64,000 nucleotides of DNA from an uncultured Flavobacteriaceae bacterium (GTDB lineage Bacteria; Bacteroidota; Bacteroidia; Flavobacteriales; Flavobacteriaceae). The position numbers were made by a program, and so were the translations under genes. This document shows positions 1 to 64,000 of the stretch, piece after piece. The stretch covers positions 1 to 64,000 of the forward strand of contig CAJXUB010000006.1 of assembly GCA_913061125.1 (NCBI GenBank), in the 5' to 3' direction. The notes under the pieces are model-generated. The model had not been told where the DNA came from. It saw only the letters and a program-made list of their open reading frames with translations, and ran no database searches. Position 1 is the first letter of the stretch. Every line of letters begins with the position of its first letter.

Positions 1-892
1 GTTCAACAAAAATTTGGTGGCGTTCTTTATCAGAAAAACGGTTAATTTTATCTTCGATTGAAGGGCAGTACCGGGGGCCAATGCTTTGAATTCTGCCATT
101 AAACATCGGGGAACGATCAAACCCGCTTTTGAGCAGGTCGTGAACCTCTGGACTGGTGTATGTCATGTGGCAAGAGCGTTGCTCTTTTAATGGTGATGTG
201 GAGTTGAGATAAGAAAATTTGTGGGGTTGATCGTCCCCTGGTTGTTCAATCATTTTAGAAAAATCAAGAGAACGTCCATCAACTCGGGGAGGAGTACCAG
301 TCTTCATTCGCCCTGAATCAAATCCTAAATCAATTAATTGTTCAGTAATTCCTGTTGCGGCTTTTTCACCCGCTCGTCCACCTCCAAAATTCTTCTCACC
401 TATATGAATAAGCCCGTTAAGAAAAGTCCCGTTTGTTAGAACCACAGAGCGGGACTTAATCTCGAGGCCTAAAGACGTTTTGACGCCAATGCAAGCGCCA
501 TTCTTCACAATGATGCCAACAACCATTTCTTGGTAAAAATCAAGGTTAGGGGTTTGCTCCAACATCAATCGCCAGTCTTCGGCAAAACGCATGCGATCGC
601 TCTGAACTCTGGGGCTCCACATGGCAGGCCCTTTGGATTTGTTTAGCATCTTGAACTGGATGGCTGAGGTATCGCTAACAATACCACTGTATCCGCCCAA
701 AGCATCAATTTCTCGTACAATTTGACCCTTGGCTATACCGCCCATGGCAGGATTACAGGACATTTGAGCAATATTCTGAAGGTTCATTGTAACCAACAAG
801 GTGCTGCTTCCCATATTTGCAGCGGCAGCGGCGGCTTCACTACCGGCATGACCACCACCAACGACTATGACATCATAGGTTTTATCGAACAT
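1..892 (-). CDS. mnmG: tRNA uridine-5-carboxymethylaminomethyl synthesis enzyme MnmG (GidA), partial
   Basis: Read on the minus strand from ATG at 892; about 297 residues are visible and the rest lies beyond the left edge. The N-terminus has the FAD-binding Rossmann motif GGGHAG at residues 12-17 and the family motif SCNPAMGGIAKG at about 45-56, followed by further MnmG-typical blocks such as GGRAGEKAATGITEQL. The family is an FAD/NADH enzyme that works with MnmE (TrmE) to modify the wobble uridine of certain tRNAs in the cytoplasm. It lies 54 nt downstream of ybeY in the same orientation, and a parS palindrome occupies part of that gap. Function is known from the family; identification is secure. 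Confidence 0.95.
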   Translation of the reverse strand, partial: MFDKTYDVIVVGGGHAGSEAAAAAANMGSSTLLVTMNLQNIAQMSCNPAMGGIAKGQIVREIDALGGYSGIVSDTSAIQFKMLNKSKGPAMWSPRVQSDRMRFAEDWRLMLEQTPNLDFYQEMVVGIIVKNGACIGVKTSLGLEIKSRSVVLTNGTFLNGLIHIGEKNFGGGRAGEKAATGITEQLIDLGFDSGRMKTGTPPRVDGRSLDFSKMIEQPGDDQPHKFSYLNSTSPLKEQRSCHMTYTSPEVHDLLKSGFDRSPMFNGRIQSIGPRYCPSIEDKINRFSDKERHQIFVE

Positions 893-903
893 AATTTAAT
901 CGC

Positions 904-923
904 ATTGTTCCACGTGGAACAAT
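904..923. promoter_or_regulatory. parS-type ParB-binding palindrome
   Basis: Positions 906-921 read TGTTCCACGTGGAACA, a perfect 16-bp palindrome that matches the bacterial parS consensus (TGTTnCACGTGnAACA). The symmetry extends one AT pair on each side and then a further pair, making 20 bp (904-923). It lies in the non-coding gap between the ybeY stop and the mnmG start. It is the only such site I see in the window. In other bacteria parS sites are bound by ParB and cluster near oriC, often close to gidA/mnmG. Binding here is inferred, not shown. Confidence 0.85.
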
Positions 924-929
924 TGTTTG

Positions 930-937
930 CAAATATA
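930..937 (-). promoter_or_regulatory. possible -7 element of an mnmG promoter
   Basis: On the minus strand the sequence reads TATATTTG, a perfect TAnnTTTG element, 37 nt before the mnmG ATG. No convincing TTTG element is present about 20 nt further upstream. If it is active, transcription would begin close to position 923, the edge of the parS palindrome, so ParB bound there could affect mnmG transcription. Confidence 0.35.
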
Positions 938-946
938 ATGTTATAT

Positions 947-1360
947 CTACAAATTGAGTTTAGAAATATAGTAGTTCTCTTTACCTCGCATTTGTTCTTT
1001 TTGATCATTCGTCTTGTCGTTGTAACCGCAAAGGTGTAAAACACCGTGTGCCATAATCCTTGCAAGTTCTAAGTCAAATGTCACATCGTAGAGTTTCGCA
1101 TTGTCTTTGATGCGGTCTATGGAAATACATACATCGCCAGATAGGTAGCTTCCTTGACTGTAATCAAAAGTGATAACGTCTGTAAGTGTGTGGTGGTTCA
1201 GATATTGAATGTTTAAATCGAGTAATTGTTCGTCGCTACAAAACACTATTGAGAGATCACCCAACTTGAATTGTTCTTCTGAAATGAGAGATGAAAGCCA
1301 TGATGAATGACTAGACTCACTGCAAAGCTTGAAGTCGTTACGGCTGATAAATTCAATCAT
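947..1360 (-). CDS. ybeY: endoribonuclease YbeY (rRNA maturation factor)
   Basis: 137 residues, the usual length for the family. The zinc-binding signature is present as HGVLHLCGYND at 105-115, with His105 and His109 as the first two ligands. The third ligand position, usually His, is Asp115 here; I believe this is common in Bacteroidota YbeY proteins. YbeY is a single-strand endoribonuclease involved in 16S rRNA 3'-end processing and ribosome quality control. Its start overlaps the end of the upstream large membrane protein by 8 nt, so the two are probably cotranscribed, with mnmG following. Confidence 0.93.
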   Translation of the reverse strand: MIEFISRNDFKLCSESSHSSWLSSLISEEQFKLGDLSIVFCSDEQLLDLNIQYLNHHTLTDVITFDYSQGSYLSGDVCISIDRIKDNAKLYDVTFDLELARIMAHGVLHLCGYNDKTNDQKEQMRGKENYYISKLNL

Positions 1361-4300
1361 ATTGCTTTTTAAAATAATTAATAACGCGCTGGTTCAGTGA
1401 CTGTCGCAAAGGTAATGATTGTCTGTTGAGAACATCTTTAGCGTTAAACAACCGCTTTATTTCTGAGGGGAAAGAATCTGAAGATTGTTTAAAATCTTGA
1501 GTATTGAATCGTGCGGTTCTTTTTTGTTCAATTCCCTGCTTCTTGATGGCCTTGTCAAGCTTGAGATATTGATATTTTAAAGCCTGCATCTGAGCCATTG
1601 TTTTTTTTGTAACTCCTTGATTTAGAAGCAGTTGCTCTAATTTTTCCATAGCATCGATCGTAGATTTTCCCCGAGCATTCTGTCCCTTTTGTTGAAGCAA
1701 GTCCGACAGTGCTTTACGTAGTGCTTGTTGCTTTTGATACAACTGAAAAAGAGCTTCGCTAGACTCTTCACTGTCACCTAGCCCACCATTGGGACTGTCT
1801 TTTCCTGAGCTGCCCTGTTGTTGTGTTGGGCTATCTTGATTTTTGCTTTCACCACTATTGGTCGTTCCTGATCCGCTTTCGGACCCTTCATTGTCCTCTT
1901 CTTCTTGACCTTTTAAAAACTCCTCGGCCTGTTGTTTGAGCGCCTCCTGACTCATAATAATATCAGGCAACTGCATCTCGCCCTGACCCTGGCCTGGACT
2001 CATTTGAAGTTGCATTTCCATAGAGTTTAGGGCATTGCTTAACAAGTCAGCCAAACTGTTGGTCGAGGTGATCACATATTGTTGTGCGCCTGTGGCTTTG
2101 TAAGTGTCGTTTTCGGAAAATAAACGCAGTGCTTTGTCCATATTAGAATTTATATTCTCTACCTCTGTGTTGATCCTTTCAGAAACAAGCGGCTGTCTGA
2201 GGGACAATACAAACAAACTATCATCTATATGTTCAAAATGGGTTTTTAGGTTGTTTTGGTAAATCAAATTTTTGGCATAAAGACTTGGAACGGATGAATT
2301 CGATTTAAACCGTTGCATTAAATCTTCTTGTTCAAATGAAAACAATAATAAATTATCCAAAATTTGGCGAAGCATTGCAACATCTTCTTGCAATTGTTGT
2401 TGCCCACCTGATGACATTTGTTGAGACATCTTATCAGAAATTTGCATCATTTTTTGAGCCGCTTTTCGTTGCTCTTTTTGGGCCTTCTTGTTTAGATTTG
2501 ACTTGTTTCCAAGATCGTTTTGTAATTTTTTTTGTTTCAGTATTTCGAGTGCATTTTTCTGATTTTCAGAAATAGACCGCTCTTCTTTTTTGGTGTCGGG
2601 GACAGAAATTGGTTTTGTCAATTCGCGGTTGCGTTTTCGAAGGTCGTCCAAGGCCTTAGACAGGGCATTGAAAGCTTGATTGACCTCCTTTTGTTTGGCT
2701 GGCGTATTCTTGTCTTGGAGTTGTTCAGACAGGCGGTCTTGCTCTTTGGCAAGAGTCGATAGTTTTTGCTGTAACTGCGCAGCTTTTTGAGCTACATAAT
2801 AGCGTTTTGTTAGTTCTAACATTTGCTCCAAACTGCGCTGATTCGTCTGGTTTTTTTGAGACAATTTTTCAACGCGCTCCAGCAATTCTTCCTTATTAAG
2901 TTTGTTCATCAATTCGCGCAGATCCTCTAGCTCTTTTTTGGTCTCTTCGGAACGTTTTTTTTGATTCTCAAGGCGCTGAAGCAACTTTTTTCTTTCATCT
3001 GATTTGTCTTGTGATTTTTGAGAATCGTCTAAGGATTGAGACATCTTTTTTGTAAAACGCTGCATAACCGTATTCTGCTGTTCTTGCCGCTCTAAAATCG
3101 CTCGGATGTTTTGACGGTCATTAAACCCCAATTTGTCCTTTTGTCTCAACATTCGAATGGGTTCAGAATCAGAGGCCTTTTGAGGGCTGTTCGATAGTTT
3201 GTTTTCTAAATCTTGAAGTGCATCTTGTTGAGCATTTAAACGCTCTTGTTCAATTCGGTTTTCACTCTTAAAATCATAATAAAACAACGCCGATCGGGTG
3301 CTGTTGGGATTTGGAAAAGGATCGGTATCTAAAACCTCAAAATACAGCTGATAACTTGTGTCTGGCACAAGCTCTAATGCATTTGGAAACGTGTAAAAGA
3401 AATCCAAGCGGTCTTTGTTAAAAGACGTTATTTCTACGGTTGTTTGGTCGTCTTTGTCAGAAGTAGGAGCATAATGCAACAACACCTTTGAAACACCATA
3501 ATCATCGGACATTTGTCCATAAAAATATAACGGTGCTTTTATTTGATCGCCTTCTTTAACTTGAAGGTTCAGTTTGGGTGGTTGATCTGGTTTGACCTCA
3601 ATTTTAGACTCCAAAGTTTCATAATCTTTCAAGTTAGAATTGCTTGTTTTTAGAATGTATTTAAAATTAGAAAACAGGCGCTTGGCAAATGAAAATTCAT
3701 CCCCTTTTTTGTCCAGAAAAAAGGTTTGCTTGTTAGCAACAAGTGCAACGGTGTCGGTTGCTGCTGTTTGTATCGCCCATGAAACTCTTGTGCCTTCCGG
3801 AACAACAATATTACTGAAACTAGAAACGTCTTTGGATTTTAAGTTTGTATGTGCCGGGAAGTTGAGGTGTAGTTTTTGGGATAATATTTGCGGGGCCTTA
3901 ACCACGGTCAAGGTATAGGTTTCGGAAATCACATCGCCTGACACCAGCTGAAATTTCTGGTCCTGTTTTGGTTGTGAAAATTCAAATTCAAATTGATTGT
4001 TGCTTTGTTTATTTAAGTAATACGCCTGTCCGTTGAGAACAATTTGCACCTCCTCTGGAAGAATGCTTCCCTGAGTAGTAACTTGAAGTGTAAAAGAGGT
4101 GTTTTCAATGGTGGTTAAGCTGTCATCGTTCAATTTAAACACAAAAGGGGCCGGCGGCGAATATGCGGTATTATAGTTGACCACGCGCTTAAGACTATTC
4201 TCAATATTGTTTTGATTGCCAAAAAGATAAAATGGGGCTAGCACAATAAAAGGGGCTAAGGTATATTTTAGATAGCGAAGGTTGTCTTTTAAATTGACGG

Positions 4301-4724
4301 CATTAACAAAAGAAAATGAATTGAATTCCAGCGCCTTTTGTTCTACGCTGGCAAGAAGAAGTTCTGTTTTTTCAAGGCGATTTAATTGTATGGTATTCAA
4401 TAATTTATCTTTAATTTCAGGAAAGAAGGTGCCAATTAGAATTGCGGCCTCTTCATTGCTTAGGCCCTTGGTGACTTTAAAATATCTGAGAAGAGGATGC
4501 AGTACAAAGCGATAAAACAAAAAACTCTCAAACATCACCAAACTCCAAAAAACTACAGTCCTACCCAGAGTAGAAAGCCAAAAAAGATGCTCAACAAAAA
4601 CCCAAAAAATAGCATACAGTAACCCAAAACCAAGAAACAACAACACCCCTTTGATCACTGCGCTAAAGTGATAACGTCTTATAAAAGACTCCAAATTGCT
4701 GAGGGTTGTGTTGAAATGTACCAA
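1353..4724 (-). CDS. large membrane-anchored coiled-coil protein (DUF4175-like)
   Basis: 1123 residues. Two hydrophobic segments near residues 22-48 and 53-76 and a third near 152-170 put the N-terminus in the inner membrane. A beta-rich region follows to about residue 480. Then come long stretches rich in Lys, Glu, Gln and Leu (about 480-800) that look like coiled coil, a Gln/Gly patch near 910 and an acidic Ser/Gly-rich linker at about 940-990. The arrangement matches the DUF4175-like proteins found beside ybeY and mnmG in Bacteroidota. No molecular function is established that I know of; a role at the cell envelope is a guess. The reading begins at TTG (4724); no ATG or GTG start lies upstream in frame before a stop at 4758. 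Confidence 0.75.
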   Translation of the reverse strand: MVHFNTTLSNLESFIRRYHFSAVIKGVLLFLGFGLLYAIFWVFVEHLFWLSTLGRTVVFWSLVMFESFLFYRFVLHPLLRYFKVTKGLSNEEAAILIGTFFPEIKDKLLNTIQLNRLEKTELLLASVEQKALEFNSFSFVNAVNLKDNLRYLKYTLAPFIVLAPFYLFGNQNNIENSLKRVVNYNTAYSPPAPFVFKLNDDSLTTIENTSFTLQVTTQGSILPEEVQIVLNGQAYYLNKQSNNQFEFEFSQPKQDQKFQLVSGDVISETYTLTVVKAPQILSQKLHLNFPAHTNLKSKDVSSFSNIVVPEGTRVSWAIQTAATDTVALVANKQTFFLDKKGDEFSFAKRLFSNFKYILKTSNSNLKDYETLESKIEVKPDQPPKLNLQVKEGDQIKAPLYFYGQMSDDYGVSKVLLHYAPTSDKDDQTTVEITSFNKDRLDFFYTFPNALELVPDTSYQLYFEVLDTDPFPNPNSTRSALFYYDFKSENRIEQERLNAQQDALQDLENKLSNSPQKASDSEPIRMLRQKDKLGFNDRQNIRAILERQEQQNTVMQRFTKKMSQSLDDSQKSQDKSDERKKLLQRLENQKKRSEETKKELEDLRELMNKLNKEELLERVEKLSQKNQTNQRSLEQMLELTKRYYVAQKAAQLQQKLSTLAKEQDRLSEQLQDKNTPAKQKEVNQAFNALSKALDDLRKRNRELTKPISVPDTKKEERSISENQKNALEILKQKKLQNDLGNKSNLNKKAQKEQRKAAQKMMQISDKMSQQMSSGGQQQLQEDVAMLRQILDNLLLFSFEQEDLMQRFKSNSSVPSLYAKNLIYQNNLKTHFEHIDDSLFVLSLRQPLVSERINTEVENINSNMDKALRLFSENDTYKATGAQQYVITSTNSLADLLSNALNSMEMQLQMSPGQGQGEMQLPDIIMSQEALKQQAEEFLKGQEEEDNEGSESGSGTTNSGESKNQDSPTQQQGSSGKDSPNGGLGDSEESSEALFQLYQKQQALRKALSDLLQQKGQNARGKSTIDAMEKLEQLLLNQGVTKKTMAQMQALKYQYLKLDKAIKKQGIEQKRTARFNTQDFKQSSDSFPSEIKRLFNAKDVLNRQSLPLRQSLNQRVINYFKKQYD

Positions 4725-4802
4725 AAGATGATTATAACGCCGTAAATCTACAATAATTCATAACACAAAATAAACTAAAACCTTCAAAAGCTGAGTGGTT
4801 TT

Positions 4803-4834
4803 TTTGGGGGTTCGACGCAAGGCCTCTATCTTTG
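4803..4834 (+). promoter_or_regulatory. gltX promoter
   Basis: TTTG at 4803-4806, a 20-nt spacer and TATCTTTG at 4827-4834 match the Bacteroidota sigma-factor consensus. Initiation would fall near 4841, about 11 nt before the ATG at 4852. This decides the gltX start, because the in-frame GTG at 4795 lies upstream of the promoter. Confidence 0.7.
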
Positions 4835-4851
4835 TTGTATTAATTTTAACC

Positions 4852-6372
4852 ATGAATCGTACAGTTCGAGTGAGATTTGCGCCAAGCCCCACGGGGCCGT
4901 TACACATAGGTGGAGTGCGCACAGCCTTGTTTAATTACCTTTTTGCTAAAAAACACAACGGACGCTTTATTTTGCGTATTGAAGACACCGACCAAAACAG
5001 ACTGGTTGAGGGTGCCGAAAGTTACATCACAGAAGCGTTAAACTGGTGTAACATTCCCTGCGATGAGGGGCCAAAAAAAGAGGGGGGGGTTGGCCCATAC
5101 AGACAAAGCGACCGCCAGTCTATATACAAAAAACACATCCAATTATTGCTAGATAAGGGGCGTGCGTATTATGCGTTCGATTCCCCTGAAAGTCTAGATT
5201 TGGAACGTAAGAGTCACGAAAAACAGGGTAAAACATTTATTTACAATTGGCACAACAGAACTAAAGGGCGGTTGATCAATTCTTTGGTTTTGACCGAAGA
5301 CGAAACGCAACAAAAAATCTCCGATGGGATACCCTTCGTTATCCGATTTTTATCCCCACAAAACCAAGAAATTGAGCTGGAGGATGTCATTCGGGGCAAG
5401 ATCACAATTGACAGCAATACACTAGACGACAAAATACTGTACAAATCGGACGGGATGCCAACGTATCATCTGGCAAATGTTGTTGACGATCATTTGATGG
5501 AAATTACACACGTCATTCGAGGCGAGGAGTGGCTCCCGTCGTTGGCTCTTCACAAACTGTTGTATGACGCTTTTGGCTGGGAAGCACCAAAATTTGCCCA
5601 TCTGCCGTTGATTCTTAAACCAACAGGTAAGGGGAAACTAAGTAAAAGAGATGGTGACAAGTTAGGGTTCCCGGTGTTTCCGTTAGAGTGGAACGATGGC
5701 ACGTCCAAAGCTGCGGGCTATAAAGAATCGGGGTATTTCCCAGAAGCAGTTACTAATTTCCTGGCGTTTTTGGGTTGGAATCCAGGCACCGAAGAAGAAT
5801 TGTTTCGTCTTGAAGAACTGATTAAACGGTTCAGTTTGGAACAGGTCAATAAATCGGGGGCTCGATTTGATCCTGAAAAAATAAAATGGTTCAACAGTCA
5901 TTATTTGCAACAAAAACCGGTCTCTGAATTAGCCGAATATTTCATAACAAGCACACCTCAACTTAAGGACTTCGACAACAGCTACGTCGAGCTCGTTGTT
6001 GGGTTGGTTAAAGAAAGAGCGTCGCTGGTATCGGAATTTTGGGGTCTTAGCCACTACTTTTTTCAACCCCCAAAAGAATACGACCCAAAAGCCCTTAAAA
6101 AAGCCTGGAAAGAGGAAACCCCAAATCTTATGTTGAATTTGATTGAGGTGTTGTCGACAACTGACGACCGAGAGGTTGAAATTTTAAAAAAAGAGGTAAA
6201 GTCGTGGATTAAGGATATGGGTGTTGGATTTGGTAAAATTATGATGCCTCTTAGAATTGCACTTGTGGGCGCGCTCGAGGGCGCAGATTTGTTTGATATC
6301 ATGCATTGTATTGGTAAAAAGGAAGTTATAAGCAGGATTCAATCACTTTTAGACAATCAAAACAGGTCCTAA
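4852..6372 (+). CDS. gltX: glutamate--tRNA ligase
   Basis: 506 residues from ATG 4852. The class I aminoacyl-tRNA synthetase signatures are clear: PSPTGPLHIG at 11-20 (HIGH motif) and KLSKR at 262-266 (KMSKS motif), the latter within GKGKLSKRDGDKLGFPVFPL, the form I associate with Bacteroidota GltX. It charges tRNA-Glu with glutamate in the cytoplasm. Reading could open at GTG 4795, but a good promoter sits between that codon and the ATG, so the longer form is rejected. It is divergent from the DUF4175-like gene and followed 58 nt later by lepA. No anomalies are seen. Confidence 0.96.
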   Translation: MNRTVRVRFAPSPTGPLHIGGVRTALFNYLFAKKHNGRFILRIEDTDQNRLVEGAESYITEALNWCNIPCDEGPKKEGGVGPYRQSDRQSIYKKHIQLLLDKGRAYYAFDSPESLDLERKSHEKQGKTFIYNWHNRTKGRLINSLVLTEDETQQKISDGIPFVIRFLSPQNQEIELEDVIRGKITIDSNTLDDKILYKSDGMPTYHLANVVDDHLMEITHVIRGEEWLPSLALHKLLYDAFGWEAPKFAHLPLILKPTGKGKLSKRDGDKLGFPVFPLEWNDGTSKAAGYKESGYFPEAVTNFLAFLGWNPGTEEELFRLEELIKRFSLEQVNKSGARFDPEKIKWFNSHYLQQKPVSELAEYFITSTPQLKDFDNSYVELVVGLVKERASLVSEFWGLSHYFFQPPKEYDPKALKKAWKEETPNLMLNLIEVLSTTDDREVEILKKEVKSWIKDMGVGFGKIMMPLRIALVGALEGADLFDIMHCIGKKEVISRIQSLLDNQNRS

Positions 6373-6386
6373 AGCAGTCATTTATT

Positions 6387-6416
6387 TTTGATTACTTTTG
6401 TGATCCACTAATTTAC
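6387..6416 (+). promoter_or_regulatory. possible lepA promoter
   Basis: TTTG (6387-6390), an 18-nt spacer and TAATTTAC (6409-6416, six of eight matches to TAnnTTTG including the leading TA) lie just before the lepA ATG at 6431. The fit is moderate; lepA may also be transcribed from the gltX promoter. Confidence 0.35.
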
Positions 6417-6430
6417 GTCGCTGAACGCCC

Positions 6431-8227
6431 ATGAAAAACATTCGAAATTTCTGTATCATCGCTCACATAGACCACGGGAAGAGCACCCTAGCAGACCGCC
6501 TTTTAGATTTCACTGGTGCTGTTTCAGATCGAGAAAAACAAGACCAGTTGTTGGACAACATGGATCTGGAACGTGAGCGGGGAATTACAATTAAGTCACA
6601 TGCCATCCAAATGGAATACAGCTTCGAAGGAGAAACATATATTCTAAACCTAATTGACACCCCCGGCCACGTCGATTTTAGTTACGAAGTATCACGCTCG
6701 ATTGCAGCCTGTGAGGGGGCTTTGCTTGTGGTTGATGCCGCACAAAGCATCCAGGCCCAAACCATTTCAAACTTGTATTTGGCTCTTGAAAATGATTTGG
6801 AAATTATTCCCGTTCTAAATAAGGTTGATTTGCCAAGCGCAAATCCCGAGGAAGTTACAGATGACATTGTTGATTTGCTGGGTTGTGACCCTGATGAGGT
6901 TATTCCTGCAAGTGCCAAAACAGGAATTGGAATAAACGATATTTTAAAAGCCATCATTAAAACCATCCCACCTCCTGAAGGCGATCCCAACAAACCATTG
7001 CAAGCACTGGTTTTTGACTCGGTGTACAACCCCTTTAGAGGGGTAGAAACCTATTTTAAGGTTGTCAGTGGAAGCATCCGAAAAAACCAGAAAGTTAAAT
7101 TTATGGCCACAGGAAAAACCTACAGCGCGGACGAAGTTGGAACTCTAAATTTAACCCAAACACCAAAACAACACATTAAAACAGGTGATGTGGGCTATCT
7201 TATTACCGGAATAAAAGACGCCAGGGAGGTCAAAGTTGGTGACACCATAACAGACGCTGAACACCCAACACTTGAAATTGTTGATGGTTTTGAAGACGTA
7301 AAACCCATGGTTTTTGCCGGAATATACCCTGTTGATACTGAAGATTACGAAGAACTAAGAGCGTCGATGGAAAAACTTCAACTCAACGATGCCTCGTTGG
7401 TATTTCAGGCAGAAAGCTCGGCCGCACTGGGGTTTGGGTTCCGTTGCGGCTTTTTAGGAATGCTTCACTTGGAAATCATTCAAGAGCGTTTAGAAAGAGA
7501 GTTTAACATGACTGTGATTACCACAGTACCAAACGTATCCTACCACGCATACACAAGAAAAAATCCGGAAGAAGCAATTTTGCTTAACAACCCCTCCGAC
7601 TTGCCAGACCCCTCAACAATTGATCACATCGAGGAGCCTTTTATAAAAGCATCAATTATCACAAAATCGGACTATGTTGGCAATGTCATGTCGCTGTGTA
7701 TAGAAAAACGTGGCCAAATCACGAATCAAACTTACCTCACCACGGAACGTGTAGAGCTTAATTTTGACATGCCATTGGCGGAAATTGTTTTCGATTTTTA
7801 CGACCGATTAAAAACAGTTTCGAGGGGGTATGCCTCATTTGACTACTCACCAATTGGAATGAGAACATCAAAACTAGTTAGAGTGGATGTGTTGCTCAAC
7901 GGTCAAACGGTAGATGCGTTATCGGCGCTTATTCATTTGGATAATGCTCAAAAAATTGGACGAAAAATGTGTTCCAAACTTCGAGAGCTAATCCCGCGCC
8001 AACAATTTGACATCCCCATTCAAGCTGCTATTGGGTCAAAAATTATTTCCAGAGAAACAGTAAAAGCGGTTCGAAAAGATGTAACGGCAAAATGCTACGG
8101 TGGAGATATTTCAAGAAAACGCAAGCTTTTAGAGAACCAAAAAAAGGGTAAAAAACGCATGCGGCAAGTTGGAAGTGTCGAAATTCCTCAGGAAGCTTTT
8201 ATGGCGGTTTTGAAGCTGAACGACTAA
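6431..8227 (+). CDS. lepA: elongation factor 4 (LepA), ribosome back-translocating GTPase
   Basis: 598 residues, full length for the family. GTPase motifs: G1 AHIDHGKST at 11-19, G3 DTPGH at 76-80 and G4 NKVD at 130-133. The C-terminal half has the LepA-specific end with a Lys/Arg-rich tail ([20 protein letters not shown]) that contacts rRNA. EF4 acts on the translating ribosome and is often dispensable under standard conditions. It lies 58 nt downstream of gltX and may have its own weak promoter. Identification is secure. Confidence 0.97.
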
Positions 8228-8295
8228 AACAGAAACCCTGCTTTTTTTATTTTCAAGGAAAGGGCTATATTTAAAACTCATTAATGCATTAAATA

Positions 8296-9144
8296 TTGAG
8301 TTTTAAAAAATTTAATACGATCGGAGTTGGTGTAGCATTTTCGCCAAATTTGCAAGCCAATATTTTTGAAGCTGCCAGGTTGGCTGTGTTTTTGAAGTGC
8401 GATCTTGTGTTGATTCATGTTGGACAAGAAAACGACAATAAAAAAGCGATTGTTGAACAACATTTGAACTCGTTTGGCGCAGAGAAATTGAATTATCGTA
8501 TTCTTTTTTTACCGGGAAATCCCGTAAATGTCATCCTGACAGCGATTAAAGAAAATACGATCGACCTGATGGTTTTAGGGGCTTTGAAACAAGAAAATTT
8601 TTTCAAATACTATTTAGGGTCTATTGCACGACAAATCACGCGACAAGCCTCGTGTTCCATCCTTTTGTTAATAAACCCCTCGGTAGAACGAGTCCCCTGC
8701 AATCACATTGTTGTGAATGGGCTAAAGGACCCCAAAACAAAAGACACCATTCAGAGCGCTTTTTTTGTGGGTTACAAGCTCAAAGCTTCGAAAATAACTG
8801 TGGTTGAGGAGGTTGCTCAAGAGGAGGTGAATGTCAAGGTAGATGACGACAAAACGCTACGGCAATCAACCATTGTACGCGAAAGGTTAATGATGCGAGA
8901 AAAAAAACGTGTGGAGAAACTCCTCCGCGAAATCCCTGAGGTTTATTCTAAAGATATTGTGGTTAAATCTCAAGCTATTTTTGGCAAAAGAGGGTATTCC
9001 ATAGGGCACTATGCACAGATTGTCAGGGCAGATCTTTTGGTGATGAATGCGCCCTCAAAAACATCGTTTTGGGATCGGTTATTTCCACACGATATTGAGC
9101 ATATTTTAGGAGAACTCCCAACTGACGTACTTATCATCAGATGA
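8296..9144 (+). CDS. universal stress protein, two UspA-like domains
   Basis: 282 residues. The N-terminal half (about 5-145) follows the UspA fold pattern, with a strand near GVGVAFSP and the ending DLMVLGALKQ...CSILLLINP. The second half (about 150-282) repeats it, ending ADLLVMNAPSK...DVLIIR. The glycine-rich ATP-binding motif of ATP-type Usp proteins (G2xG9GS/T) is at best degenerate (ALKQENFFKYYLGSIAR), so nucleotide binding is uncertain. The start is TTG at 8296; the ATG 12 nt upstream in frame runs into a stop after two codons. Its stop overlaps the ATG of the SulP gene (ATGA), so the two are translationally coupled and may work together. The partner and signal are unknown. Confidence 0.75.
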   Translation: MSFKKFNTIGVGVAFSPNLQANIFEAARLAVFLKCDLVLIHVGQENDNKKAIVEQHLNSFGAEKLNYRILFLPGNPVNVILTAIKENTIDLMVLGALKQENFFKYYLGSIARQITRQASCSILLLINPSVERVPCNHIVVNGLKDPKTKDTIQSAFFVGYKLKASKITVVEEVAQEEVNVKVDDDKTLRQSTIVRERLMMREKKRVEKLLREIPEVYSKDIVVKSQAIFGKRGYSIGHYAQIVRADLLVMNAPSKTSFWDRLFPHDIEHILGELPTDVLIIR

Positions 9145-11333
9145 AACAAAAAAACACAATCGGGGAAACAATAGCCTCCATTCCAAGAAACTTGTTTTCT
9201 GGTCTGGTAGTAAGTCTCATTGCCCTACCATTAAGTTTGGGTTTAGCCATGGCTTGTGATGCGCCACCTATTGCGGGGGTCATAACATCAATTGTTGGTG
9301 GTATTGTTGTTGCTATTTGTGGGGGGAGTTTTGTGACTATTTCTGGCCCCGGAAAAGGGTTGGTGGGGGTCGTGCTTGTTGCTGTTTCGACGCTTGGACT
9401 AAACGCTACATTTGCAGCCATCATTAGCTCTGGAATTTTACTGCTTATTTTGGGATATCTAAGACTGGGCAAATTGGCAGACTATTTTCCATCATCCGCG
9501 ATTCAAGGTGTGTTGGCAGCTATTGGTTTAATCATTCTTGGAAAACAGTTTCACATCATGATGGGGCACAAAATTGAAAGAGATAATGCCCTAGAATATT
9601 TGGTGGCTATTCCAGAAACCATAGTTCATGTTTTGAATGTTCAAGACCCCGGTTTAGTTAACGCCTCAATAGCCGGTGTTTTAAGTCTTTTGTTGATGAT
9701 TTTCTATTCAAAAATTCGAAACAAATATTTACAACTGGTTCCTGCGCCCATGTGGATTGTAATTGGCTCAATTGGGTTTAGTTATTATTGTGAATTGATC
9801 CTAAAAATTCCCAATCCAATTTCAGAACAATACATGATGCCGTCTATTCCAGGCCTGACAGAGGTTGTTAACGATTTACCTTCGCCTGATTTTGGGTTGA
9901 TCGGTCGTGTTGAGTTTTGGTCTAGTGTCGTCGCTTTAACCCTTATAGCTAGTATTGAATCATTATTGAGCATCAAAGCAATTGATAAATTAGATCCTAA
10001 AAAACGCCGCTCAAATGTCAACAAAGACATAAAAGCGTTAGGATTAGCAACAGCTCTCAGTGGCTTTTTTGGCGGCCTCAATGTTGTAACTGTCATAGCG
10101 CCAAGTTCGGTCAATATAAGTAATGGCGGCACCAATCGTTTTGGAAATTTATTCCATGCGTTTTTTCTGACTGTTTTTATTTTATTATTTAATACTGAAT
10201 TGGCTCGTATTCCACTCTCTGCCTTGATGGCAATTTTGGTATACACCGGCTACAAATTGGCCGCTCCAAAAATGCTAAAGCGGCTGTTTTTAATTGGGAA
10301 AGAGCAACTTATTATTTTTCTTTCTACCCTATTGGTAACCCTTCAGGTCGGTCTAATTTCTGGAATAACAGCGGGGCTGTTGGCCACATTTCTAATCCAC
10401 GTCGTGGTCAATAAAAGCATCGTATTATTTCTAAAAAACCTAGTAAAACCCAACGTGTTAATGTACAAGGAGGACAGCGGAAATTACTTCATTAGTGTAA
10501 AACATTTTTGTAGCTTTTTAAACTTCAACAAGCTAAAAGACAAGCTAAGTGTTATCCCCGAACAAAAAGACGTCATAATAGACTTCACCATGTGTGCTTT
10601 TGTAGATCATTCCGTGATGGAAAATTTAAACGACTACCAAGAACTCTTCCATAAAAAAGGCGGAACACTCGAAGTTATTGGGCTGGAACTTCTGGATGCG
10701 AATTCTGGTCATCCGTTTGCGTTGAGGCGTCTGTTGCCGCTCTCGAATTTAATTAACAGCGGAGCAACAAAACGAGAAAATGACTTACAGGACCTTGGGG
10801 AAAGTTTTAATCTCACTTTCAACAATAACAAAAGTGTTAAAAATAACGAACTGGAAAAATTTATATTTTTTAAAACCAAAAAGATTGACTACACTTATAA
10901 CCGACTCGTCAATTCAGATGGTAGCGTGAGTGTGTTTGATATTAGTTTTTCTGAAGGCGAATTTATTGCCAAAGAAGTTATTCGTTCAACCATGATGTAT
11001 ATTAATACCAGTAGCGATATTCCTGAATTTGCTTTAACCAAAGAAGGGCTGCTGGAGCGCCTCTATGCTCTGGCGGGGCAGAAGGATATTAACATCCCCG
11101 AATTTGACGATTTTTCTGATCGTTTCTACCTAATTGGAGACAATCCGAAAAAAATTCGTGCCTTTTTCACAGAAAAAATCGTTCGATTTTTTGAAAGCAA
11201 TCCGTACTACCATGTCGAATCCAACGGTTCGGGTCTGCTCGTCTTTAGCAAAGAACGAGTTGCTGGGGTTAAAGAAATTAAACAAATGCTGGATTTTGGC
11301 CTGAGACTACAAACTCAAATTAGTAAATCATGA
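9141..11333 (+). CDS. SulP-family anion transporter with STAS domain and extra C-terminal region
   Basis: 730 residues. The N-terminal 430 or so carry the SulP membrane domain, with many hydrophobic segments and the early motif SLIALPLSLGLAMACDAPP. A STAS-like domain follows at about 440-545 (DVIIDFTMCAFVDHSVMENL near 476). About 180 further residues (550-730) are not a standard SulP part that I recognise. Family members move sulfate, bicarbonate or other anions across the inner membrane; the substrate cannot be told from sequence. It is coupled by ATGA overlaps both to the universal stress protein upstream and to the MBL hydrolase downstream. A bicarbonate role is possible but is inference. 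Confidence 0.85.
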   Translation: MKQKNTIGETIASIPRNLFSGLVVSLIALPLSLGLAMACDAPPIAGVITSIVGGIVVAICGGSFVTISGPGKGLVGVVLVAVSTLGLNATFAAIISSGILLLILGYLRLGKLADYFPSSAIQGVLAAIGLIILGKQFHIMMGHKIERDNALEYLVAIPETIVHVLNVQDPGLVNASIAGVLSLLLMIFYSKIRNKYLQLVPAPMWIVIGSIGFSYYCELILKIPNPISEQYMMPSIPGLTEVVNDLPSPDFGLIGRVEFWSSVVALTLIASIESLLSIKAIDKLDPKKRRSNVNKDIKALGLATALSGFFGGLNVVTVIAPSSVNISNGGTNRFGNLFHAFFLTVFILLFNTELARIPLSALMAILVYTGYKLAAPKMLKRLFLIGKEQLIIFLSTLLVTLQVGLISGITAGLLATFLIHVVVNKSIVLFLKNLVKPNVLMYKEDSGNYFISVKHFCSFLNFNKLKDKLSVIPEQKDVIIDFTMCAFVDHSVMENLNDYQELFHKKGGTLEVIGLELLDANSGHPFALRRLLPLSNLINSGATKRENDLQDLGESFNLTFNNNKSVKNNELEKFIFFKTKKIDYTYNRLVNSDGSVSVFDISFSEGEFIAKEVIRSTMMYINTSSDIPEFALTKEGLLERLYALAGQKDINIPEFDDFSDRFYLIGDNPKKIRAFFTEKIVRFFESNPYYHVESNGSGLLVFSKERVAGVKEIKQMLDFGLRLQTQISKS

Positions 11334-12187
11334 CGTTATACCCATTAAATGTAGGTCATTTTAAACTCGATGGCGGGGCGATGTTTGGCGTTGTGCCAAA
11401 ATCCATTTGGTCCAAAACAAACCCCGCCGATCACAACAACATGATTGACATTGCGTCCCGTTGTTTATTGATAGAAGATGGGCAAAGACTTATCCTAATT
11501 GATACTGGAATGGGCGACAAGCAGTCGGAGAAATTTTTTAATTATTACTACCGCTGGGGCAAGCAGGGGGTTGACAACGCTCTGGCAAAATATGGTTTTC
11601 ATTCTAACGATATTACCGACGTATTTCTAACCCATTTGCACTTTGATCATTGTGGTGGTGCCATACGCTGGAACAATGGAAAAACAGGGTATCAAACCAC
11701 GTTTAAAAACGCAACATACTGGAGCAATAAAAACCATTGGGCGTGGGCGAAAACTCCGAATCAGCGTGAGCGTGCATCATTTTTAGATGAAAACATAAGA
11801 CCAATCGAAGAATCGGGACAACTCCAATTCATTGAAACGCCTGAAGGTAATTTGCTAAAAAACAGCCCTTTGGGCTTTGATATCTTTTTTGCGGACGGTC
11901 ATACAGAAAAACAAATGATTCCTATGATCGAATACAAAGGAAAAAAAGTTTGTTTTATGGCAGATCTTTTGCCAACTGCTGGGCATGTTTCTCTACCATT
12001 CGTGATGGGCTATGACACAAGGCCTTTGTTGACCCTTAATGAAAAAGAAGAATTTTTAAATTGGGCTGCAAATCACGATTATTACTTATTTTTGGAGCAC
12101 GACGCTCATCACGAACTCATAACTGTTAAACCAACAGCCAAGGGAATTCGTCTTGGCGAAACACATTTATTTAACTCAATATTTTAA
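11330..12187 (+). CDS. MBL-fold metallo-hydrolase
   Basis: 285 residues with the metallo-beta-lactamase fold signature HLHFDH at 102-107 and later His/Asp ligands (FADGHTEKQ, CFMADLLPTAGH and the C-terminal LEHDAHHE). The arrangement resembles the lactonase/AHL-lactonase-like branch (DTGMGD near the N-terminus), but the substrate cannot be assigned. It is predicted cytoplasmic, with no signal peptide. Its ATG overlaps the SulP stop, and the next gene begins 5 nt after its stop, so it sits in the middle of a continuous operon. Confidence 0.85.
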   Translation: MTLYPLNVGHFKLDGGAMFGVVPKSIWSKTNPADHNNMIDIASRCLLIEDGQRLILIDTGMGDKQSEKFFNYYYRWGKQGVDNALAKYGFHSNDITDVFLTHLHFDHCGGAIRWNNGKTGYQTTFKNATYWSNKNHWAWAKTPNQRERASFLDENIRPIEESGQLQFIETPEGNLLKNSPLGFDIFFADGHTEKQMIPMIEYKGKKVCFMADLLPTAGHVSLPFVMGYDTRPLLTLNEKEEFLNWAANHDYYLFLEHDAHHELITVKPTAKGIRLGETHLFNSIF

Positions 12188-12191
12188 ACCC

Positions 12192-13805
12192 ATGAAACAT
12201 TTCATCCTAACCTTTGTGCGTTTTAACGCCCTTATCCTTGTCACAGCACTAATGTTTAGCTGTGGATCAACAGCCCCCATCCTGTCAACCCCCATTAGCA
12301 ACATAGACCAAACTCCTGTTAAGTTTTCTGAACTTTCTGAAACGGAAGAGCAACATTGGAGTCATCTTGACCTTATTAACGATACCATTCCTGGAGTTAG
12401 TTTAGATAAAGCATACGATGAACTGGTAAAAAACAACGGTAAGACAGTTGTTGTTGCCGTCATAGATTCTGGTATAGATATCACACACGAAGACCTTCAG
12501 GACAACATCTGGGTTAATGCCGATGAAATTCCAAACAACGGTATTGATGATGATAAGAACGGCTACATCGACGATGTCAATGGCTGGAATTTTCTTGGTG
12601 AGGCCAACAACGAGCAACTGGAATACGTCAGACTTTTGGCAAGCAAAGACACATCGCACCCAAGATATGAAGAAGCTAAAGCTCTTCAAGAAAAAGAAAT
12701 TAAAAAATATACCGGTCTGAAAAATCAATATGTTTCTATAAAAAAACAAATCGAAACCTCAGAAGGTGCAATCAAAAACCACCTTGGCAAGGACAGCTTT
12801 ACAAAAGATGACGTGTATGCCATTAGCACAGAAGACAAAGATCTCTCACAACATTTGAGCGTCATAAAACAAGCCTACGGTTTTGGTTACGATTCGATTG
12901 ATGATCTTATGAAAGATTTGGACAACGACATGAAATCTTTTAACGAACGTTTAGATTACAACCTTAATTTGGACTACGATGGACGAAGTGTAGTTGGCGA
13001 TAACCCCAACGATTTGAGTGATAGAAACTATGGCAATAACAACGTCATGCCTAAAACAGGCCGAAGCCATGGCACCCACGTTTCTGGGATTATTGCAGGA
13101 AAAAGAAATAACGGCATCGGGATAAACGGCGCGGCTAATAATGTAAAAATCATGGCCATTCGAAATACACCTAACGGCGATGAGTACGATAAAGATGTAG
13201 CGCTTGGCGTGTATTACGCGGTGGATAACGGTGCCCGAATTATCAACATGAGTTTCGGGAAAAGTTTCTCGCCACACAGCGACTGGGTTCGTGATGCTAT
13301 TGTTTATGCCGCAAAGAAGAATGTATTAATCGTTGCGGCAGCAGGCAACGATTCGGAAAATACCGATGTTGTAAAAAACTACCCCAACGATCAAATTGGT
13401 GTTGGACAAGAGGTTGCAGATAATTTTGTTAAAGTTGGCTCCACAACCTACGAGTACGGCTCAGGGTTGGTTTCTGGATTTTCAAACTACGGAAAAAGCA
13501 GTGTTGATGTATTTGCTCCTGGGTCAAAAATCTATTCGAGCTACCCAAATGATGAGTATGAGTTTGCACAAGGAACATCCATGGCCTCGCCACTAGTTGC
13601 TGGTGTCGCTGCTCTAATAATGTCTCAATATCCAAAACTAAGTGCGGCACAGGTTAAGCAAATACTAATGGCATCTGGGTTGGCTGTTTCAAAAAAAATC
13701 AGTTTGGAGGACGGGTCAGTGGTCCCTTTTTCTGAGTTGTCAAAATCCGGTCGTTTGGTGAACGCCTACAATGCGCTTATCATGGCGTCTAAAATTTCAA
13801 AATAA
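12192..13805 (+). CDS. S8 (subtilisin-like) serine protease, lipoprotein
   Basis: 537 residues from ATG 12192. The N-terminus is a lipoprotein signal (hydrophobic core, then FSCGS with Cys24), so the protease is anchored outside the cytoplasm. The catalytic triad is complete: Asp92 (AVIDSGID), His296 (SHGTHVSG) and Ser463 (GTSMASP). The Asp-His distance is about 204 residues against about 32 in subtilisin, so a charged, probably helical insertion of about 150 residues lies between them. An upstream ATG at 12153 overlaps the MBL gene and would spoil the signal peptide, so it is rejected. The M1 peptidase follows after 3 nt, suggesting joint envelope proteolysis. Confidence 0.9.
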   Translation: MKHFILTFVRFNALILVTALMFSCGSTAPILSTPISNIDQTPVKFSELSETEEQHWSHLDLINDTIPGVSLDKAYDELVKNNGKTVVVAVIDSGIDITHEDLQDNIWVNADEIPNNGIDDDKNGYIDDVNGWNFLGEANNEQLEYVRLLASKDTSHPRYEEAKALQEKEIKKYTGLKNQYVSIKKQIETSEGAIKNHLGKDSFTKDDVYAISTEDKDLSQHLSVIKQAYGFGYDSIDDLMKDLDNDMKSFNERLDYNLNLDYDGRSVVGDNPNDLSDRNYGNNNVMPKTGRSHGTHVSGIIAGKRNNGIGINGAANNVKIMAIRNTPNGDEYDKDVALGVYYAVDNGARIINMSFGKSFSPHSDWVRDAIVYAAKKNVLIVAAAGNDSENTDVVKNYPNDQIGVGQEVADNFVKVGSTTYEYGSGLVSGFSNYGKSSVDVFAPGSKIYSSYPNDEYEFAQGTSMASPLVAGVAALIMSQYPKLSAAQVKQILMASGLAVSKKISLEDGSVVPFSELSKSGRLVNAYNALIMASKISK

Positions 13806-13808
13806 ACC

Positions 13809-15632
13809 ATGAAGACAAATCTAAAACGGTGCTTTTGTGTCCTTTTTTTGTGTTGCCTGTTTAGTGCTTCTCCACAAAGAAATAACGGCTACTGGCAACA
13901 ACAAGCAGATTATACTGTTGAAGTGGATATAAATACCAATAACTTCAATTACACTGGAACACAAAAAGTAGTTTATACCAACAACTCTCCCGACACCTTG
14001 GACAAGGTTTTTTTTCACTTGTTTTTCAATGCGTTTCAACCGGGGAGCGAAATGGATGTTCGATCCAGAAGTATTGCCGATCCTGACTCGAGAGTCAAAG
14101 ACCGAATTAGTAAGCTTTCAAAAGAGGATCAAGGGAGATTAGTGGTGATTAACCTAACTCAGGATGGGAAAGCGGTGCAAACAACAGACGAAGGAACCAT
14201 TCTTGAAGTGACCCTAGACACACCACTAGAGCCAGGTGAAGAAACCACGTTTGATATGAACTTTGAAGGGCAAATTCCTTTGATTGTTCGTCGGGCAGGA
14301 AAAAACTCCAAAGAAGGGGTGGCTCTGTCCATGGCCCAATGGTATCCTAAATTGGCTGAATATGATTTTGAGGGTTGGCACGCCAATCCTTACATCGGCA
14401 GAGAATTTCATGGCGTATGGGGTAATTTTGATGTCAAACTCACCATTGATAAACGCTATGTGGTTGGAGGATCGGGCTATCTTCAAAACGAAGAAGACAT
14501 AACTGTTTTATCCGAAAACCCAGGGTCTGAAAAACAGACCTGGCATTTTGTGGCACCCGATGTACACGATTTTACTTGGGCAGCAGATCCTGACTATATT
14601 CACGACACTGTAAGTATGGCCGATGGTCCAACGCTAAATTTCTTCTACAAAAAAACACTATCGGAGGAATACCAAAAAAACTGGAGAGAACTGCAAGAAA
14701 TTACAGTAAAATTAATGCAATTTTTTAGTGAAACTATTGGTCCATACCCCTACAAGCAATATTCAGTGATTCAGGGGGGTGACGGCGGAATGGAATATGC
14801 GATGTGCACGTTGATTACCGGCGAGAGGCCCTTAGAGAGTCTCGTGGGGGTAACGGCTCATGAATTGGCCCACACGTGGTTTCAGTTTCTTTTAGCTACG
14901 AACGAAAGTAAACATGAGTGGATGGATGAGGGGTTTACAGAATATTTTTGCACTCAAGCTGAAGCATCTATTATGGGTGTTAATGAAAAAGAGTATTTTA
15001 AAAACTCGTACAGCCGCTATGTAAAATTGGTGGGGTTTGGAATAGAACAACCCCAAAGCACCCATGCAGACCGCTACGAGTATAACATGGCCTACAGTGT
15101 GGCGGCTTACGTGAAAGGAGCTATTTTCTTAAGACAATTGAACTCTATTTTGGGAGATGAGAATTTTGAAGAAACCATTAAAAATTACTTCGATTTATGG
15201 GCTTTTAAACACCCAACTCCCAATGATTTTATTCGTTGTGCCGAGAAAGTGTCAGGATTCGAGCTTGACTGGTATTTAACCGATTGGACACAAACCACCA
15301 ACACTATTGATTATGGCGTAAAATCCATTTCAAATAAAGGAAACAAAACCTTTATAGAATTGGAACGAAACGGCTTGATGCCAATGCCAACAGAGCTTGA
15401 AGTTGTTTTTGAAAATGGTAGTACCAAACGATTTTACATTCCCCTAAAAATGATGCGTGGCCAAAAAACAATGCCCAAAAGCACTGTAACGCTTAAGGAC
15501 TGGGCTTGGGCTCACCCCACCTATCATTTTGAAGTTGAAGGAAAAGTAGAAAAAATTACCATTGATCCCGATGCTTATGTTGCAGATACAGACTTGTCAA
15601 ACAATGTTTTAAGCACCAACACCGTTGAATAA
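13809..15632 (+). CDS. M1-family zinc aminopeptidase-like metallopeptidase, secreted
   Basis: 607 residues with an N-terminal signal peptide ending near SASPQ. The gluzincin zinc site is intact: HELAHTW with His351, Glu352 and His355, and the third ligand Glu374 in WMDEGFTEY. The region before it (GGMEY) matches the M1 exopeptidase GxMEN-type motif. M1 enzymes remove N-terminal residues from peptides; this one should act in the periplasm or outside the cell. It follows the S8 protease by 3 nt and overlaps rnpA by 8 nt, so it is part of the long operon. Confidence 0.9.
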   Translation: MKTNLKRCFCVLFLCCLFSASPQRNNGYWQQQADYTVEVDINTNNFNYTGTQKVVYTNNSPDTLDKVFFHLFFNAFQPGSEMDVRSRSIADPDSRVKDRISKLSKEDQGRLVVINLTQDGKAVQTTDEGTILEVTLDTPLEPGEETTFDMNFEGQIPLIVRRAGKNSKEGVALSMAQWYPKLAEYDFEGWHANPYIGREFHGVWGNFDVKLTIDKRYVVGGSGYLQNEEDITVLSENPGSEKQTWHFVAPDVHDFTWAADPDYIHDTVSMADGPTLNFFYKKTLSEEYQKNWRELQEITVKLMQFFSETIGPYPYKQYSVIQGGDGGMEYAMCTLITGERPLESLVGVTAHELAHTWFQFLLATNESKHEWMDEGFTEYFCTQAEASIMGVNEKEYFKNSYSRYVKLVGFGIEQPQSTHADRYEYNMAYSVAAYVKGAIFLRQLNSILGDENFEETIKNYFDLWAFKHPTPNDFIRCAEKVSGFELDWYLTDWTQTTNTIDYGVKSISNKGNKTFIELERNGLMPMPTELEVVFENGSTKRFYIPLKMMRGQKTMPKSTVTLKDWAWAHPTYHFEVEGKVEKITIDPDAYVADTDLSNNVLSTNTVE

Positions 15633-15957
15633 ACTAAAAGGAAAAAAAAATATAGAGAAACTATTTTCTGAAGGACAAAAAATCACACTCCACCCTCTTA
15701 GTATTGTTGTGCTAACGAGCGAAGAGATGGCCCTTGGTGTTTCTGTTGGGAAGCGTCATTTTAAACGAGCTGTGGATCGAAACAAAATAAAACGTCACTT
15801 AAGAAACGTTTTACGGCAACAGCTTTTAAGCGTTTTTGAAAAAAACGAAAAAAACTTTTCAGTTATGCTAATTTACATTGGTAGCCAAATGCCAACCCTT
15901 GCCATGCTTGAGCAAAAAGCAAGTAAACTCGCAGAAAAAATAAACAAAACACTGTGA
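15625..15957 (+). CDS. rnpA: ribonuclease P protein component
   Basis: 110 residues, basic, with the RnpA core GVSVGKRHFKRAVDRNKIKRHLR, whose RNR-like motif binds the P RNA. It helps RNase P remove 5' leaders from pre-tRNAs. The only in-frame start after the stop at 15610 is TTG at 15625, which lies inside the M1 peptidase gene, so translation is probably coupled. It sits between a peptidase and an S41 protease rather than beside rpmH/dnaA as in many bacteria. The N-terminus is a little short compared with typical RnpA. Confidence 0.93.
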   Translation: MNKLKGKKNIEKLFSEGQKITLHPLSIVVLTSEEMALGVSVGKRHFKRAVDRNKIKRHLRNVLRQQLLSVFEKNEKNFSVMLIYIGSQMPTLAMLEQKASKLAEKINKTL

Positions 15958-17585
15958 AAAAAAAGAACGTAAAAAAAATTGGAATCGTCGTGGTGGCACT
16001 CACCGTGATGACGTCTTTTAGTCGATATCGTGTTGATTTTTTTGAAATTGCAAAGCAACTGGAAATTTATAATACTGTGTTTAAAGAAATCAATATGGGG
16101 TATGTGGATGAAACAAATCCTGCAGAATTGATGGAAAACGGTGTTAAACACATGCTTGAGGGCCTTGATCCCTATACGGTTTACAGCAGCGAACAAGATG
16201 TAGAAAATGCTAAAATATTCCGTTCAGGGGCTTACGCAAGCCTTGGAGTCGGTTTAAGATTTATAGAAAAAAAACTAATCGTAACAGAAGTGTTTAAAGG
16301 TTCATCTGCTGCTCAGGAAGGAATAAAAGTAGGCGATGAAATAACTGAAATAGACGGTGTCCGTATTTCTGAAAGTGGCTCCAGTGTAGAGCTTCTTTTG
16401 GGGGGAAATCGAAACTCAAAAGTTAAGCTCGTTTACCTGCAAAACGGTCAAGAAAAGAAAATCTTATTACAACGGGAAACAGCAACAAAAAAAGCAGTTC
16501 CGTTATACCAAATGCTAGAGAATAACATTGGTTATATCGCCTTGGATCGCTTTTCTAGAAATGCCTCTGCAGAAGTCGAATCGGCGCTAAAGTTTTTACT
16601 TATTGACGAAGCCCAAGCTCTGATTTTGGATTTGCGAAATAACCCGGGAGGGATCTTACAAGAGGCCGTCAAGATTGTAAATCTGTTTGTTCCAAAAAAT
16701 CAACTTGTTGTTTCAACAAAATCGAATATAGAAAAATACAACACTCGTTTTTTTACCCAAAATCAACCCCTAAGTTTAGACATTCCTGTGGTTGTTTTAA
16801 TCAATGAAAGGAGTGCCTCTGCTAGTGAGATTGTAGCCGGTGCTTTACAAGATTTGGATCGCGCGGTTGTTGTTGGACAACGCAGTTTTGGGAAGGGACT
16901 GGTGCAACAATCAAAACCGTTGCCGTACGGCGCTCAAGTTAAAATTACCATTTCCAGGTATTACACCCCTTCGGGCAGGTGTATCCAGGCGCTGGACTAT
17001 TCCGAAAATTTGGAATCTGGGGTTGTGAGACGGATTAATTCAAAAAATAAATCCGTATTTAAAACCAAAAAAGGACGAAATGTTTATGACGGCGGAGGTG
17101 TTATGCCTGATATTCGGTTAGGGGGGGTAGATAATCTTGGAGTTTATAATGCTTTAAAAAAGAACAATATTATTTTTGACTTTGTGTCGAAAAATTATAC
17201 CTCAAAACCTATTGAGCGTATGGATCAATTTGAGTTAAACGGTTCTGTTTTTAAAGATTTTAAAACCTATTGTTTGTCAAAAGATTTTAATTTAAACACC
17301 AAAACAGAGCTGTATTTAGATCAGACCTTGGCCGCTGCAAAGGACGAAAATTTAAACACATTAAAGACGTTTGTTTTGGATGCTAAATCGGCTTTAAAAA
17401 AACAAAAAAAAGACGCTGTAGATCAAATTAAAGAACAAATTTTGTGGGGAATTTCTGAAGAAATAATCCGAAGATCATTTTTTAAAGAAGGGGTTTATCA
17501 ATATGCTTTATTGAAACACCCGTCTGTTCAAAAAGCAAAGCAAATTTTGACAAACCTATCGGACTATTATGAGGTTTTAAAATAA
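15954..17585 (+). CDS. S41-family C-terminal processing peptidase (CtpA/Prc-like)
   Basis: 543 residues. It has a short N-terminal hydrophobic segment (signal or anchor) at about 8-22, a PDZ domain at about 80-170 (SLGVGLRFIEKK...GIKVGDEITEIDG) and the S41 catalytic block NERSASASEIVAGAL followed by GQRSFGKGLVQ, giving the Ser/Lys dyad. It is a periplasmic processing protease. The GTG start at 15954 overlaps the rnpA stop by 4 nt (GTGA). Codon use becomes more AT-rich from here to rpiB than in the genes upstream. Confidence 0.92.
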   Translation: MKKKNVKKIGIVVVALTVMTSFSRYRVDFFEIAKQLEIYNTVFKEINMGYVDETNPAELMENGVKHMLEGLDPYTVYSSEQDVENAKIFRSGAYASLGVGLRFIEKKLIVTEVFKGSSAAQEGIKVGDEITEIDGVRISESGSSVELLLGGNRNSKVKLVYLQNGQEKKILLQRETATKKAVPLYQMLENNIGYIALDRFSRNASAEVESALKFLLIDEAQALILDLRNNPGGILQEAVKIVNLFVPKNQLVVSTKSNIEKYNTRFFTQNQPLSLDIPVVVLINERSASASEIVAGALQDLDRAVVVGQRSFGKGLVQQSKPLPYGAQVKITISRYYTPSGRCIQALDYSENLESGVVRRINSKNKSVFKTKKGRNVYDGGGVMPDIRLGGVDNLGVYNALKKNNIIFDFVSKNYTSKPIERMDQFELNGSVFKDFKTYCLSKDFNLNTKTELYLDQTLAAAKDENLNTLKTFVLDAKSALKKQKKDAVDQIKEQILWGISEEIIRRSFFKEGVYQYALLKHPSVQKAKQILTNLSDYYEVLK

Positions 17586-17602
17586 AATGGATATATTGGA
17601 AT

Positions 17603-18445
17603 ATGCAAAAATGGGTTTTTCTTTTTTTTACGTTGTCGCATTTATGCTTTTCTCAGGCCAATACAAATCATGTTGTTTATTTTGAAACGGACCAATATGT
17701 GGTCCCGGAAACAGAAGCTAATAGACTTCTTCTGTTTACCAGTACTCTTGAAAAAAACCGTATAAAAAAAATAGAAATTTACGGCTTTTGCGACGACAGG
17801 GGATCTGATCAGTATAATATGGTGCTTTCTCAAAACAGAGCCGATGCCATTAAAAAGATTTTCACCAATCTATCGATAGAGGAGTCTCTAATTACGAACG
17901 TTGATGGTAAAGGAGAAATTTTATTAAAAATCGTAGAAACCGAAGATGTAAATATCATTAGAGGGCTTAATAGAAAGGTGGAAATTGATGTTGTTTATTA
18001 TCCGAAAAATATCCCTTTGAAAAAGGATGCGAATGTTGTTGCGGATAATCGAAAAAAACCATTAAGTTTAGAAAGTGAACTCAGGGTTGGTGATAAGGTT
18101 GTTTTGCAAAATATTTTATTTCGAACGGGATACAGTTATGTTTTAAAAGAATCCATCCCTGTTTTGGAACAACTGGCTAAAACCTTGAAAGAGAAAAAAC
18201 ACATTTTCTTTACAATAGAAGGCCATGTTTGCTGTACCTCTCAAGGACGAGATGCTGTGGATAGGGGAACCGGAAAACGGAATTTATCACAAGCAAGAGC
18301 ACGTTATATTTACGATTATTTAGCCCGAAAAGGGGTTAAAAAAAAGAGAATGAAGTATGTGGGTTTAAAACATAAATTTCCTCTTGGTGGTGACTCTAAA
18401 TACGATCGGCGAGTGGAAATCGAAATTACCAATATTAAGAATTAA
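17603..18445 (+). CDS. OmpA-family protein with two OmpA-like domains
   Basis: 280 residues with a signal peptide (cleavage near CFSQA). Two OmpA-like peptidoglycan-binding domains are seen. The first ends with the arm QYNMVLSQNRADAIKKIF and the second with GKRNLSQARARYIYDYL, both matching the NxxLSxxRAxxV pattern. No beta-barrel is seen, so it is probably a periplasmic or peptidoglycan-associated protein. It lies 17 nt after the S41 peptidase gene and is the last plus-strand gene of the run. Its 3' end overlaps the convergent GNAT gene by 4 nt. Confidence 0.85.
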   Translation: MQKWVFLFFTLSHLCFSQANTNHVVYFETDQYVVPETEANRLLLFTSTLEKNRIKKIEIYGFCDDRGSDQYNMVLSQNRADAIKKIFTNLSIEESLITNVDGKGEILLKIVETEDVNIIRGLNRKVEIDVVYYPKNIPLKKDANVVADNRKKPLSLESELRVGDKVVLQNILFRTGYSYVLKESIPVLEQLAKTLKEKKHIFFTIEGHVCCTSQGRDAVDRGTGKRNLSQARARYIYDYLARKGVKKKRMKYVGLKHKFPLGGDSKYDRRVEIEITNIKN

Positions 18446-18882
18446 GATTTTAGCATGGCGATATGAGGAATACCATCTTCTAAATACGTGTTCCCTACTG
18501 GTCTAAATCCAAGTTTTTTATAAAATTCTAAAAGATACGTTTGAGCAGAAATTTGTATGATTTCTGTTTTTAATATATCATTAATAGATTGTATAGAAGC
18601 TTTCATAATATAGATTCCGTACTCTTTTTGACGCTCTGTAGCTTTGATTACAACTCGGCCTATACTGGCATGTTCAAAATAATCGCCAGGTTTGAAAATT
18701 CTGGCATATCCTATAATTGTATTTTCTTTTTTTAATAGAACGTGTAATGCGTTTTTATCCTTATCGTCTATGTCGTGATACACACAATCTTGTTCCACTA
18801 CAAAGACGTCTGATCTTAGTTTTAATAACCCATAGAGTTCTTCTAATGAAAGCTCTTTAAATGATTTAATTTCAACAGCCAT
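18442..18882 (-). CDS. GNAT-family acetyltransferase, ElaA-like
   Basis: 146 residues with the GNAT fold. The start (SFKELSLEELYGLLKLRSDVFVVEQ) and the YARIFKPG...GRVVI block match the ElaA-type subfamily. The acetyl-CoA loop is not the canonical RGxGxG but ERQKEYGI. The end LLEFYKKLGFRPVG is typical of GNAT motif B. The substrate is unknown. It lies 23 nt downstream of rpiB in the same orientation, so they are probably cotranscribed. Confidence 0.85.
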   Translation of the reverse strand: MAVEIKSFKELSLEELYGLLKLRSDVFVVEQDCVYHDIDDKDKNALHVLLKKENTIIGYARIFKPGDYFEHASIGRVVIKATERQKEYGIYIMKASIQSINDILKTEIIQISAQTYLLEFYKKLGFRPVGNTYLEDGIPHIAMLKS

Positions 18883-18905
18883 AAATGCTTCAGATTACAA
18901 TCCAA

Positions 18906-19340
18906 TTAGCAAATGTTGTTTATTTTATTAATTCGATTCTGATGCCTTCCGCCTTCAAAGTCGGTGTTAAGAAACACATCAACCATTTCAATAGCTTGAT
19001 CAACGCTAACAAAACGCGCTGGTATGCACAATATATTAGCATTATTGTGCTGACGGGTGAGTTCTACAATGGTTTTATTCCAACATAAACCCGCTCTTAC
19101 TCCTTTGTATTTATTTGCGGTCATGGCAACTCCGTTGGCACTTCCACAGAGTAAAATTCCATAGTGCACTACGTTATTTTCTACATCTTGAGCGACAGGA
19201 TGTACAAAATCGGGATAATCCACACTATCGTTCACATCTGTTCCGTGGTTGGTGACATCGTATCCTTTGGATGATAGGTGAGTTAAAATATCAAATTTAT
19301 ATTGTGTTCCGGCATGATCGTTTCCGATAGCTATTTTCAT
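18906..19340 (-). CDS. rpiB: ribose-5-phosphate isomerase B
   Basis: 144 residues, family length. It has the N-terminal GNDHAGTQYK motif and the active-site block GILLCGSANGVAMTANKYKG, where the Cys of LCGSANG is the usual catalytic base. It interconverts ribulose 5-phosphate and ribose 5-phosphate in the pentose phosphate pathway. Its start borders the long AT-rich non-coding region and is divergent from rnr. Confidence 0.94.
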   Translation of the reverse strand: MKIAIGNDHAGTQYKFDILTHLSSKGYDVTNHGTDVNDSVDYPDFVHPVAQDVENNVVHYGILLCGSANGVAMTANKYKGVRAGLCWNKTIVELTRQHNNANILCIPARFVSVDQAIEMVDVFLNTDFEGGRHQNRINKINNIC

Positions 19341-19689
19341 AAAGTTGAATTAAAGATCTTGATTGTAAACTTACAAAAAAATAGAGCTGTTAATGAAGTT
19401 TAAATAACACTGTTAATAAAATGGGATTATTATTAATAACTCTGTTTTGTTTTGTTGTTATTTTTTCTGAATAAAAAAATTAAGCTAACTTAAAAATTTT
19501 CTTATTTAATTTATTTAAATGACTATGAATAACACAATGGAGGGTTATAAACAATTTAATGAGATAAAAATGTATTTTTTTCAGATTAAAAAATGGGTTA
19601 TTAAAAAGTAAATAGGGTTATCAACACCCTATAATAATAACACATTAGATAAAATTTAAAAATATAAAATGGTTAGTATAGTGTAAATA

Positions 19690-19698
19690 TGTGGATAA
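19690..19698 (-). promoter_or_regulatory. consensus DnaA box
   Basis: TGTGGATAA is the reverse complement of TTATCCACA, the high-affinity DnaA-binding sequence of many bacteria. It lies 66 nt before the rnr start, within the AT-rich gap. A single 9-mer can occur by chance; the similar motifs nearby make it worth noting. Confidence 0.5.
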
Positions 19699-19716
19699 AC
19701 TTAGGTTGGGAATTAT

Positions 19717-19744
19717 TTTGCGTGATTTTAAAATAGTAGCTTTG
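19717..19744 (+). promoter_or_regulatory. rnr promoter
   Basis: TAGCTTTG at 19737-19744 is a perfect TAnnTTTG element 20 nt before the rnr ATG. TTTG at 19717-19720 could be the upstream element, but the 16-nt spacer is shorter than the usual 19-21. Confidence 0.5.
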
Positions 19745-19763
19745 TTGAAAATAAAAAGCCTTA

Positions 19764-21929
19764 ATGCGCCATAAGAAAAAGAAATCTAGGGGAATAAACA
19801 GATACTCTACAAAAATAATTTCCGTTCTAGGGTCATCCAAAACTCCACTAAATTACAAGCAAATATGCATGCGTTTAGGGATTCATGATCCAAAATCTAG
19901 AGCCGAGGTTATTTCGTGTCTTCAACATCTTCTGATTAAAGAAACAATTACAGAACCGAACCGAGGTAAATTTAAATTACAACCCTCCAATAAATACCAC
20001 ACAGGAGTCTTTAGCTCAACATCCAGAGGATCTGGTTATATTAAAGCAGATTATATTGAGGAAGAAATTTTTATCCCTGCCCACAAAACTCAACATGCTT
20101 TAAATGGCGACACCGTAGAGTTTTATATTCTTAATCGTAAACGAAATGCCCGAATAGAAGGCGAAATTATTAACGTAACTCAACGGGCCAAATTGGACCA
20201 TGTTGGAATTATTCAAATCCACGACAACTTTGCTTTTGTAATTCCAGACAATACTAAAATTCCCGTTGATATTTATGTTCCACTCAAGAAAACCAAAAAT
20301 GCAGAAGAGGGACAAAAAGTTCTTGTTCGTATAGAAGACTGGCCCGAAAAAGCCGATTGTCCTACAGGAAAAGTGATCGAAGTTCTTGGACATCCAGGCG
20401 ACCACCAAACCGAAATTCATGCAATATTAGCAGATTATGGTTTACCTCATGAATTTCCTAAAAACGTTGAAGCGTTTGCCAATTCTATCGACACATCAAT
20501 TAGGCCTGAAGAAATAAAGAAACGCAAAGATTTTCGTTCCGTTCTAACCTTTACCATAGATCCAAAAGATGCTAAAGATTTTGATGATGCTCTTTCGTTT
20601 AAAGTATTAGAAAACGGTCATTTTGAAGTAGGAATTCATATTGCAGATGTGTCTTATTACGTCAAAGAGGGTACCATTTTAGATGATGAAGCCTACCAAA
20701 GAGCTACCTCAATTTACCTTGTGGATCGGGTGGTTCCCATGCTCCCAGAATGTTTATCAAACCACGCTTGTTCTCTTCGGCCTCGTGAAGAAAAATACAC
20801 ATTTTCGGCTGTGTTTGAAATTAATAACAACGGTCAGTTATTTAACCAATGGTTTGGACGAACAGTAATTTTTAGCGATGCCCGTTTTTCGTATGAAGAA
20901 GCTCAACATATTATTGAAACTAAAACCAAAACAATCCCCGACGATGTTTCGTTAACAAATAAAACCTATACGACCTCAGACGACATAAAACAAGCCATTT
21001 TAACTCTTGATAAACTTGCAAAATTGCTACGCCACAACAGACTCAACAGCGGTGCGATCTCTTTTGATAAACTAGAGGTGAAATTCAATTTAGATTCCAA
21101 TAACAACCCCTCTGACGTTTATTTTAAAACTTCCAAAGATGCCAATAAACTCATAGAAGAGTTTATGTTATTAGCCAACAGAAAAGTATCGGAATTTATT
21201 GGGAAACAAACGCCTTCTAAGACTTTTGTATATCGTGTTCACGATGTGCCGGACCAACAAAAACTTGAAAATCTACAACGCATTGTATATCAATTTGGAC
21301 ATAAATTAAACTTAAAATCTCCCAAACAAATAAGCACATCCCTGAATCAACTGCTTAAGGACGTGGTTGGAACCAAAGAGCAAAACCTTGTTGACACACT
21401 TGCCATCCGGAGCATGAGTAAAGCGGAATATACGACACAAAACATTGGTCATTACGGTTTGGCTTTTGAGTTTTACAGCCACTTTACTTCACCAATTCGG
21501 CGATATCCAGACATTATGGCACATCGTTTGTTACAACATTATTTGGATGGAAAGTCATCGCCTAATCAAAGCACCTTTGAAGATAAATGCAAACACGCCT
21601 CGAAAATGGAAAATCTTGCCACAAAAGCCGAACGAGATTCTATAAAATACATGCAAATAAAATACATGCAACATCATAAAAACACCTCTTTTTCTGGGGT
21701 TATTTCTGGTGTTACTGAATGGGGTATTTATGTAGAAATTACAGAAAATAAATGCGAAGGTATGGTCCGAATTAAGGATTTAACGCAAGATTATTTTACC
21801 TTTGATTCAGAAAATTATGCTTTGGTTGGAGAAAAAACCAAACAATGCTACCAACTTGGAGATCGAGTTACAGTCAAAGTAAAACACGCCGATTTAATTC
21901 GAAGACACCTCGATTTTACTATAATTTAA
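19764..21929 (+). CDS. rnr: ribonuclease R
   Basis: 721 residues. The order is an N-terminal winged-helix region, OB/cold-shock domains, the catalytic RNB domain with the Asp cluster TIDPKDAKDFDDAL at about 269-282 and HYGLAFEFYSHFTSPIRRYPD, and a C-terminal S1 domain (FSGVISGVTEWGIYVEI). It is a processive 3'-5' exoribonuclease that degrades structured RNA. The ATG follows a good -7 element at 19737-19744. The DUF2807 gene starts 9 nt after its stop, so they probably share a transcript. Confidence 0.96.
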   Translation: MRHKKKKSRGINRYSTKIISVLGSSKTPLNYKQICMRLGIHDPKSRAEVISCLQHLLIKETITEPNRGKFKLQPSNKYHTGVFSSTSRGSGYIKADYIEEEIFIPAHKTQHALNGDTVEFYILNRKRNARIEGEIINVTQRAKLDHVGIIQIHDNFAFVIPDNTKIPVDIYVPLKKTKNAEEGQKVLVRIEDWPEKADCPTGKVIEVLGHPGDHQTEIHAILADYGLPHEFPKNVEAFANSIDTSIRPEEIKKRKDFRSVLTFTIDPKDAKDFDDALSFKVLENGHFEVGIHIADVSYYVKEGTILDDEAYQRATSIYLVDRVVPMLPECLSNHACSLRPREEKYTFSAVFEINNNGQLFNQWFGRTVIFSDARFSYEEAQHIIETKTKTIPDDVSLTNKTYTTSDDIKQAILTLDKLAKLLRHNRLNSGAISFDKLEVKFNLDSNNNPSDVYFKTSKDANKLIEEFMLLANRKVSEFIGKQTPSKTFVYRVHDVPDQQKLENLQRIVYQFGHKLNLKSPKQISTSLNQLLKDVVGTKEQNLVDTLAIRSMSKAEYTTQNIGHYGLAFEFYSHFTSPIRRYPDIMAHRLLQHYLDGKSSPNQSTFEDKCKHASKMENLATKAERDSIKYMQIKYMQHHKNTSFSGVISGVTEWGIYVEITENKCEGMVRIKDLTQDYFTFDSENYALVGEKTKQCYQLGDRVTVKVKHADLIRRHLDFTII

Positions 21930-21938
21930 ATTTTTAAG

Positions 21939-22610
21939 ATGAAACACGTCTATTTCTTTTTTTTATTGATCAGCACAATTGCTTTTTCGCAAGATAATAT
22001 CACCAAAACATTAGGTGAATTCTCTACACTTAAAGTCTACGATCTTATTAATGTTGAATTAATTCAATCGGACAGCAATAAAATTATTATCGCTGGAGAA
22101 CATAAATCCGACGTGAGTGTTATCCAAAAAAACGACATACTAAAAATTAGAATGCGAACAAACAACATGTTCAATGGCAGTCAAACTCAGGTTAAACTTC
22201 ACTACACATCCGTAGATGTTATAGACGCCAACGAGGGCGCAATAATATCATCACAAGACCCTATAAAGCAATATGAATTGACTTTAAAAACTCAAGAAGG
22301 TGCGCAATTGAGTGTTCTCTCAGACACGAAGTTGTTAAACATAAAATGTTTAACAGGGGGTGCTATCACAGTTTCAGGGTCAACAGAAAAACAAAACATA
22401 ACATTACGAACGGGAGGTATTTATTTTGGTTCAAATTTAGTATCGAAATATTCAGATGTTAATATAAAAACAGGTGGAGAGGCCAGTGTAAAAACATTAA
22501 ATGATTTAAATATCAGGATTTTCTCTGGCGGAGATGTTTTTGTTTACGGAAAGCCCAAAGCGATAACCCAAAAACGATTGTTTGGCGGTCGCGTTATTTT
22601 TAAAGATTAA
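21939..22610 (+). CDS. secreted DUF2807 (head GIN domain) protein
   Basis: 223 residues with a signal peptide (FLLISTIAFSQ). The rest is a repeating beta-strand pattern with glycine-rich turns (TGGAITVSGS, RTGGIYFG, KTGGEASV, FSGGDVFV), the beta-solenoid look of DUF2807 'head GIN' proteins, which are abundant in Bacteroidota. The function of the family is unknown, and it may be an envelope adhesin or structural protein. It lies between rnr and a LysE-type exporter, spaced 9 and 11 nt, so it is probably in their operon. Confidence 0.85.
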   Translation: MKHVYFFFLLISTIAFSQDNITKTLGEFSTLKVYDLINVELIQSDSNKIIIAGEHKSDVSVIQKNDILKIRMRTNNMFNGSQTQVKLHYTSVDVIDANEGAIISSQDPIKQYELTLKTQEGAQLSVLSDTKLLNIKCLTGGAITVSGSTEKQNITLRTGGIYFGSNLVSKYSDVNIKTGGEASVKTLNDLNIRIFSGGDVFVYGKPKAITQKRLFGGRVIFKD

Positions 22611-22621
22611 ACAAACAGCCA

Positions 22622-23290
22622 GTGTTAGAAGACATTCAAGCGGCAATACCATTAGGGTTTCTTTTAGCTTTCATGATAGGACCAGTGTTTTTTGTTCTTC
22701 TAGAAACAAGCATTATCAAAGGTTTTAGAGCGGCAGTTGCATTTGATCTCGGTGTCATTTTAGCAGATGTCATTTTCATTCTTCTGGCTTATTTTAGCAG
22801 CTATCAACTATTGGAAAATCTCAGCAATCAGCCGGGACTTTATATCTTTGGAGGCACATTGTTAACAATTTACGGCGCAACAATTGTTTTAAAAAAACCC
22901 AAACGAAATATCGAAAACCCGTTGCGATATAACGAACCATCCAATTACATAAATTTATTTATTAAAGGGTTTTTGCTCAATTTCATCAACATAGGCGTAT
23001 TGGTGTTTTGGCTTGGTTTAATTATCGTCGTTGGACCAAATTTTGAAGGTAACACCAGTCGTTTTTACGTGTTTTTTGGAACTTTAATTATGGCTTACTT
23101 TATCACAGATTTGATTAAAATTATTTTGGCAAAACGATTACAAAACAATTTAACCCCATCGATTATTTTTAAAATAAAAAAAGGGATTGGCGGAATTTTA
23201 ATAATTTGCGGTATAGCCCTCATGGTCAAAGGGGTTTTACCTAAAGATAAGCTTAACCCGTCGGACATCATTGAAGATATTAGACCATAA
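22622..23290 (+). CDS. LysE-family amino acid exporter
   Basis: 222 residues with about six hydrophobic segments and the LysE/RhtB N-terminal pattern IPLGFLLAFMIGPVFFVLLETSIIKGFRAA. Family members export amino acids such as lysine, threonine or homoserine across the inner membrane; the substrate here is unknown. The start is GTG at 22622, 11 nt after the DUF2807 stop. A strong hairpin terminator follows its stop directly. Confidence 0.87.
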   Translation: MLEDIQAAIPLGFLLAFMIGPVFFVLLETSIIKGFRAAVAFDLGVILADVIFILLAYFSSYQLLENLSNQPGLYIFGGTLLTIYGATIVLKKPKRNIENPLRYNEPSNYINLFIKGFLLNFINIGVLVFWLGLIIVVGPNFEGNTSRFYVFFGTLIMAYFITDLIKIILAKRLQNNLTPSIIFKIKKGIGGILIICGIALMVKGVLPKDKLNPSDIIEDIRP

Positions 23291-23319
23291 AAAAACCACA
23301 ACATTGAGTTGTGGTTTTT
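23291..23319. terminator. bidirectional intrinsic terminator
   Basis: A perfect 12-bp stem, AAAAACCACAAC (23291-23302) with GTTGTGGTTTTT (23308-23319), encloses the 5-nt loop ATTGA. The flanking A run and T run let it work in both directions, ending the rnr-LysE transcript on the plus strand and the tRNA-Cys transcript on the minus strand. Confidence 0.88.
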
Positions 23320-23322
23320 AAG

Positions 23323-23393
23323 AGGCGTCTAGCGGATTCGAACCGCTGTAAAAGGTTTTGCAGACCTCTGCCTAGCCACTCGGCCAAGACGCC
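23323..23393 (-). tRNA. tRNA-Cys (anticodon GCA)
   Basis: On the minus strand the 71-nt sequence folds as a cloverleaf. The acceptor is GGCGTCT (23387-23393) paired with AGACGCC (23324-23330), the T-loop is TTCGAAT and the anticodon loop CTGCAAA carries GCA. The discriminator base is U, as is typical for tRNA-Cys. CCA is not encoded, so it must be added after transcription. A good promoter lies just upstream and a hairpin terminator just downstream, so it is a single-gene unit. Confidence 0.95.
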
Positions 23394-23404
23394 AAAAAGG
23401 AACG

Positions 23405-23434
23405 CAAATTTAAGCAAAATAATAGCACATACAA
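23405..23434 (-). promoter_or_regulatory. tRNA-Cys promoter
   Basis: On the minus strand TTG (23432-23434), a 19-nt spacer and TAAATTTG (23405-23412) match the Bacteroidota consensus. Initiation would be about 5 nt before the tRNA 5' end at 23393. Confidence 0.65.
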
Positions 23435-23479
23435 TATAATTAATAATTATTGTAAACTCATAAAATAAAGCACTGGCTA

Positions 23480-24379
23480 TTGGACACTAGAAAAAAAATT
23501 CATTTTATCCTCAATCCCATTTCTGGTAGTGGAAAAAACAAACTTAACAAAAAGTTAGTTAGAGGCATATTTCCAAAACAAGAATACGACCTTGTTTTAA
23601 AAACGTCTAAACAAAAAAAAGAAGCGAAAACACTAGCAACAGAATCTGTAAAAGAGGGTGTTGATGTTATTGTAGCCTGTGGCGGCGATGGAACTATTAA
23701 TGAGGTTGCCACAGCACTTGTAGACACGCCTATTGAGCTTGGGATATTGCGTTTTGGGTCTGGTAATGGCCTTGCCTCAAACCTAAATATCCCCAAAAAA
23801 CTAAAACACGCTCTTTTGGTAATTAAACACCAGCACACGACAAAGATTGATGTTGGGGTTATAAATCATCACTATTTTTTCAGCAACACCAGCATTGGTT
23901 TTGGAGCGGAACTCATACACCACTATAGCAAAACAACAAGGAGGCAGTTTGGTTCTTATTTATCGGCATTTCTAAATGCTTTTGTAAAACACCGTGGCGC
24001 ATCAGAGGTTTCAATTTCTTTTGATAATCAGAGCGAAACAATCACCCCTTTTATTTTATTTATTTCAAATTCAAATGAGATGGGCTACAACATATCGTTG
24101 ACACCAGAGGCCTCCCTAAAAGATGGGAAACTTGATCTTGTTTACATCAAAGATGTGAGTCTTTGGAAAAAAATTGCCTTAGCAAGGTTGATGCTTTTGA
24201 AACAACTAACCTCGAGCCAATTAGCACATTACCATACCACACAAGCGTTAGAAATTTCAAGTATAGCGACCTCCTCTTTTCTTGTTCAAATTGACGGAGA
24301 GTCCCGCCGCCTGAACGCCAAGACGCTCACTGTTGGGATAAAACCCAAGGCGTTAAGTGTTATAGTGCCTAAAGGTTAG
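23480..24379 (+). CDS. diacylglycerol kinase-family lipid kinase (YegS/DagK-like)
   Basis: 299 residues. The N-terminus has the family phosphate-binding motif NPISGSG at 12-18 and the catalytic GGDGTINEV at 68-76. The C-terminal beta domain ends with LVQIDGES, as in YegS and BmrU. It likely phosphorylates diacylglycerol or a related lipid at the inner membrane. The start is TTG at 23480; no better start is seen. It converges on folB with an 11-nt overlap of the two 3' ends. Confidence 0.88.
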   Translation: MDTRKKIHFILNPISGSGKNKLNKKLVRGIFPKQEYDLVLKTSKQKKEAKTLATESVKEGVDVIVACGGDGTINEVATALVDTPIELGILRFGSGNGLASNLNIPKKLKHALLVIKHQHTTKIDVGVINHHYFFSNTSIGFGAELIHHYSKTTRRQFGSYLSAFLNAFVKHRGASEVSISFDNQSETITPFILFISNSNEMGYNISLTPEASLKDGKLDLVYIKDVSLWKKIALARLMLLKQLTSSQLAHYHTTQALEISSIATSSFLVQIDGESRRLNAKTLTVGIKPKALSVIVPKG

Positions 24380-24734
24380 GCCGGTACTCCTCTAGAATTA
24401 CGACAACTTTTTCTACATCGCCCCCTATTGGTGGGTTGATTTTGGCCACCGAAACGGAGGCCCATTCCACCGTTTTACACGATAGAAATATACGATCCAG
24501 GATACGCTTGGCCACCGTTTCTAACAATTTAGAAGGGTGTTGCATTTCTTCTACCGCGATAGCATTAAGTGTGACATAATCCACGGTATCGTTTAGATCA
24601 TCGGAATGCGCAGAAGGCAAAAGATCGGCCTTTACATTGAGATCTACGCGGTAATCACTTCCAATCACAGTCTCCTGGCTCAGACACCCGTGGTGTGCAA
24701 ACACCCTTATATTTTCTACTTTTATTACTCCCAT
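24369..24734 (-). CDS. folB: dihydroneopterin aldolase
   Basis: 121 residues, family length. It has the N-terminal GVIKVENIRVFAHHGC motif, TVDYVTL near the middle and the SVAKINPPIGGDVEKVVVIL end, the usual FolB pattern with the active-site Lys in AKINPP. It converts dihydroneopterin to 6-hydroxymethyl-dihydropterin in folate synthesis. It is monocistronic as far as can be seen, divergent from glnS. Confidence 0.93.
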   Translation of the reverse strand: MGVIKVENIRVFAHHGCLSQETVIGSDYRVDLNVKADLLPSAHSDDLNDTVDYVTLNAIAVEEMQHPSKLLETVAKRILDRIFLSCKTVEWASVSVAKINPPIGGDVEKVVVILEEYRPNL

Positions 24735-24791
24735 ACGATAAAACCCAAAAATTAAATGACGCTAAAATAATATTTATTGGAATCATATACA

Positions 24792-24820
24792 TTTCTTATT
24801 TATGGAAATGATTAATTTTG
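24792..24820 (+). promoter_or_regulatory. glnS promoter
   Basis: TAATTTTG at 24813-24820 is a perfect -7 element, with TTTC at 24792-24795 as a weak upstream element (17-nt spacer). Initiation near 24827 would exclude the upstream in-frame ATGs at 24802 and 24808 and favour the ATG at 24853. Confidence 0.5.
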
Positions 24821-24852
24821 TAAAAACACAAGCACTGCAGAATAATCTGGCG

Positions 24853-26880
24853 ATGGAAAACACACCGAACAAACCGCTTAACTTTATAGAACAGATTATT
24901 GAGTCCGATTTAGAACACGGTCTTGATCCTTCCAAGCTACGGTTCAGATTTCCACCTGAACCGAATGGTTATCTACACATTGGACACACTAAAGCCATCG
25001 GAATTAGCTTTGGGTTGGGAAAAAAGTACAACGCTCCAGTTAATTTAAGGTTCGATGATACCAACCCCACGAAAGAGGATCAGGAATACGTGGATGCCAT
25101 AAAACAGGACATCAGCTGGCTGGGATTTTCTTGGGACAAGGAATGTTATTCATCGGATTATTTTCTTCAGCTTTTCAACTGGGCCGTACTCATGATTAAG
25201 GACGGAAAAGCATATGTGGATTCTCAGTCAAGCGAAGCCATGGCAAAACAAAAAGGCACTCCAACACAACAGGGGACAAACAGCCCTTTCAGAAACAGAT
25301 CGGTTGAAGAAAATCTTGACTTGTTCAATAGAATGCGAGAGGGCAAGTTTAAAGCAGGTGAGCATGTATTGAGGGCAAAAATAGACATGACCCACACCAA
25401 CATGTTGATGCGCGACCCGATCATGTATCGTGTTATACACGCACCACATCATCGAACAGGAAACACATGGTGTATTTATCCGATGTACGATTGGACTCAC
25501 GGAGAAAGCGATTATATAGAACAAATATCACACTCGCTTTGTTCATTAGAGTTCAAACCCCACAGAGAACTTTACGATTGGTTTAAGTCGGTCGTATTTA
25601 ATTACAGCCAAAACGACTATCCACAACTACCCAAGCAACGTGAGTTTGCACGTTTGAACCTCAGCTACACCGTAATGAGTAAACGCAAATTACTAACTTT
25701 GGTGGAACAAGACATTGTTTCCGGTTGGGATGACCCAAGAATGCCCACAATATCGGGGCTTCGTCGCCGGGGCTACACCCCTAATTCGATCAATAAATTT
25801 ATAAATACAGTGGGGGTTGCTAAGCGCGATAATGTTATTGACGTGTCGTTGCTAGAATTTTGTGTTAGAGAGGATTTAAACAAAATTGCATCAAGAGTAA
25901 TGGCAGTTTTAGACCCTGTAAAACTAACGATTATAAATTATCCGGAGGACAAAACAGAGTGGTTAACTGCCGAAAATAACCCTGAAGATAAAGATTCTGG
26001 GACAAGACAAGTGCCTTTTTCTAAAACGCTTTACATTGAACGAGATGATTTTAAAGAAGAAGCCCACGGCAAATATTTCAGACTAACGATAGGCAAAGAA
26101 GTGCGCCTTAAGAACGCTTACATTATCAAGGCGGAGTCTGTGACAAAAGACAACGAAGGAGAAATTCAAGAAATTCTGTGTAGTTATGAGCCCAAAAGTT
26201 TGAGCGGCAGCGGAACAGAAGAAAGTTTAAAAAAGGTAAAAGGCACCTTACACTGGGTTTCTATTGAGCACGCCAAAACCGTTGAGGTTAGAGAATATGA
26301 CCGCCTGTTTTCCCACCCAGCTCCAGATGCTCAAGACCAAGATTTTACAACGTTTTTAAATCCGAATTCGTTACAACAAAAGACAGCTTATATTGAGCCA
26401 AATCTAATCAATACGGCAACAAACAGCCATTATCAGTTCCAGAGAATTGGGTATTTCTCCATTGATTCTGACAGCACAAACAAGCATCTCATTTTTAACA
26501 AGACCGTAGGATTAAGAGACACTTGGGCGAAGCAAACCAAATCAAAACCAGATTTGGCGGCAAAACAACCACAACTTAAACGAAAAGCCATAGATATCGT
26601 TAAACAACTTGGCAAAAAATACACCAACCTGCCCGAGCACAAACAACTAAAAACCAAAGAAGAAATTCAAAGGTTGTCAAGTGAGATAACTTACGAAGAG
26701 CTTCAGCCATTATTTGGCACTTCGGCCAAAAAAATAGGCACTCGAATTGCAACAGTTTTGGTTCTAAAAGAACTGCTCAAACAAGGCTTACAACGCAGTA
26801 ACGAGATTAATGACTTTGTTGAAAAATCTGTTGCAGACGCTAACGAATTACTGTCGGCGGAAGCCAAATCAATAGTTTAA
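24853..26880 (+). CDS. glnS: glutamine--tRNA ligase with C-terminal extension
   Basis: 675 residues from ATG 24853; ATGs at 24802 and 24808 lie upstream of the likely promoter. Class I motifs: PPEPNGYLHIGH at 34-45 and VMSKRKL at 274-280. It charges tRNA-Gln directly, so this organism does not depend only on the Glu-tRNA amidotransferase route. It is about 120 residues longer than E. coli GlnRS (554). The last 100 or so (KRKAIDIVKQLGKKY...NEINDFVEKSVADANELL) look like the helical GatB/YqeY-type tRNA-binding domain appended to some GlnRS proteins. That assignment is by pattern only. Confidence 0.95.
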   Translation: MENTPNKPLNFIEQIIESDLEHGLDPSKLRFRFPPEPNGYLHIGHTKAIGISFGLGKKYNAPVNLRFDDTNPTKEDQEYVDAIKQDISWLGFSWDKECYSSDYFLQLFNWAVLMIKDGKAYVDSQSSEAMAKQKGTPTQQGTNSPFRNRSVEENLDLFNRMREGKFKAGEHVLRAKIDMTHTNMLMRDPIMYRVIHAPHHRTGNTWCIYPMYDWTHGESDYIEQISHSLCSLEFKPHRELYDWFKSVVFNYSQNDYPQLPKQREFARLNLSYTVMSKRKLLTLVEQDIVSGWDDPRMPTISGLRRRGYTPNSINKFINTVGVAKRDNVIDVSLLEFCVREDLNKIASRVMAVLDPVKLTIINYPEDKTEWLTAENNPEDKDSGTRQVPFSKTLYIERDDFKEEAHGKYFRLTIGKEVRLKNAYIIKAESVTKDNEGEIQEILCSYEPKSLSGSGTEESLKKVKGTLHWVSIEHAKTVEVREYDRLFSHPAPDAQDQDFTTFLNPNSLQQKTAYIEPNLINTATNSHYQFQRIGYFSIDSDSTNKHLIFNKTVGLRDTWAKQTKSKPDLAAKQPQLKRKAIDIVKQLGKKYTNLPEHKQLKTKEEIQRLSSEITYEELQPLFGTSAKKIGTRIATVLVLKELLKQGLQRSNEINDFVEKSVADANELLSAEAKSIV

Positions 26881-26890
26881 AACCCAACGA

Positions 26891-27814
26891 CTACTCGCCT
26901 TTTTTACTCTTTTGGTTTTTCATGGCTTCTCCAATTTGATTGCTTGCAGTAAAACTGGCCACCATGTCGTTAAGCATATTACTGCCTGCTTGGGGCGAGT
27001 TTGGTAACAAAATAAGATTGCTATTAGATTCGCCACCAATAGATTGCAGGGTGTCGTAATGTTGGGTAACAACGATGAGCGCAGAGGCTTCCTGCGAGTT
27101 GATCCCAACCTTATTTAGAACCTCGACGGATTCTTCCAAACCTCGTGCAATTTCACGCCGTTGATCGGCGATACCCTGCCCCTGAAGGCGCTTACTTTCG
27201 GCTTCAGCTTTGGCTTTTTCTACAATGAGAATGCGGGCGGCATCTCCTTCAAATTGAGCAGCAATTTTTTCTCTTTCAGATGCGTTAATTCGGTTCATGG
27301 CTTGTTTAACTTGTTCATCAGGATCGATGTCAGTAACAAGGGTTTTGATAATATCGTAACCATATTCCATCATGGCTTCGTTAAGTTCTGTTTTCACCGC
27401 AATAGCGATGTCGTCCTTTTTAACAAAAACGTCATCTAATTTCATTTTTGGAACCTCGGCACGCACCACATCAAATACGTATGAGGTGATTTGGTCTTGA
27501 GGGTAATCGAGTTTATAAAATGCTTCGTAAACCTTTTCTCGGATCACTTTATATTGTACGGATACTTTAAGCCGAACAAACACGTCGTCCAGGGTTTTGG
27601 TCTCGACAATAACATCTAATTGTTGAATTTTTAGACTCAAACGCCCGGCCACACGATCAATTAAAGGAATTTTGAGCTGTAAACCGGAGTGGCGAATGCT
27701 TTGAAATTTACCAAACCGCTCTACAACAGCAGCGCTTTGTTGCTTTACTATAAAAAATGCAGCAAAAACAATCAGTGCCGCTAAAAAATAAAAAGGAATA
27801 TAAAAGAAAGACAT
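26891..27814 (-). CDS. SPFH/Band 7 membrane protein (stomatin-like)
   Basis: 307 residues. It has an N-terminal hydrophobic anchor (about 4-22), then the SPFH domain (VVERFGKFQSIRHSGLQLKIPLIDRV...), then a helical Ala/Glu-rich segment (ASEREKIAAQFEGDAARILIVEKAKAEAESKRLQGQGIA) typical of flotillin/stomatin oligomers. Members form ring or cage assemblies at the inner membrane and influence proteases or membrane domains. There is no NfeD-like partner next to it, which such proteins often have. It faces glnS with a 10-nt gap. Confidence 0.9.
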   Translation of the reverse strand: MSFFYIPFYFLAALIVFAAFFIVKQQSAAVVERFGKFQSIRHSGLQLKIPLIDRVAGRLSLKIQQLDVIVETKTLDDVFVRLKVSVQYKVIREKVYEAFYKLDYPQDQITSYVFDVVRAEVPKMKLDDVFVKKDDIAIAVKTELNEAMMEYGYDIIKTLVTDIDPDEQVKQAMNRINASEREKIAAQFEGDAARILIVEKAKAEAESKRLQGQGIADQRREIARGLEESVEVLNKVGINSQEASALIVVTQHYDTLQSIGGESNSNLILLPNSPQAGSNMLNDMVASFTASNQIGEAMKNQKSKKGE

Positions 27815-27865
27815 AAGGTATGGGTTTTTAATAATAGTTATAAATATATAAAATTTTTATGGGGT

Positions 27866-29623
27866 TCATGAGTCGTTTTTAGACAACGAAATTCCCGAAG
27901 CAATAAGGGTTTTAAGTGTTGGGATTTTTTTTGCTAAAGAATTTAAATGTGATTCAATTTGCAAAGCGATATTGTCATCTCTTACCAGTTCAAGAAGTTC
28001 TACCGCCAGCAGCCATTCGTCACTGTGTTCAGATTTTAAGGTTTTAAAAAGAGCAAGCACTTCAGAGTCCGTAATGGATTGAGACTCTCTTAAGGTTCTA
28101 ACCCTTTGGTATAATGCTTCGAGTTTTGAACGATCGCCCGCCCTGACCGCTTTAATGGTTTTAGTTTCAGAGGCATTGTACAAATTGGGAAAAGAATTTG
28201 AATCAGCAGCCCCTGCAAAAGCAGAAACGATGTCGTTTCCAATAGCCATATCAAACACTCCGAATTCTGGCTTAAAAAGAATATCCTCACCATAGGACAC
28301 CGTGCAGTCTTCAAGCTGAATGATCATAATCATACCCTTAACGTTCCGAATTCCAGTAATGTTTAGTCCCTCTACTTTTATTCCGCTTTCAAATTCAAAC
28401 GAAAGCCGTTGACCGTCATAAAAATTGTAGGCCTTGAGGTCTACTGGTGTCATATTTTCCAAAGGAAGATTCACACGTTTCAACATTCCTAACGGCGAGC
28501 TGTACCCGTCCTTATGCCACGAAATGCCATGCCCAATAAGCTCTTTATCACGGTAAGCCAGAGCCGTAGGGCCATCAGTTTTAAAGTAAATGACGTTGTT
28601 ATTGTCGTCAAGAATAAGTTTGGTAAATATTCCCGAAATCTGAAGCCCTGTATTAAGTTCTATAGTCCCCACAGATCTTGATTCAATAAGTTTCTGAAGA
28701 CCTTTATACCCGCCTTTTCGGACGCTTAACGTATTTGCGAATTCTTCCAAGACCTCCATGAGGTAGGCAAAATCAGGGGTTACATAAAGCTGTGGTTGAG
28801 GTTTTGTAATATCAAACCCTTGTTTAGCCACATCGATGGAGTAGGGTATTTTTTTTACTTGGTCACTCAAACACCAAGAGCTTTCACCAATAGAGGACAA
28901 TAGGCCAGCCCCATACAGTTTAGGGTTTTCCATGCAACCAATCAATCCAAATTCGACACTCCACCATTGCATGTTTCTAATTTGTGCCATTTCAGAAAAA
29001 TCGGGCTCCTCTTTTTGAAGGGCATTAACCTGCTCCTCCGCCCTTTGAATTTCGCGCGGGTCTACGCCTGGCGCTTCTTTTAAAATGGACAGTTTTCGAA
29101 CGGCTTCATAAAGATCGATATCATATTTAGACATGATCGCCTTGGCTCCAATCTCACCAAGCCGTCTTAAAAATTCTGCGTAGTCTGGGTTTGCAATAAT
29201 GGGAGCATGGCCAGAAGCTTCATGAATAATATCAGGCGCTGGGGTATATTCAATATGTTCAAGTTGTCTTATATCGCAAGCAATTACTAAAACTTTATGT
29301 GCTTGAAACGCCATAAAAGCATTGGGAGGGATAAACCCATCGACAGCAACTGCGGCCCATCCGATATCTTTTAGTATTCGATTCATTCCGTAAATGCTAG
29401 GAATGGTCTCTATACTTATGCCTGTTTTTTGAAGTCCAGTGAGGTAAGAATCGTGAGCAATATCTTTTAAATGCGCCATGTTTTTGCGCATCACGAAACG
29501 CCAAACCGCTTGATCGATAGGGGTGTATTGATCGTAATCCTGTGGTACAATAAATTGCTTCAAGTGCTTGGGGAGCCTTTCAATAATGGTGTTGCTAAAA
29601 TCCAAATTAACAGCAGCTTCCAT
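27866..29623 (-). CDS. biopterin-dependent aromatic amino acid hydroxylase with C-terminal extension
   Basis: 585 residues. The N-terminal 300 or so match bacterial phenylalanine hydroxylase; the iron ligands are His134 and His139 in HEASGHAP and Glu224 in WWSVEFGLIG. The reaction would be Phe to Tyr (or a related aromatic) with tetrahydropterin and O2. Single-domain bacterial enzymes have about 260-300 residues. Here about 250 more follow, partly beta-rich (NTGLQISGIFTKLILDDNNNVIYFKTDGPTAL onwards) and helical at the end, without a family I recognise. The substrate is not proven. It lies 51 nt upstream of the SPFH gene. Confidence 0.9.
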   Translation of the reverse strand: MEAAVNLDFSNTIIERLPKHLKQFIVPQDYDQYTPIDQAVWRFVMRKNMAHLKDIAHDSYLTGLQKTGISIETIPSIYGMNRILKDIGWAAVAVDGFIPPNAFMAFQAHKVLVIACDIRQLEHIEYTPAPDIIHEASGHAPIIANPDYAEFLRRLGEIGAKAIMSKYDIDLYEAVRKLSILKEAPGVDPREIQRAEEQVNALQKEEPDFSEMAQIRNMQWWSVEFGLIGCMENPKLYGAGLLSSIGESSWCLSDQVKKIPYSIDVAKQGFDITKPQPQLYVTPDFAYLMEVLEEFANTLSVRKGGYKGLQKLIESRSVGTIELNTGLQISGIFTKLILDDNNNVIYFKTDGPTALAYRDKELIGHGISWHKDGYSSPLGMLKRVNLPLENMTPVDLKAYNFYDGQRLSFEFESGIKVEGLNITGIRNVKGMIMIIQLEDCTVSYGEDILFKPEFGVFDMAIGNDIVSAFAGAADSNSFPNLYNASETKTIKAVRAGDRSKLEALYQRVRTLRESQSITDSEVLALFKTLKSEHSDEWLLAVELLELVRDDNIALQIESHLNSLAKKIPTLKTLIASGISLSKNDS

Positions 29624-29698
29624 AAGAGGTTCTAATGTAATTTTTAAGGGTTAAACAAAAAGTAAATTGCAATTCCCCCTAAGTTAGGAAATATTTTA

Positions 29699-30613
29699 TT
29701 ACAAAAGTTGGAAACAAATAAAAACCTCGGACTTGGGCGCCAAAAAAGTGTGGTGCTCAAAGAAAACACGCTGTTTGTTGTAAACTGCTTCAACAAGAAA
29801 AAAACGCCCCTTATAATAGCTTTGGACAACGGAGACCTTTTGGCCATTGTTTTCACAAACCATAATTTGATGTGCATAGAAAATGCGACCGTCAACAATA
29901 CAATATTCCGAAAAGAAGGCTGCGGTAATGGGGTGTTTTGGATTTTTATAAAGACGCTTAGGGGTGTCTTTTGACACCATTTCACCATTGTTTAAAACCA
30001 GCACGGTATCAGCATAAGATAATACATCGTTTTTGTCATGCGTGGCCACTACGCAAGTGATATTATTTTGTTTAATAAACCGAAACAAGTCCTTACGAAG
30101 GGTCCTTTTTTTAAAACTGTCAATATGACTGAAGGGTTCGTCCAGCAATAAAACTTCTGGCTGTTTAGCAAGGGCTTTAGCGAGTGCCACGCGTTGTTTT
30201 TGGCCGCCACTCAAAAATTGCACTTTTTGTGTGGCATAATCCCCCAACCCTACAACATTAAGCAGCTCTTTGGTGCGTTTTTTTTTCTGTTTGGGATAGA
30301 AATTCGAGAGGTAAGAACCGATATTTTCTTCTACTGTTGTGAAAGGCATCAAATCAAACTCTTGGGCAACATATTTCATGAACTCGTGCCCCACAATAAG
30401 TTTGTTTTTTGGCCCGAGGATTTTTTGATTTTTCCACAAAACTACCCCCCCATCCACATCATATTCGCCATAAATAAGCCTAAGCAAGGTGCTTTTGCCA
30501 GAACCGCTTTCGCCCACTACAGCCAACACGTTTCCTTTTGGTAGATCAAAAGAAATATCTTTCAGAGCCACATTGTCGCGATATCCAAAAACGATATTTT
30601 GAACCGAAAGCAT
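29699..30613 (-). CDS. ABC transporter ATP-binding protein
   Basis: 304 residues with all ABC motifs: Walker A GESGSGKST at 34-42, signature LSGGQ at 134-138 and Walker B LLLDEP at 155-160. The C-terminal 80 or so residues after the ATPase core (about 220-304) may be a small regulatory domain of the TOBE type. No permease or binding-protein gene lies beside it, so the transported substrate is unknown and the partner must be elsewhere. It begins 6 nt after the asd stop, hence likely cotranscribed with asd. Confidence 0.88.
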   Translation of the reverse strand: MLSVQNIVFGYRDNVALKDISFDLPKGNVLAVVGESGSGKSTLLRLIYGEYDVDGGVVLWKNQKILGPKNKLIVGHEFMKYVAQEFDLMPFTTVEENIGSYLSNFYPKQKKKRTKELLNVVGLGDYATQKVQFLSGGQKQRVALAKALAKQPEVLLLDEPFSHIDSFKKRTLRKDLFRFIKQNNITCVVATHDKNDVLSYADTVLVLNNGEMVSKDTPKRLYKNPKHPITAAFFSEYCIVDGRIFYAHQIMVCENNGQKVSVVQSYYKGRFFLVEAVYNKQRVFFEHHTFLAPKSEVFICFQLL

Positions 30614-30619
30614 TGTGCT

Positions 30620-31606
30620 TTAAAAAACCGAATCGACCAAGTATTCTGCTATCTGAATTGCATTGGTGGCAGCACCTTTTCGTAAGTTGTCTGACACAAT
30701 CCACATATTAAGGGTGTTGGGTTGGCTTTCGTCACGACGAATACGCCCCACAAAAACATCGTCCTTTCCATGAGCGTATATGGGCATGGGATAGGTGTTG
30801 GTGTCTGTATTGTCTTGAACAACAACTCCAGCCGAATCGCTCAAAAGTTGTCTTACATCACTAAGGCTAAAATCGTTTTCGAACTGAACATTTACAGATT
30901 CTGAATGGCCGCCAGCAGTAGGAATTCGAACCGCTGTTGCAGTTACGGAAAATGACCGGTCGTCAAGAATTTTTTGGGGTTCTTTAGCCAACTTCATTTC
31001 CTCTTTAGTGTAACCGTTTTCCAAAAACACATCGCAGTGCGGAAGGGCGTTTTTAAAGATTGGATACGGGTAGGCCATTTCTCCTTGTTTTCCTTGAATT
31101 TCGTTTTCCATTTGTTGCACCGCTTTCACACCAGTTCCTGAAACCGATTGATAGGTTGAAACAACAACACGCGTCATTTTGTAGTTTTGATGCAAAGGAG
31201 CAAGCGCCAAGACCAGTTGTATGGTGGAGCAATTTGGGTTGGCAATAATTTTGTCGTTAACATCAATATCGGTGGCGTTAATTTCTGGCACAATTAATTT
31301 TTTTGTTGGATCCATACGCCACGCCGAGGAGTTATCAATAACCACACACCCAGTCTCAGCGAATTTTGGAGCCCATGCCAAAGAGGTGTCTCCACCAGCA
31401 GAAAAAAGAGCAATTTTTGGCTGTCTTTTTACCGCAGCGTCAAGCCCAACAATAGTGTGTTCTTTACCATTAAATGTAACGGTTTTACCTACACTCCTTT
31501 CCGAAGCTACCGGAATAAGCTCGGTTACTGGAAATTTGCGCTCTTCCAAAAGCTTGATCATAATGGTACCCACCATTCCTGTTGCTCCAACAACGGCTAC
31601 TTTCAT
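30620..31606 (-). CDS. asd: aspartate-semialdehyde dehydrogenase
   Basis: 328 residues. It has the NADP-binding VVGATGMVGTIM at 5-16, catalytic Cys126 in NPNCSTIQL and the substrate-binding region PIFKNALPHCDVFLENGYTKEE. It makes aspartate 4-semialdehyde from aspartyl phosphate for lysine/diaminopimelate, methionine and threonine. The ABC ATPase gene follows 6 nt downstream. Confidence 0.95.
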   Translation of the reverse strand: MKVAVVGATGMVGTIMIKLLEERKFPVTELIPVASERSVGKTVTFNGKEHTIVGLDAAVKRQPKIALFSAGGDTSLAWAPKFAETGCVVIDNSSAWRMDPTKKLIVPEINATDIDVNDKIIANPNCSTIQLVLALAPLHQNYKMTRVVVSTYQSVSGTGVKAVQQMENEIQGKQGEMAYPYPIFKNALPHCDVFLENGYTKEEMKLAKEPQKILDDRSFSVTATAVRIPTAGGHSESVNVQFENDFSLSDVRQLLSDSAGVVVQDNTDTNTYPMPIYAHGKDDVFVGRIRRDESQPNTLNMWIVSDNLRKGAATNAIQIAEYLVDSVF

Positions 31607-31709
31607 ATTTTCAGATTAAAATTTAAGCAAAATTAATAAATTCAAATATCGAAAGCACTGTTTTCTTGATATTAAAACGGAGGATTTTTATCAACTTAAT
31701 AAAAAGAGA

Positions 31710-32102
31710 TTATTTTTTTAATAAATCTCTAATTTCAGACAAAAGCTCGTTGTCGGAAGGTCCAGAAATTGCGTCTTCTTCTTTTGTTTTTAATCGGTTA
31801 ATACTTTTGATGACCAAAAACATAACAAAAGCTACAATAATGAAGTCAATGGTGTATGTCAGGAATTCTCCCCACATGATGGCCACCTCCCCTTCAACAC
31901 CGCCGCTGCTATTAGGTGAGCCCTCTTTAATAATGTATTTCAAATCTTTAAAGTTAGAGTTGTAAATAAGGCCAATTAAAGGAGAAACGATACCCCCTGT
32001 GAAACTGGTTACAACGTCTTTAAATGCGGCACCCATAACGAAGGCAACAGCAATGTCCACCAAGTTGCCTTTTAGTGCAAATTCTTTAAATTCTTTAAGC
32101 AT
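31710..32102 (-). CDS. mscL: large-conductance mechanosensitive channel
   Basis: 130 residues. It begins MLKEFKEFALKGNLVDIAVAFVMGAAF, the MscL TM1 signature, and has a second membrane helix near 70-95 (TYTIDFIIVAFVMFLVIKSINRL) and a short charged C-terminal helix. It opens under membrane tension to release solutes during hypo-osmotic shock. It lies between alr and asd with gaps of 64 and 103 nt, so it may be separately expressed. Confidence 0.96.
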   Translation of the reverse strand: MLKEFKEFALKGNLVDIAVAFVMGAAFKDVVTSFTGGIVSPLIGLIYNSNFKDLKYIIKEGSPNSSGGVEGEVAIMWGEFLTYTIDFIIVAFVMFLVIKSINRLKTKEEDAISGPSDNELLSEIRDLLKK

Positions 32103-32166
32103 ATGATTTTGATTTGAGTTTATATTATATAAAACTATTTAAAATAATAAGATTAACAAAATCAAA

Positions 32167-33267
32167 TTAAGGAATAATAATTCGCTTTATACGCTGAGAC
32201 ATTGCCGTTAAAAGTTCATAAGAAATTGTGCCTGCTTTTTGAGCCAATGTGTTGGCCGTTAAAGATGAATCAAAAATAACGACCTCATCCCCTTCTTTAC
32301 AAGAAATATTGGTTACATCAATCATAATCATGTCCATACAGACGTTCCCCACAATAGAGGCGATTTGGCCATTAATTTTAACAGAGCCAACCCCGTTTCC
32401 GTACTGCCGTCCTATGCCGTCGGCGTGCCCAAGCGGCAGCGTTGCAATTTTTTTAGGTTCTGTTGCAACATAAGCTCTGTTGTAGCCCACGCTGTCGTTT
32501 TTTTTAATAGGGTGAATTTGAGAAATTACAGTTTTTAAAGCCATAACGGGCCGAAGCTCTGACGGCGCACTTTCCTTGTTGTCATAACCATATAACCCGA
32601 TACCGCAACGCACCATTTCAAACTCTGCTTCAGGGTAATTAATGACACCCGATGTGTTGCAAAGGTGTCTTGTGGGGCAGTGCCCGTAGTGTTGTTCAAA
32701 TTGTTTTGAGATAGACCTAAATTCATCAATCTGGTTTTCAGTAAATGCGTTTTCATTCAAATCGTCACTAGCAGCAAGATGAGAAAATATAGAAACAGCA
32801 CGAACAGCGTCTGAGCCAAGTAAGAGGTTGGCAATTGTTTGGACATTTTCTTTGTTGAACCCTAAACGGTTTAAACCGGTGTTAAACTTTACATGAACAG
32901 GATATTCTTGTACGCCAAGCGTTTCTGCCACAGAAATAAACTCGTGTAAAACCCTATGACTGTAGACACTAGGTTCAAGTTTGTACTCGATAGCGGTTTT
33001 AAAATTTAGGGGCTGCGGATGCAGCACCAAAATGGGGGTTTTTATGCCGGCCTTCCGAAGAGTTACCCCTTCGTTGATGTATGCTACCGCAAAATAATCA
33101 ACACCAAAAGTTTCAAGAGCTTTAGCTACACTCACCGCTTCGCTGCCGTAACCAAAGGCTTTTACTACAGCAAGAAAGTGAGTCTTGGGACTTAGTTTAG
33201 ACCTTAGCGTGTGGTAGTTGTGCTTTAGTGCAGAAAGACTAATTTCTAGTGTTGTCTCTTTGGCCAA
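32167..33267 (-). CDS. alr: alanine racemase
   Basis: 366 residues. The PLP-binding lysine is Lys36 in VVKAFGYGSEAV, and the catalytic tyrosine lies in SVGYNRAYVATEP. It makes D-alanine for peptidoglycan. Here the usual KADAYGHG-type motif reads KAFGYGSE. It starts 3 nt after the tdk stop, so the two form a transcription unit. Confidence 0.95.
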   Translation of the reverse strand: MAKETTLEISLSALKHNYHTLRSKLSPKTHFLAVVKAFGYGSEAVSVAKALETFGVDYFAVAYINEGVTLRKAGIKTPILVLHPQPLNFKTAIEYKLEPSVYSHRVLHEFISVAETLGVQEYPVHVKFNTGLNRLGFNKENVQTIANLLLGSDAVRAVSIFSHLAASDDLNENAFTENQIDEFRSISKQFEQHYGHCPTRHLCNTSGVINYPEAEFEMVRCGIGLYGYDNKESAPSELRPVMALKTVISQIHPIKKNDSVGYNRAYVATEPKKIATLPLGHADGIGRQYGNGVGSVKINGQIASIVGNVCMDMIMIDVTNISCKEGDEVVIFDSSLTANTLAQKAGTISYELLTAMSQRIKRIIIP

Positions 33268-33270
33268 AAT

Positions 33271-33912
33271 TTAGGTTTTAAGATTGTTTGGGTCCAAGTT
33301 GGTGTGGTCAACAACATCCATCGTTTTTATTTTCTCCTTCGTTATGGCTTTATAAAAGGCCGCACGACTCAAAGGTTCATATTCGTCAACCTCGCCCAAC
33401 AGCACTAGTTTTTCGTCCTTGGCTTTTCGAAAGCTGTACTGTGCTAAATTCCCTGTTCTTGTGCAAACGGCATGAACCTTGGTTACATATTCGGCGGTGG
33501 CCATTAGGTTTGGCATGGGACCAAACGGGTTTCCTTTAAAATCCATGTCAAGTCCAGCAACGATTACCCGAACCCCTTTGTTGGCTAACGCATTGCAAAC
33601 GCTTACAATTTCGTCGTCAAAAAATTGTGCTTCGTCTATACCTACAACGTCACAACCGTCGGCCAGCAAGGGGATGTTGGAGGCAGAGGGTACTGGAGTG
33701 GATCGAATTTCATTGGCGTCGTGTGACACTACTTTATCTTCGTCGTACCGCACGTCAATGGCAGGTTTGAATATTTCTACTTTTTGTTTAGCGAATTTGG
33801 CTCGACGAAGGCGCCGGATGAGCTCTTCAGTCTTTCCAGAAAACATTGAGCCACAGATGACCTCAATCCATCCAAATTGTTCTTTAGGGTTTACTGTATT
33901 TTCAAGAAACAT
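33271..33912 (-). CDS. tdk: thymidine kinase
   Basis: 213 residues, type II kinase. The P-loop is GSMFSGKT at 21-28, the Mg/active region is [13 protein letters not shown] and the lasso region is [18 protein letters not shown]. The zinc-finger Cys pair common in this family (CxxC) has only one Cys here (AVCTRTG), so zinc binding may be lost or changed. It phosphorylates thymidine in the salvage pathway. An 8-bp inverted repeat lies in its leader at 33931-33955. Confidence 0.94.
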
Positions 33913-33930
33913 TTTGTAATTTTAGCACCG

Positions 33931-33955
33931 TCTAATGCTTTTTGTAGGCATTAGA
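33931..33955. repeat. 8-bp perfect inverted repeat in the tdk leader
   Basis: TCTAATGC (33931-33938) and GCATTAGA (33948-33955) are separated by 9 nt. The repeat lies 19-43 nt upstream of the tdk ATG and 10 nt downstream of a TAAATTTA element (33966-33973) that could serve as its -7 box. It may be an RNA hairpin or an operator; function unknown. Confidence 0.45.
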
Positions 33956-34081
33956 AAGAGTGATGTAAATTTACTAAAATAAAAGAACATCTCTAGCTCA
34001 AATAGAAGGTCTATATTTTAGTTTTTAACATTTATTCTTAAAGATTAATTAAAAGTCAACCCAGCACAAGACATTTACACA

Positions 34082-34840
34082 ATGAAAAAGAAACTCGAGT
34101 CCGACCTTATTAGTATTGCGCATAGAATTTTGAAACTTACCGGCCGAGAAGATCTCGAGAAGATGCACCGAGAAGTCGCGTTATTGTACCAGAAAATCAC
34201 AGTTTTAAAGTTTTTAGAAGCGCATTTTGATGGAGACATTCCAGAGGACGTTGCTACAGATTCTTCGTTTTTTAACGCTTTGGAGGGAGCTTTTAATAAT
34301 GCGGTAAGCGATGCCGTTGAGGTAGATCAAAAAACGTATGTCAATATAGACCCTAATGAGGATGAGGATCTTATGGAGCCAGCCATAGAAAAAATCAAAG
34401 ATATAGTGGCTCAAATGCCTCAAGAGACAGCAGCAGTGGACGACCTTGTTGAGGCAATAAATAAGACCACTCCAGTAGAAGAGGATCTTTCGGAGTTGTC
34501 ACCTAGTTTTGGTCAGTTGCCTATATTTGACCCCGTTGACGAGACTTCAAAAAGTAACGGTCAAGAGCCGGAGCCAAAAGAGACTATTTCTTTAAATGAT
34601 AAACTTAAGACCGGTGGTTTTCAAATTGGACTCAACGACAGGCTTGCTTTTGTAAATCATCTTTTTGAGAACAACAATGAAGATTACGACCGTGTGGTTT
34701 CGCAATTAAATACGATGGATTCATTTGAAGAAATTACAGATTTTCTGGAAAACATCATTAAGCCGGATTACAACAATTGGGAAGGGAAAGAGGACTATGA
34801 GTCGCGTTTTCTTGAAATTATTGAACAAAAATTTAACTGA
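34082..34840 (+). CDS. conserved hypothetical protein, acidic
   Basis: 252 residues, not assigned to a named family with certainty. The N-terminal part (1-65) is helical and charged. A low-complexity acidic middle (about 105-175) follows, then a C-terminal part from about 178 (SLNDKLKTGGFQIGLNDRLAFVNHLF...) that resembles a domain I associate with uncharacterised Bacteroidota proteins. There is no signal peptide or membrane segment, so it is probably cytoplasmic. It lies 75 nt upstream of gpsA in the same direction. No function is offered. Confidence 0.7.
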   Translation: MKKKLESDLISIAHRILKLTGREDLEKMHREVALLYQKITVLKFLEAHFDGDIPEDVATDSSFFNALEGAFNNAVSDAVEVDQKTYVNIDPNEDEDLMEPAIEKIKDIVAQMPQETAAVDDLVEAINKTTPVEEDLSELSPSFGQLPIFDPVDETSKSNGQEPEPKETISLNDKLKTGGFQIGLNDRLAFVNHLFENNNEDYDRVVSQLNTMDSFEEITDFLENIIKPDYNNWEGKEDYESRFLEIIEQKFN

Positions 34841-34915
34841 ATGTGTTGCTCTAACTCAATTTTTAGTTCAAACCAATCACAGCAGTTTCACAATTAACCA
34901 TTTTACTATCACAGC

Positions 34916-35917
34916 ATGACATCTAACCTAACATATGCGGTCTTTGGCAACGGAAGCTGGGCAACAGCCATTGTAAAAATGCTATGCGAAAACCTAGACC
35001 AAGTGGGGTGGTATATTCGGAATGAAAATACAATGGATTATATTCGTAATGAACAACACAATCCGTCCTACTTATCTTCCGTTGAATTTGACACCTCCAA
35101 ACTCTCTTTAAGCTCAGATATAAATGAGGTTGCTCAGCATTTTGATGTTCTTATTTTTGCGATACCTTCAGCATTTCTTCATGCTCAAGTTGAACAATTA
35201 ACTGTAGATATTTCACAAAAAACCATTCTTTCTGCCGTTAAAGGAATTGTTCCTGAATTTGGATTGTTAGCAGGGGAGTATTTTCACGTGCGTAAACAAG
35301 TCCCTTTTGAAAAAATTGCCGTTTTGGCCGGCCCCTGTCATGCCGAGGAAGTAGCCCTAGAGCGCTTGTCGTATTTGACCGTAGCCTGCATTGATAAACC
35401 CACCGCATCTGCCATAGCAAAACGGTTATCCAGCCACTACATTCAAACCCAAACCCACGACGATGTAATTGGCGCAGAATATGCAGCAATGCTAAAAAAT
35501 ATTTATGCCATTGCGGCGGGTATTGCCCATGGTTTAGGTTATGGTGATAATTTCCAAAGTGTTTTGATGAGTAATTCTATTAGAGAAATGAAACGCTACA
35601 TCAAAAAGGTATATAAAATGAAACGCAAAATCAATGAGACCGTATACTTAGGCGATTTGCTAGTTACGGGGTATTCCACATTCTCTCGAAATCGAATGTT
35701 TGGTAATATGATTGGTAAGGGTTACACTGTGAAGTCAGCACAAATGGAGATGAACATGGTCGCCGAGGGGTTTTATGCTACTCAAAGTGCTTATCAAATT
35801 AATTTCAACCATCTAAAACCGGCACAAACCCCAATTATCAATGCCGTACACAGTATTTTGTACGGCCAAAAGTCACCCAAAACCATATTTAAAAAATTAG
35901 CAAATAAGTTGGATTAA
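34916..35917 (+). CDS. gpsA: NAD(P)-dependent glycerol-3-phosphate dehydrogenase
   Basis: 333 residues. The dinucleotide motif is GNGSWATA at 11-18. Other family blocks are AVKGIVPE and AGPCHAEEVA, and the catalytic Lys region EYAAMLKNIYAIAAGIAHGLGYGDN. It reduces dihydroxyacetone phosphate to glycerol 3-phosphate for phospholipid synthesis. It converges on pheS with a 14-nt gap that includes part of a palindrome. Confidence 0.95.
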   Translation: MTSNLTYAVFGNGSWATAIVKMLCENLDQVGWYIRNENTMDYIRNEQHNPSYLSSVEFDTSKLSLSSDINEVAQHFDVLIFAIPSAFLHAQVEQLTVDISQKTILSAVKGIVPEFGLLAGEYFHVRKQVPFEKIAVLAGPCHAEEVALERLSYLTVACIDKPTASAIAKRLSSHYIQTQTHDDVIGAEYAAMLKNIYAIAAGIAHGLGYGDNFQSVLMSNSIREMKRYIKKVYKMKRKINETVYLGDLLVTGYSTFSRNRMFGNMIGKGYTVKSAQMEMNMVAEGFYATQSAYQINFNHLKPAQTPIINAVHSILYGQKSPKTIFKKLANKLD

Positions 35918-35922
35918 TCCAA
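35909..35922. repeat. 14-bp perfect palindrome at the gpsA/pheS convergence
   Basis: TTGGATTAATCCAA spans the gpsA stop codon and the first bases after it. It has no loop and no T run, so it is a poor intrinsic terminator; it may be chance or a protein-binding site. Confidence 0.3.
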
Positions 35923-35931
35923 TTGGGCGGA

Positions 35932-36951
35932 TTACAAGGTGCTTTTAAACTGCTCTAAAAATCGGATATCGTTCTCACTCAGTAATCGGATGTCGTTAAT
36001 TTGATGCAAGAGCAAAGCAATTCTATCGATTCCCATCCCAAACGCAAATCCAGAATACTCCTCAGGGTCAATACCACAGTTGGAAAGAACGTTGGGATCT
36101 ACCATACCGCAACCCATAATTTCGAGCCACCCGGTCCCCTTTGTCATTTTGTAATCCGTTTCTGTTTCAAGCCCCCAGTAGACATCGACTTCGGCGCTGG
36201 GCTCAGTAAATGGGAAATAGGAAGGACGAAGTCTAATTTTAGATTTTCCAAAAAGTTCTGTTGTAAAATACTGTAAAGTTTGTCGGAGATCCGCAAAACT
36301 CACATTTTTGTCAATGTAAAGCCCCTCAATTTGGTGGAAAAAACAATGGGATCGAGCCGATATGGCTTCATTTCTATACACCCTGCCAGGGGAGATTGTA
36401 CGAATGGGCGGTGTGTTATTTTCCATGTACCTCACTTGAACAGAACTGGTGTGAGTTCGAAGTAAAATATCGGGATTGGTTTGAATAAAAAAAGTGTCTT
36501 GCATATCCCTTGCAGGATGATGTTCGGGAAGGTTCAATGCTGTAAAATTATGCCAATCGTCCTCAATTTCAGGCCCTTCGCTAAGCGTGAAACCAATTCG
36601 TGAAAAAATATCAATTATTTTGTTTTTAACTAAAGAGATGGGGTGTCGACCACCGACTTCAAAAGGATCACCAGGGCGTGTCGAATCTTCGGATTTAGAA
36701 CTGGAGGAAGGCGATTGTTTTAGAGAATCTTTTAGTTCATTGACCTTGTCTTGAGCGGTTTTTTTTAATTCGTTGATGGCTTGACCATACGCCTTTTTAT
36801 CTTCATTGGGGACTGTTTTGAACTCCACAAAGAGGGCGTTCAGAATGCCTTTTTTCCCTAGAAATTTAATGCGGAAATCTTCGATGTCTTGCATTGAACT
36901 AGCCGTAAAATTTTGCGCCTCTTCGATGTGTTTTTGTATTTGGTCAATCAT
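35932..36951 (-). CDS. pheS: phenylalanine--tRNA ligase alpha subunit
   Basis: 339 residues. It has an N-terminal helical tRNA-binding region (IEEAQNFTASSMQDIEDFRIKFLGKKG), then the class II catalytic core with GFTLSEGPEIEDDWHNFTALN, RTHTSSVQVR and the C-terminal GMGIDRIALL motif 3. It works with PheT, which is not in this window. The small gene at 36985-37341 lies 33 nt upstream on the same strand. Confidence 0.96.
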   Translation of the reverse strand: MIDQIQKHIEEAQNFTASSMQDIEDFRIKFLGKKGILNALFVEFKTVPNEDKKAYGQAINELKKTAQDKVNELKDSLKQSPSSSSKSEDSTRPGDPFEVGGRHPISLVKNKIIDIFSRIGFTLSEGPEIEDDWHNFTALNLPEHHPARDMQDTFFIQTNPDILLRTHTSSVQVRYMENNTPPIRTISPGRVYRNEAISARSHCFFHQIEGLYIDKNVSFADLRQTLQYFTTELFGKSKIRLRPSYFPFTEPSAEVDVYWGLETETDYKMTKGTGWLEIMGCGMVDPNVLSNCGIDPEEYSGFAFGMGIDRIALLLHQINDIRLLSENDIRFLEQFKSTL

Positions 36952-36984
36952 GAATCAAAAAAATAAGGTCAAATTTAAGAAAAC

Positions 36985-37341
36985 TTAATCAATAAAGTCT
37001 TGCTCCAGAAAATAGTTTACAATGGCTTGCTTCATTAAAAGGGCTTGTTCTCCAGCTTTGAGATTTGGGAGCTCGGTCTTGGCGGTGTAATGAGGCCACC
37101 CGTCTTCATCAATAAAATCTAAAGCATAATAGCCGTACGGCATTAAGAGTCGGCAAATGGCAATGTGCATCAGATTGATTTTTTCATCTTTTTTAAAACT
37201 TCTATGCAGTTGCCCTAATTCTTGAACTCCGATGAGATAAATGATACCGTCCAAGTCCAAGTGCTCTCCATCCGAAAATTGCGCAGAAATCTTTTCCACA
37301 ACCGTAGCCCAGCGTTTTTTAAGTGCGTCGTCTTTAACCAT
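36985..37341 (-). CDS. conserved hypothetical protein
   Basis: 118 residues, no family assigned. It is soluble and slightly acidic, with no signal peptide. The pattern looks mostly helical, with a segment DLDGIIYLIGVQELGQLHRSFKKDEKINLMHIAICRLL near the middle. Similar small proteins occur in Bacteroidota. The ATG at 37341 lies 60 nt from the divergent CvpA-like gene, and pheS follows 33 nt downstream. Confidence 0.7.
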   Translation of the reverse strand: MVKDDALKKRWATVVEKISAQFSDGEHLDLDGIIYLIGVQELGQLHRSFKKDEKINLMHIAICRLLMPYGYYALDFIDEDGWPHYTAKTELPNLKAGEQALLMKQAIVNYFLEQDFID

Positions 37342-37344
37342 AAT

Positions 37345-37352
37345 TAATTTTG
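37345..37352 (+). promoter_or_regulatory. possible -7 element for the CvpA-family gene
   Basis: TAATTTTG is a perfect TAnnTTTG match 49 nt before the CvpA-family ATG. No clear TTTG lies about 20 nt upstream. Confidence 0.35.
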
Positions 37353-37401
37353 TAAATTTACTTCGTAATCTGCCACCAGAGAAATTTTAAACGCATTATT
37401 T

Positions 37402-37914
37402 ATGCCCGTAATTGACATCATTTTAGCCGCTTTGATTGTGTATGGTATCATCAGAGGCCTTTCGAGGGGTCTTTTTGTAGAGATTGCAGGGCTGTTAGCT
37501 CTAGTGTTGGGGGTGTATGGTGCCGCACATTTCAGCACTTATGCTGCAGAATTCTTAACAGAACATGTCGATTGGCAAGAAAACACCATCAATATTTCGG
37601 CCTTTGTGATAACATTTATTGTTATTGTGCTTGCCATTTCACTAGCGGGTAAAGCGCTTACTAAACTGGCAAGTTTTGTGTTTTTAGGACTTCTTAATAA
37701 GATTCTGGGCGGCCTTTTTGGCGGGGCAAAAATTGCCCTAATCATCTCTGTTGTTCTAATGTTAATTAGCAAGATTCATTTAACCAAAATGCTTATTTCG
37801 GAGGAAGATCAAAATAAATCCATTTTGTACGAACCGGTTCGTCAGTTAGCACCATTAATTGTCCCTAATGTATTGGATATTGGCGAGGATTTGAAACCGT
37901 CAAAAACGGAGTAA
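37402..37914 (+). CDS. CvpA-family inner membrane protein
   Basis: 170 residues with about four hydrophobic segments, beginning IDIILAALIVYGIIRGLSRGLFVEIAGLLALVLGVYGA, the CvpA pattern. In E. coli CvpA is linked to colicin V production and bile or envelope stress; the molecular role is not settled. It converges with a SulP transporter after 13 nt. Confidence 0.85.
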   Translation: MPVIDIILAALIVYGIIRGLSRGLFVEIAGLLALVLGVYGAAHFSTYAAEFLTEHVDWQENTINISAFVITFIVIVLAISLAGKALTKLASFVFLGLLNKILGGLFGGAKIALIISVVLMLISKIHLTKMLISEEDQNKSILYEPVRQLAPLIVPNVLDIGEDLKPSKTE

Positions 37915-37927
37915 AATACAGACCTGC

Positions 37928-39808
37928 CTAATCTTCTCTAATTGTCCCTTTTTTCTTTTGTTCTAAATTTGAAATCGCTTTTAGGTAATCCTTGAACGTC
38001 TTAAATACCCGGTCCTCTGGGATAAATCCAGGGATAATATCGATACGCTCCATCATGAATCGAGGCTGGTCCAATACCCCGACAAGAACAACGTTTATTC
38101 CTTTTGCTTTTAAATCTTGAAGCACATCTTCCATAACATACAACCCGGTTTGATCCATGTATTGCATTCGGCTTAATCGAATGACTACTGTTTTTGCATG
38201 TTCTGGGATTTGTTTGTAAAGTTGTTGAAACTCTGCGGTGTATCCAAAAAACAAAGGGCCTTTAATGTGTTTTATAAACACCTCGTCTTTGAGGGTTTTT
38301 GGGAATCCCATTTCGTCTGGCCACGCTTCTTCTTTGAGGGGTTCCAGGTTTGATCGTTTTGCTGTAAGATCACCGATGAGTTTCATAAACATTAAACAAG
38401 AGATCAATAGCCCGATTCCTACCGCAAAAATGAGATCCCAAAACGTTGAAAGCAGCAAAACAGTTACCATAATCAACACCTCAGAACTTACTTTGAGGGG
38501 ACCAATTTTCAGATCTTTTGGAAGAATTGGAATGGCTCGAAGTCCTTTGTAATCCATCACACCAATCCCTACGGTAATAAGAATTCCAGAGAGTACAGCG
38601 GCTGGGATTTTAGAGGCGATTGGTCCTAAAGCCAACAGAATAAAGAGCAGCAATAATCCTGCAATCATCCCTGAGAGGCGTGTTTTCCCACCAGCATTGA
38701 TGTTGACCACCGTTCGTATTGTAGCGCCAGCCCCAGGAATGCCTCCAAAAATAGCAGCAATGCTGTTTCCAATACCTTGGCCAACCAATTCTTTATTGGA
38801 GTTGTGTTTTGTTTTGGTCATATTATCGGCCACTATGCTCGTCAACAAAGAGTCTATTGCGCCTAAAAGCGATAGGGTTAAAGCGGTAAGGATATAGGGG
38901 CTAAAAGTCTTGAAACTAAAACTGGAAAATATCTGAAGCTGAGGAACAGGCAGGCCCTCTGGAATTTTTTCAATAGGAACATAATCCAACCCAAAAGCTA
39001 CCGCTATCCCAGACATGACAACAAGGGCTACAAGAGTACTGGGAACCGCTTTAGAAATTCGCTTAAAACCATATATTATGATAATTGTCCCGAGCGATAA
39101 TAACAACTCCAGTAAATTAATATTTTGTAAAGCCCGAGGTAAGATTTTTAGCGCACCCATTGTCCCAGAAGCTTCCTTTGCCGCGAGGGTTTTGGATTCT
39201 TTAAGGATGTCCTCTTCGGAGATTTTGCTTGCCCTAGAAATGGTTTCTTTAAAATCTTCCAACACCAAAACGCCCTCTCCAGCTTCCTCCTTCAAAATAT
39301 TTTTTAAAATAATCTCCTCTGCCTGGACTTTAAATTGCGCGACATATTCAGTATCGTTTTTCGGATTATACCCTAGAGAGGGTAGAATTTGAGTCAATAA
39401 TATGATAACTCCTATAGCCGTCATAAAACCTGAAACGACGGGATATGGAATGTATTTTATATATTTTCCAAGCCCTAAAAAACCCAGCCCAATTTGAAGT
39501 AGTCCGGCCAGTAAAAAAATGAGCAGAATCGAAGGCAAAGCTTTGTTTACATCGCCATCGTTTGCAGCAACAATTCCGGCGATGATTACCATGCTCACAG
39601 CGGTCATGGGGGCTGTCGGTCCAGAGATTTGCGTGTTGGTTCCACCAAAAAGTGCAGCAAAGAAGCTTATAAAAATGGCACCGTAAAGCCCAGCACTAGG
39701 GCCAAGGCCGGACGACACCCCAAAAGCCAAGGCGAGTGGCAAAGCAACGATACCTGCTGTAATACCCCCAAAGGCATCACCTTTTATGTTAGAAAATAAT
39801 TTGTTCAT
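37928..39808 (-). CDS. SulP-family anion transporter with STAS domain
   Basis: 626 residues from ATG 39808 (MNKLFSNIKGD); a longer reading from 39868 is less likely because the extra 20 residues are unlike SulP N-termini. The membrane domain starts GGITAGIVALPLALAFGVSSGLGPSAG, with the substrate-site block GTNTQISGPTAPMTAVS, and the C-terminal STAS domain is near 520-615 (VVIRLSRMQYMDQTGLYVMEDVL). An insertion of about 60 polar residues (near 150-220) lies between membrane helices. Bicarbonate or sulfate are candidate substrates; neither is shown. It sits 117 nt downstream of batE and is probably its own unit. Confidence 0.9.
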   Translation of the reverse strand: MNKLFSNIKGDAFGGITAGIVALPLALAFGVSSGLGPSAGLYGAIFISFFAALFGGTNTQISGPTAPMTAVSMVIIAGIVAANDGDVNKALPSILLIFLLAGLLQIGLGFLGLGKYIKYIPYPVVSGFMTAIGVIILLTQILPSLGYNPKNDTEYVAQFKVQAEEIILKNILKEEAGEGVLVLEDFKETISRASKISEEDILKESKTLAAKEASGTMGALKILPRALQNINLLELLLSLGTIIIIYGFKRISKAVPSTLVALVVMSGIAVAFGLDYVPIEKIPEGLPVPQLQIFSSFSFKTFSPYILTALTLSLLGAIDSLLTSIVADNMTKTKHNSNKELVGQGIGNSIAAIFGGIPGAGATIRTVVNINAGGKTRLSGMIAGLLLLFILLALGPIASKIPAAVLSGILITVGIGVMDYKGLRAIPILPKDLKIGPLKVSSEVLIMVTVLLLSTFWDLIFAVGIGLLISCLMFMKLIGDLTAKRSNLEPLKEEAWPDEMGFPKTLKDEVFIKHIKGPLFFGYTAEFQQLYKQIPEHAKTVVIRLSRMQYMDQTGLYVMEDVLQDLKAKGINVVLVGVLDQPRFMMERIDIIPGFIPEDRVFKTFKDYLKAISNLEQKKKGTIRED

Positions 39809-39925
39809 TTTTAAAACAGTAGAGTTATACAAAAAGATTTTTCGTCGTATGACCGAAAGGCCAAACATGTTATATCTAGAAGTTACTACTAATTTTAAAA
39901 AATAAAAACGAAAAAAAAATTAAGC

Positions 39926-40672
39926 TTATAAGCTCTTGAATGTGCTGTTGGGCAACCACCCTGTTTTGCCGTCCTTAAGCTGAATTTTAGTCCAAGAATC
40001 CTGAAAAACTTCTATCAGTTGTACCTTCGTACCCTCGTGAAGTAAAAACACAGTGTCACTTTTCAGGTTGGGCTCAGACTTAAGCGCTATCTCTTTTGAG
40101 AACACAATACCATGTTTTAGGTTCTGTTCAAGGTCAATTTTTTTGGTCATTAATCCAAAAGAAACTAACATAACAACCAAAACCAAGCCTTCTAAAACAA
40201 AAAACAAGCGTTTTAGTTTAGTCTTTTTTGTCAAATAATAAGCGATAAAAAATAAAACAAAAAACAACATTAAAACAACACAAACCATCGCCCACTGATT
40301 CCCGCTAAACCAACTTAACATCGTATTTGTAAGCTTTACCAGTCCAGGTGTTGGAAGGTCACCGATAGTGTCTATGGTCATTTTTTTTGCAAAGCGGAGG
40401 TTGTTCAAAATGTCCGAATCGTTGGGGTTTAAAAGAAGCGCTTTTTCGTAGTAATAGATGCTAGGCGCTACCTCATTGAGCTTGTAGTAGCAATTGGCCA
40501 AATTGAAATACAACTCTGAACTGTGCTTTTGGTTATCTAAGATTTGTTCGTACTTAGAAATAGCCGCATTGTAATCTCCGCTATTGTAGAGTGCATTGCC
40601 TTGCTCAAATGAGGTGTTTTGAGCATGGACGATACTTCCAAGTAACCAAACGACTAAACTTATTTTTTTCAT
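39926..40672 (-). CDS. batE: BatE: TPR and SH3-like domain protein
   Basis: 248 residues with a signal peptide (to about AQNTS). Two or three TPR motifs follow (SFEQGNALYNSGDYNAAISKYEQIL, SELYFNLANCYYKLNEV), then two membrane segments (near 128-150 and 160-178) and a C-terminal SH3-like part (ALKSEPNLKSDTVFLLHEGTKVQLIE...TGWLP). This is the last gene of the Bat cluster, starting 1 nt after batD ends. TPRs suggest it holds other Bat proteins at the membrane. Confidence 0.85.
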   Translation of the reverse strand: MKKISLVVWLLGSIVHAQNTSFEQGNALYNSGDYNAAISKYEQILDNQKHSSELYFNLANCYYKLNEVAPSIYYYEKALLLNPNDSDILNNLRFAKKMTIDTIGDLPTPGLVKLTNTMLSWFSGNQWAMVCVVLMLFFVLFFIAYYLTKKTKLKRLFFVLEGLVLVVMLVSFGLMTKKIDLEQNLKHGIVFSKEIALKSEPNLKSDTVFLLHEGTKVQLIEVFQDSWTKIQLKDGKTGWLPNSTFKSL

Positions 40673-40673
40673 A

Positions 40674-42431
40674 TCATTTTAGTTGTTTATCTAAAGCGCT
40701 AATTGCTAGAGAAGCAGCAGAATAGTCGCGTTTCATATCGGCTGTATCTAAGGGGGTATATCGTGCAAGTTCGCACGATTGTAACACCCCTAAAAAGGTT
40801 TCTATATCGGATTGAAAAACGCCTCTATTTTTAAGCAATTCTAGAATTTTATCTTTGCTAATTTCGCTTGTTTCGAGTTTTAATTTTGCTTTTAGATATT
40901 TGTGTAGTGCTCGATCCAAAGCTTCGTAAAACTCGTCTTTTGCGCCAATTCTTGACTTGGCCTCTCCAAGGTATTTTAGGGCTAATTTGTTGTTTTGTTT
41001 GATTTTATTTCCTTCAACATCCAATGCCCTATCACGACGCTTTTTTGTAACGATAATCGTCAGAGGAATAAGTAAAAGGGGCCCCAAAAATAACACCCAA
41101 AATAATCCACTTCCATGAAAGGGCTTCTTTTGTATTGGAACGAATGTCGTTTCTGTTTTAAACGAAGAAAATTGCTCAGAAGCAGTATTTCTATTTGTGT
41201 TGTAATCAGAACTACTTTCTGGTGCCACACTAGAAACCGTGGGGTCTGCCGCGACAGAGACTATAATTTGATTCGACGGAATGGTTTTGTAAGATTTTGA
41301 TTCAAGATCAAAGTATGAAAAAGAAACGGAAGGGATTGGGTATTGGCCTTTCTCGTTAGGAACAACAGTATAATTGTCGGAAATAGAACCCCGCATTCCA
41401 GAAAGCTGCGTCGCGATGTTTTCTTTGTGTTCTGGCTCATAAACTTCAAGTGTAGCAGGAAGGCTTGGCTTTGGAATTTCAAAGAGTTTAAGATTTCCTT
41501 TGCCAGAAACTTCAAGGCGCAGGGTAAATGCTTCGGAAGCGATCATACTATTTTTGGACGTCACAACATTAAAATCAAATTTCCCAACAGCCCCAGAAAA
41601 GTCAGCGGGTTTATTTTTTTCGGGTAGGGGTTTAACATTAATTGTTCGGCGTCCTGCAGTTACGGTTCGGCTGGTTGTTGTCGTTGTTAGTCGACCAAAA
41701 ATATCCCTTCGATTTGATGGAACCTCAACGCTAACGTCCAGCGTTAACGGTTCGATAACAAGCTTTCCTGTTTTTTGGGGAAATAAAACCGCTTTTTTAA
41801 GAACCACATAGCGGTAATTTTCGCCTTTATATTGCCCTTCTTTCACACTGAGACCCTTAACTTCAATGTTTTGACTCCAGAAATCATTGTACCTAGGCGT
41901 ATCAATTTCCGACCAGTTTCGAACCCCTGTATTCTCGGCCACGTAAAGTTTATATACCACAGAAATGGCTTCATTCAAGTAGGGATTTGTTTTAGAAACC
42001 TCTGCAACAAGGTGTATACTTTCTGAAGCGATATAGCTTGGGTCATTGGGGTCCTTTGGAATATCAACAGCAGCTGTGACTGTTATTTTAATGGGGGAGG
42101 TTTTGTAAATTTCTCCATCAATTTCAATGGTGGATTGACCTATAGTAAACACCCCTCTTTTTTTTGGAGCAAGAAAATAGGTATAACTTTTTGAAAAAGA
42201 ACGAACACCATTAATCCACGAGTTGTTTATGGATTGGCTGGGTCCGCCAACGACTTTAAAATTGACAAAATCAGGAGGAGAAAAGTTATCTCCATCTTGA
42301 TTCATCACAAAATCGATGCGCAACCTCTCGTTGACCCCCAGTGTTGTTTTACTGGGTTTCGCCTCAAAGCTAATTTGTCCAAAAACAGCGTTGACGGTAA
42401 ATAATAGGACCAAAAACCATTGCGTTTTCAT
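40674..42431 (-). CDS. batD: BatD: beta-rich envelope protein
   Basis: 585 residues. A signal peptide (LVLLFTVNAVFGQ) precedes repeated immunoglobulin-like beta segments across residues 20-420. A transmembrane helix lies near 445-465 (GLFWVLFLGPLLLIPLTIIVT), with a cytoplasmic helical tail. The pattern is that of the BatD 'oxygen tolerance' family. Most of the chain should lie in the periplasm. It is 4 nt downstream of batC. Confidence 0.88.
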   Translation of the reverse strand: MKTQWFLVLLFTVNAVFGQISFEAKPSKTTLGVNERLRIDFVMNQDGDNFSPPDFVNFKVVGGPSQSINNSWINGVRSFSKSYTYFLAPKKRGVFTIGQSTIEIDGEIYKTSPIKITVTAAVDIPKDPNDPSYIASESIHLVAEVSKTNPYLNEAISVVYKLYVAENTGVRNWSEIDTPRYNDFWSQNIEVKGLSVKEGQYKGENYRYVVLKKAVLFPQKTGKLVIEPLTLDVSVEVPSNRRDIFGRLTTTTTSRTVTAGRRTINVKPLPEKNKPADFSGAVGKFDFNVVTSKNSMIASEAFTLRLEVSGKGNLKLFEIPKPSLPATLEVYEPEHKENIATQLSGMRGSISDNYTVVPNEKGQYPIPSVSFSYFDLESKSYKTIPSNQIIVSVAADPTVSSVAPESSSDYNTNRNTASEQFSSFKTETTFVPIQKKPFHGSGLFWVLFLGPLLLIPLTIIVTKKRRDRALDVEGNKIKQNNKLALKYLGEAKSRIGAKDEFYEALDRALHKYLKAKLKLETSEISKDKILELLKNRGVFQSDIETFLGVLQSCELARYTPLDTADMKRDYSAASLAISALDKQLK

Positions 42432-42435
42432 AGGG

Positions 42436-43284
42436 CTACCAGTCTTTATCAGTTTTAGTTGTTGCGCCCTTCACTTTTGAGGCATTCATTTTCTTTTGCA
42501 CTTTTTTCTCCTCATTATTCATAGCTTCTAAAAGATTTTTGACTTGTTGAGGCGACATTTTACCCTGTTGAGGTTGGTTTTTTGTATTGGGTTTCTTTTG
42601 GTCGCCGTCGTTATTTTTTGGATTCCCTTTATCATCTTTCTCATCCCCGTCCTTGTTTTTGTCCTGCTTATCGTCGCCCTGTTCTTTATTTTTTTGATCT
42701 TGATCTTGTTGTTTATCGCTATCTTTTTTCTCGTCGTTGTTTTGATCCTGATTTTGTTCTTTGTCTTGATCTTCGTCTTTTCCACCCCCACCTTGTTCTT
42801 TAGCACACTCTTGGGCCAAAGCCAAATTATAACGTGTTTCGTCGTCCTTAGGATTATTTCTTAGCGCATTTTTATACGCCTCTACAGCTTTTTTACAATC
42901 GTTATTTTGCATTAGAGTATTCCCGATGTTGTGAAAAGCGCGGTGCTTTTCTTCCTTATTTCCATTTTTGGCCGCCTCGGTGAGGCGCAAAAGGGCTTCA
43001 TCAAACAACTCTGAATTGTAGTAGGCGTGTCCCAGGTTGTAAGCTCCTTTGGCATTGGTTGGTTTTTCAGAAAGAGCCCTTCGGTAGATTTTTTCAGCTT
43101 CAGAAAAAGACTCTTCAACTACCGAGTTTGCTTCAAAAACCAATCGGTTCGATGTGGCTCCGTTCTCATCCTCCACTTGAGCACCTAGCGGTACTACCCA
43201 CAAAATAAAAATCACTGAAAAAATACAACGAAACGATAGGATGATATGTTTTGGGATAGCTTTCACGATTTCAAAAATTCTCAT
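42436..43284 (-). CDS. batC: BatC: TPR protein with charged low-complexity tail
   Basis: 282 residues. An N-terminal membrane or signal segment (16-36) is followed by TPRs (about 58-160: GAYNLGHAYYNSELFDEALLRL, HNIGNTLMQNNDCKKAVEAY). From about 168 comes an extreme Lys/Asp/Gln/Asn-rich stretch (EDQDKEQNQDQNNDEKKDSDK...), ending in a short helix NLLEAMNNEEKKVQKKM that recurs in BatC proteins. Its first 14 nt overlap the end of batB. Confidence 0.85.
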   Translation of the reverse strand: MRIFEIVKAIPKHIILSFRCIFSVIFILWVVPLGAQVEDENGATSNRLVFEANSVVEESFSEAEKIYRRALSEKPTNAKGAYNLGHAYYNSELFDEALLRLTEAAKNGNKEEKHRAFHNIGNTLMQNNDCKKAVEAYKNALRNNPKDDETRYNLALAQECAKEQGGGGKDEDQDKEQNQDQNNDEKKDSDKQQDQDQKNKEQGDDKQDKNKDGDEKDDKGNPKNNDGDQKKPNTKNQPQQGKMSPQQVKNLLEAMNNEEKKVQKKMNASKVKGATTKTDKDW

Positions 43285-44308
43285 TAAACAGGTTAAGCCG
43301 TTTCAACCAAGCTGTTTTTCGCTCCAAGAAGAATACATCCAAAATTAAAAAGAAAAGCCCTAATCCCAAAAACCATTGGAATTGGTCTTTAAAATCGGCA
43401 AATTCTTTGGCTTCAAACTCTTTTTTGTCCATTTTTTGAAGAATATTAGAAACAGATTTCACAACATCTTGAGTGTTTTTGCCATCAATAAACATTCCAT
43501 TTCCGTTGTTGGCAATGTCAATTAAGGTTTCTTTGTCAAGTTTTGTTATAACAACCCCCTCATTACTGTCTTTCTTATAGCGCAAGGTGATGCCGTTGCG
43601 TTTAATGGGAATCGGCCCTCCTTTTTCTGTACCAACGCCAATTGTAAAGATTTTAATTCCCTCTTGGGCGGCTTCTTTTGCCACGTCTGTGCTTGCATCG
43701 TTGTGGTCTTCACCGTCCGACAGAATAATTAGCACGCGGTTGGTTTGCTCATTGTCATTGTAGTATGATTTCGATAGATTAATGGCCTCATCAATTGCGG
43801 TTCCTTGAGAGGACAGTATGTCGGTATTCATGTTTTGAAGAAACATTTTTGCAGCCCCATAGTCCGTCGTGATGGGCAGTTGTGGAATCGCTTTGCCAGC
43901 ATACGCAATGATTCCAACGCGGTCACTTACCAAAGTGTTTATGATCTGGTTGGTCAGTTGTTTTGCTTTATCTAATCGGGATGGAGCCATATCCTCGGCC
44001 AGCATGCTTTTCGAAACGTCCAGAGCAAAAACAATGTCCACACCCTCTCTTTTAACGGTTTCCAATTTGGTTCCAATTTTGGGATTAACAAGAGCTACAA
44101 CAAAACATGAGACAGCCAATGCGATTGTAATTAATTTTAATACCGATTTAAAAAAAGATTGATCGGGGCTAAGGCGCTTCAGCAGTTCAGAATCCGAAAA
44201 CTCTCGTTTGGTTTTAAGCTTCCAAATTTGAGCCCAAGAAAACACGAGCACTAACCCAAAAATTAGCAACAACAACCAAAACCATTTATGTTCTTCAAGT
44301 TGATACAT
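43271..44308 (-). CDS. batB: BatB: von Willebrand factor A membrane protein
   Basis: 345 residues from ATG 44308, 1 nt after the batA stop; the upstream ATG at 44353 lies inside batA. An N-terminal hydrophobic pair (near 8-25 and 50-75) precedes a VWA domain with the MIDAS motif FALDVSKSMLAEDM, and a C-terminal membrane helix (WFLGLGLFFLILDVFFLE) follows. Metal-dependent protein binding is expected for such domains. It pairs with BatA. Confidence 0.9.
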   Translation of the reverse strand: MYQLEEHKWFWLLLLIFGLVLVFSWAQIWKLKTKREFSDSELLKRLSPDQSFFKSVLKLITIALAVSCFVVALVNPKIGTKLETVKREGVDIVFALDVSKSMLAEDMAPSRLDKAKQLTNQIINTLVSDRVGIIAYAGKAIPQLPITTDYGAAKMFLQNMNTDILSSQGTAIDEAINLSKSYYNDNEQTNRVLIILSDGEDHNDASTDVAKEAAQEGIKIFTIGVGTEKGGPIPIKRNGITLRYKKDSNEGVVITKLDKETLIDIANNGNGMFIDGKNTQDVVKSVSNILQKMDKKEFEAKEFADFKDQFQWFLGLGLFFLILDVFFLERKTAWLKRLNLFNENF

Positions 44309-44309
44309 C

Positions 44310-45308
44310 TTATATAAAACTTCTAAATAATGTATGGCGAAGTAAAAATTCAACCCCCAAAAGACCTAGGGCCAAAAGAACAAGAGGGCGAAATTTTTCT
44401 TCATAATTATAAAACTTAAATTCTTCTATTTCGGTTTTTTCCAAGCTATCAATTTCATCGTAGATGGCCTCCAGCTTTTCGTTATTGGTTGCTCTAAAGT
44501 ATTGGCCTCCAGTTTCTTTTGCAATATCTTTAAGAAGTTTTTCATCAATTTCAACTTGTGTTCTGGCATATTGAAAAGCACCATTATTGATGGCCACAGG
44601 CGAGAGCGCCATGCCGTTACTGCCCAGGCCTATGGTGTAAGTTTTTATGCCGTACTCTACGGCCAATTCACTGGCTGTTTTGGGGTCGATAAAACCCGAA
44701 TTATTGACACCATCCGTCAGCAGGATGATTATTTTGCTTTTGGCTTTACTGTCTTTGATTCTATTTACCGCCGTTGCAAGTCCCATTCCAATGGCCGTTC
44801 CACCCGTAATAATCGTGTTGTATTTGATCTCCTTAAGAGATCTTAGAGTAATGGCCTTATCGCTTGTGATGGGTGTTCTGGTATAGCTTTCGCCAGCATA
44901 TTCTACCAGGCCAATTCGATCATTTGGCCGCCTATTGATAAATTTACTGGCCACAGTTTTGAGTGCTTCGAGTCTGTTGGGTTTAAGGTCTTTGGCCAGC
45001 ATGCTTGCCGAAACATCGATCGCCATCACGATATCGATACCACGGGTTGTTTTTGTCTTTGAAGAGACATCTACCGTTTGAGGCCGAGCCAACGCTGTAA
45101 TGATTAGAGCTATGGCCAATAATCTAAGACCAAACAGACCATGCTTGAGGTAGGCCCAAATGTTATTCTGCCCGAAACTTTCAACGTTTGACACCTTTAA
45201 ATCTGCCGATGCTTTTTTGTGGTTAAATCCATACCAAGCAACCAAAACCGGTATTACCAGCAATAACCAGAAAAATATTTTATGTGTAAATTCTATCCCC
45301 TCAAACAT
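44310..45308 (-). CDS. batA: BatA: von Willebrand factor A membrane protein
   Basis: 332 residues. Two N-terminal hydrophobic segments (about 10-25 and 55-75) precede a VWA domain with MIDAS residues in VMAIDVSASMLAKDL; a C-terminal segment (PLVLLALGLLGVEFLL) follows. It shares layout with batB, so the two are ancient duplicates. Start and stop are tight against its neighbours (overlap of 1 nt upstream, 1-nt gap downstream). Confidence 0.9.
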   Translation of the reverse strand: MFEGIEFTHKIFFWLLLVIPVLVAWYGFNHKKASADLKVSNVESFGQNNIWAYLKHGLFGLRLLAIALIITALARPQTVDVSSKTKTTRGIDIVMAIDVSASMLAKDLKPNRLEALKTVASKFINRRPNDRIGLVEYAGESYTRTPITSDKAITLRSLKEIKYNTIITGGTAIGMGLATAVNRIKDSKAKSKIIILLTDGVNNSGFIDPKTASELAVEYGIKTYTIGLGSNGMALSPVAINNGAFQYARTQVEIDEKLLKDIAKETGGQYFRATNNEKLEAIYDEIDSLEKTEIEEFKFYNYEEKFRPLVLLALGLLGVEFLLRHTLFRSFI

Positions 45309-46975
45309 TAGTTTTGATTTGATTTAATAAGCTCAACAGAGCTCAAAATTCGATCGGAAATTGCTTTTGTGTAATCATCATCTGTTGCCCAAACCATGAT
45401 AAGTTGTTGCAAAAGATCAGCCGTTGAAAAGCCCAAAATTACAAACTCTGCACTTACCGCGTTTGACCCCTCAAAAGGGAACATTGCACTGCCGTAAGTT
45501 TTTAATCCTTCTTGTCCATTTTGGGTGGTGAATTTCTCGTTTCTTGGCAGCATATTTAAGCCCCCCAGCCGTCCCAGTTCATCCAGCTCCTTCTCAGCGG
45601 CATTTAGTAAATCGATTGGCTCCTTTTGCGGTTGATTAGCATCCTTATTGGAAGGATATTTTGAACTTTTTATTAAGATTTTAAGCGGGACATTTTCATC
45701 GAAAAAGCCAAAAATTTTGGTGCTCGCGTTGTTTCGACTTGGAGGCACGGAATCGTTGGATTTACGTCCTAAAACCTCAGGAGTTTCAATTGTAATTCCA
45801 GGGGCACCATATTCGCTAGAAACCCAATGCTCTGTTTCCAACAGTAATTTACTAGGATGTCTTAGCAGGGTGTCTTTAACTGTCGAAAATCCAAAATACA
45901 GCGAACTTCCGATAAAAGTCAATAAAACTAGCCCAGCAGCGGAAATTCCAGCAATTTTTAGCTGTCGCTGTCGCTTCTTTCGTTGCAACTGCTCCTGGTA
46001 TTTCAGGTCCATTTGGAGTTCTTCTTCCGTCGGTTCAGGAAGTCCTTTTTTGACTTGATCTATTTCACTATCGATGGTGTTTTTATCCAATCGAATAATT
46101 TCAAAATTGGGTTTAGATTTAGCAAATTTTACCAAATCGGCGCGTTTCAAAATGGCTTCAATGTTTTTTAGAGATTCATCATTTAAACGAATTGTTTTGG
46201 CTTTTTTTAAACCGTGAAGCGCTTCAAGAAGCTCATCGGTTGTGCTCTCTAGAGATTGGCCGTACACTTTTTCATCAAGATAGCGGCGCAACACAAGTGT
46301 CAATTCGGAGTAAAACGATTTAATTTTGTTGTTCTCAAAATAGTGTTTTTCATCCAGTGCTTTTAAAGCTGCTTTGGCGTGTTCGTACGGCGGAAGATTT
46401 TTTTCAGTTTCGTTGCCGTGAGTTGTTTTTTTTGCCCAAATAAGCTTAAAAATCAACAATACGGCAATCAGCCCAATTCCAAGAATCCACCAAAACCAGC
46501 CCCAACCCGAACGCTGCTTTTCAACCCCGATGATGGGCTTGATGTCGTACAGTTTTTGTTTGGTAGTGTCCACTTTGACAGAGTTAACTTGCACCGCTAT
46601 TGAATCTGAAAATAAAATCGTATCGTTAATTAAAATTTTTTGCCTCGGAATACGATATACCCCGGAGTCAAATTGAGTAAGACCGTATTTTTTAATCAGT
46701 TTAATTTTCAAATCTTGTTTTGTGGTGTCGGCAGCATAACTTTCTAAAAGTTCCAACGGCTGAAATGTTTGTCCTTCGGGGAATACGACCGTTGAAGTGG
46801 AGTCGGTCTCTACCTCAAAGGTCAATATTAATTCCTCACCAATTTTAATGGTGGTGGTGTCCACCTGGGTATCTACCTGTGCTACCAATATCCCCCCACA
46901 ACACCACATCATTATGAGGACAAGAATAGATTTGTTCATTTTTTTTTGGCAATATGTCTCTATCATTTGCGCCAT
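45308..46975 (-). CDS. Bat-cluster membrane protein of unknown function (BatD-like N-terminus)
   Basis: 555 residues from ATG 46975, 1 nt after the DUF58 stop; an ATG at 46939 gives a cleaner signal peptide (NKSILVLIMMWCCGGILVAQ) and is also possible. A longer ORF to 47173 is rejected because it lies over the DUF58 gene. A periplasmic beta-like domain (about 35-155) is followed by a membrane helix near 160-180 (WGWFWWILGIGLIAVLLIFKLIW), a helical cytoplasmic part and a second helix near 345-365. Proteins of this kind sit between DUF58 and batA in Bacteroidota; no function is known to me. Confidence 0.75.
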   Translation of the reverse strand: MAQMIETYCQKKMNKSILVLIMMWCCGGILVAQVDTQVDTTTIKIGEELILTFEVETDSTSTVVFPEGQTFQPLELLESYAADTTKQDLKIKLIKKYGLTQFDSGVYRIPRQKILINDTILFSDSIAVQVNSVKVDTTKQKLYDIKPIIGVEKQRSGWGWFWWILGIGLIAVLLIFKLIWAKKTTHGNETEKNLPPYEHAKAALKALDEKHYFENNKIKSFYSELTLVLRRYLDEKVYGQSLESTTDELLEALHGLKKAKTIRLNDESLKNIEAILKRADLVKFAKSKPNFEIIRLDKNTIDSEIDQVKKGLPEPTEEELQMDLKYQEQLQRKKRQRQLKIAGISAAGLVLLTFIGSSLYFGFSTVKDTLLRHPSKLLLETEHWVSSEYGAPGITIETPEVLGRKSNDSVPPSRNNASTKIFGFFDENVPLKILIKSSKYPSNKDANQPQKEPIDLLNAAEKELDELGRLGGLNMLPRNEKFTTQNGQEGLKTYGSAMFPFEGSNAVSAEFVILGFSTADLLQQLIMVWATDDDYTKAISDRILSSVELIKSNQN

Positions 46976-46976
46976 A

Positions 46977-47843
46977 TTAATTCCGTTGTTTAAAATAACC
47001 CAAAAGCTTTTTAACATAACTCTCATCCAATCGGCAATCCAAACTACCGGCACCGGATTTCTTGAAACGGTCCTTAAAATATTCGACGTTGTTGCGTTGA
47101 GCTTTTGCAAAACTTGTTCGAACGCGTTTGGAATTGGTATTAACCAACACATTTCTTCCAGATTCTTGATCAATCATTTGGACCAAACCCAGTTTTGGAA
47201 TTTCGACTTCATGCTTGTCATACACACGAATGCCAGTGATGTCGTGTTTGCTTGCCGCAATTTTGAGATTTCGAGAATAGCCCGAATCCATAAAATCAGA
47301 TAACAGAAAAACAATAGCCTTTTTCTTTAAAACATTAGACAAAAACTTTAAGGCCTCCGCAATGTCAGTTTTTGTGTTTTTTGGTTTGAATTCCAGCAAT
47401 TCACGAATGATTCGAAGGACGTGAGATCGCCCTTTTTTTGGGGGAATAAAAAGCTCAATGGTATCTGAAAATAAAACAAGCCCAATTTTATCGTTGTTTT
47501 GAGTGGCTGAAAAAGCAAGTGTGGCTGCAATTTCTGTGACAAACTCGCTCTTAAATTGCCGGTGTGTTCCAAAGTTTTTAGACCCAGAGACATCCACAAC
47601 CAGCATCATGGTTAGTTCGCGTTCTTCCTCAAAAATTTTGACATGAGGCTCGTTGTATCGCGCGGTCACGTTCCAATCAATATTTCGAACGTCGTCGCCG
47701 TATTGATATTGTCGTACTTCTGAAAAAGTCATCCCTCGACCTTTAAACGTCGAGTGGTACTCTCCACCAAAAACGTGATCCGACAACCGACGTGTTTTGA
47801 TTTCTATCTTACGAACTTTTTTAAGTAATTCTTTTGTATCCAT
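46977..47843 (-). CDS. DUF58 protein (VWA-like)
   Basis: 288 residues. The DUF58 signature is clear: GRGMTFSEVRQYQYGDDVRNIDWNVTARYNEPHVKIFEEE, followed by MMLVVDVSGSKNFGT, a MIDAS-like motif. Such proteins almost always accompany MoxR ATPases and are thought to be their partners. It lies 57 nt downstream of moxR and 1 nt before the next gene. Confidence 0.92.
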   Translation of the reverse strand: MDTKELLKKVRKIEIKTRRLSDHVFGGEYHSTFKGRGMTFSEVRQYQYGDDVRNIDWNVTARYNEPHVKIFEEERELTMMLVVDVSGSKNFGTHRQFKSEFVTEIAATLAFSATQNNDKIGLVLFSDTIELFIPPKKGRSHVLRIIRELLEFKPKNTKTDIAEALKFLSNVLKKKAIVFLLSDFMDSGYSRNLKIAASKHDITGIRVYDKHEVEIPKLGLVQMIDQESGRNVLVNTNSKRVRTSFAKAQRNNVEYFKDRFKKSGAGSLDCRLDESYVKKLLGYFKQRN

Positions 47844-47900
47844 CGAAGAGTTTTAACCTGAATTGCGTTTGGCTTAAACTGAAACCTTTACAACTGACCG

Positions 47901-48899
47901 CTAAGGGACTTCAATTTCGTTAACAATGGTGTTTATGATATCCACCGAAGTTGTGTTTTCAGCTTCAGCTTCGTAGGTGATGCCAACCCTGTGACGCAAA
48001 ACATCCAAAACAACCGCTCGAACATCTTCCGGAATGACATAGCCACGGCGTTTAATAAAGGCGTAACATTTGGCTGCTGTGGCTAAATTAATACTTCCTC
48101 TTGGTGAAGCTCCGAAGGAAATAAGAGGTTTAAGATCTGAAAGATTATAACGCTCTGGGTAACGCGTTGCAAAAATAATATCCAAGATGTATTTTTCTAT
48201 TTTTTCATCCATGTACACGTCGCGAACAGCATCTTGTGCCGCTAAAATTTCTTTAACGTTAACAACGGGTTTTATGGTTTCAAAGCTTCCTTTTAAATTG
48301 GCACGAACGATGTTTTGTTCGTCCTCCATTTTTGGGTAATCAATTACAGTTTTTAGCATAAAGCGGTCCACTTGAGCTTCCGGTAGTGGGTAGGTCCCTT
48401 CTTGCTCTACGGGATTTTGGGTGGCCATCACCAAGAAAGGTTTGTCAAGGGAAAAGGTCTCGTCTCCAATGGTAACCTGCTTTTCCTGCATGGCTTCGAG
48501 GAGGGCCGATTGGACTTTTGCTGGCGCTCTATTAATTTCATCGGCCAAAACAAAATTGGCAAATACGGGGCCTTTTTTTATGGTAAAATCATTGGCTTTC
48601 ATATTATAAATTAGAGTTCCAACAACATCCGCAGGCAGCAAATCTGGTGTAAATTGAATTCTGCTAAAACTTCCTGAAACAGCTTGAGATAAGGTGTTAA
48701 TTGCTAAAGTTTTGGCCAATCCAGGAACCCCTTCCAGTAGAATATGTCCACGCCCCAAGAGGCCAATCAGTAGGCGTTCAATCATGTGTTTTTGTCCCAC
48801 AATAATTTTCCCCATTTCTAAGGTAAGCAGGTCTATAAATGCGCTTTGTTTCTCAATCTTCTCATTAATTGCCTTGATGTCAATTGTTTCTTCTTTCAT
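47901..48899 (-). CDS. moxR: MoxR-family AAA+ ATPase
   Basis: 332 residues from ATG 48899 (MKEETIDIKAIN); a start at 48932 would add 11 residues unlike the family. It has Walker A in LLEGVPGLAKTLAINTLS, Walker B in NFVLADEINRAPAKVQSALLEAM and sensor residues in VMATQNPVEQEGTYPLPEAQ. MoxR proteins act as chaperone-like remodelling ATPases for VWA proteins. It is the first gene of the Bat operon, which runs eight genes to batE. Confidence 0.94.
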   Translation of the reverse strand: MKEETIDIKAINEKIEKQSAFIDLLTLEMGKIIVGQKHMIERLLIGLLGRGHILLEGVPGLAKTLAINTLSQAVSGSFSRIQFTPDLLPADVVGTLIYNMKANDFTIKKGPVFANFVLADEINRAPAKVQSALLEAMQEKQVTIGDETFSLDKPFLVMATQNPVEQEGTYPLPEAQVDRFMLKTVIDYPKMEDEQNIVRANLKGSFETIKPVVNVKEILAAQDAVRDVYMDEKIEKYILDIIFATRYPERYNLSDLKPLISFGASPRGSINLATAAKCYAFIKRRGYVIPEDVRAVVLDVLRHRVGITYEAEAENTTSVDIINTIVNEIEVP

Positions 48900-49039
48900 T
48901 TTTGGTGGTGTTTTCTGGTGTTTACTTCGCAATTTTGAAAATAATTTTACCTAACCTTGTTAATAATTGGTTAAAAATAAAGATTATTTTCAGAGCTGTT
49001 GTACGATTCTTTTTTAATTTTAGTTTAATATAAAAAATC

Positions 49040-49915
49040 ATGCCAAAAATAACATTTTCTCGATTTGTTGCCGGCACCATGTCATGGGGTCAATGGGGTA
49101 AGGAATTTTCTCATCAATCAATGTCAAATTTAATTGACTATTATTATAGCAGTGGCATAACCACTTTTGACCATGCCGATATTTATGGCAGCTACACAAT
49201 GGAGTCTGATTTTGGTAAAGCGTTTAAGCGCGCTGCTGTTCAGAGAGATAAGGTGCAGTTTGTTACCAAATGCGGCATTCAATATCTTAGTGAAAATAGG
49301 GCTAATGAGGTTGTTCATTACGACACATCGAGAGCTTACATTATGGAATCTGCTGAGGCGTCTTTAACGAAATTGCAGACCGATTATTTGGACGTTTTGC
49401 TCATCCATCGACCAAGTCCTTTGATGCATCCAAATGAGATTTTGGAGGCCGTTCAACGCTTAAAAAAGGAGGGTAAAATTTTACATTTTGGCGTATCAAA
49501 TTTTGGCCCATCACAATTGGATTTGATGCTTTCTGAGGGAGCGATTGAGGTCAATCAAATTGAGTTCTCGGCTGTGCATTATGCACCCATGTTTGACGGG
49601 ACGCTGGACCGCATGATTCAACATCAAATTTTACCTATGGCTTGGGGCCCAGTACGCTCTTATTTTAACCTTCAAGAGGATTCGAAAAAAGAGCGTCTTG
49701 AGCTGCAACTTTTAGAGCTCACTCAAGTCTATGATTGTACGGTGGACCAGTTGTTGTATGCCTGGATTTTAAAACACCCAGCTCGAGTTCATCCCATTGT
49801 TGGCTCAACCAATAAAGATAGGATTGCCTCAGCCCTACGTGCTGCAAAAATTAAGCTTTCAACCCAAGATTGGTTTAAAATTTTAATTGCCAGCCAAGGG
49901 CATCAAGTGCCTTAA
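49040..49915 (+). CDS. aldo/keto reductase
   Basis: 291 residues, TIM-barrel type. The active-site Asp/Tyr region is FDHADIYGSYTMESDFG. Other family blocks are DYLDVLLIHRPSPLMHPNEI, GVSNFGPSQLDL and the NADPH-binding end HPIVGSTNKDRI. It resembles the YdhF-like oxidoreductases. The substrate is unknown. It is divergent from moxR and lies 13 nt upstream of the AlbA_2 gene. Confidence 0.92.
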   Translation: MPKITFSRFVAGTMSWGQWGKEFSHQSMSNLIDYYYSSGITTFDHADIYGSYTMESDFGKAFKRAAVQRDKVQFVTKCGIQYLSENRANEVVHYDTSRAYIMESAEASLTKLQTDYLDVLLIHRPSPLMHPNEILEAVQRLKKEGKILHFGVSNFGPSQLDLMLSEGAIEVNQIEFSAVHYAPMFDGTLDRMIQHQILPMAWGPVRSYFNLQEDSKKERLELQLLELTQVYDCTVDQLLYAWILKHPARVHPIVGSTNKDRIASALRAAKIKLSTQDWFKILIASQGHQVP

Positions 49916-49928
49916 ACCGAATTCAATA

Positions 49929-51065
49929 ATGATTAATAAACGATTGCTTATTAAAAACCTATTGGCTCATAACGACGAAAATAGTTTTTATGATAAAAAA
50001 CGTCAAATTAATATTGGAGAGAAAGAAGGTAAAGCGAAGTTTTTAAAACATATTTGCGCGCTTTCTAACAGTAATCCGCACAACAATTCTTACATTATTA
50101 TAGGCGTGGATGATTCTAACAATTCAATTGTTGGTGTAGATTTTTTTGATGACAGCAAAATTCAAAATTTAATTAATGCCTATTTGGAACACCCCCCTGT
50201 CATTCAGTACGAAAACATTGCGTTTCCTCACCTTCCCGAAGATAAAGTTGTGGGCTTGGTTACCATTAGAGCCAAAACAACAGATCAAATTACGGCTCTG
50301 CGAAAAAACATATGGAAATACTACGGCGGGGCTGTTTTTTTTAGAGATGGAAGCATCAGTATGCCAAAAGTCTTTGACTTAAAGCTTCAGGATGTTAATT
50401 CTAAAATTGTTCAATCCATTGAACAACACGCTCAAAATAACATTCAATACACCTTGGATGGTGTTTTTGATTTTATGGCAAAGCGAAAAGATTACAATCC
50501 TGTTTACAAAGTATTTAAAGAATATTTTGTGATTTGCTGGGCCGGGAAAACAAAACACGTTAAGGACCAAACGTTTTATTCTAGAGTGGATATAGCTCTA
50601 ATCAATGAACAAGTTCGACTGTTTTATTCAGCATTAGACGAAGTGGAAATATCGTTCGATTCAGATCAATTTCGAATTATAGAATACGTCAATTTGGGCC
50701 TCAACGGCCAAAACAAGTACCTTAAACTCGAGGAAACCTGTATCAATTTTTACGACAATGCACAGTACACCATCAATACCAAGCTGTTGTTTCAACCTCC
50801 AATTTATAACAAGAAAACCTTACACCACATTTTTAATTCGAACAATGCTCTTTTAGAAAAACTTCGAACCAAACGGTCTCTTAATCTTCAAGAACGGGCG
50901 GATTTAAAAAACCTTCCTATCACGTATTTAATCTGTCATTTTAACGGGTTTGATCAGGCCTTAAAACAATTGGAGCAAACAAAACCGTTAGTATCCAAAA
51001 ACAGTGAAGTTTATGCCTTGTACAAAGAAAGTATTCGAATTTTACGAAAAGTGAAATACAACTAA
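49929..51065 (+). CDS. AlbA_2 (Schlafen-like) domain protein
   Basis: 378 residues from ATG 49929. The N-terminal domain (about 8-150) has the pattern EKEGKAKFLKHICALSNSNPHNNSYIIIGVDDSNNSIVGV, the AlbA_2/Schlafen-type putative ATP-binding domain. The rest is not assigned. Proteins with this domain are often called transcriptional regulators or ATP-binding proteins, but there is no visible helix-turn-helix C-terminus here. It is encoded with the aldo/keto reductase and ends at a hairpin terminator. Confidence 0.75.
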   Translation: MINKRLLIKNLLAHNDENSFYDKKRQINIGEKEGKAKFLKHICALSNSNPHNNSYIIIGVDDSNNSIVGVDFFDDSKIQNLINAYLEHPPVIQYENIAFPHLPEDKVVGLVTIRAKTTDQITALRKNIWKYYGGAVFFRDGSISMPKVFDLKLQDVNSKIVQSIEQHAQNNIQYTLDGVFDFMAKRKDYNPVYKVFKEYFVICWAGKTKHVKDQTFYSRVDIALINEQVRLFYSALDEVEISFDSDQFRIIEYVNLGLNGQNKYLKLEETCINFYDNAQYTINTKLLFQPPIYNKKTLHHIFNSNNALLEKLRTKRSLNLQERADLKNLPITYLICHFNGFDQALKQLEQTKPLVSKNSEVYALYKESIRILRKVKYN

Positions 51066-51096
51066 AAAAACGCCTTACTGGCGTAGGGCGTTTTTT
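51065..51096. terminator. bidirectional intrinsic terminator
   Basis: AAAAAACGCC (51065-51074) pairs perfectly with GGCGTTTTTT (51087-51096), leaving a 12-nt loop, and a T run follows. An alternative inner stem ACGCC/GGCGT also exists. It separates the converging AlbA_2 and HhH protein genes. Confidence 0.85.
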
Positions 51097-51105
51097 TAAT
51101 ATCGG

Positions 51106-51612
51106 TTATTTACCGCCATCAAGTTCTTCCTGCCACTCTAATAGTTTTTTCCATTTGCCCTCGTAGGCCAAACGAGCTTGTTTTGGCCAAGTTCCAGGGT
51201 TATGAATTCTATAGGCCTCACCTCCAGCATCCAGGATAGATTGACATTTTTGTACGCTACAATTGGATAGCGACTTCCAGGTTTTGATATTGTTGTTATG
51301 AAATAATTGTTGAATTTTTGGACCAATTCCTTCAATAATCGTAAGGTCATTTTCCTTGATCGATTTTCCAAAAACAGCTCTGGCTTTATCTTTATCAAAA
51401 GAGTAACTAAAAAATCCTGCTGATGGCGACGATTTTGACAAGCGGTTTTTGTCCTTACAAGCATTTAATTCGGCTTCCAACGTTGAAATTTTGCGTTCCA
51501 AATTTTCGCACTGTGTTTTACAACGATCCTTTGAAAAAAGTCGTCCTAAAAGATACCCCAAAAGAGCAGACAACAAGCCAACGGCAATCGGGATTAATAG
51601 ACATGTGTTCAT
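51106..51612 (-). CDS. membrane-anchored helix-hairpin-helix protein
   Basis: 168 residues. The N-terminal hydrophobic helix (LIPIAVGLLSALLGYLLGRLF, about 6-26) is followed by a short coiled coil (RCKTQCENLERKISTLEAEL), then a C-terminal HhH-type domain (about 88-165): TIIEGIGPKIQQLFHNNNIKTW...HNPGTWPKQARLAYEGKW. That C-terminal domain recurs in uncharacterised bacterial proteins with a fold like a DNA- or RNA-binding HhH. It lies 12 nt downstream of the OmpA gene, so the two are probably one operon. What an HhH domain does at the membrane is unclear. Confidence 0.75.
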   Translation of the reverse strand: MNTCLLIPIAVGLLSALLGYLLGRLFSKDRCKTQCENLERKISTLEAELNACKDKNRLSKSSPSAGFFSYSFDKDKARAVFGKSIKENDLTIIEGIGPKIQQLFHNNNIKTWKSLSNCSVQKCQSILDAGGEAYRIHNPGTWPKQARLAYEGKWKKLLEWQEELDGGK

Positions 51613-51624
51613 AGTGTTTATTTT

Positions 51625-52530
51625 TTAATTTAATTGTATTTCAGTTCTTCTGTTTTTAGCTTTTCCGTTTTTTGTGGCATTGGCGGCTATTGGAGAGGAT
51701 TCTCCACGGCTTAAGGTTTTTATTTTTTTTGGACTAACCTTTAGTTTTACCAATTCCTTTTTTGCAAATTCCGCGCGTTCTTTTCCAAGCACGAGGTTGC
51801 TTTGTTCCGATCCCACGCTATCTGTATGACCAATAATGGTGCAAGAGGAGGTCTCGGAGGCGTTAAGGTAGTTGGCAACATCTCGCAAACGGCTCTTTTC
51901 CTGAGCGGTCACAGTTTTAGAAAAACGACCAGGCAAAAAATGAACCAAAACCGTATGTCTTTGGGCTGCCTTTTTTAATTTTAAAAGCTCAGAATTATCT
52001 TCCTTTTTAGTGAGCGTCTCAAAGGCGTAGGGCCCAAAAAAGAGTTGCTCTACATTGGCTTTCAAGGTATTGTTAACCTTACCGTTAACTTCCATTTGAT
52101 GTTTTGGAAACCCCAGTTCGCTCAAATGGTTTTTAATGGCCCAAGCCCTCGCAAGACCAAGGTTATCGTAGTTTGACGAATTATTCTCAGCTTCGATATA
52201 CCACCCTGTGATTTTTAGGGTTTTGTTAGGATTATTTTTAAAATACGAAGCCAATTCTTGTAAACAAGAGGTAAGATGCTCCGAAACGGGCTGAACCACA
52301 GCATGCTCAGATTTGAAAAAATTCAGGTTATCTTGACTTTTAATGGATAAATTTCCGTCCTTAAATGCAAACGGAATAGCACTAACTGCCGGTTTTGTAA
52401 TGGTGTTTTTAACGTGTGCTTTTTCGGGTTTTTTTTCAGCACTGCAATTGCAACAAAAATACCACTGCAACAAAGCACCAATAATTAGGGTCGCTAGAAT
52501 ACCCGATAAGTAGGTTGATTTATTGTTCAT
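51625..52530 (-). CDS. OmpA-family protein, membrane-anchored
   Basis: 301 residues. It has an N-terminal hydrophobic segment (about 8-25) with nearby Cys residues (WYFCCNCSAE), then two OmpA-like regions: one around residues 60-170 with NYDNLGLARAWAIKNHL and one at the C-terminus with NLVLGKERAEFAKKEL and RGESSPIAANATKNGKAKNRRTEIQ, the peptidoglycan-binding type. It is encoded just upstream of the HhH protein. Confidence 0.83.
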   Translation of the reverse strand: MNNKSTYLSGILATLIIGALLQWYFCCNCSAEKKPEKAHVKNTITKPAVSAIPFAFKDGNLSIKSQDNLNFFKSEHAVVQPVSEHLTSCLQELASYFKNNPNKTLKITGWYIEAENNSSNYDNLGLARAWAIKNHLSELGFPKHQMEVNGKVNNTLKANVEQLFFGPYAFETLTKKEDNSELLKLKKAAQRHTVLVHFLPGRFSKTVTAQEKSRLRDVANYLNASETSSCTIIGHTDSVGSEQSNLVLGKERAEFAKKELVKLKVSPKKIKTLSRGESSPIAANATKNGKAKNRRTEIQLN

Positions 52531-52630
52531 TATAAAAAATTTAAATTAGGGCGTTACACGCCACGTATCCTTTTAGACACGAAACTTGAGAAAAGTCACT
52601 TTTTTGGGGATAAGTTTTAAGAAAAAGGGA

Positions 52631-54175
52631 CTAAAGGTCAAATTTTATCCCTTGAGCTAAAGGAAGATTGGCCGTAAAATTAATTGTATTGGTTTGACGC
52701 CGCATGTAGATTTTCCAAGCGTCACTCCCCGACTCGCGGCCCCCACCAGTGTCTTTTTCTCCCCCAAAAGCGCCACCAATTTCAGCACCAGAAGTTCCAA
52801 TATTGACGTTAGCAATCCCACAATCGCTACCCGTATGGGATAAAAACAATTCTGCTTCTCGCAGATTATTGGTCATAATGGCAGAGGATAGCCCTTGGGC
52901 CACACTATTTTGTAAAGCGATGGCGTTGTCCACACTACCGCTGTATTTTAACAAATATAATACGGGAGCAAAAGTTTCGTGTTGCACAATATCAAATTCG
53001 TTTTTGGCCTCAGCGATAGCGGGTTTTACATAGCAACCGCTTTCGTAACCCTCTCCCTGAAGAACGCCACCTTCAACCAATATCGACCCCCCCTGATCTA
53101 CAACCGCTTTTAAAGCGTTGTTATAATGTTCAACAGCATCCGTGTCTATTAGAGGTCCAACATGGTTGGTTTCGTCCAGTGGATTTCCAATGCGCAATTG
53201 ACCGTAGGCATCAACTAATGCCGATTTTACGTTCTCGTACATCGATTCGTGTATGATAAGGCGCCTTGTTGAGGTACAGCGCTGCCCCGCTGTTCCAACA
53301 GCACCAAACACGGCCCCAATGACGGTCATTTTAATATCAGCATCTGGGGTGACTATAATAGCGTTATTCCCCCCCAATTCTAGTAAAGATTTACCCAATC
53401 GTTCACCAACAGTTTTAGCTACAATACGCCCCATTCTTGTAGAACCTGTAGCAGAAATTAATGGAACTTGAGGATCTTGAGTTAAAAATTCACCCACGGC
53501 ATAATCCCCATTTATAAGACAAGAAATGCCTTCTGGCAATTTATTTTCGGCAAATACAGATGCGGCTATTTTCTGACAAGCGATGCCACAAAGCGGTGTT
53601 TTTTCGGACGGCTTCCAAACACAAACATCTCCACAAATCCAAGCCAAAGCCGTGTTCCAAGCCCACACCGCAACGGGAAAGTTAAACGCCGAAATGATTC
53701 CAACAACCCCCAAAGGGTGATACTGTTCGTACATGCGGTGCCCGGGCCGTTCGGAGTGCATGGTAAATCCGTGCAATTGTCTGGAAAGGCCAACTGCAAA
53801 ATCGCAGATGTCTATCATTTCTTGAACTTCACCAAGCCCTTCCTGAAGACTTTTACCCATTTCATAGGAAACCAGCTGACCCAGTGGGGTTTTAAGTGTT
53901 CTAAGGCGTTCTCCAAATTGACGTACAATTTCCCCGCGCTGAGGGGCAGGCATCAGCCGCCATGTTTTAAAAGCCGATGCTGCAGTATGCAGGACGTTAT
54001 CATAGTCGCTTTTTGTGGTCACAGAAACGCGACCAATTTGTGCACCATCTACTGGAGAGAAGGATGTTATAAACTCCTCTGATGAAAACCAATTGGACCC
54101 CGTTGAGGTTCCAGAATTATTGGGTTGAATATCAAGGGCTTTTAAGGCCTCGCGAAGATTAATCGTGTGTTTCAT
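52631..54175 (-). CDS. ALDH7-type aldehyde dehydrogenase (AmaB-like)
   Basis: 514 residues from ATG 54175. The active-site Cys is in GTAGQRCTSTRR, the general base Glu in LLELGGNNA, and the family-specific C-terminal block is NVNIGTSGAEIGGAFGG followed by EKDTGGGRESGSDAWK. These match ALDH7/AmaB, the dehydrogenase of piperideine-6-carboxylate (alpha-aminoadipate semialdehyde) in lysine breakdown. No other lysine catabolic gene is beside it, so the substrate is inferred from the family. Confidence 0.9.
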   Translation of the reverse strand: MKHTINLREALKALDIQPNNSGTSTGSNWFSSEEFITSFSPVDGAQIGRVSVTTKSDYDNVLHTAASAFKTWRLMPAPQRGEIVRQFGERLRTLKTPLGQLVSYEMGKSLQEGLGEVQEMIDICDFAVGLSRQLHGFTMHSERPGHRMYEQYHPLGVVGIISAFNFPVAVWAWNTALAWICGDVCVWKPSEKTPLCGIACQKIAASVFAENKLPEGISCLINGDYAVGEFLTQDPQVPLISATGSTRMGRIVAKTVGERLGKSLLELGGNNAIIVTPDADIKMTVIGAVFGAVGTAGQRCTSTRRLIIHESMYENVKSALVDAYGQLRIGNPLDETNHVGPLIDTDAVEHYNNALKAVVDQGGSILVEGGVLQGEGYESGCYVKPAIAEAKNEFDIVQHETFAPVLYLLKYSGSVDNAIALQNSVAQGLSSAIMTNNLREAELFLSHTGSDCGIANVNIGTSGAEIGGAFGGEKDTGGGRESGSDAWKIYMRRQTNTINFTANLPLAQGIKFDL

Positions 54176-54234
54176 GCGTGTTTGTGATTTTAGCAAGTTT
54201 GCGGTTAAAGGTAGTATTTTTTGATAAAGTTAAC

Positions 54235-54702
54235 CTACCAACTTTCATAAGGATTTTGAGATAAATATGAATTATAATATCGTGGATTTCCCGTGACCTC
54301 AACCCCAAGCCAGTCGGGTTTTTTAAAGGTTTCATTTTCCGATTTAAGTTCTATTTCTGCAAGAACAAGTCCGGTATTTTTGCCTGTAAATTCATCGATT
54401 TCAAAGGTATGCCCCATAAAGTCAACAAAATGCCTTATTTTTTCAATCTTATGCGGCAGGCACAACCCCAAAAGGGTCTTTGCGTCATCAACAGAAATTT
54501 CTTTTTCCCATTCCAATCTGGACAATCCATTTTCACTTGATGGCCCTTTGACGGTAATGGCCCCAATCTCGCCACACAATCGGACTCGAACTGCGCGTTC
54601 GGGATCAATACTTAAATACCCCTGAATGATGTCGCAGGAGGAGCCAATCTTTGTTTTGTAGTTTTCCGACTTAATTAAAAATTTTCGTTCTATTTCCAAC
54701 AC
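54235..54702 (-). CDS. CYTH-domain protein (class IV adenylate cyclase/triphosphatase fold)
   Basis: 155 residues. It begins LEIERKFL, the ExExK motif of CYTH proteins, and has the later charged strands VRVRLCGEIGAITVKGP, WEKEIS and EIDEFTG...LAEIEL. Such proteins hydrolyse inorganic triphosphate or thiamine triphosphate, or make cAMP; prokaryotic small forms are mostly triphosphatases. It lies 59 nt downstream of the ALDH gene's partner region and is divergent from dinB. Confidence 0.88.
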   Translation of the reverse strand: MLEIERKFLIKSENYKTKIGSSCDIIQGYLSIDPERAVRVRLCGEIGAITVKGPSSENGLSRLEWEKEISVDDAKTLLGLCLPHKIEKIRHFVDFMGHTFEIDEFTGKNTGLVLAEIELKSENETFKKPDWLGVEVTGNPRYYNSYLSQNPYESW

Positions 54703-54739
54703 CTTTCAAGAATTAAGTTTTTAGCCCTAAATTTACGTT

Positions 54740-55837
54740 ATGTTGGACGATTTACCAATTCGAAAAATTATTCATGTTGATATGGATGCTTTTTATGCTT
54801 CTGTTGAGCAACTGGACAACCCTCACCTTCGGGGTTTGCCTCTGGCGGTTGGCGGATCGAGCTTGCGTGGGGTAGTGAGCGCTGCAAGCTATGAAGCCAG
54901 ACCCTTTGGCGTTCGAAGTGCCATGTCTGGCGCACTTGCCAAGAGGCTTTGCCCTGATCTAGTATTCGTCAAACCGCGTTTTGATCGCTACAAAGAAATA
55001 TCAAACAAGATCCGAGCCATATTTTTAGAGTATTCCGATTTGGTGGAGCCGCTATCTCTCGATGAGGCCTTTATTGATGTGACTGAAAATAGAAAAGGAA
55101 TCCAAAGCGCAACATGGATTGCTAATGAAATTCGAAATCGAATAAAAACCGAAGTTGGACTGACTGCTTCTGCAGGAATTTCAATCAATAAATTTGTTGC
55201 TAAAGTGGCCAGTGATTACAACAAGCCCAATGGCCAAAAAACCGTACCGCCAGAAGCGGTTATTTCTTTTTTAGAAGATTTAGATATTCGAAAGTTTCAT
55301 GGTATTGGAAAAGTAACGTCCAAAAAAATGTATGATTTAGGCATTTTTAGCGGACGGGATTTAAAGTCCAAATCAAGGCCATTTCTTATCGAAAATTTTG
55401 GAAAGTCTGGAGCGTATTTTTACGACACAGTTCGAGGGATTCACCTTAGTCCAGTCAAACCAGATCGCATTCGAAAATCGCTATCTGCCGAAAGAACGTT
55501 TTCAAAAAATTTAACAAGTGAAGTTTTTTTAGTTGAACAATTAGACCAAGTGGCCCAAGAGGTTTCAAAGCGATTACAACGGGCAAAAATTGCTGGAAAA
55601 ACAATTACGTTAAAACTTAAATACAGCGACTTTACCTTACAAACTCGCAGCAAAACCGCACCTTATTTTATAAGCACTAAAGAAGTTATTTTAGAGCAAT
55701 CAAAGGACTTGTTATTCCAAGACCAACTTCAAGACTCTGTTCGCCTGGTGGGGATTTCGTTATCAAATCTAAATACAGAAAAAAGCCACCAAAATCCTCC
55801 AAAAGAGGTGGCGTTCCAATTGAAGTTTGAATTTTGA
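54740..55837 (+). CDS. dinB: DNA polymerase IV
   Basis: 365 residues. Y-family motifs: HVDMDAFYASVE at 12-23, the second Asp-Glu pair in LSLDEAFIDV and SAGISINKFVAKVASDYNKPNGQ. It is a translesion polymerase without proofreading. The C-terminal clamp-binding motif is not obvious (QLKFEF at the end may be it). A TTTC-20 nt-TAAATTTA promoter-like pair (54704-54734) precedes the ATG. It converges on pyk with a 7-nt gap. Confidence 0.95.
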   Translation: MLDDLPIRKIIHVDMDAFYASVEQLDNPHLRGLPLAVGGSSLRGVVSAASYEARPFGVRSAMSGALAKRLCPDLVFVKPRFDRYKEISNKIRAIFLEYSDLVEPLSLDEAFIDVTENRKGIQSATWIANEIRNRIKTEVGLTASAGISINKFVAKVASDYNKPNGQKTVPPEAVISFLEDLDIRKFHGIGKVTSKKMYDLGIFSGRDLKSKSRPFLIENFGKSGAYFYDTVRGIHLSPVKPDRIRKSLSAERTFSKNLTSEVFLVEQLDQVAQEVSKRLQRAKIAGKTITLKLKYSDFTLQTRSKTAPYFISTKEVILEQSKDLLFQDQLQDSVRLVGISLSNLNTEKSHQNPPKEVAFQLKFEF

Positions 55838-55844
55838 CTGTTGT

Positions 55845-57281
55845 CTAAGATTTCACTTCAGTTACTCGAAGCGTATTGACCATACCCTTGTCTTGGATCG
55901 GCATTGCCGCTAAGCTAATTACCATATCACCTTCTTCAAGATACCCTTTGTCCAAAGCCATTTTATTAACGTCTTCAACAGTTTCGTCTGTAGAGACAAA
56001 CTTGTCATAATAAAAGGCGCGTACCCCCCACAGTAAATTAAGCTGCGGGATAATTCGCTCATTTGAAGAGAAAACCAAAATGTGCGCTTGTGGCCGCCAG
56101 GCCGAAATTTGAAATGCAGTGTAACCACTGTTGGTTAGTGTGGCAATGCCACGGGCATTAATTTGATTGGCCATGTGGGCCGCATGATAACACACGGACT
56201 TGGTGATGTAGCGTTTGGTTTTAATGTGAGGGTGTTTTTGTGGCACATGAATCAGATCGGAGTTTTCCACAGATTTTATGATATCAGACACTTTCTTTAT
56301 AACCTCTACTGGGTATTGTCCAACGGAAGTTTCGCCAGAGAGCATAACGGCATCGGCGCCATCCATAACGGAATTGGCGACGTCATTAACCTCAGCTCGG
56401 GTTGGCGTAAGACTCTCAATCATAGACTCCATCATTTGTGTCGCAATAATGACTGGGATTCGTGCGCTTTTGGCTTTAAGAACTAATTTCTTTTGAATCA
56501 GTGGAACCTCGTGTGCTGGAATTTCAACACCAAGATCGCCACGAGCAACCATTAATCCATCGCAATAGGCCACAATTTTATCGATGTTTTCAACCGCTTC
56601 TGGTTTTTCAATTTTAGCAATAATGGGAATTTTATAGCTGCTGTTTTTTGAAATAATGGCTTCTAATTCCATTAAATCCTCGGGGTTTCTAACAAACGAT
56701 AGGGCAATCCAATCCACTTCTTGCTCAATAGCAAATAGTGCATCTTTTTTATCTTTTTCAGTTAGGGCCGGTTGAGAGATGTTTGTGTTGGGCAGGTTTA
56801 CCCCTTTTTTAGATTTTAGGGGCCCACCTTGGATGACTTTGGCTTTAACCTCGTCTTTTTTATTGGTAGAAATAACCTCAAAAATTAATTTTCCATCGTC
56901 CAGCAAAATGCGCTCACCTGGGTTTGTGTCTTGAGGGAATTGATCGTAGGTCATATAAACTCGATCTTTGGTGCCCTCAAAGCGTTCTCCTGTAACAAAT
57001 GTAAGTTCATCACCAGGAGCCACAACAACACCGTCCTCCATTACGCCAACCCGTAATTTTGGCCCCTGAAGATCGGCTAATATGGCTGCATTATAGCCGT
57101 GTTTTTTATTAATATCTCTGATATCCTTCACGCGTTGCTTGACATCGTTGTAATCCGCATGAGAGAAATTTATTCTAAATACATTTACTCCCGTAGCTAC
57201 CATTTTAAGCAGCATTTCTTTGGTAGAAACGGCGGGTCCAAGCGTGGCTACAATTTTGGTTTTTTTTCTTTTGTATGACAT
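55845..57281 (-). CDS. pyk: pyruvate kinase
   Basis: 478 residues. It begins KKTKIVATLGPA, with RINFSHADY and ILADLQGPKLRVG, and the active-site block IIAKIEKPEAVENIDKI...DGLMVARGDLGVEIP. It converts phosphoenolpyruvate and ADP to pyruvate and ATP, the last step of glycolysis. Its ATG overlaps the stop of the IPExxxVDY gene by one base (TAATG), so translation is coupled. Confidence 0.97.
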   Translation of the reverse strand: MSYKRKKTKIVATLGPAVSTKEMLLKMVATGVNVFRINFSHADYNDVKQRVKDIRDINKKHGYNAAILADLQGPKLRVGVMEDGVVVAPGDELTFVTGERFEGTKDRVYMTYDQFPQDTNPGERILLDDGKLIFEVISTNKKDEVKAKVIQGGPLKSKKGVNLPNTNISQPALTEKDKKDALFAIEQEVDWIALSFVRNPEDLMELEAIISKNSSYKIPIIAKIEKPEAVENIDKIVAYCDGLMVARGDLGVEIPAHEVPLIQKKLVLKAKSARIPVIIATQMMESMIESLTPTRAEVNDVANSVMDGADAVMLSGETSVGQYPVEVIKKVSDIIKSVENSDLIHVPQKHPHIKTKRYITKSVCYHAAHMANQINARGIATLTNSGYTAFQISAWRPQAHILVFSSNERIIPQLNLLWGVRAFYYDKFVSTDETVEDVNKMALDKGYLEEGDMVISLAAMPIQDKGMVNTLRVTEVKS

Positions 57282-57757
57282 TAGTTAAGTATTAAATAAT
57301 CCTTTGATTTTAGCGCCTTAACATCAATAGAGTATGTCATATGAATAAAAGGCACTTGGTTTAGTGTTTTGTTTATGAGATCGTTTGAAGGATATTCTCC
57401 AGAAATTTTTAGAAAGTAATCCACAGAGGCATATTCATTCAAAAGCGTGTAGGTGGTTGTGTTTTGTTCGGGGCGTTCTGAAAAAAGCCCTTGGCCTGGG
57501 GAGGTCACCTCAATATTACAACGGTTTTGTATTAAGTTCCACGTCGATCTTAAGGCGGTATTATTCCATTCAAACAAGGGAAATGAAAGCGGATAATCAG
57601 AAGTAAGTTCCAAATCCATTTTAGTGCGCTTGAGGCGTGTGTTTAAACACTGGTTGATGGTTTGAGCAATACGGTAACATTCCAAATCCGAGTGTATAGC
57701 AAAAAGCGTATAATCCGTATCTTCAAAGTCGTTTAGTGCTAGTTTGTGTATCGCCAT
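57281..57757 (-). CDS. IPExxxVDY-family protein
   Basis: 158 residues. The family motif appears as LLNEYASVDYFLKISG near 105-120, with the first part (IPE) changed to LNE. This family is confined to Bacteroidota as far as I know, sits next to rnc and pyk, and has no known function. No signal peptide or membrane segment is visible. Its stop overlaps the pyk start. A 120-nt gap separates it from rnc upstream, with a TATATTTA element that could be a promoter. Confidence 0.85.
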   Translation of the reverse strand: MAIHKLALNDFEDTDYTLFAIHSDLECYRIAQTINQCLNTRLKRTKMDLELTSDYPLSFPLFEWNNTALRSTWNLIQNRCNIEVTSPGQGLFSERPEQNTTTYTLLNEYASVDYFLKISGEYPSNDLINKTLNQVPFIHMTYSIDVKALKSKDYLILN

Positions 57758-57877
57758 GGTGCTATTTAGAATGTGTAAATATAGATATTATGGCGTAATT
57801 AGCCCTAAAAGAAAATCAGAGTTAAATAAAAATTAATACGAATATGATTTAAGCTGCACTAGCATGCTTGGATAAGT

Positions 57878-58612
57878 TTACCGTTCAATTTGATTCTGAA
57901 GTGCAAAAAACGCTCTTCTGCTGGCCTTTTCCTCGGCTTTTTTTCGGGAAGTCGCCCTGGCTTTCGCTACAATAGTGTTGTCAATTTTTAAATGAACAGC
58001 AATGTGTTTCGTCTTTTCAATTCCCGTATCATTTTCGTTGACAAAACGCAACGTTTTTTTCTTTTTTTGGCACCACTCAACAATCAAACTTTTATAACTT
58101 GTTATCTTACCCTCGAGCCTCTGAATGTCAACATGTGGCGTGATAATGCTTTTATCAATAAATTTTTCACACACTCTATAGCCCTTGTCCAAGAAAATGG
58201 CTCCGATAAGAGCTTCGAGCAAATTGCCGTGGGTGTTTTCGCTAAATTTAGAATAATCCAAATGGGTTTTCATGAACTCAATTAACCCGAAATCTTTGCC
58301 AATTTGATTTAAATACTCCCGACTGACAATTTTGGCTCTCATCTGTGTAAGGTATCCTTCGCTTGCCTCAGGAACAGCCATATACAAGTGTTTTGCAATT
58401 ACCACACCCAAAACCGCATCACCAACAAGCTCCAAACGTTCGTAGTTGAACGGGTTGCCAAACTCATCTTTCTCGCAAGCAGATCGATGGGTTAGAGCCC
58501 TTTCATAGAAATGAATGGTTTTTGGCTTAAACCCCAGAAGGGGTTCTAATTCGGCAATAAAAGGGTTGTTTTTGGATGAATTGGACTTGAATATGTTTTG
58601 AATGTAATTCAA
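57878..58612 (-). CDS. rnc: ribonuclease III
   Basis: 244 residues. The RNase III signature is NYERLELVGDAVLG with the acidic catalytic residues, a second acidic site is in GNLLEALIGAIFLDKG, and a C-terminal dsRNA-binding domain follows (TSYKSLIVEWCQKKKKT...KKAEEKASRRAFFAL). It cleaves double-stranded RNA in rRNA and mRNA processing. It starts 6 nt after fabF, so acpP-fabF-rnc is one operon. Confidence 0.96.
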   Translation of the reverse strand: MNYIQNIFKSNSSKNNPFIAELEPLLGFKPKTIHFYERALTHRSACEKDEFGNPFNYERLELVGDAVLGVVIAKHLYMAVPEASEGYLTQMRAKIVSREYLNQIGKDFGLIEFMKTHLDYSKFSENTHGNLLEALIGAIFLDKGYRVCEKFIDKSIITPHVDIQRLEGKITSYKSLIVEWCQKKKKTLRFVNENDTGIEKTKHIAVHLKIDNTIVAKARATSRKKAEEKASRRAFFALQNQIER

Positions 58613-58618
58613 AAGAAA

Positions 58619-59869
58619 TTAGTCTAACTTCTTAAAAACAACACAGGCATTATGGCCACCAAAGCCGAAGGTATTACTCATGGCCACTTTAACGTCTCTT
58701 TTTTGAGCTTTGTTTAAAGTGAGATTGAGTTCAGGATCAATATTCTCATCAGGGGTTGTGTGATTTATGGTCGGCGGTACGATACCGTGTTGCATGGAAA
58801 GGATTGAAGCGATGGCTTCAATAGCCCCAGCAGCACCCAACAGATGCCCTGTCATAGATTTGGTGGAGTTGATGTTGATGTTTTTGGCATGATCGCCAAA
58901 AACGCGTTTAATGGCTTTAAGCTCTGCAACATCGCCAAGCGGAGTTGAAGTCCCGTGCGTATTTATGGCATCGACGTCTTCTGGCTTTAGTCCGGCATTG
59001 TTCAAGCAATTCTCCATTACTGCGGTGACGCCAATTCCTTCTGGATGTGGTGCTGTCATGTGGTAGGCATCAGAAGACAATCCGCCACCAACGAGCTCTG
59101 CATAGATGTGAGCTCCGCGGGCTTTGGCGTGTTCATATTCCTCTAAAACGAGAGCACCAGCACCTTCTCCTAGAACAAACCCATCGCGGGTAGCGTCAAA
59201 TGGTCGAGATGCCGTTTCGGGGCTTTCATTTCGTGTGGACAGAGCGTGCATCGCATTAAATCCACCCATACCGGCTTCATTAACTGTGGCTTCACTTCCC
59301 CCCGTAATGATAACGTCACAATGTCCAAGACGAATGTAATTTAGTGCGTCAATAATGGCGTTTGCCGAAGAAGCGCATGCAGATACTGTGGTGTAATTTG
59401 GCCCCATAAATCCGTGTTTAATCGAGATGTTGCCAGGGGCAATGTCTGCAATCATTTTAGGAATAAAAAAGGGGTTGAATCTTGGGGTCCCGTTACCTTT
59501 AACAAAATTGGTAACTTCGGTTTGGAAGGTTTGTATTCCACCAATTCCTGCACCCCATATGACACCAACTCGAAATTTATTGATGGTGTCCAAATTTAGT
59601 TTGGCATCTATGATGGCCTCGTCAGAAGCCACCATAGCGTATTGCGCAAACCGATCTGTTTTTCGAGCTTCTTTGCGATCAAAGAAATCCGAAACGTCGT
59701 AATTTTTAAGTTCACAAGCAAATTTTGTTTTGAAATGTTCAGTATCAAAATAAGTTACAGACGCACAACCGCTCTGGCCTGCCACAAGGGCATTCCAATA
59801 GTCATCCTTTGTATTACCTATAGGGGTTAGAGCCCCCAGACCCGTAACAACAACTCGCTTAAGTTCCAT
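58619..59869 (-). CDS. fabF: beta-ketoacyl-ACP synthase II
   Basis: 416 residues. The thiolase-fold catalytic residues are Cys165 (VSACASSANAI), His in NTHGTSTPLGD and His in TGHLLGAAGAIE. It elongates acyl-ACP with malonyl-ACP in fatty acid synthesis. It follows acpP by 15 nt and precedes rnc by 6 nt. Confidence 0.97.
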   Translation of the reverse strand: MELKRVVVTGLGALTPIGNTKDDYWNALVAGQSGCASVTYFDTEHFKTKFACELKNYDVSDFFDRKEARKTDRFAQYAMVASDEAIIDAKLNLDTINKFRVGVIWGAGIGGIQTFQTEVTNFVKGNGTPRFNPFFIPKMIADIAPGNISIKHGFMGPNYTTVSACASSANAIIDALNYIRLGHCDVIITGGSEATVNEAGMGGFNAMHALSTRNESPETASRPFDATRDGFVLGEGAGALVLEEYEHAKARGAHIYAELVGGGLSSDAYHMTAPHPEGIGVTAVMENCLNNAGLKPEDVDAINTHGTSTPLGDVAELKAIKRVFGDHAKNININSTKSMTGHLLGAAGAIEAIASILSMQHGIVPPTINHTTPDENIDPELNLTLNKAQKRDVKVAMSNTFGFGGHNACVVFKKLD

Positions 59870-59884
59870 AAAAAATTGAAGGAA

Positions 59885-60118
59885 TTATTTTGCAGATTCT
59901 ATGTAAGAAATAGCCTGACCTACAGTTGCAATGTTTTCTGCTTGGTCGTCTGGGATTTGAATGTCAAATTCTTTTTCGAATTCCATAATCAATTCTACAG
60001 TATCTAAAGAATCTGCTCCAAGGTCATTGGTGAAGCTTGCTTCGGTTACTACTTCATTTTCATCAACGCCTAGTTTGTCAACGATAATCGCTTTTACTCT
60101 TGATGCAATGTCTGACAT
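59885..60118 (-). CDS. acpP: acyl carrier protein
   Basis: 77 residues from ATG 60118; an in-frame start at 60151 is rejected because it overlaps the likely -7 element. The phosphopantetheine site is Ser37 in [10 protein letters not shown]. The protein is small and strongly acidic. It carries growing acyl chains for FabF and other fatty acid enzymes. Confidence 0.97.
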
Positions 60119-60148
60119 AATATTTAGTTTTAAGTTTAAGTTAGGGTG

Positions 60149-60156
60149 CAAAAATA
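60149..60156 (-). promoter_or_regulatory. acpP-fabF-rnc -7 element
   Basis: TATTTTTG on the minus strand matches TAnnTTTG perfectly; initiation would be about 25 nt before the acpP ATG. The upstream -33 element is poor, so this is a tentative call. Confidence 0.45.
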
Positions 60157-60296
60157 AAAAACTTTATTGTAAAACATCTTTTTACACCAAAAATGTGTGG
60201 TTTCAATGCAACTTTAAGGAATTCTTTGTTCGTCATTTTGTTGTAATCAAAATATAATTCCTTTTTTTGTAATACGTTTTACTTTATGGAACTATT

Positions 60297-60869
60297 ATGA
60301 CACGAATTGCAATTTTTGCTTCTGGATCGGGTTCAAATGCTCAAAATATTGTTGAGTTTTTTAATCAAGATAACGTTGCAGAAGTGGTCCTTATTTTGAC
60401 CAACAACCCCAATGCTTTTGTTTTAAAACGAGCCGAATCTTTGGGTGTCGAGAGTCACGTATTCAACAAAGCCTCTTTTTTGGAAGAAAAAGGGGTGTTG
60501 CAAACGTTGGCGGATAATTCTATAGAGTGTATTGTACTGGCAGGATTTTTATGGAAATTCCCTAAACATATTTTAAACACTTTCAAAGGCCCCGTCGTAA
60601 ACATCCACCCGGCGCTATTACCAAAGTACGGCGGGAAAGGGATGTATGGCATGCATGTTCATCGGGCAGTTGTTGAAAACAAAGAAACTGAAACAGGCAT
60701 TACCATTCATCATGTTAATGAATTTTATGACGAAGGAGCCATCATTTTTCAGGCCAAATGTAAAGTCAGTGATTCTGATACACCAGAAATTGTGGCACAA
60801 AAGATTCATAATTTGGAAATGCAACATGTTCCAGAAGTCATTAAACAACTTTTAGTTGAGAATGTCTAA
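60297..60869 (+). CDS. purN: phosphoribosylglycinamide formyltransferase
   Basis: 190 residues. It begins RIAIFASGSGSNAQNI; the catalytic Asn/His region is VVNIHPALLPKYGGKGMYG and the later Asp region is TGITIHHVNEFYDEGAII. It transfers formyl from 10-formyl-tetrahydrofolate to GAR in purine synthesis. It is divergent from acpP and its end overlaps rnhA by 8 nt. Confidence 0.95.
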   Translation: MTRIAIFASGSGSNAQNIVEFFNQDNVAEVVLILTNNPNAFVLKRAESLGVESHVFNKASFLEEKGVLQTLADNSIECIVLAGFLWKFPKHILNTFKGPVVNIHPALLPKYGGKGMYGMHVHRAVVENKETETGITIHHVNEFYDEGAIIFQAKCKVSDSDTPEIVAQKIHNLEMQHVPEVIKQLLVENV

Positions 60870-61503
60870 AACAACGAAAAAATACTACACCGTCTGGCAC
60901 GGCCACCAACCGGGAGTTTATGAATCTTGGACTGAATGCCAATTGCAAATTAAAAATTTCCCCGGGGCGCAATACAAATCGTTTAGTTCGCGCGTACGTG
61001 CTGAGACCGCCTTTGAGGGAATTTATGAGGATTATATCACCACATCCAAACGCCCCAAAACACCACCTGCACCCCAATCATCGTACTTTTCCAATCCCCC
61101 TAATTTACACTCCATTGCAGTGGATGCGGCATCCAGTGGAAACCCCGGGGTGGTGGAGTACAGAGGCGTGGATACTCAAACGAAAAAAGTGTTGTTTCAT
61201 AAAGGTCCTTTTCAAATGGGAACCAATAATGTTGGAGAGTTTTTGGCCATTGTCCACGGATTAGCTTTTCTGACCAAACAGCAAAGTGACAGAGTTCTCT
61301 ACACCGATTCCAAAACCGCCATGGGATGGGTCAATAAAAAAAAGTGCAATACCAAACTCAAACAAACGCAAAAAAATGCCCCTTTGTTTGAGCTGATTCG
61401 TCGTGCCGAAATATGGCTTCAAACCCAAACATATTCAACTGAAGTAAAAAAATGGGACACCAAGGCATGGGGTGAAATTCCTGCAGATTTTGGTCGAAAA
61501 TAA
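60862..61503 (+). CDS. rnhA: ribonuclease HI with N-terminal hybrid-binding domain
   Basis: 213 residues from ATG 60862 (a TTG 6 nt upstream is also possible). The N-terminal 45 or so (KYYTVWHGHQPGVYESWTEC...) are the hybrid-binding domain seen in eukaryotic-type RNase H1. The catalytic domain follows, with Asp in AVDAASSGNPG, Glu in NNVGEFLAIVHGL, Asp in LYTDSKTAMGWV and a C-terminal Asp in KKWDTKAWGEI. It removes RNA from RNA-DNA hybrids. It overlaps purN by 8 nt, so it is cotranscribed. Confidence 0.92.
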   Translation: MSKTTKKYYTVWHGHQPGVYESWTECQLQIKNFPGAQYKSFSSRVRAETAFEGIYEDYITTSKRPKTPPAPQSSYFSNPPNLHSIAVDAASSGNPGVVEYRGVDTQTKKVLFHKGPFQMGTNNVGEFLAIVHGLAFLTKQQSDRVLYTDSKTAMGWVNKKKCNTKLKQTQKNAPLFELIRRAEIWLQTQTYSTEVKKWDTKAWGEIPADFGRK

Positions 61504-61527
61504 CCCCAATTATAGTTTTACAATTAG

Positions 61528-61558
61528 TTTTATTAACCCTAAAATTTATGTAAATTTG
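61528..61558 (+). promoter_or_regulatory. promoter of the PfkB kinase gene
   Basis: TAAATTTG (61551-61558) is a perfect -7 element, with TTTT (61528-61531) 19 nt upstream. Initiation near 61565 gives a leader of about 13 nt before the ATG at 61578. Confidence 0.55.
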
Positions 61559-61577
61559 TGCCATAATTTATCTGTTT

Positions 61578-62507
61578 ATGAGCAAGTTATTAATTGTTGG
61601 CACCGTGGCCTTTGATGCTATTGAAACCCCTTTCGGAAAAACAGATAAAATTTTGGGCGGTTCAGCACCTTTTATTGCACTTTCTGCCTCAAAACTGGGG
61701 GTAGATAGCGCCATTGTTTCTATTGTTGGGGGAGATTTCCCTGAAGATCACCTGGCTTTGTTTGAAGAAAACAACATCAACATCTCAGCTATTGAAGTGA
61801 TTCCCGACGAAAAGACGTTTTTTTGGAGCGGCCGTTACCACAACGACATGAACACCCGCGACACCATTACAACGGATTTAAATGTTCTGACAAAATTTAA
61901 CCCAATAGTACCTAAGGAATTCCAAGAGGCCTCTGTGGTCGTTTTAGGAAATTTATCCCCTGGCGATCAATCTAAAGTTATCGATCAGATGACCAATAAC
62001 AGCGCGTTAATCATTCTTGACACGATGAATTATTGGATGAACAACACCCTGGACGAGTTGCTGAGAGTCCTTAAGCGTGTTGATGTCATTACAATTAATG
62101 ATGAAGAAGCTAGACAACTAACAGGCGAAAGCTCTTTAGTGGTTGCTGCTCGAAAGATTCATGAAATGGGGCCTGAATTTGTGGTGATCAAAAAAGGAGA
62201 ACACGGTGCTTTGCTATTTAACGACAAGAATGTGTTTTTTGCACCAGCTCTGCCCCTGGAAGAGGTGTTTGATCCTACAGGTGCTGGGGATACTTTTGCG
62301 GGAGGATTTGCAGGATATTTAACCAAAACAAATGATTTTTCTTTTGAAAATATGAAAAGAGCTGTTGTGTACGGCTCAGCCATGGCTTCTTTTTGTGTGG
62401 AAAAATTTGGCCCCGAGCGAATGCTAAACTTGAATTCAAAAGAATTATTCAATCGACTGCAAGCGTTTAAGACTTTAACCCAATTCGAAATTGAACTAAC
62501 CTCTTAG
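61578..62507 (+). CDS. PfkB-family carbohydrate/nucleoside kinase
   Basis: 309 residues, ribokinase fold. It has an N-terminal GTVAFDAIETPFG, the substrate region KILGGSAPFIALSASKLG and the C-terminal catalytic motif DPTGAGDTFAGGFAGYL with Asp as base. The substrate (sugar, nucleoside or other) cannot be assigned. It is followed 66 nt later by a PurF-like gene with its own promoter inside the kinase's last codons. This pair recurs in Bacteroidota, suggesting linked function in purine or nucleoside metabolism. Confidence 0.9.
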   Translation: MSKLLIVGTVAFDAIETPFGKTDKILGGSAPFIALSASKLGVDSAIVSIVGGDFPEDHLALFEENNINISAIEVIPDEKTFFWSGRYHNDMNTRDTITTDLNVLTKFNPIVPKEFQEASVVVLGNLSPGDQSKVIDQMTNNSALIILDTMNYWMNNTLDELLRVLKRVDVITINDEEARQLTGESSLVVAARKIHEMGPEFVVIKKGEHGALLFNDKNVFFAPALPLEEVFDPTGAGDTFAGGFAGYLTKTNDFSFENMKRAVVYGSAMASFCVEKFGPERMLNLNSKELFNRLQAFKTLTQFEIELTS

Positions 62508-62521
62508 AAACTTTAATTTTG
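62491..62521 (+). promoter_or_regulatory. promoter of the PurF-like gene
   Basis: TTG (62491-62493), a 20-nt spacer and TAATTTTG (62514-62521) match the consensus very well. The promoter begins inside the last codons of the PfkB kinase gene and would start transcription near 62528, about 46 nt before the ATG at 62574. Confidence 0.65.
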
Positions 62522-62573
62522 GACGATCCAAATGGCATTTATATAGTAACCACCACACAATACCACCTCACCG

Positions 62574-64000
62574 ATGAGTGATGCAATTAAACACGAATGT
62601 GGCATAGCCCACGTACGACTTTTAAAGCCCCTAGAGTATTACAAGAAAAAATATGGAACTGCTTTTTACGGCATCAACAAGATGTATCTTATCATGGAAA
62701 AGCAACACAATAGAGGCCAAGATGGGGCAGGATTTGCTAGTATTAAACTAGACATGAACCCTGGTGAACGCTACATTAGTCGTGTGCGATCTGTGGCTCA
62801 ACAGCCCATTCAAGATGTGTTTGAACAAATCAATTATCGTATTAATTCGGTTTTAGCAACTTCTTCTGCGCTAACTAACGATTTGAATGAACAAAAACGG
62901 CAGCTTCCATACCTCGGGGAGGTTATGCTAGGGCACGTTCGTTACGGCACCTTTGGCAAAAATAGTGTGGAAAGTGTTCATCCGTTTTTACGGCAAAACA
63001 ATTGGATGCACCGGAATCTGATTTTAGCAGGCAATTTCAATATGACCAATGTTAGGCAGTTGTTCAATAATTTGGTAGAAATAGGTCAACATCCAAAAGA
63101 GTATACCGATACCATTACTATTATGGAAAAAATCGGCCATTTTCTGGACGACGCGGTATCAAAACTTTATAAAAAACTCAAAAAAGAGGGCTACAACAAG
63201 TTAGAATGTTCGCCACTAATTGCAGAGCGACTTAACCTAAAAAAGATCTTAAAAAAAGCCGCAAAAAACTGGGATGGGGGCTATGCTATGGCTGGTATGA
63301 TAGGTCACGGCGATTCCTTTGTTCTTCGGGATCCAGCAGGAATTCGCCCGGCTTATTATTATATTGACGATGAGGTTATGGTGGTCGCTTCAGAGCGCCC
63401 TGTCATTCAAACGGTTTTTAACGTCAACTACGATTCGGTTCATGAATTACCCCCTGGCCATGCTATAATTGCCAAACAATCGGGCCAGATTAAAATCGAG
63501 GAAATTCTTGAACCCATCGATAGAAAGGCCTGTTCTTTTGAGCGAATATATTTTTCAAGAGGAAGCGATGCCGAAATTTATCAGGAGCGAAAGTTATTAG
63601 GAAAATTGATTGTTCCAGAGGTTTTAAAACAGGTGGATCATGATATTAAAAACACGGTGTTTTCTTACATTCCAAATACTGCAGAAACGTCATTTTTTGG
63701 CATGGTGGAGCAGTTAGAATCATATTTGAACGATCGTAAGACCGAAGCCATATTAAAAGGAAAACGGTCACTCTCTGCAGAAAATGTTACCAAAATTTTG
63801 TCCCAACATACTCGCATAGAAAAGATTGCAGTCAAAGACGTTAAGCTCAGGACCTTCATTACAGAAGACAGCAGCCGAGATGATTTGGTGGCTCATGTTT
63901 ATGATGTGACTTACGGCGTAATAAAACCAGAAGACAACTTGGTTATTATTGACGACAGCATTGTTCGTGGCACTACTCTAAAGAAGAGCATTCTTAAAAT
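62574..64000 (+). CDS. PurF-like amidophosphoribosyltransferase paralogue, partial
   Basis: 475 codons are visible from ATG 62574 and the frame is open to the right edge. The start SDAIKHECGIAHV gives a Cys at position 9 that would become the catalytic N-terminal Cys after removal of a short propeptide, as in class II glutamine amidotransferases. RGQDGAGFAS and GHVRYGTFG are amidotransferase blocks, and the PRPP motif VIIDDSIVRGTT is at about 457-468. The glutaminase part is longer than in standard PurF, with an insertion around 70-110. It may not be the main purine enzyme; a second PurF may lie elsewhere. Confidence 0.88.
   Translation, partial: MSDAIKHECGIAHVRLLKPLEYYKKKYGTAFYGINKMYLIMEKQHNRGQDGAGFASIKLDMNPGERYISRVRSVAQQPIQDVFEQINYRINSVLATSSALTNDLNEQKRQLPYLGEVMLGHVRYGTFGKNSVESVHPFLRQNNWMHRNLILAGNFNMTNVRQLFNNLVEIGQHPKEYTDTITIMEKIGHFLDDAVSKLYKKLKKEGYNKLECSPLIAERLNLKKILKKAAKNWDGGYAMAGMIGHGDSFVLRDPAGIRPAYYYIDDEVMVVASERPVIQTVFNVNYDSVHELPPGHAIIAKQSGQIKIEEILEPIDRKACSFERIYFSRGSDAEIYQERKLLGKLIVPEVLKQVDHDIKNTVFSYIPNTAETSFFGMVEQLESYLNDRKTEAILKGKRSLSAENVTKILSQHTRIEKIAVKDVKLRTFITEDSSRDDLVAHVYDVTYGVIKPEDNLVIIDDSIVRGTTLKKSILK

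Follow-up and report, generated by a model that had tools for sequence, protein, structure and literature searches.

A predicted pair of chromosomal parS sites bracketing mnmG in an uncultured Flavobacteriaceae bacterium

The stretch of DNA analysed here (the window, 64,000 nucleotides) opens with the 5' part of mnmG (gidA), which is read on the minus strand. Between the ATG of this gene, at position 892, and the stop codon of the preceding gene ybeY, at position 947, lies a gap of 54 bp that holds a perfect palindrome. The features of this end of the window are as follows.

1..892, minus strand: mnmG (gidA), 5' part, with the rest on contig C45; TIGR00136 pieces on C6 and C45
904..923, unstranded: 20-bp perfect palindrome enclosing the parS core
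906..921, unstranded: predicted parS core, TGTTCCACGTGGAACA; this exact 16-mer occurs twice in the 1.8-Mb draft
930..937, minus strand: TATATTTG, putative -7-like element, 8 bp ahead of the parS core as mnmG is read
947..1360, minus strand: ybeY, upstream of mnmG; PF02130, E 1.4e-26

Beyond ybeY, a 1,123-aa reading frame occupies positions 1353-4724 of the minus strand and has a weak match to DUF4175 that falls under the family cut-off.

The palindrome (ATTGTTCCACGTGGAACAAT, half-length 10) is the only 20-bp perfect palindrome in the window. Its inner 16-mer fits TGTTNCACGTGNAACA, which we take to be the degenerate form of parS, the binding site of ParB, and is a complete match to the 16-bp palindromic consensus TGTTYCACGTGRAACA. 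Compared with the parS consensus TGTTTCACGTGAAACA printed in PMC10197239, where it is applied with two mismatches allowed, the 16-mer differs symmetrically at positions 5 and 12. It is the sole match in the window at up to three mismatches; since shuffled sequence averages 0.35 matches at this threshold, the loose match alone is uninformative. For exact 16-mers, base composition predicts ~3e-4 occurrences in 1.8 Mb, and two are observed, both adjoining mnmG. The first-pass annotation of this DNA had described an exact ParB-site 16-mer, extending to a 20-bp palindrome in the untranslated gap before mnmG and lying beside a -7-like element. This description is borne out, with the site assigned through the degenerate form that we assume for parS, and with TATATTTG being presumably what is meant by a -7-like promoter element.

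The window's genome is a 1.8-Mb draft in 69 contigs. The whole-genome search for the 16-mer that the first-pass annotation had proposed finds two exact copies, both at mnmG, and no even scatter around the genome. The second copy lies on contig C45 (C45:1057-1072), outside the window, 21 bp beyond the mnmG stop codon, and also matches TGTTYCACGTGRAACA in full. C45 and the window's contig share a 55-bp overlap within mnmG, and in window coordinates the second site is at the equivalent of -1001 to -1016. The spacing between the two sites is thus 1,922 bp. With the first in the leader and the second past the stop codon, they bracket mnmG. Allowing up to two mismatches adds two further matches in this genome. 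Looser matches away from mnmG number 29 across eight genomes, against 19 for a reversed control, and are most numerous in G003 (9 against 2).

The linkage of these sites to mnmG is widely conserved. Of the ten other members of the genus, seven have two exact sites at a spacing of ~1,920 bp, two have a single exact site and one lacks any. In all, 23 of 40 genomes, counting the window's genome, contain an exact site. The mnmG locus could be read in 37 relatives, where sites with up to two mismatches and within 300 bp of the gene are found on both sides in 29, on one side in 7 and on neither in 1. In the last of these, G039, whose genome measures 0.3 Mb, ParB has no match and no such site occurs genome-wide. 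At the same threshold of two mismatches, 80 public loci (855 kb in total, mostly from Flavobacteriia and many from metagenome-assembled genomes) carry a site on both sides of mnmG in 75 cases, upstream in 78 and downstream in 76, as compared with 2 matches anywhere for the reversed control. A further 33 matches lie elsewhere in these 855 kb, of which 18 belong to arrays directly upstream of mnmG in three Flavobacterium loci. Information content is concentrated in the site itself, at 1.0-2.0 bits in the inner 14 columns, 0.9-1.3 bits in the two outermost columns and 0.1-0.9 bits in the flanks. More broadly across the phylum, the 29 best-scoring further mnmG loci include 28 in which at least one site adjoins the gene (both sides 8, downstream only 17, upstream only 3). 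An exact site by the degenerate consensus is present in 72 of 99 phylum genomes and was not found in the other 27; among the 43 genomes listed, 40 have an exact site within 1.5 kb of mnmG, and 69 of the 73 sites listed for them fall within that distance.

Individual loci depart from the common arrangement in several ways. The parS-like arrays upstream of mnmG in Flavobacterium (L221, L228 and L230) reach up to 12 copies within ~1.2 kb in L221. In L216 (a Kordia MAG) and L246 the centre of the upstream sites is altered to CACATG; these sites have the sequence TGTTCCACATGGAACA (or CGTTCCACATGGAACA) and are present in two or three copies of the same sense. At up to two mismatches no parS-like site lies near mnmG in L268 (a Capnocytophaga MAG) or in L302, which comes from a genome, G129, that has ParB. 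We also considered whether the downstream site supplies the N-terminus (FHVE/K) of the following gene product, and rejected this reading, the frame being open for at least 120 codons in only 7 of 76 loci.

A gene for the cognate protein is present as well. ParB was identified in 36 of 40 genomes, including the window's genome, where it is encoded on contig C10 (C10:3499-4032, E 3.2e-49) together with ParA-like proteins. It was also found in all ten genomes that were checked for it: five that lack an exact site, three whose site is away from mnmG, and two comparators. Ahead of parB on C10 are two tandem ParA-like ATPases (L161:1435-2532 and 2616-3377) of 365 and 253 aa, a difference of ~110 residues. 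The genome's own ParB has ParB_N and HTH_ParB domains and aligns with ParB proteins of solved structure. Residues matching named parS contacts are Q162, G170, K171, R173, N178, G201 and R204, and position 172 is a lysine, differing from the named contact S172; these positions were placed by counting from the helix-turn-helix motif in the Caulobacter numbering of PMC7383237, rather than by direct alignment to the Caulobacter chain. According to the same paper, the R173/G201 pair is the one that reads parS, and Noc, a relative of ParB that reads similar 16-bp palindromes (Noc binding sites, NBS), has Q and R at 173 and 201. Thus the palindromes resemble NBS, but the genome's own ParB keeps R173/G201 and not the Q/R of Noc. 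In four relatives assembled as single contigs (G005, G024, G026 and G037) parB lies 0.8-1.2 Mb from parS.

We placed the sites relative to the replication origin by a two-arm GC-skew fit to 20 stretches sampled in each of five single-contig Flavobacteriales relatives. In all five, the fitted origin interval lies 2-32 kb from parS (G005 6 kb, G024 32 kb, G026 4 kb, G037 4 kb, G095 2 kb), the intervals being 45-195 kb wide and the sampling denser near parS in four of the five genomes. In G005 and G024, ~10-11% of candidate positions fit the skew better than parS does. At finer resolution the skew minimum is ~20 kb from parS in G026 and 42-47 kb from it in G024. In G005, where the skew is weak, the lowest point is at ~1,160 kb, ~85 kb from parS, and the skew dips a second time at 1,240-1,255 kb, beside parS. 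For the window's genome, a draft in 69 contigs, the origin position was placed through synteny with G005, which belongs to the same genus. We rejected dnaA as an origin marker in the five relatives, in which it lies 692-1389 kb from the fitted skew origin. According to PMC4755523, oriC is commonly far from dnaA in Bacteroidetes; in PMC10197239, parS together with GC skew serves to locate origins in gut bacteria, Bacteroidetes among them, and a warning is given about dnaA. In two distant genomes, G101 and G090, the mnmG-parS pair is ~7 kb from dnaA, unlike in the Flavobacteriales measured. A paper on Prevotella places oriC far from dnaA; if G101 and G090 are alike in this, parS would lie off the origin there, which might restrict the claim.

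The skew switch in G026 is sharp and coincides with a 553-bp AT-rich gap upstream of rpiB. From this gap we infer a candidate oriC in the corresponding region of the window.

18906..19340, minus strand: rpiB, bordering the candidate oriC; PF02502, E 3.5e-55
19341..19763, unstranded: candidate oriC, a 423-bp gap of 79% AT between rpiB and rnr
19764..21929, plus strand: rnr (RNase R-like), at the opposite border of the candidate oriC; PF00773, E 2.7e-110

Two DnaA-box-like sites lie in the gap, at 19618 (TTATCAACA) and 19690 (TGTGGATAA, exact). In the seven genus members where the gap is unbroken by a contig end, it measures 398-425 bp and a box stands 331-359 bp ahead of rpiB; this box is exact in three of the seven. 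Outside the genus its length ranges from 7 to 1,494 bp. The genes rpiB and mnmG are within 55 kb of each other in 30 of 31 genomes that have both on one contig (the exception, G035, has them 420 kb apart), and are on separate contigs in four genomes. A cluster of DnaA boxes was not found at the skew minimum, with at most two boxes, one or none of them exact, per 600 bp in the G024, G005 and G026 stretches; the rpiB region of the window has three per 600 bp. Around the gap, the window's skew is the reverse of what is expected, being positive up to ~19 kb and negative beyond, perhaps owing to gene direction. Since the boxes are few and the skew in the window runs the wrong way, the rpiB gap is to be regarded as an oriC candidate only. 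The earlier suggestion that the centromere is close to the origin therefore holds for the skew origin in the five relatives and for the candidate oriC, ~18.4 kb from parS, but not if the origin is marked by dnaA.

The two exact copies at a single gene, their conservation, the matching ParB gene and the position of the sites at the GC-skew origin region in five of five single-contig relatives together argue that the palindrome is a chromosomal parS, or centromere, as the first-pass annotation had proposed, and that it is one of two predicted ParB sites bracketing mnmG. We put the probability of this reading at about 0.93. Counting against it are the lysine at position 172, the skew results in G005, G024 and the window, the small number of boxes in the candidate oriC, the 27 of 99 phylum genomes in which no exact site was found, and the Smc result described below. 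Like the chromosomal parS of the ParABS systems of the Bacillus, Caulobacter and Pseudomonas type, these sites are 16-bp palindromes in few copies in the origin region, with a cognate chromosomal ParB that has the parS-reading residues. Here, in contrast, they stay with mnmG, away from parAB and dnaA. By analogy with established ParB biology, ParB made from the parA-parB locus elsewhere in the genome would bind the palindrome through its helix-turn-helix. The bound protein would then close as a CTP-dependent clamp and slide into mnmG and its neighbors, and ParA would move ParB such that newly copied origin regions separate first. The two sites at the ends of the 1.9-kb mnmG are probably redundant ParB loading points.

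Smc is the usual partner of ParB-parS. A search for canonical Smc in seven genomes gave no match above the TIGR02168 cut-off and weak matches in six, as against matches in 14 of 14 control genomes, 10 of them above the cut-off. On this search the palindromes are not classed as SMC-loading sites, a designation that calls for a Smc-ScpAB condensin. The lack of canonical Smc in the seven genomes agrees with PMC10197239, where the two Bacteroidetes studied are reported to have no known condensin. Six genomes (G000, G003, G005, G024, G026 and G037) have ParB and parS-like sites, yet no canonical Smc above the cut-off.

Other roles for the palindrome have to be weighed against that of a centromere. 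As the first-pass annotation suggested, ParB might also repress mnmG: bound at or just past the mnmG start, it might block or damp transcription, coupling tRNA modification to the ParB level or to the segregation cycle, an idea that we consider unlikely. Within the genus, each of the nine other loci has TATATTTG at 6-9 bp upstream of parS, and in the window the distance is 8 bp, so that parS would begin near +1 on the promoter consensus that we assume, and occlusion is geometrically possible there. There is also precedent in Pseudomonas aeruginosa, where ParB represses the genes adjoining parS3 and parS4 (PMC5521831, PMC7022226). Those sites are likewise intergenic, just upstream of a gene and near a promoter-like element, but they repress adjacent promoters, whereas such an effect would be putative for the sites described here, whose promoter spacing was seen only within the genus. 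Strict TAnnTTTG motifs were located in the 78 public loci that have an upstream site: 18 occur in the 120 bp preceding the outermost parS, the nearest at least 17 bp away, and 19 lie between the outermost parS and mnmG. These positions indicate that promoter geometry is not what retains parS. Moreover, the downstream parS cannot be an operator of mnmG, yet it is conserved about equally (76 as against 78 of 80 loci), and in 17 of the best-scoring 29 phylum loci sites are seen downstream of mnmG only.

Selection of the palindrome as an RNA hairpin, serving as an attenuator or terminator in the mnmG leader and beyond the stop codon, is extremely improbable. Both copies fold as 8-9-bp hairpins of ~-10 kcal/mol (z -2.1 and -2.5), but any DNA palindrome folds into such a hairpin, and the would-be loop ACGT is conserved as strongly as the stem. 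Furthermore, when every site near mnmG in the 80 public loci is read in the mRNA sense, stem-disrupting variants (C at 5, A at 12) prove no rarer than variants preserving a U-G wobble pair, numbering 14 against 13 upstream and 22 against 8 downstream, which makes a role in RNA unlikely. The CACGTG core is by itself generic, and the palindrome might in principle serve another CACGTG-binding regulator or have arisen by chance. This is hardly credible given ~3e-4 exact matches expected per genome and the 75 of 80 loci that have a site on either side of mnmG; the 16-mer is, in addition, within two symmetric differences of the parS consensus of PMC10197239 and lies in the skew-origin region. The conservation of the site excludes chance.

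The site belongs to a known and ordinary kind, and the interesting part is its linkage to mnmG, which is striking in most of the relatives examined. The bracketing of mnmG by parS was not found in the literature searched, the scope of which did not take in the main parS survey (Livny et al. 2007), and a prior description is possible. That oriC is often far from dnaA in Bacteroidetes is already in print (PMC4755523; see also PMC10197239). It is conceivable, and in our estimation distinctly doubtful, that parS and mnmG are a functional unit kept across much of the Bacteroidota, with mnmG held in a ParB-loaded origin zone where its dosage or transcription would read the segregation state. The phylum would then be one that has lost the proximity of parAB and dnaA to the origin zone and, seemingly, canonical SMC. 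The linkage raises the questions of why centromere sites stay with a tRNA-modification gene while the partition genes and dnaA do not, and of how ParB-parS works without canonical SMC. For the Flavobacteriales, where dnaA misleads, parS beside mnmG offers a simple landmark of the origin region.
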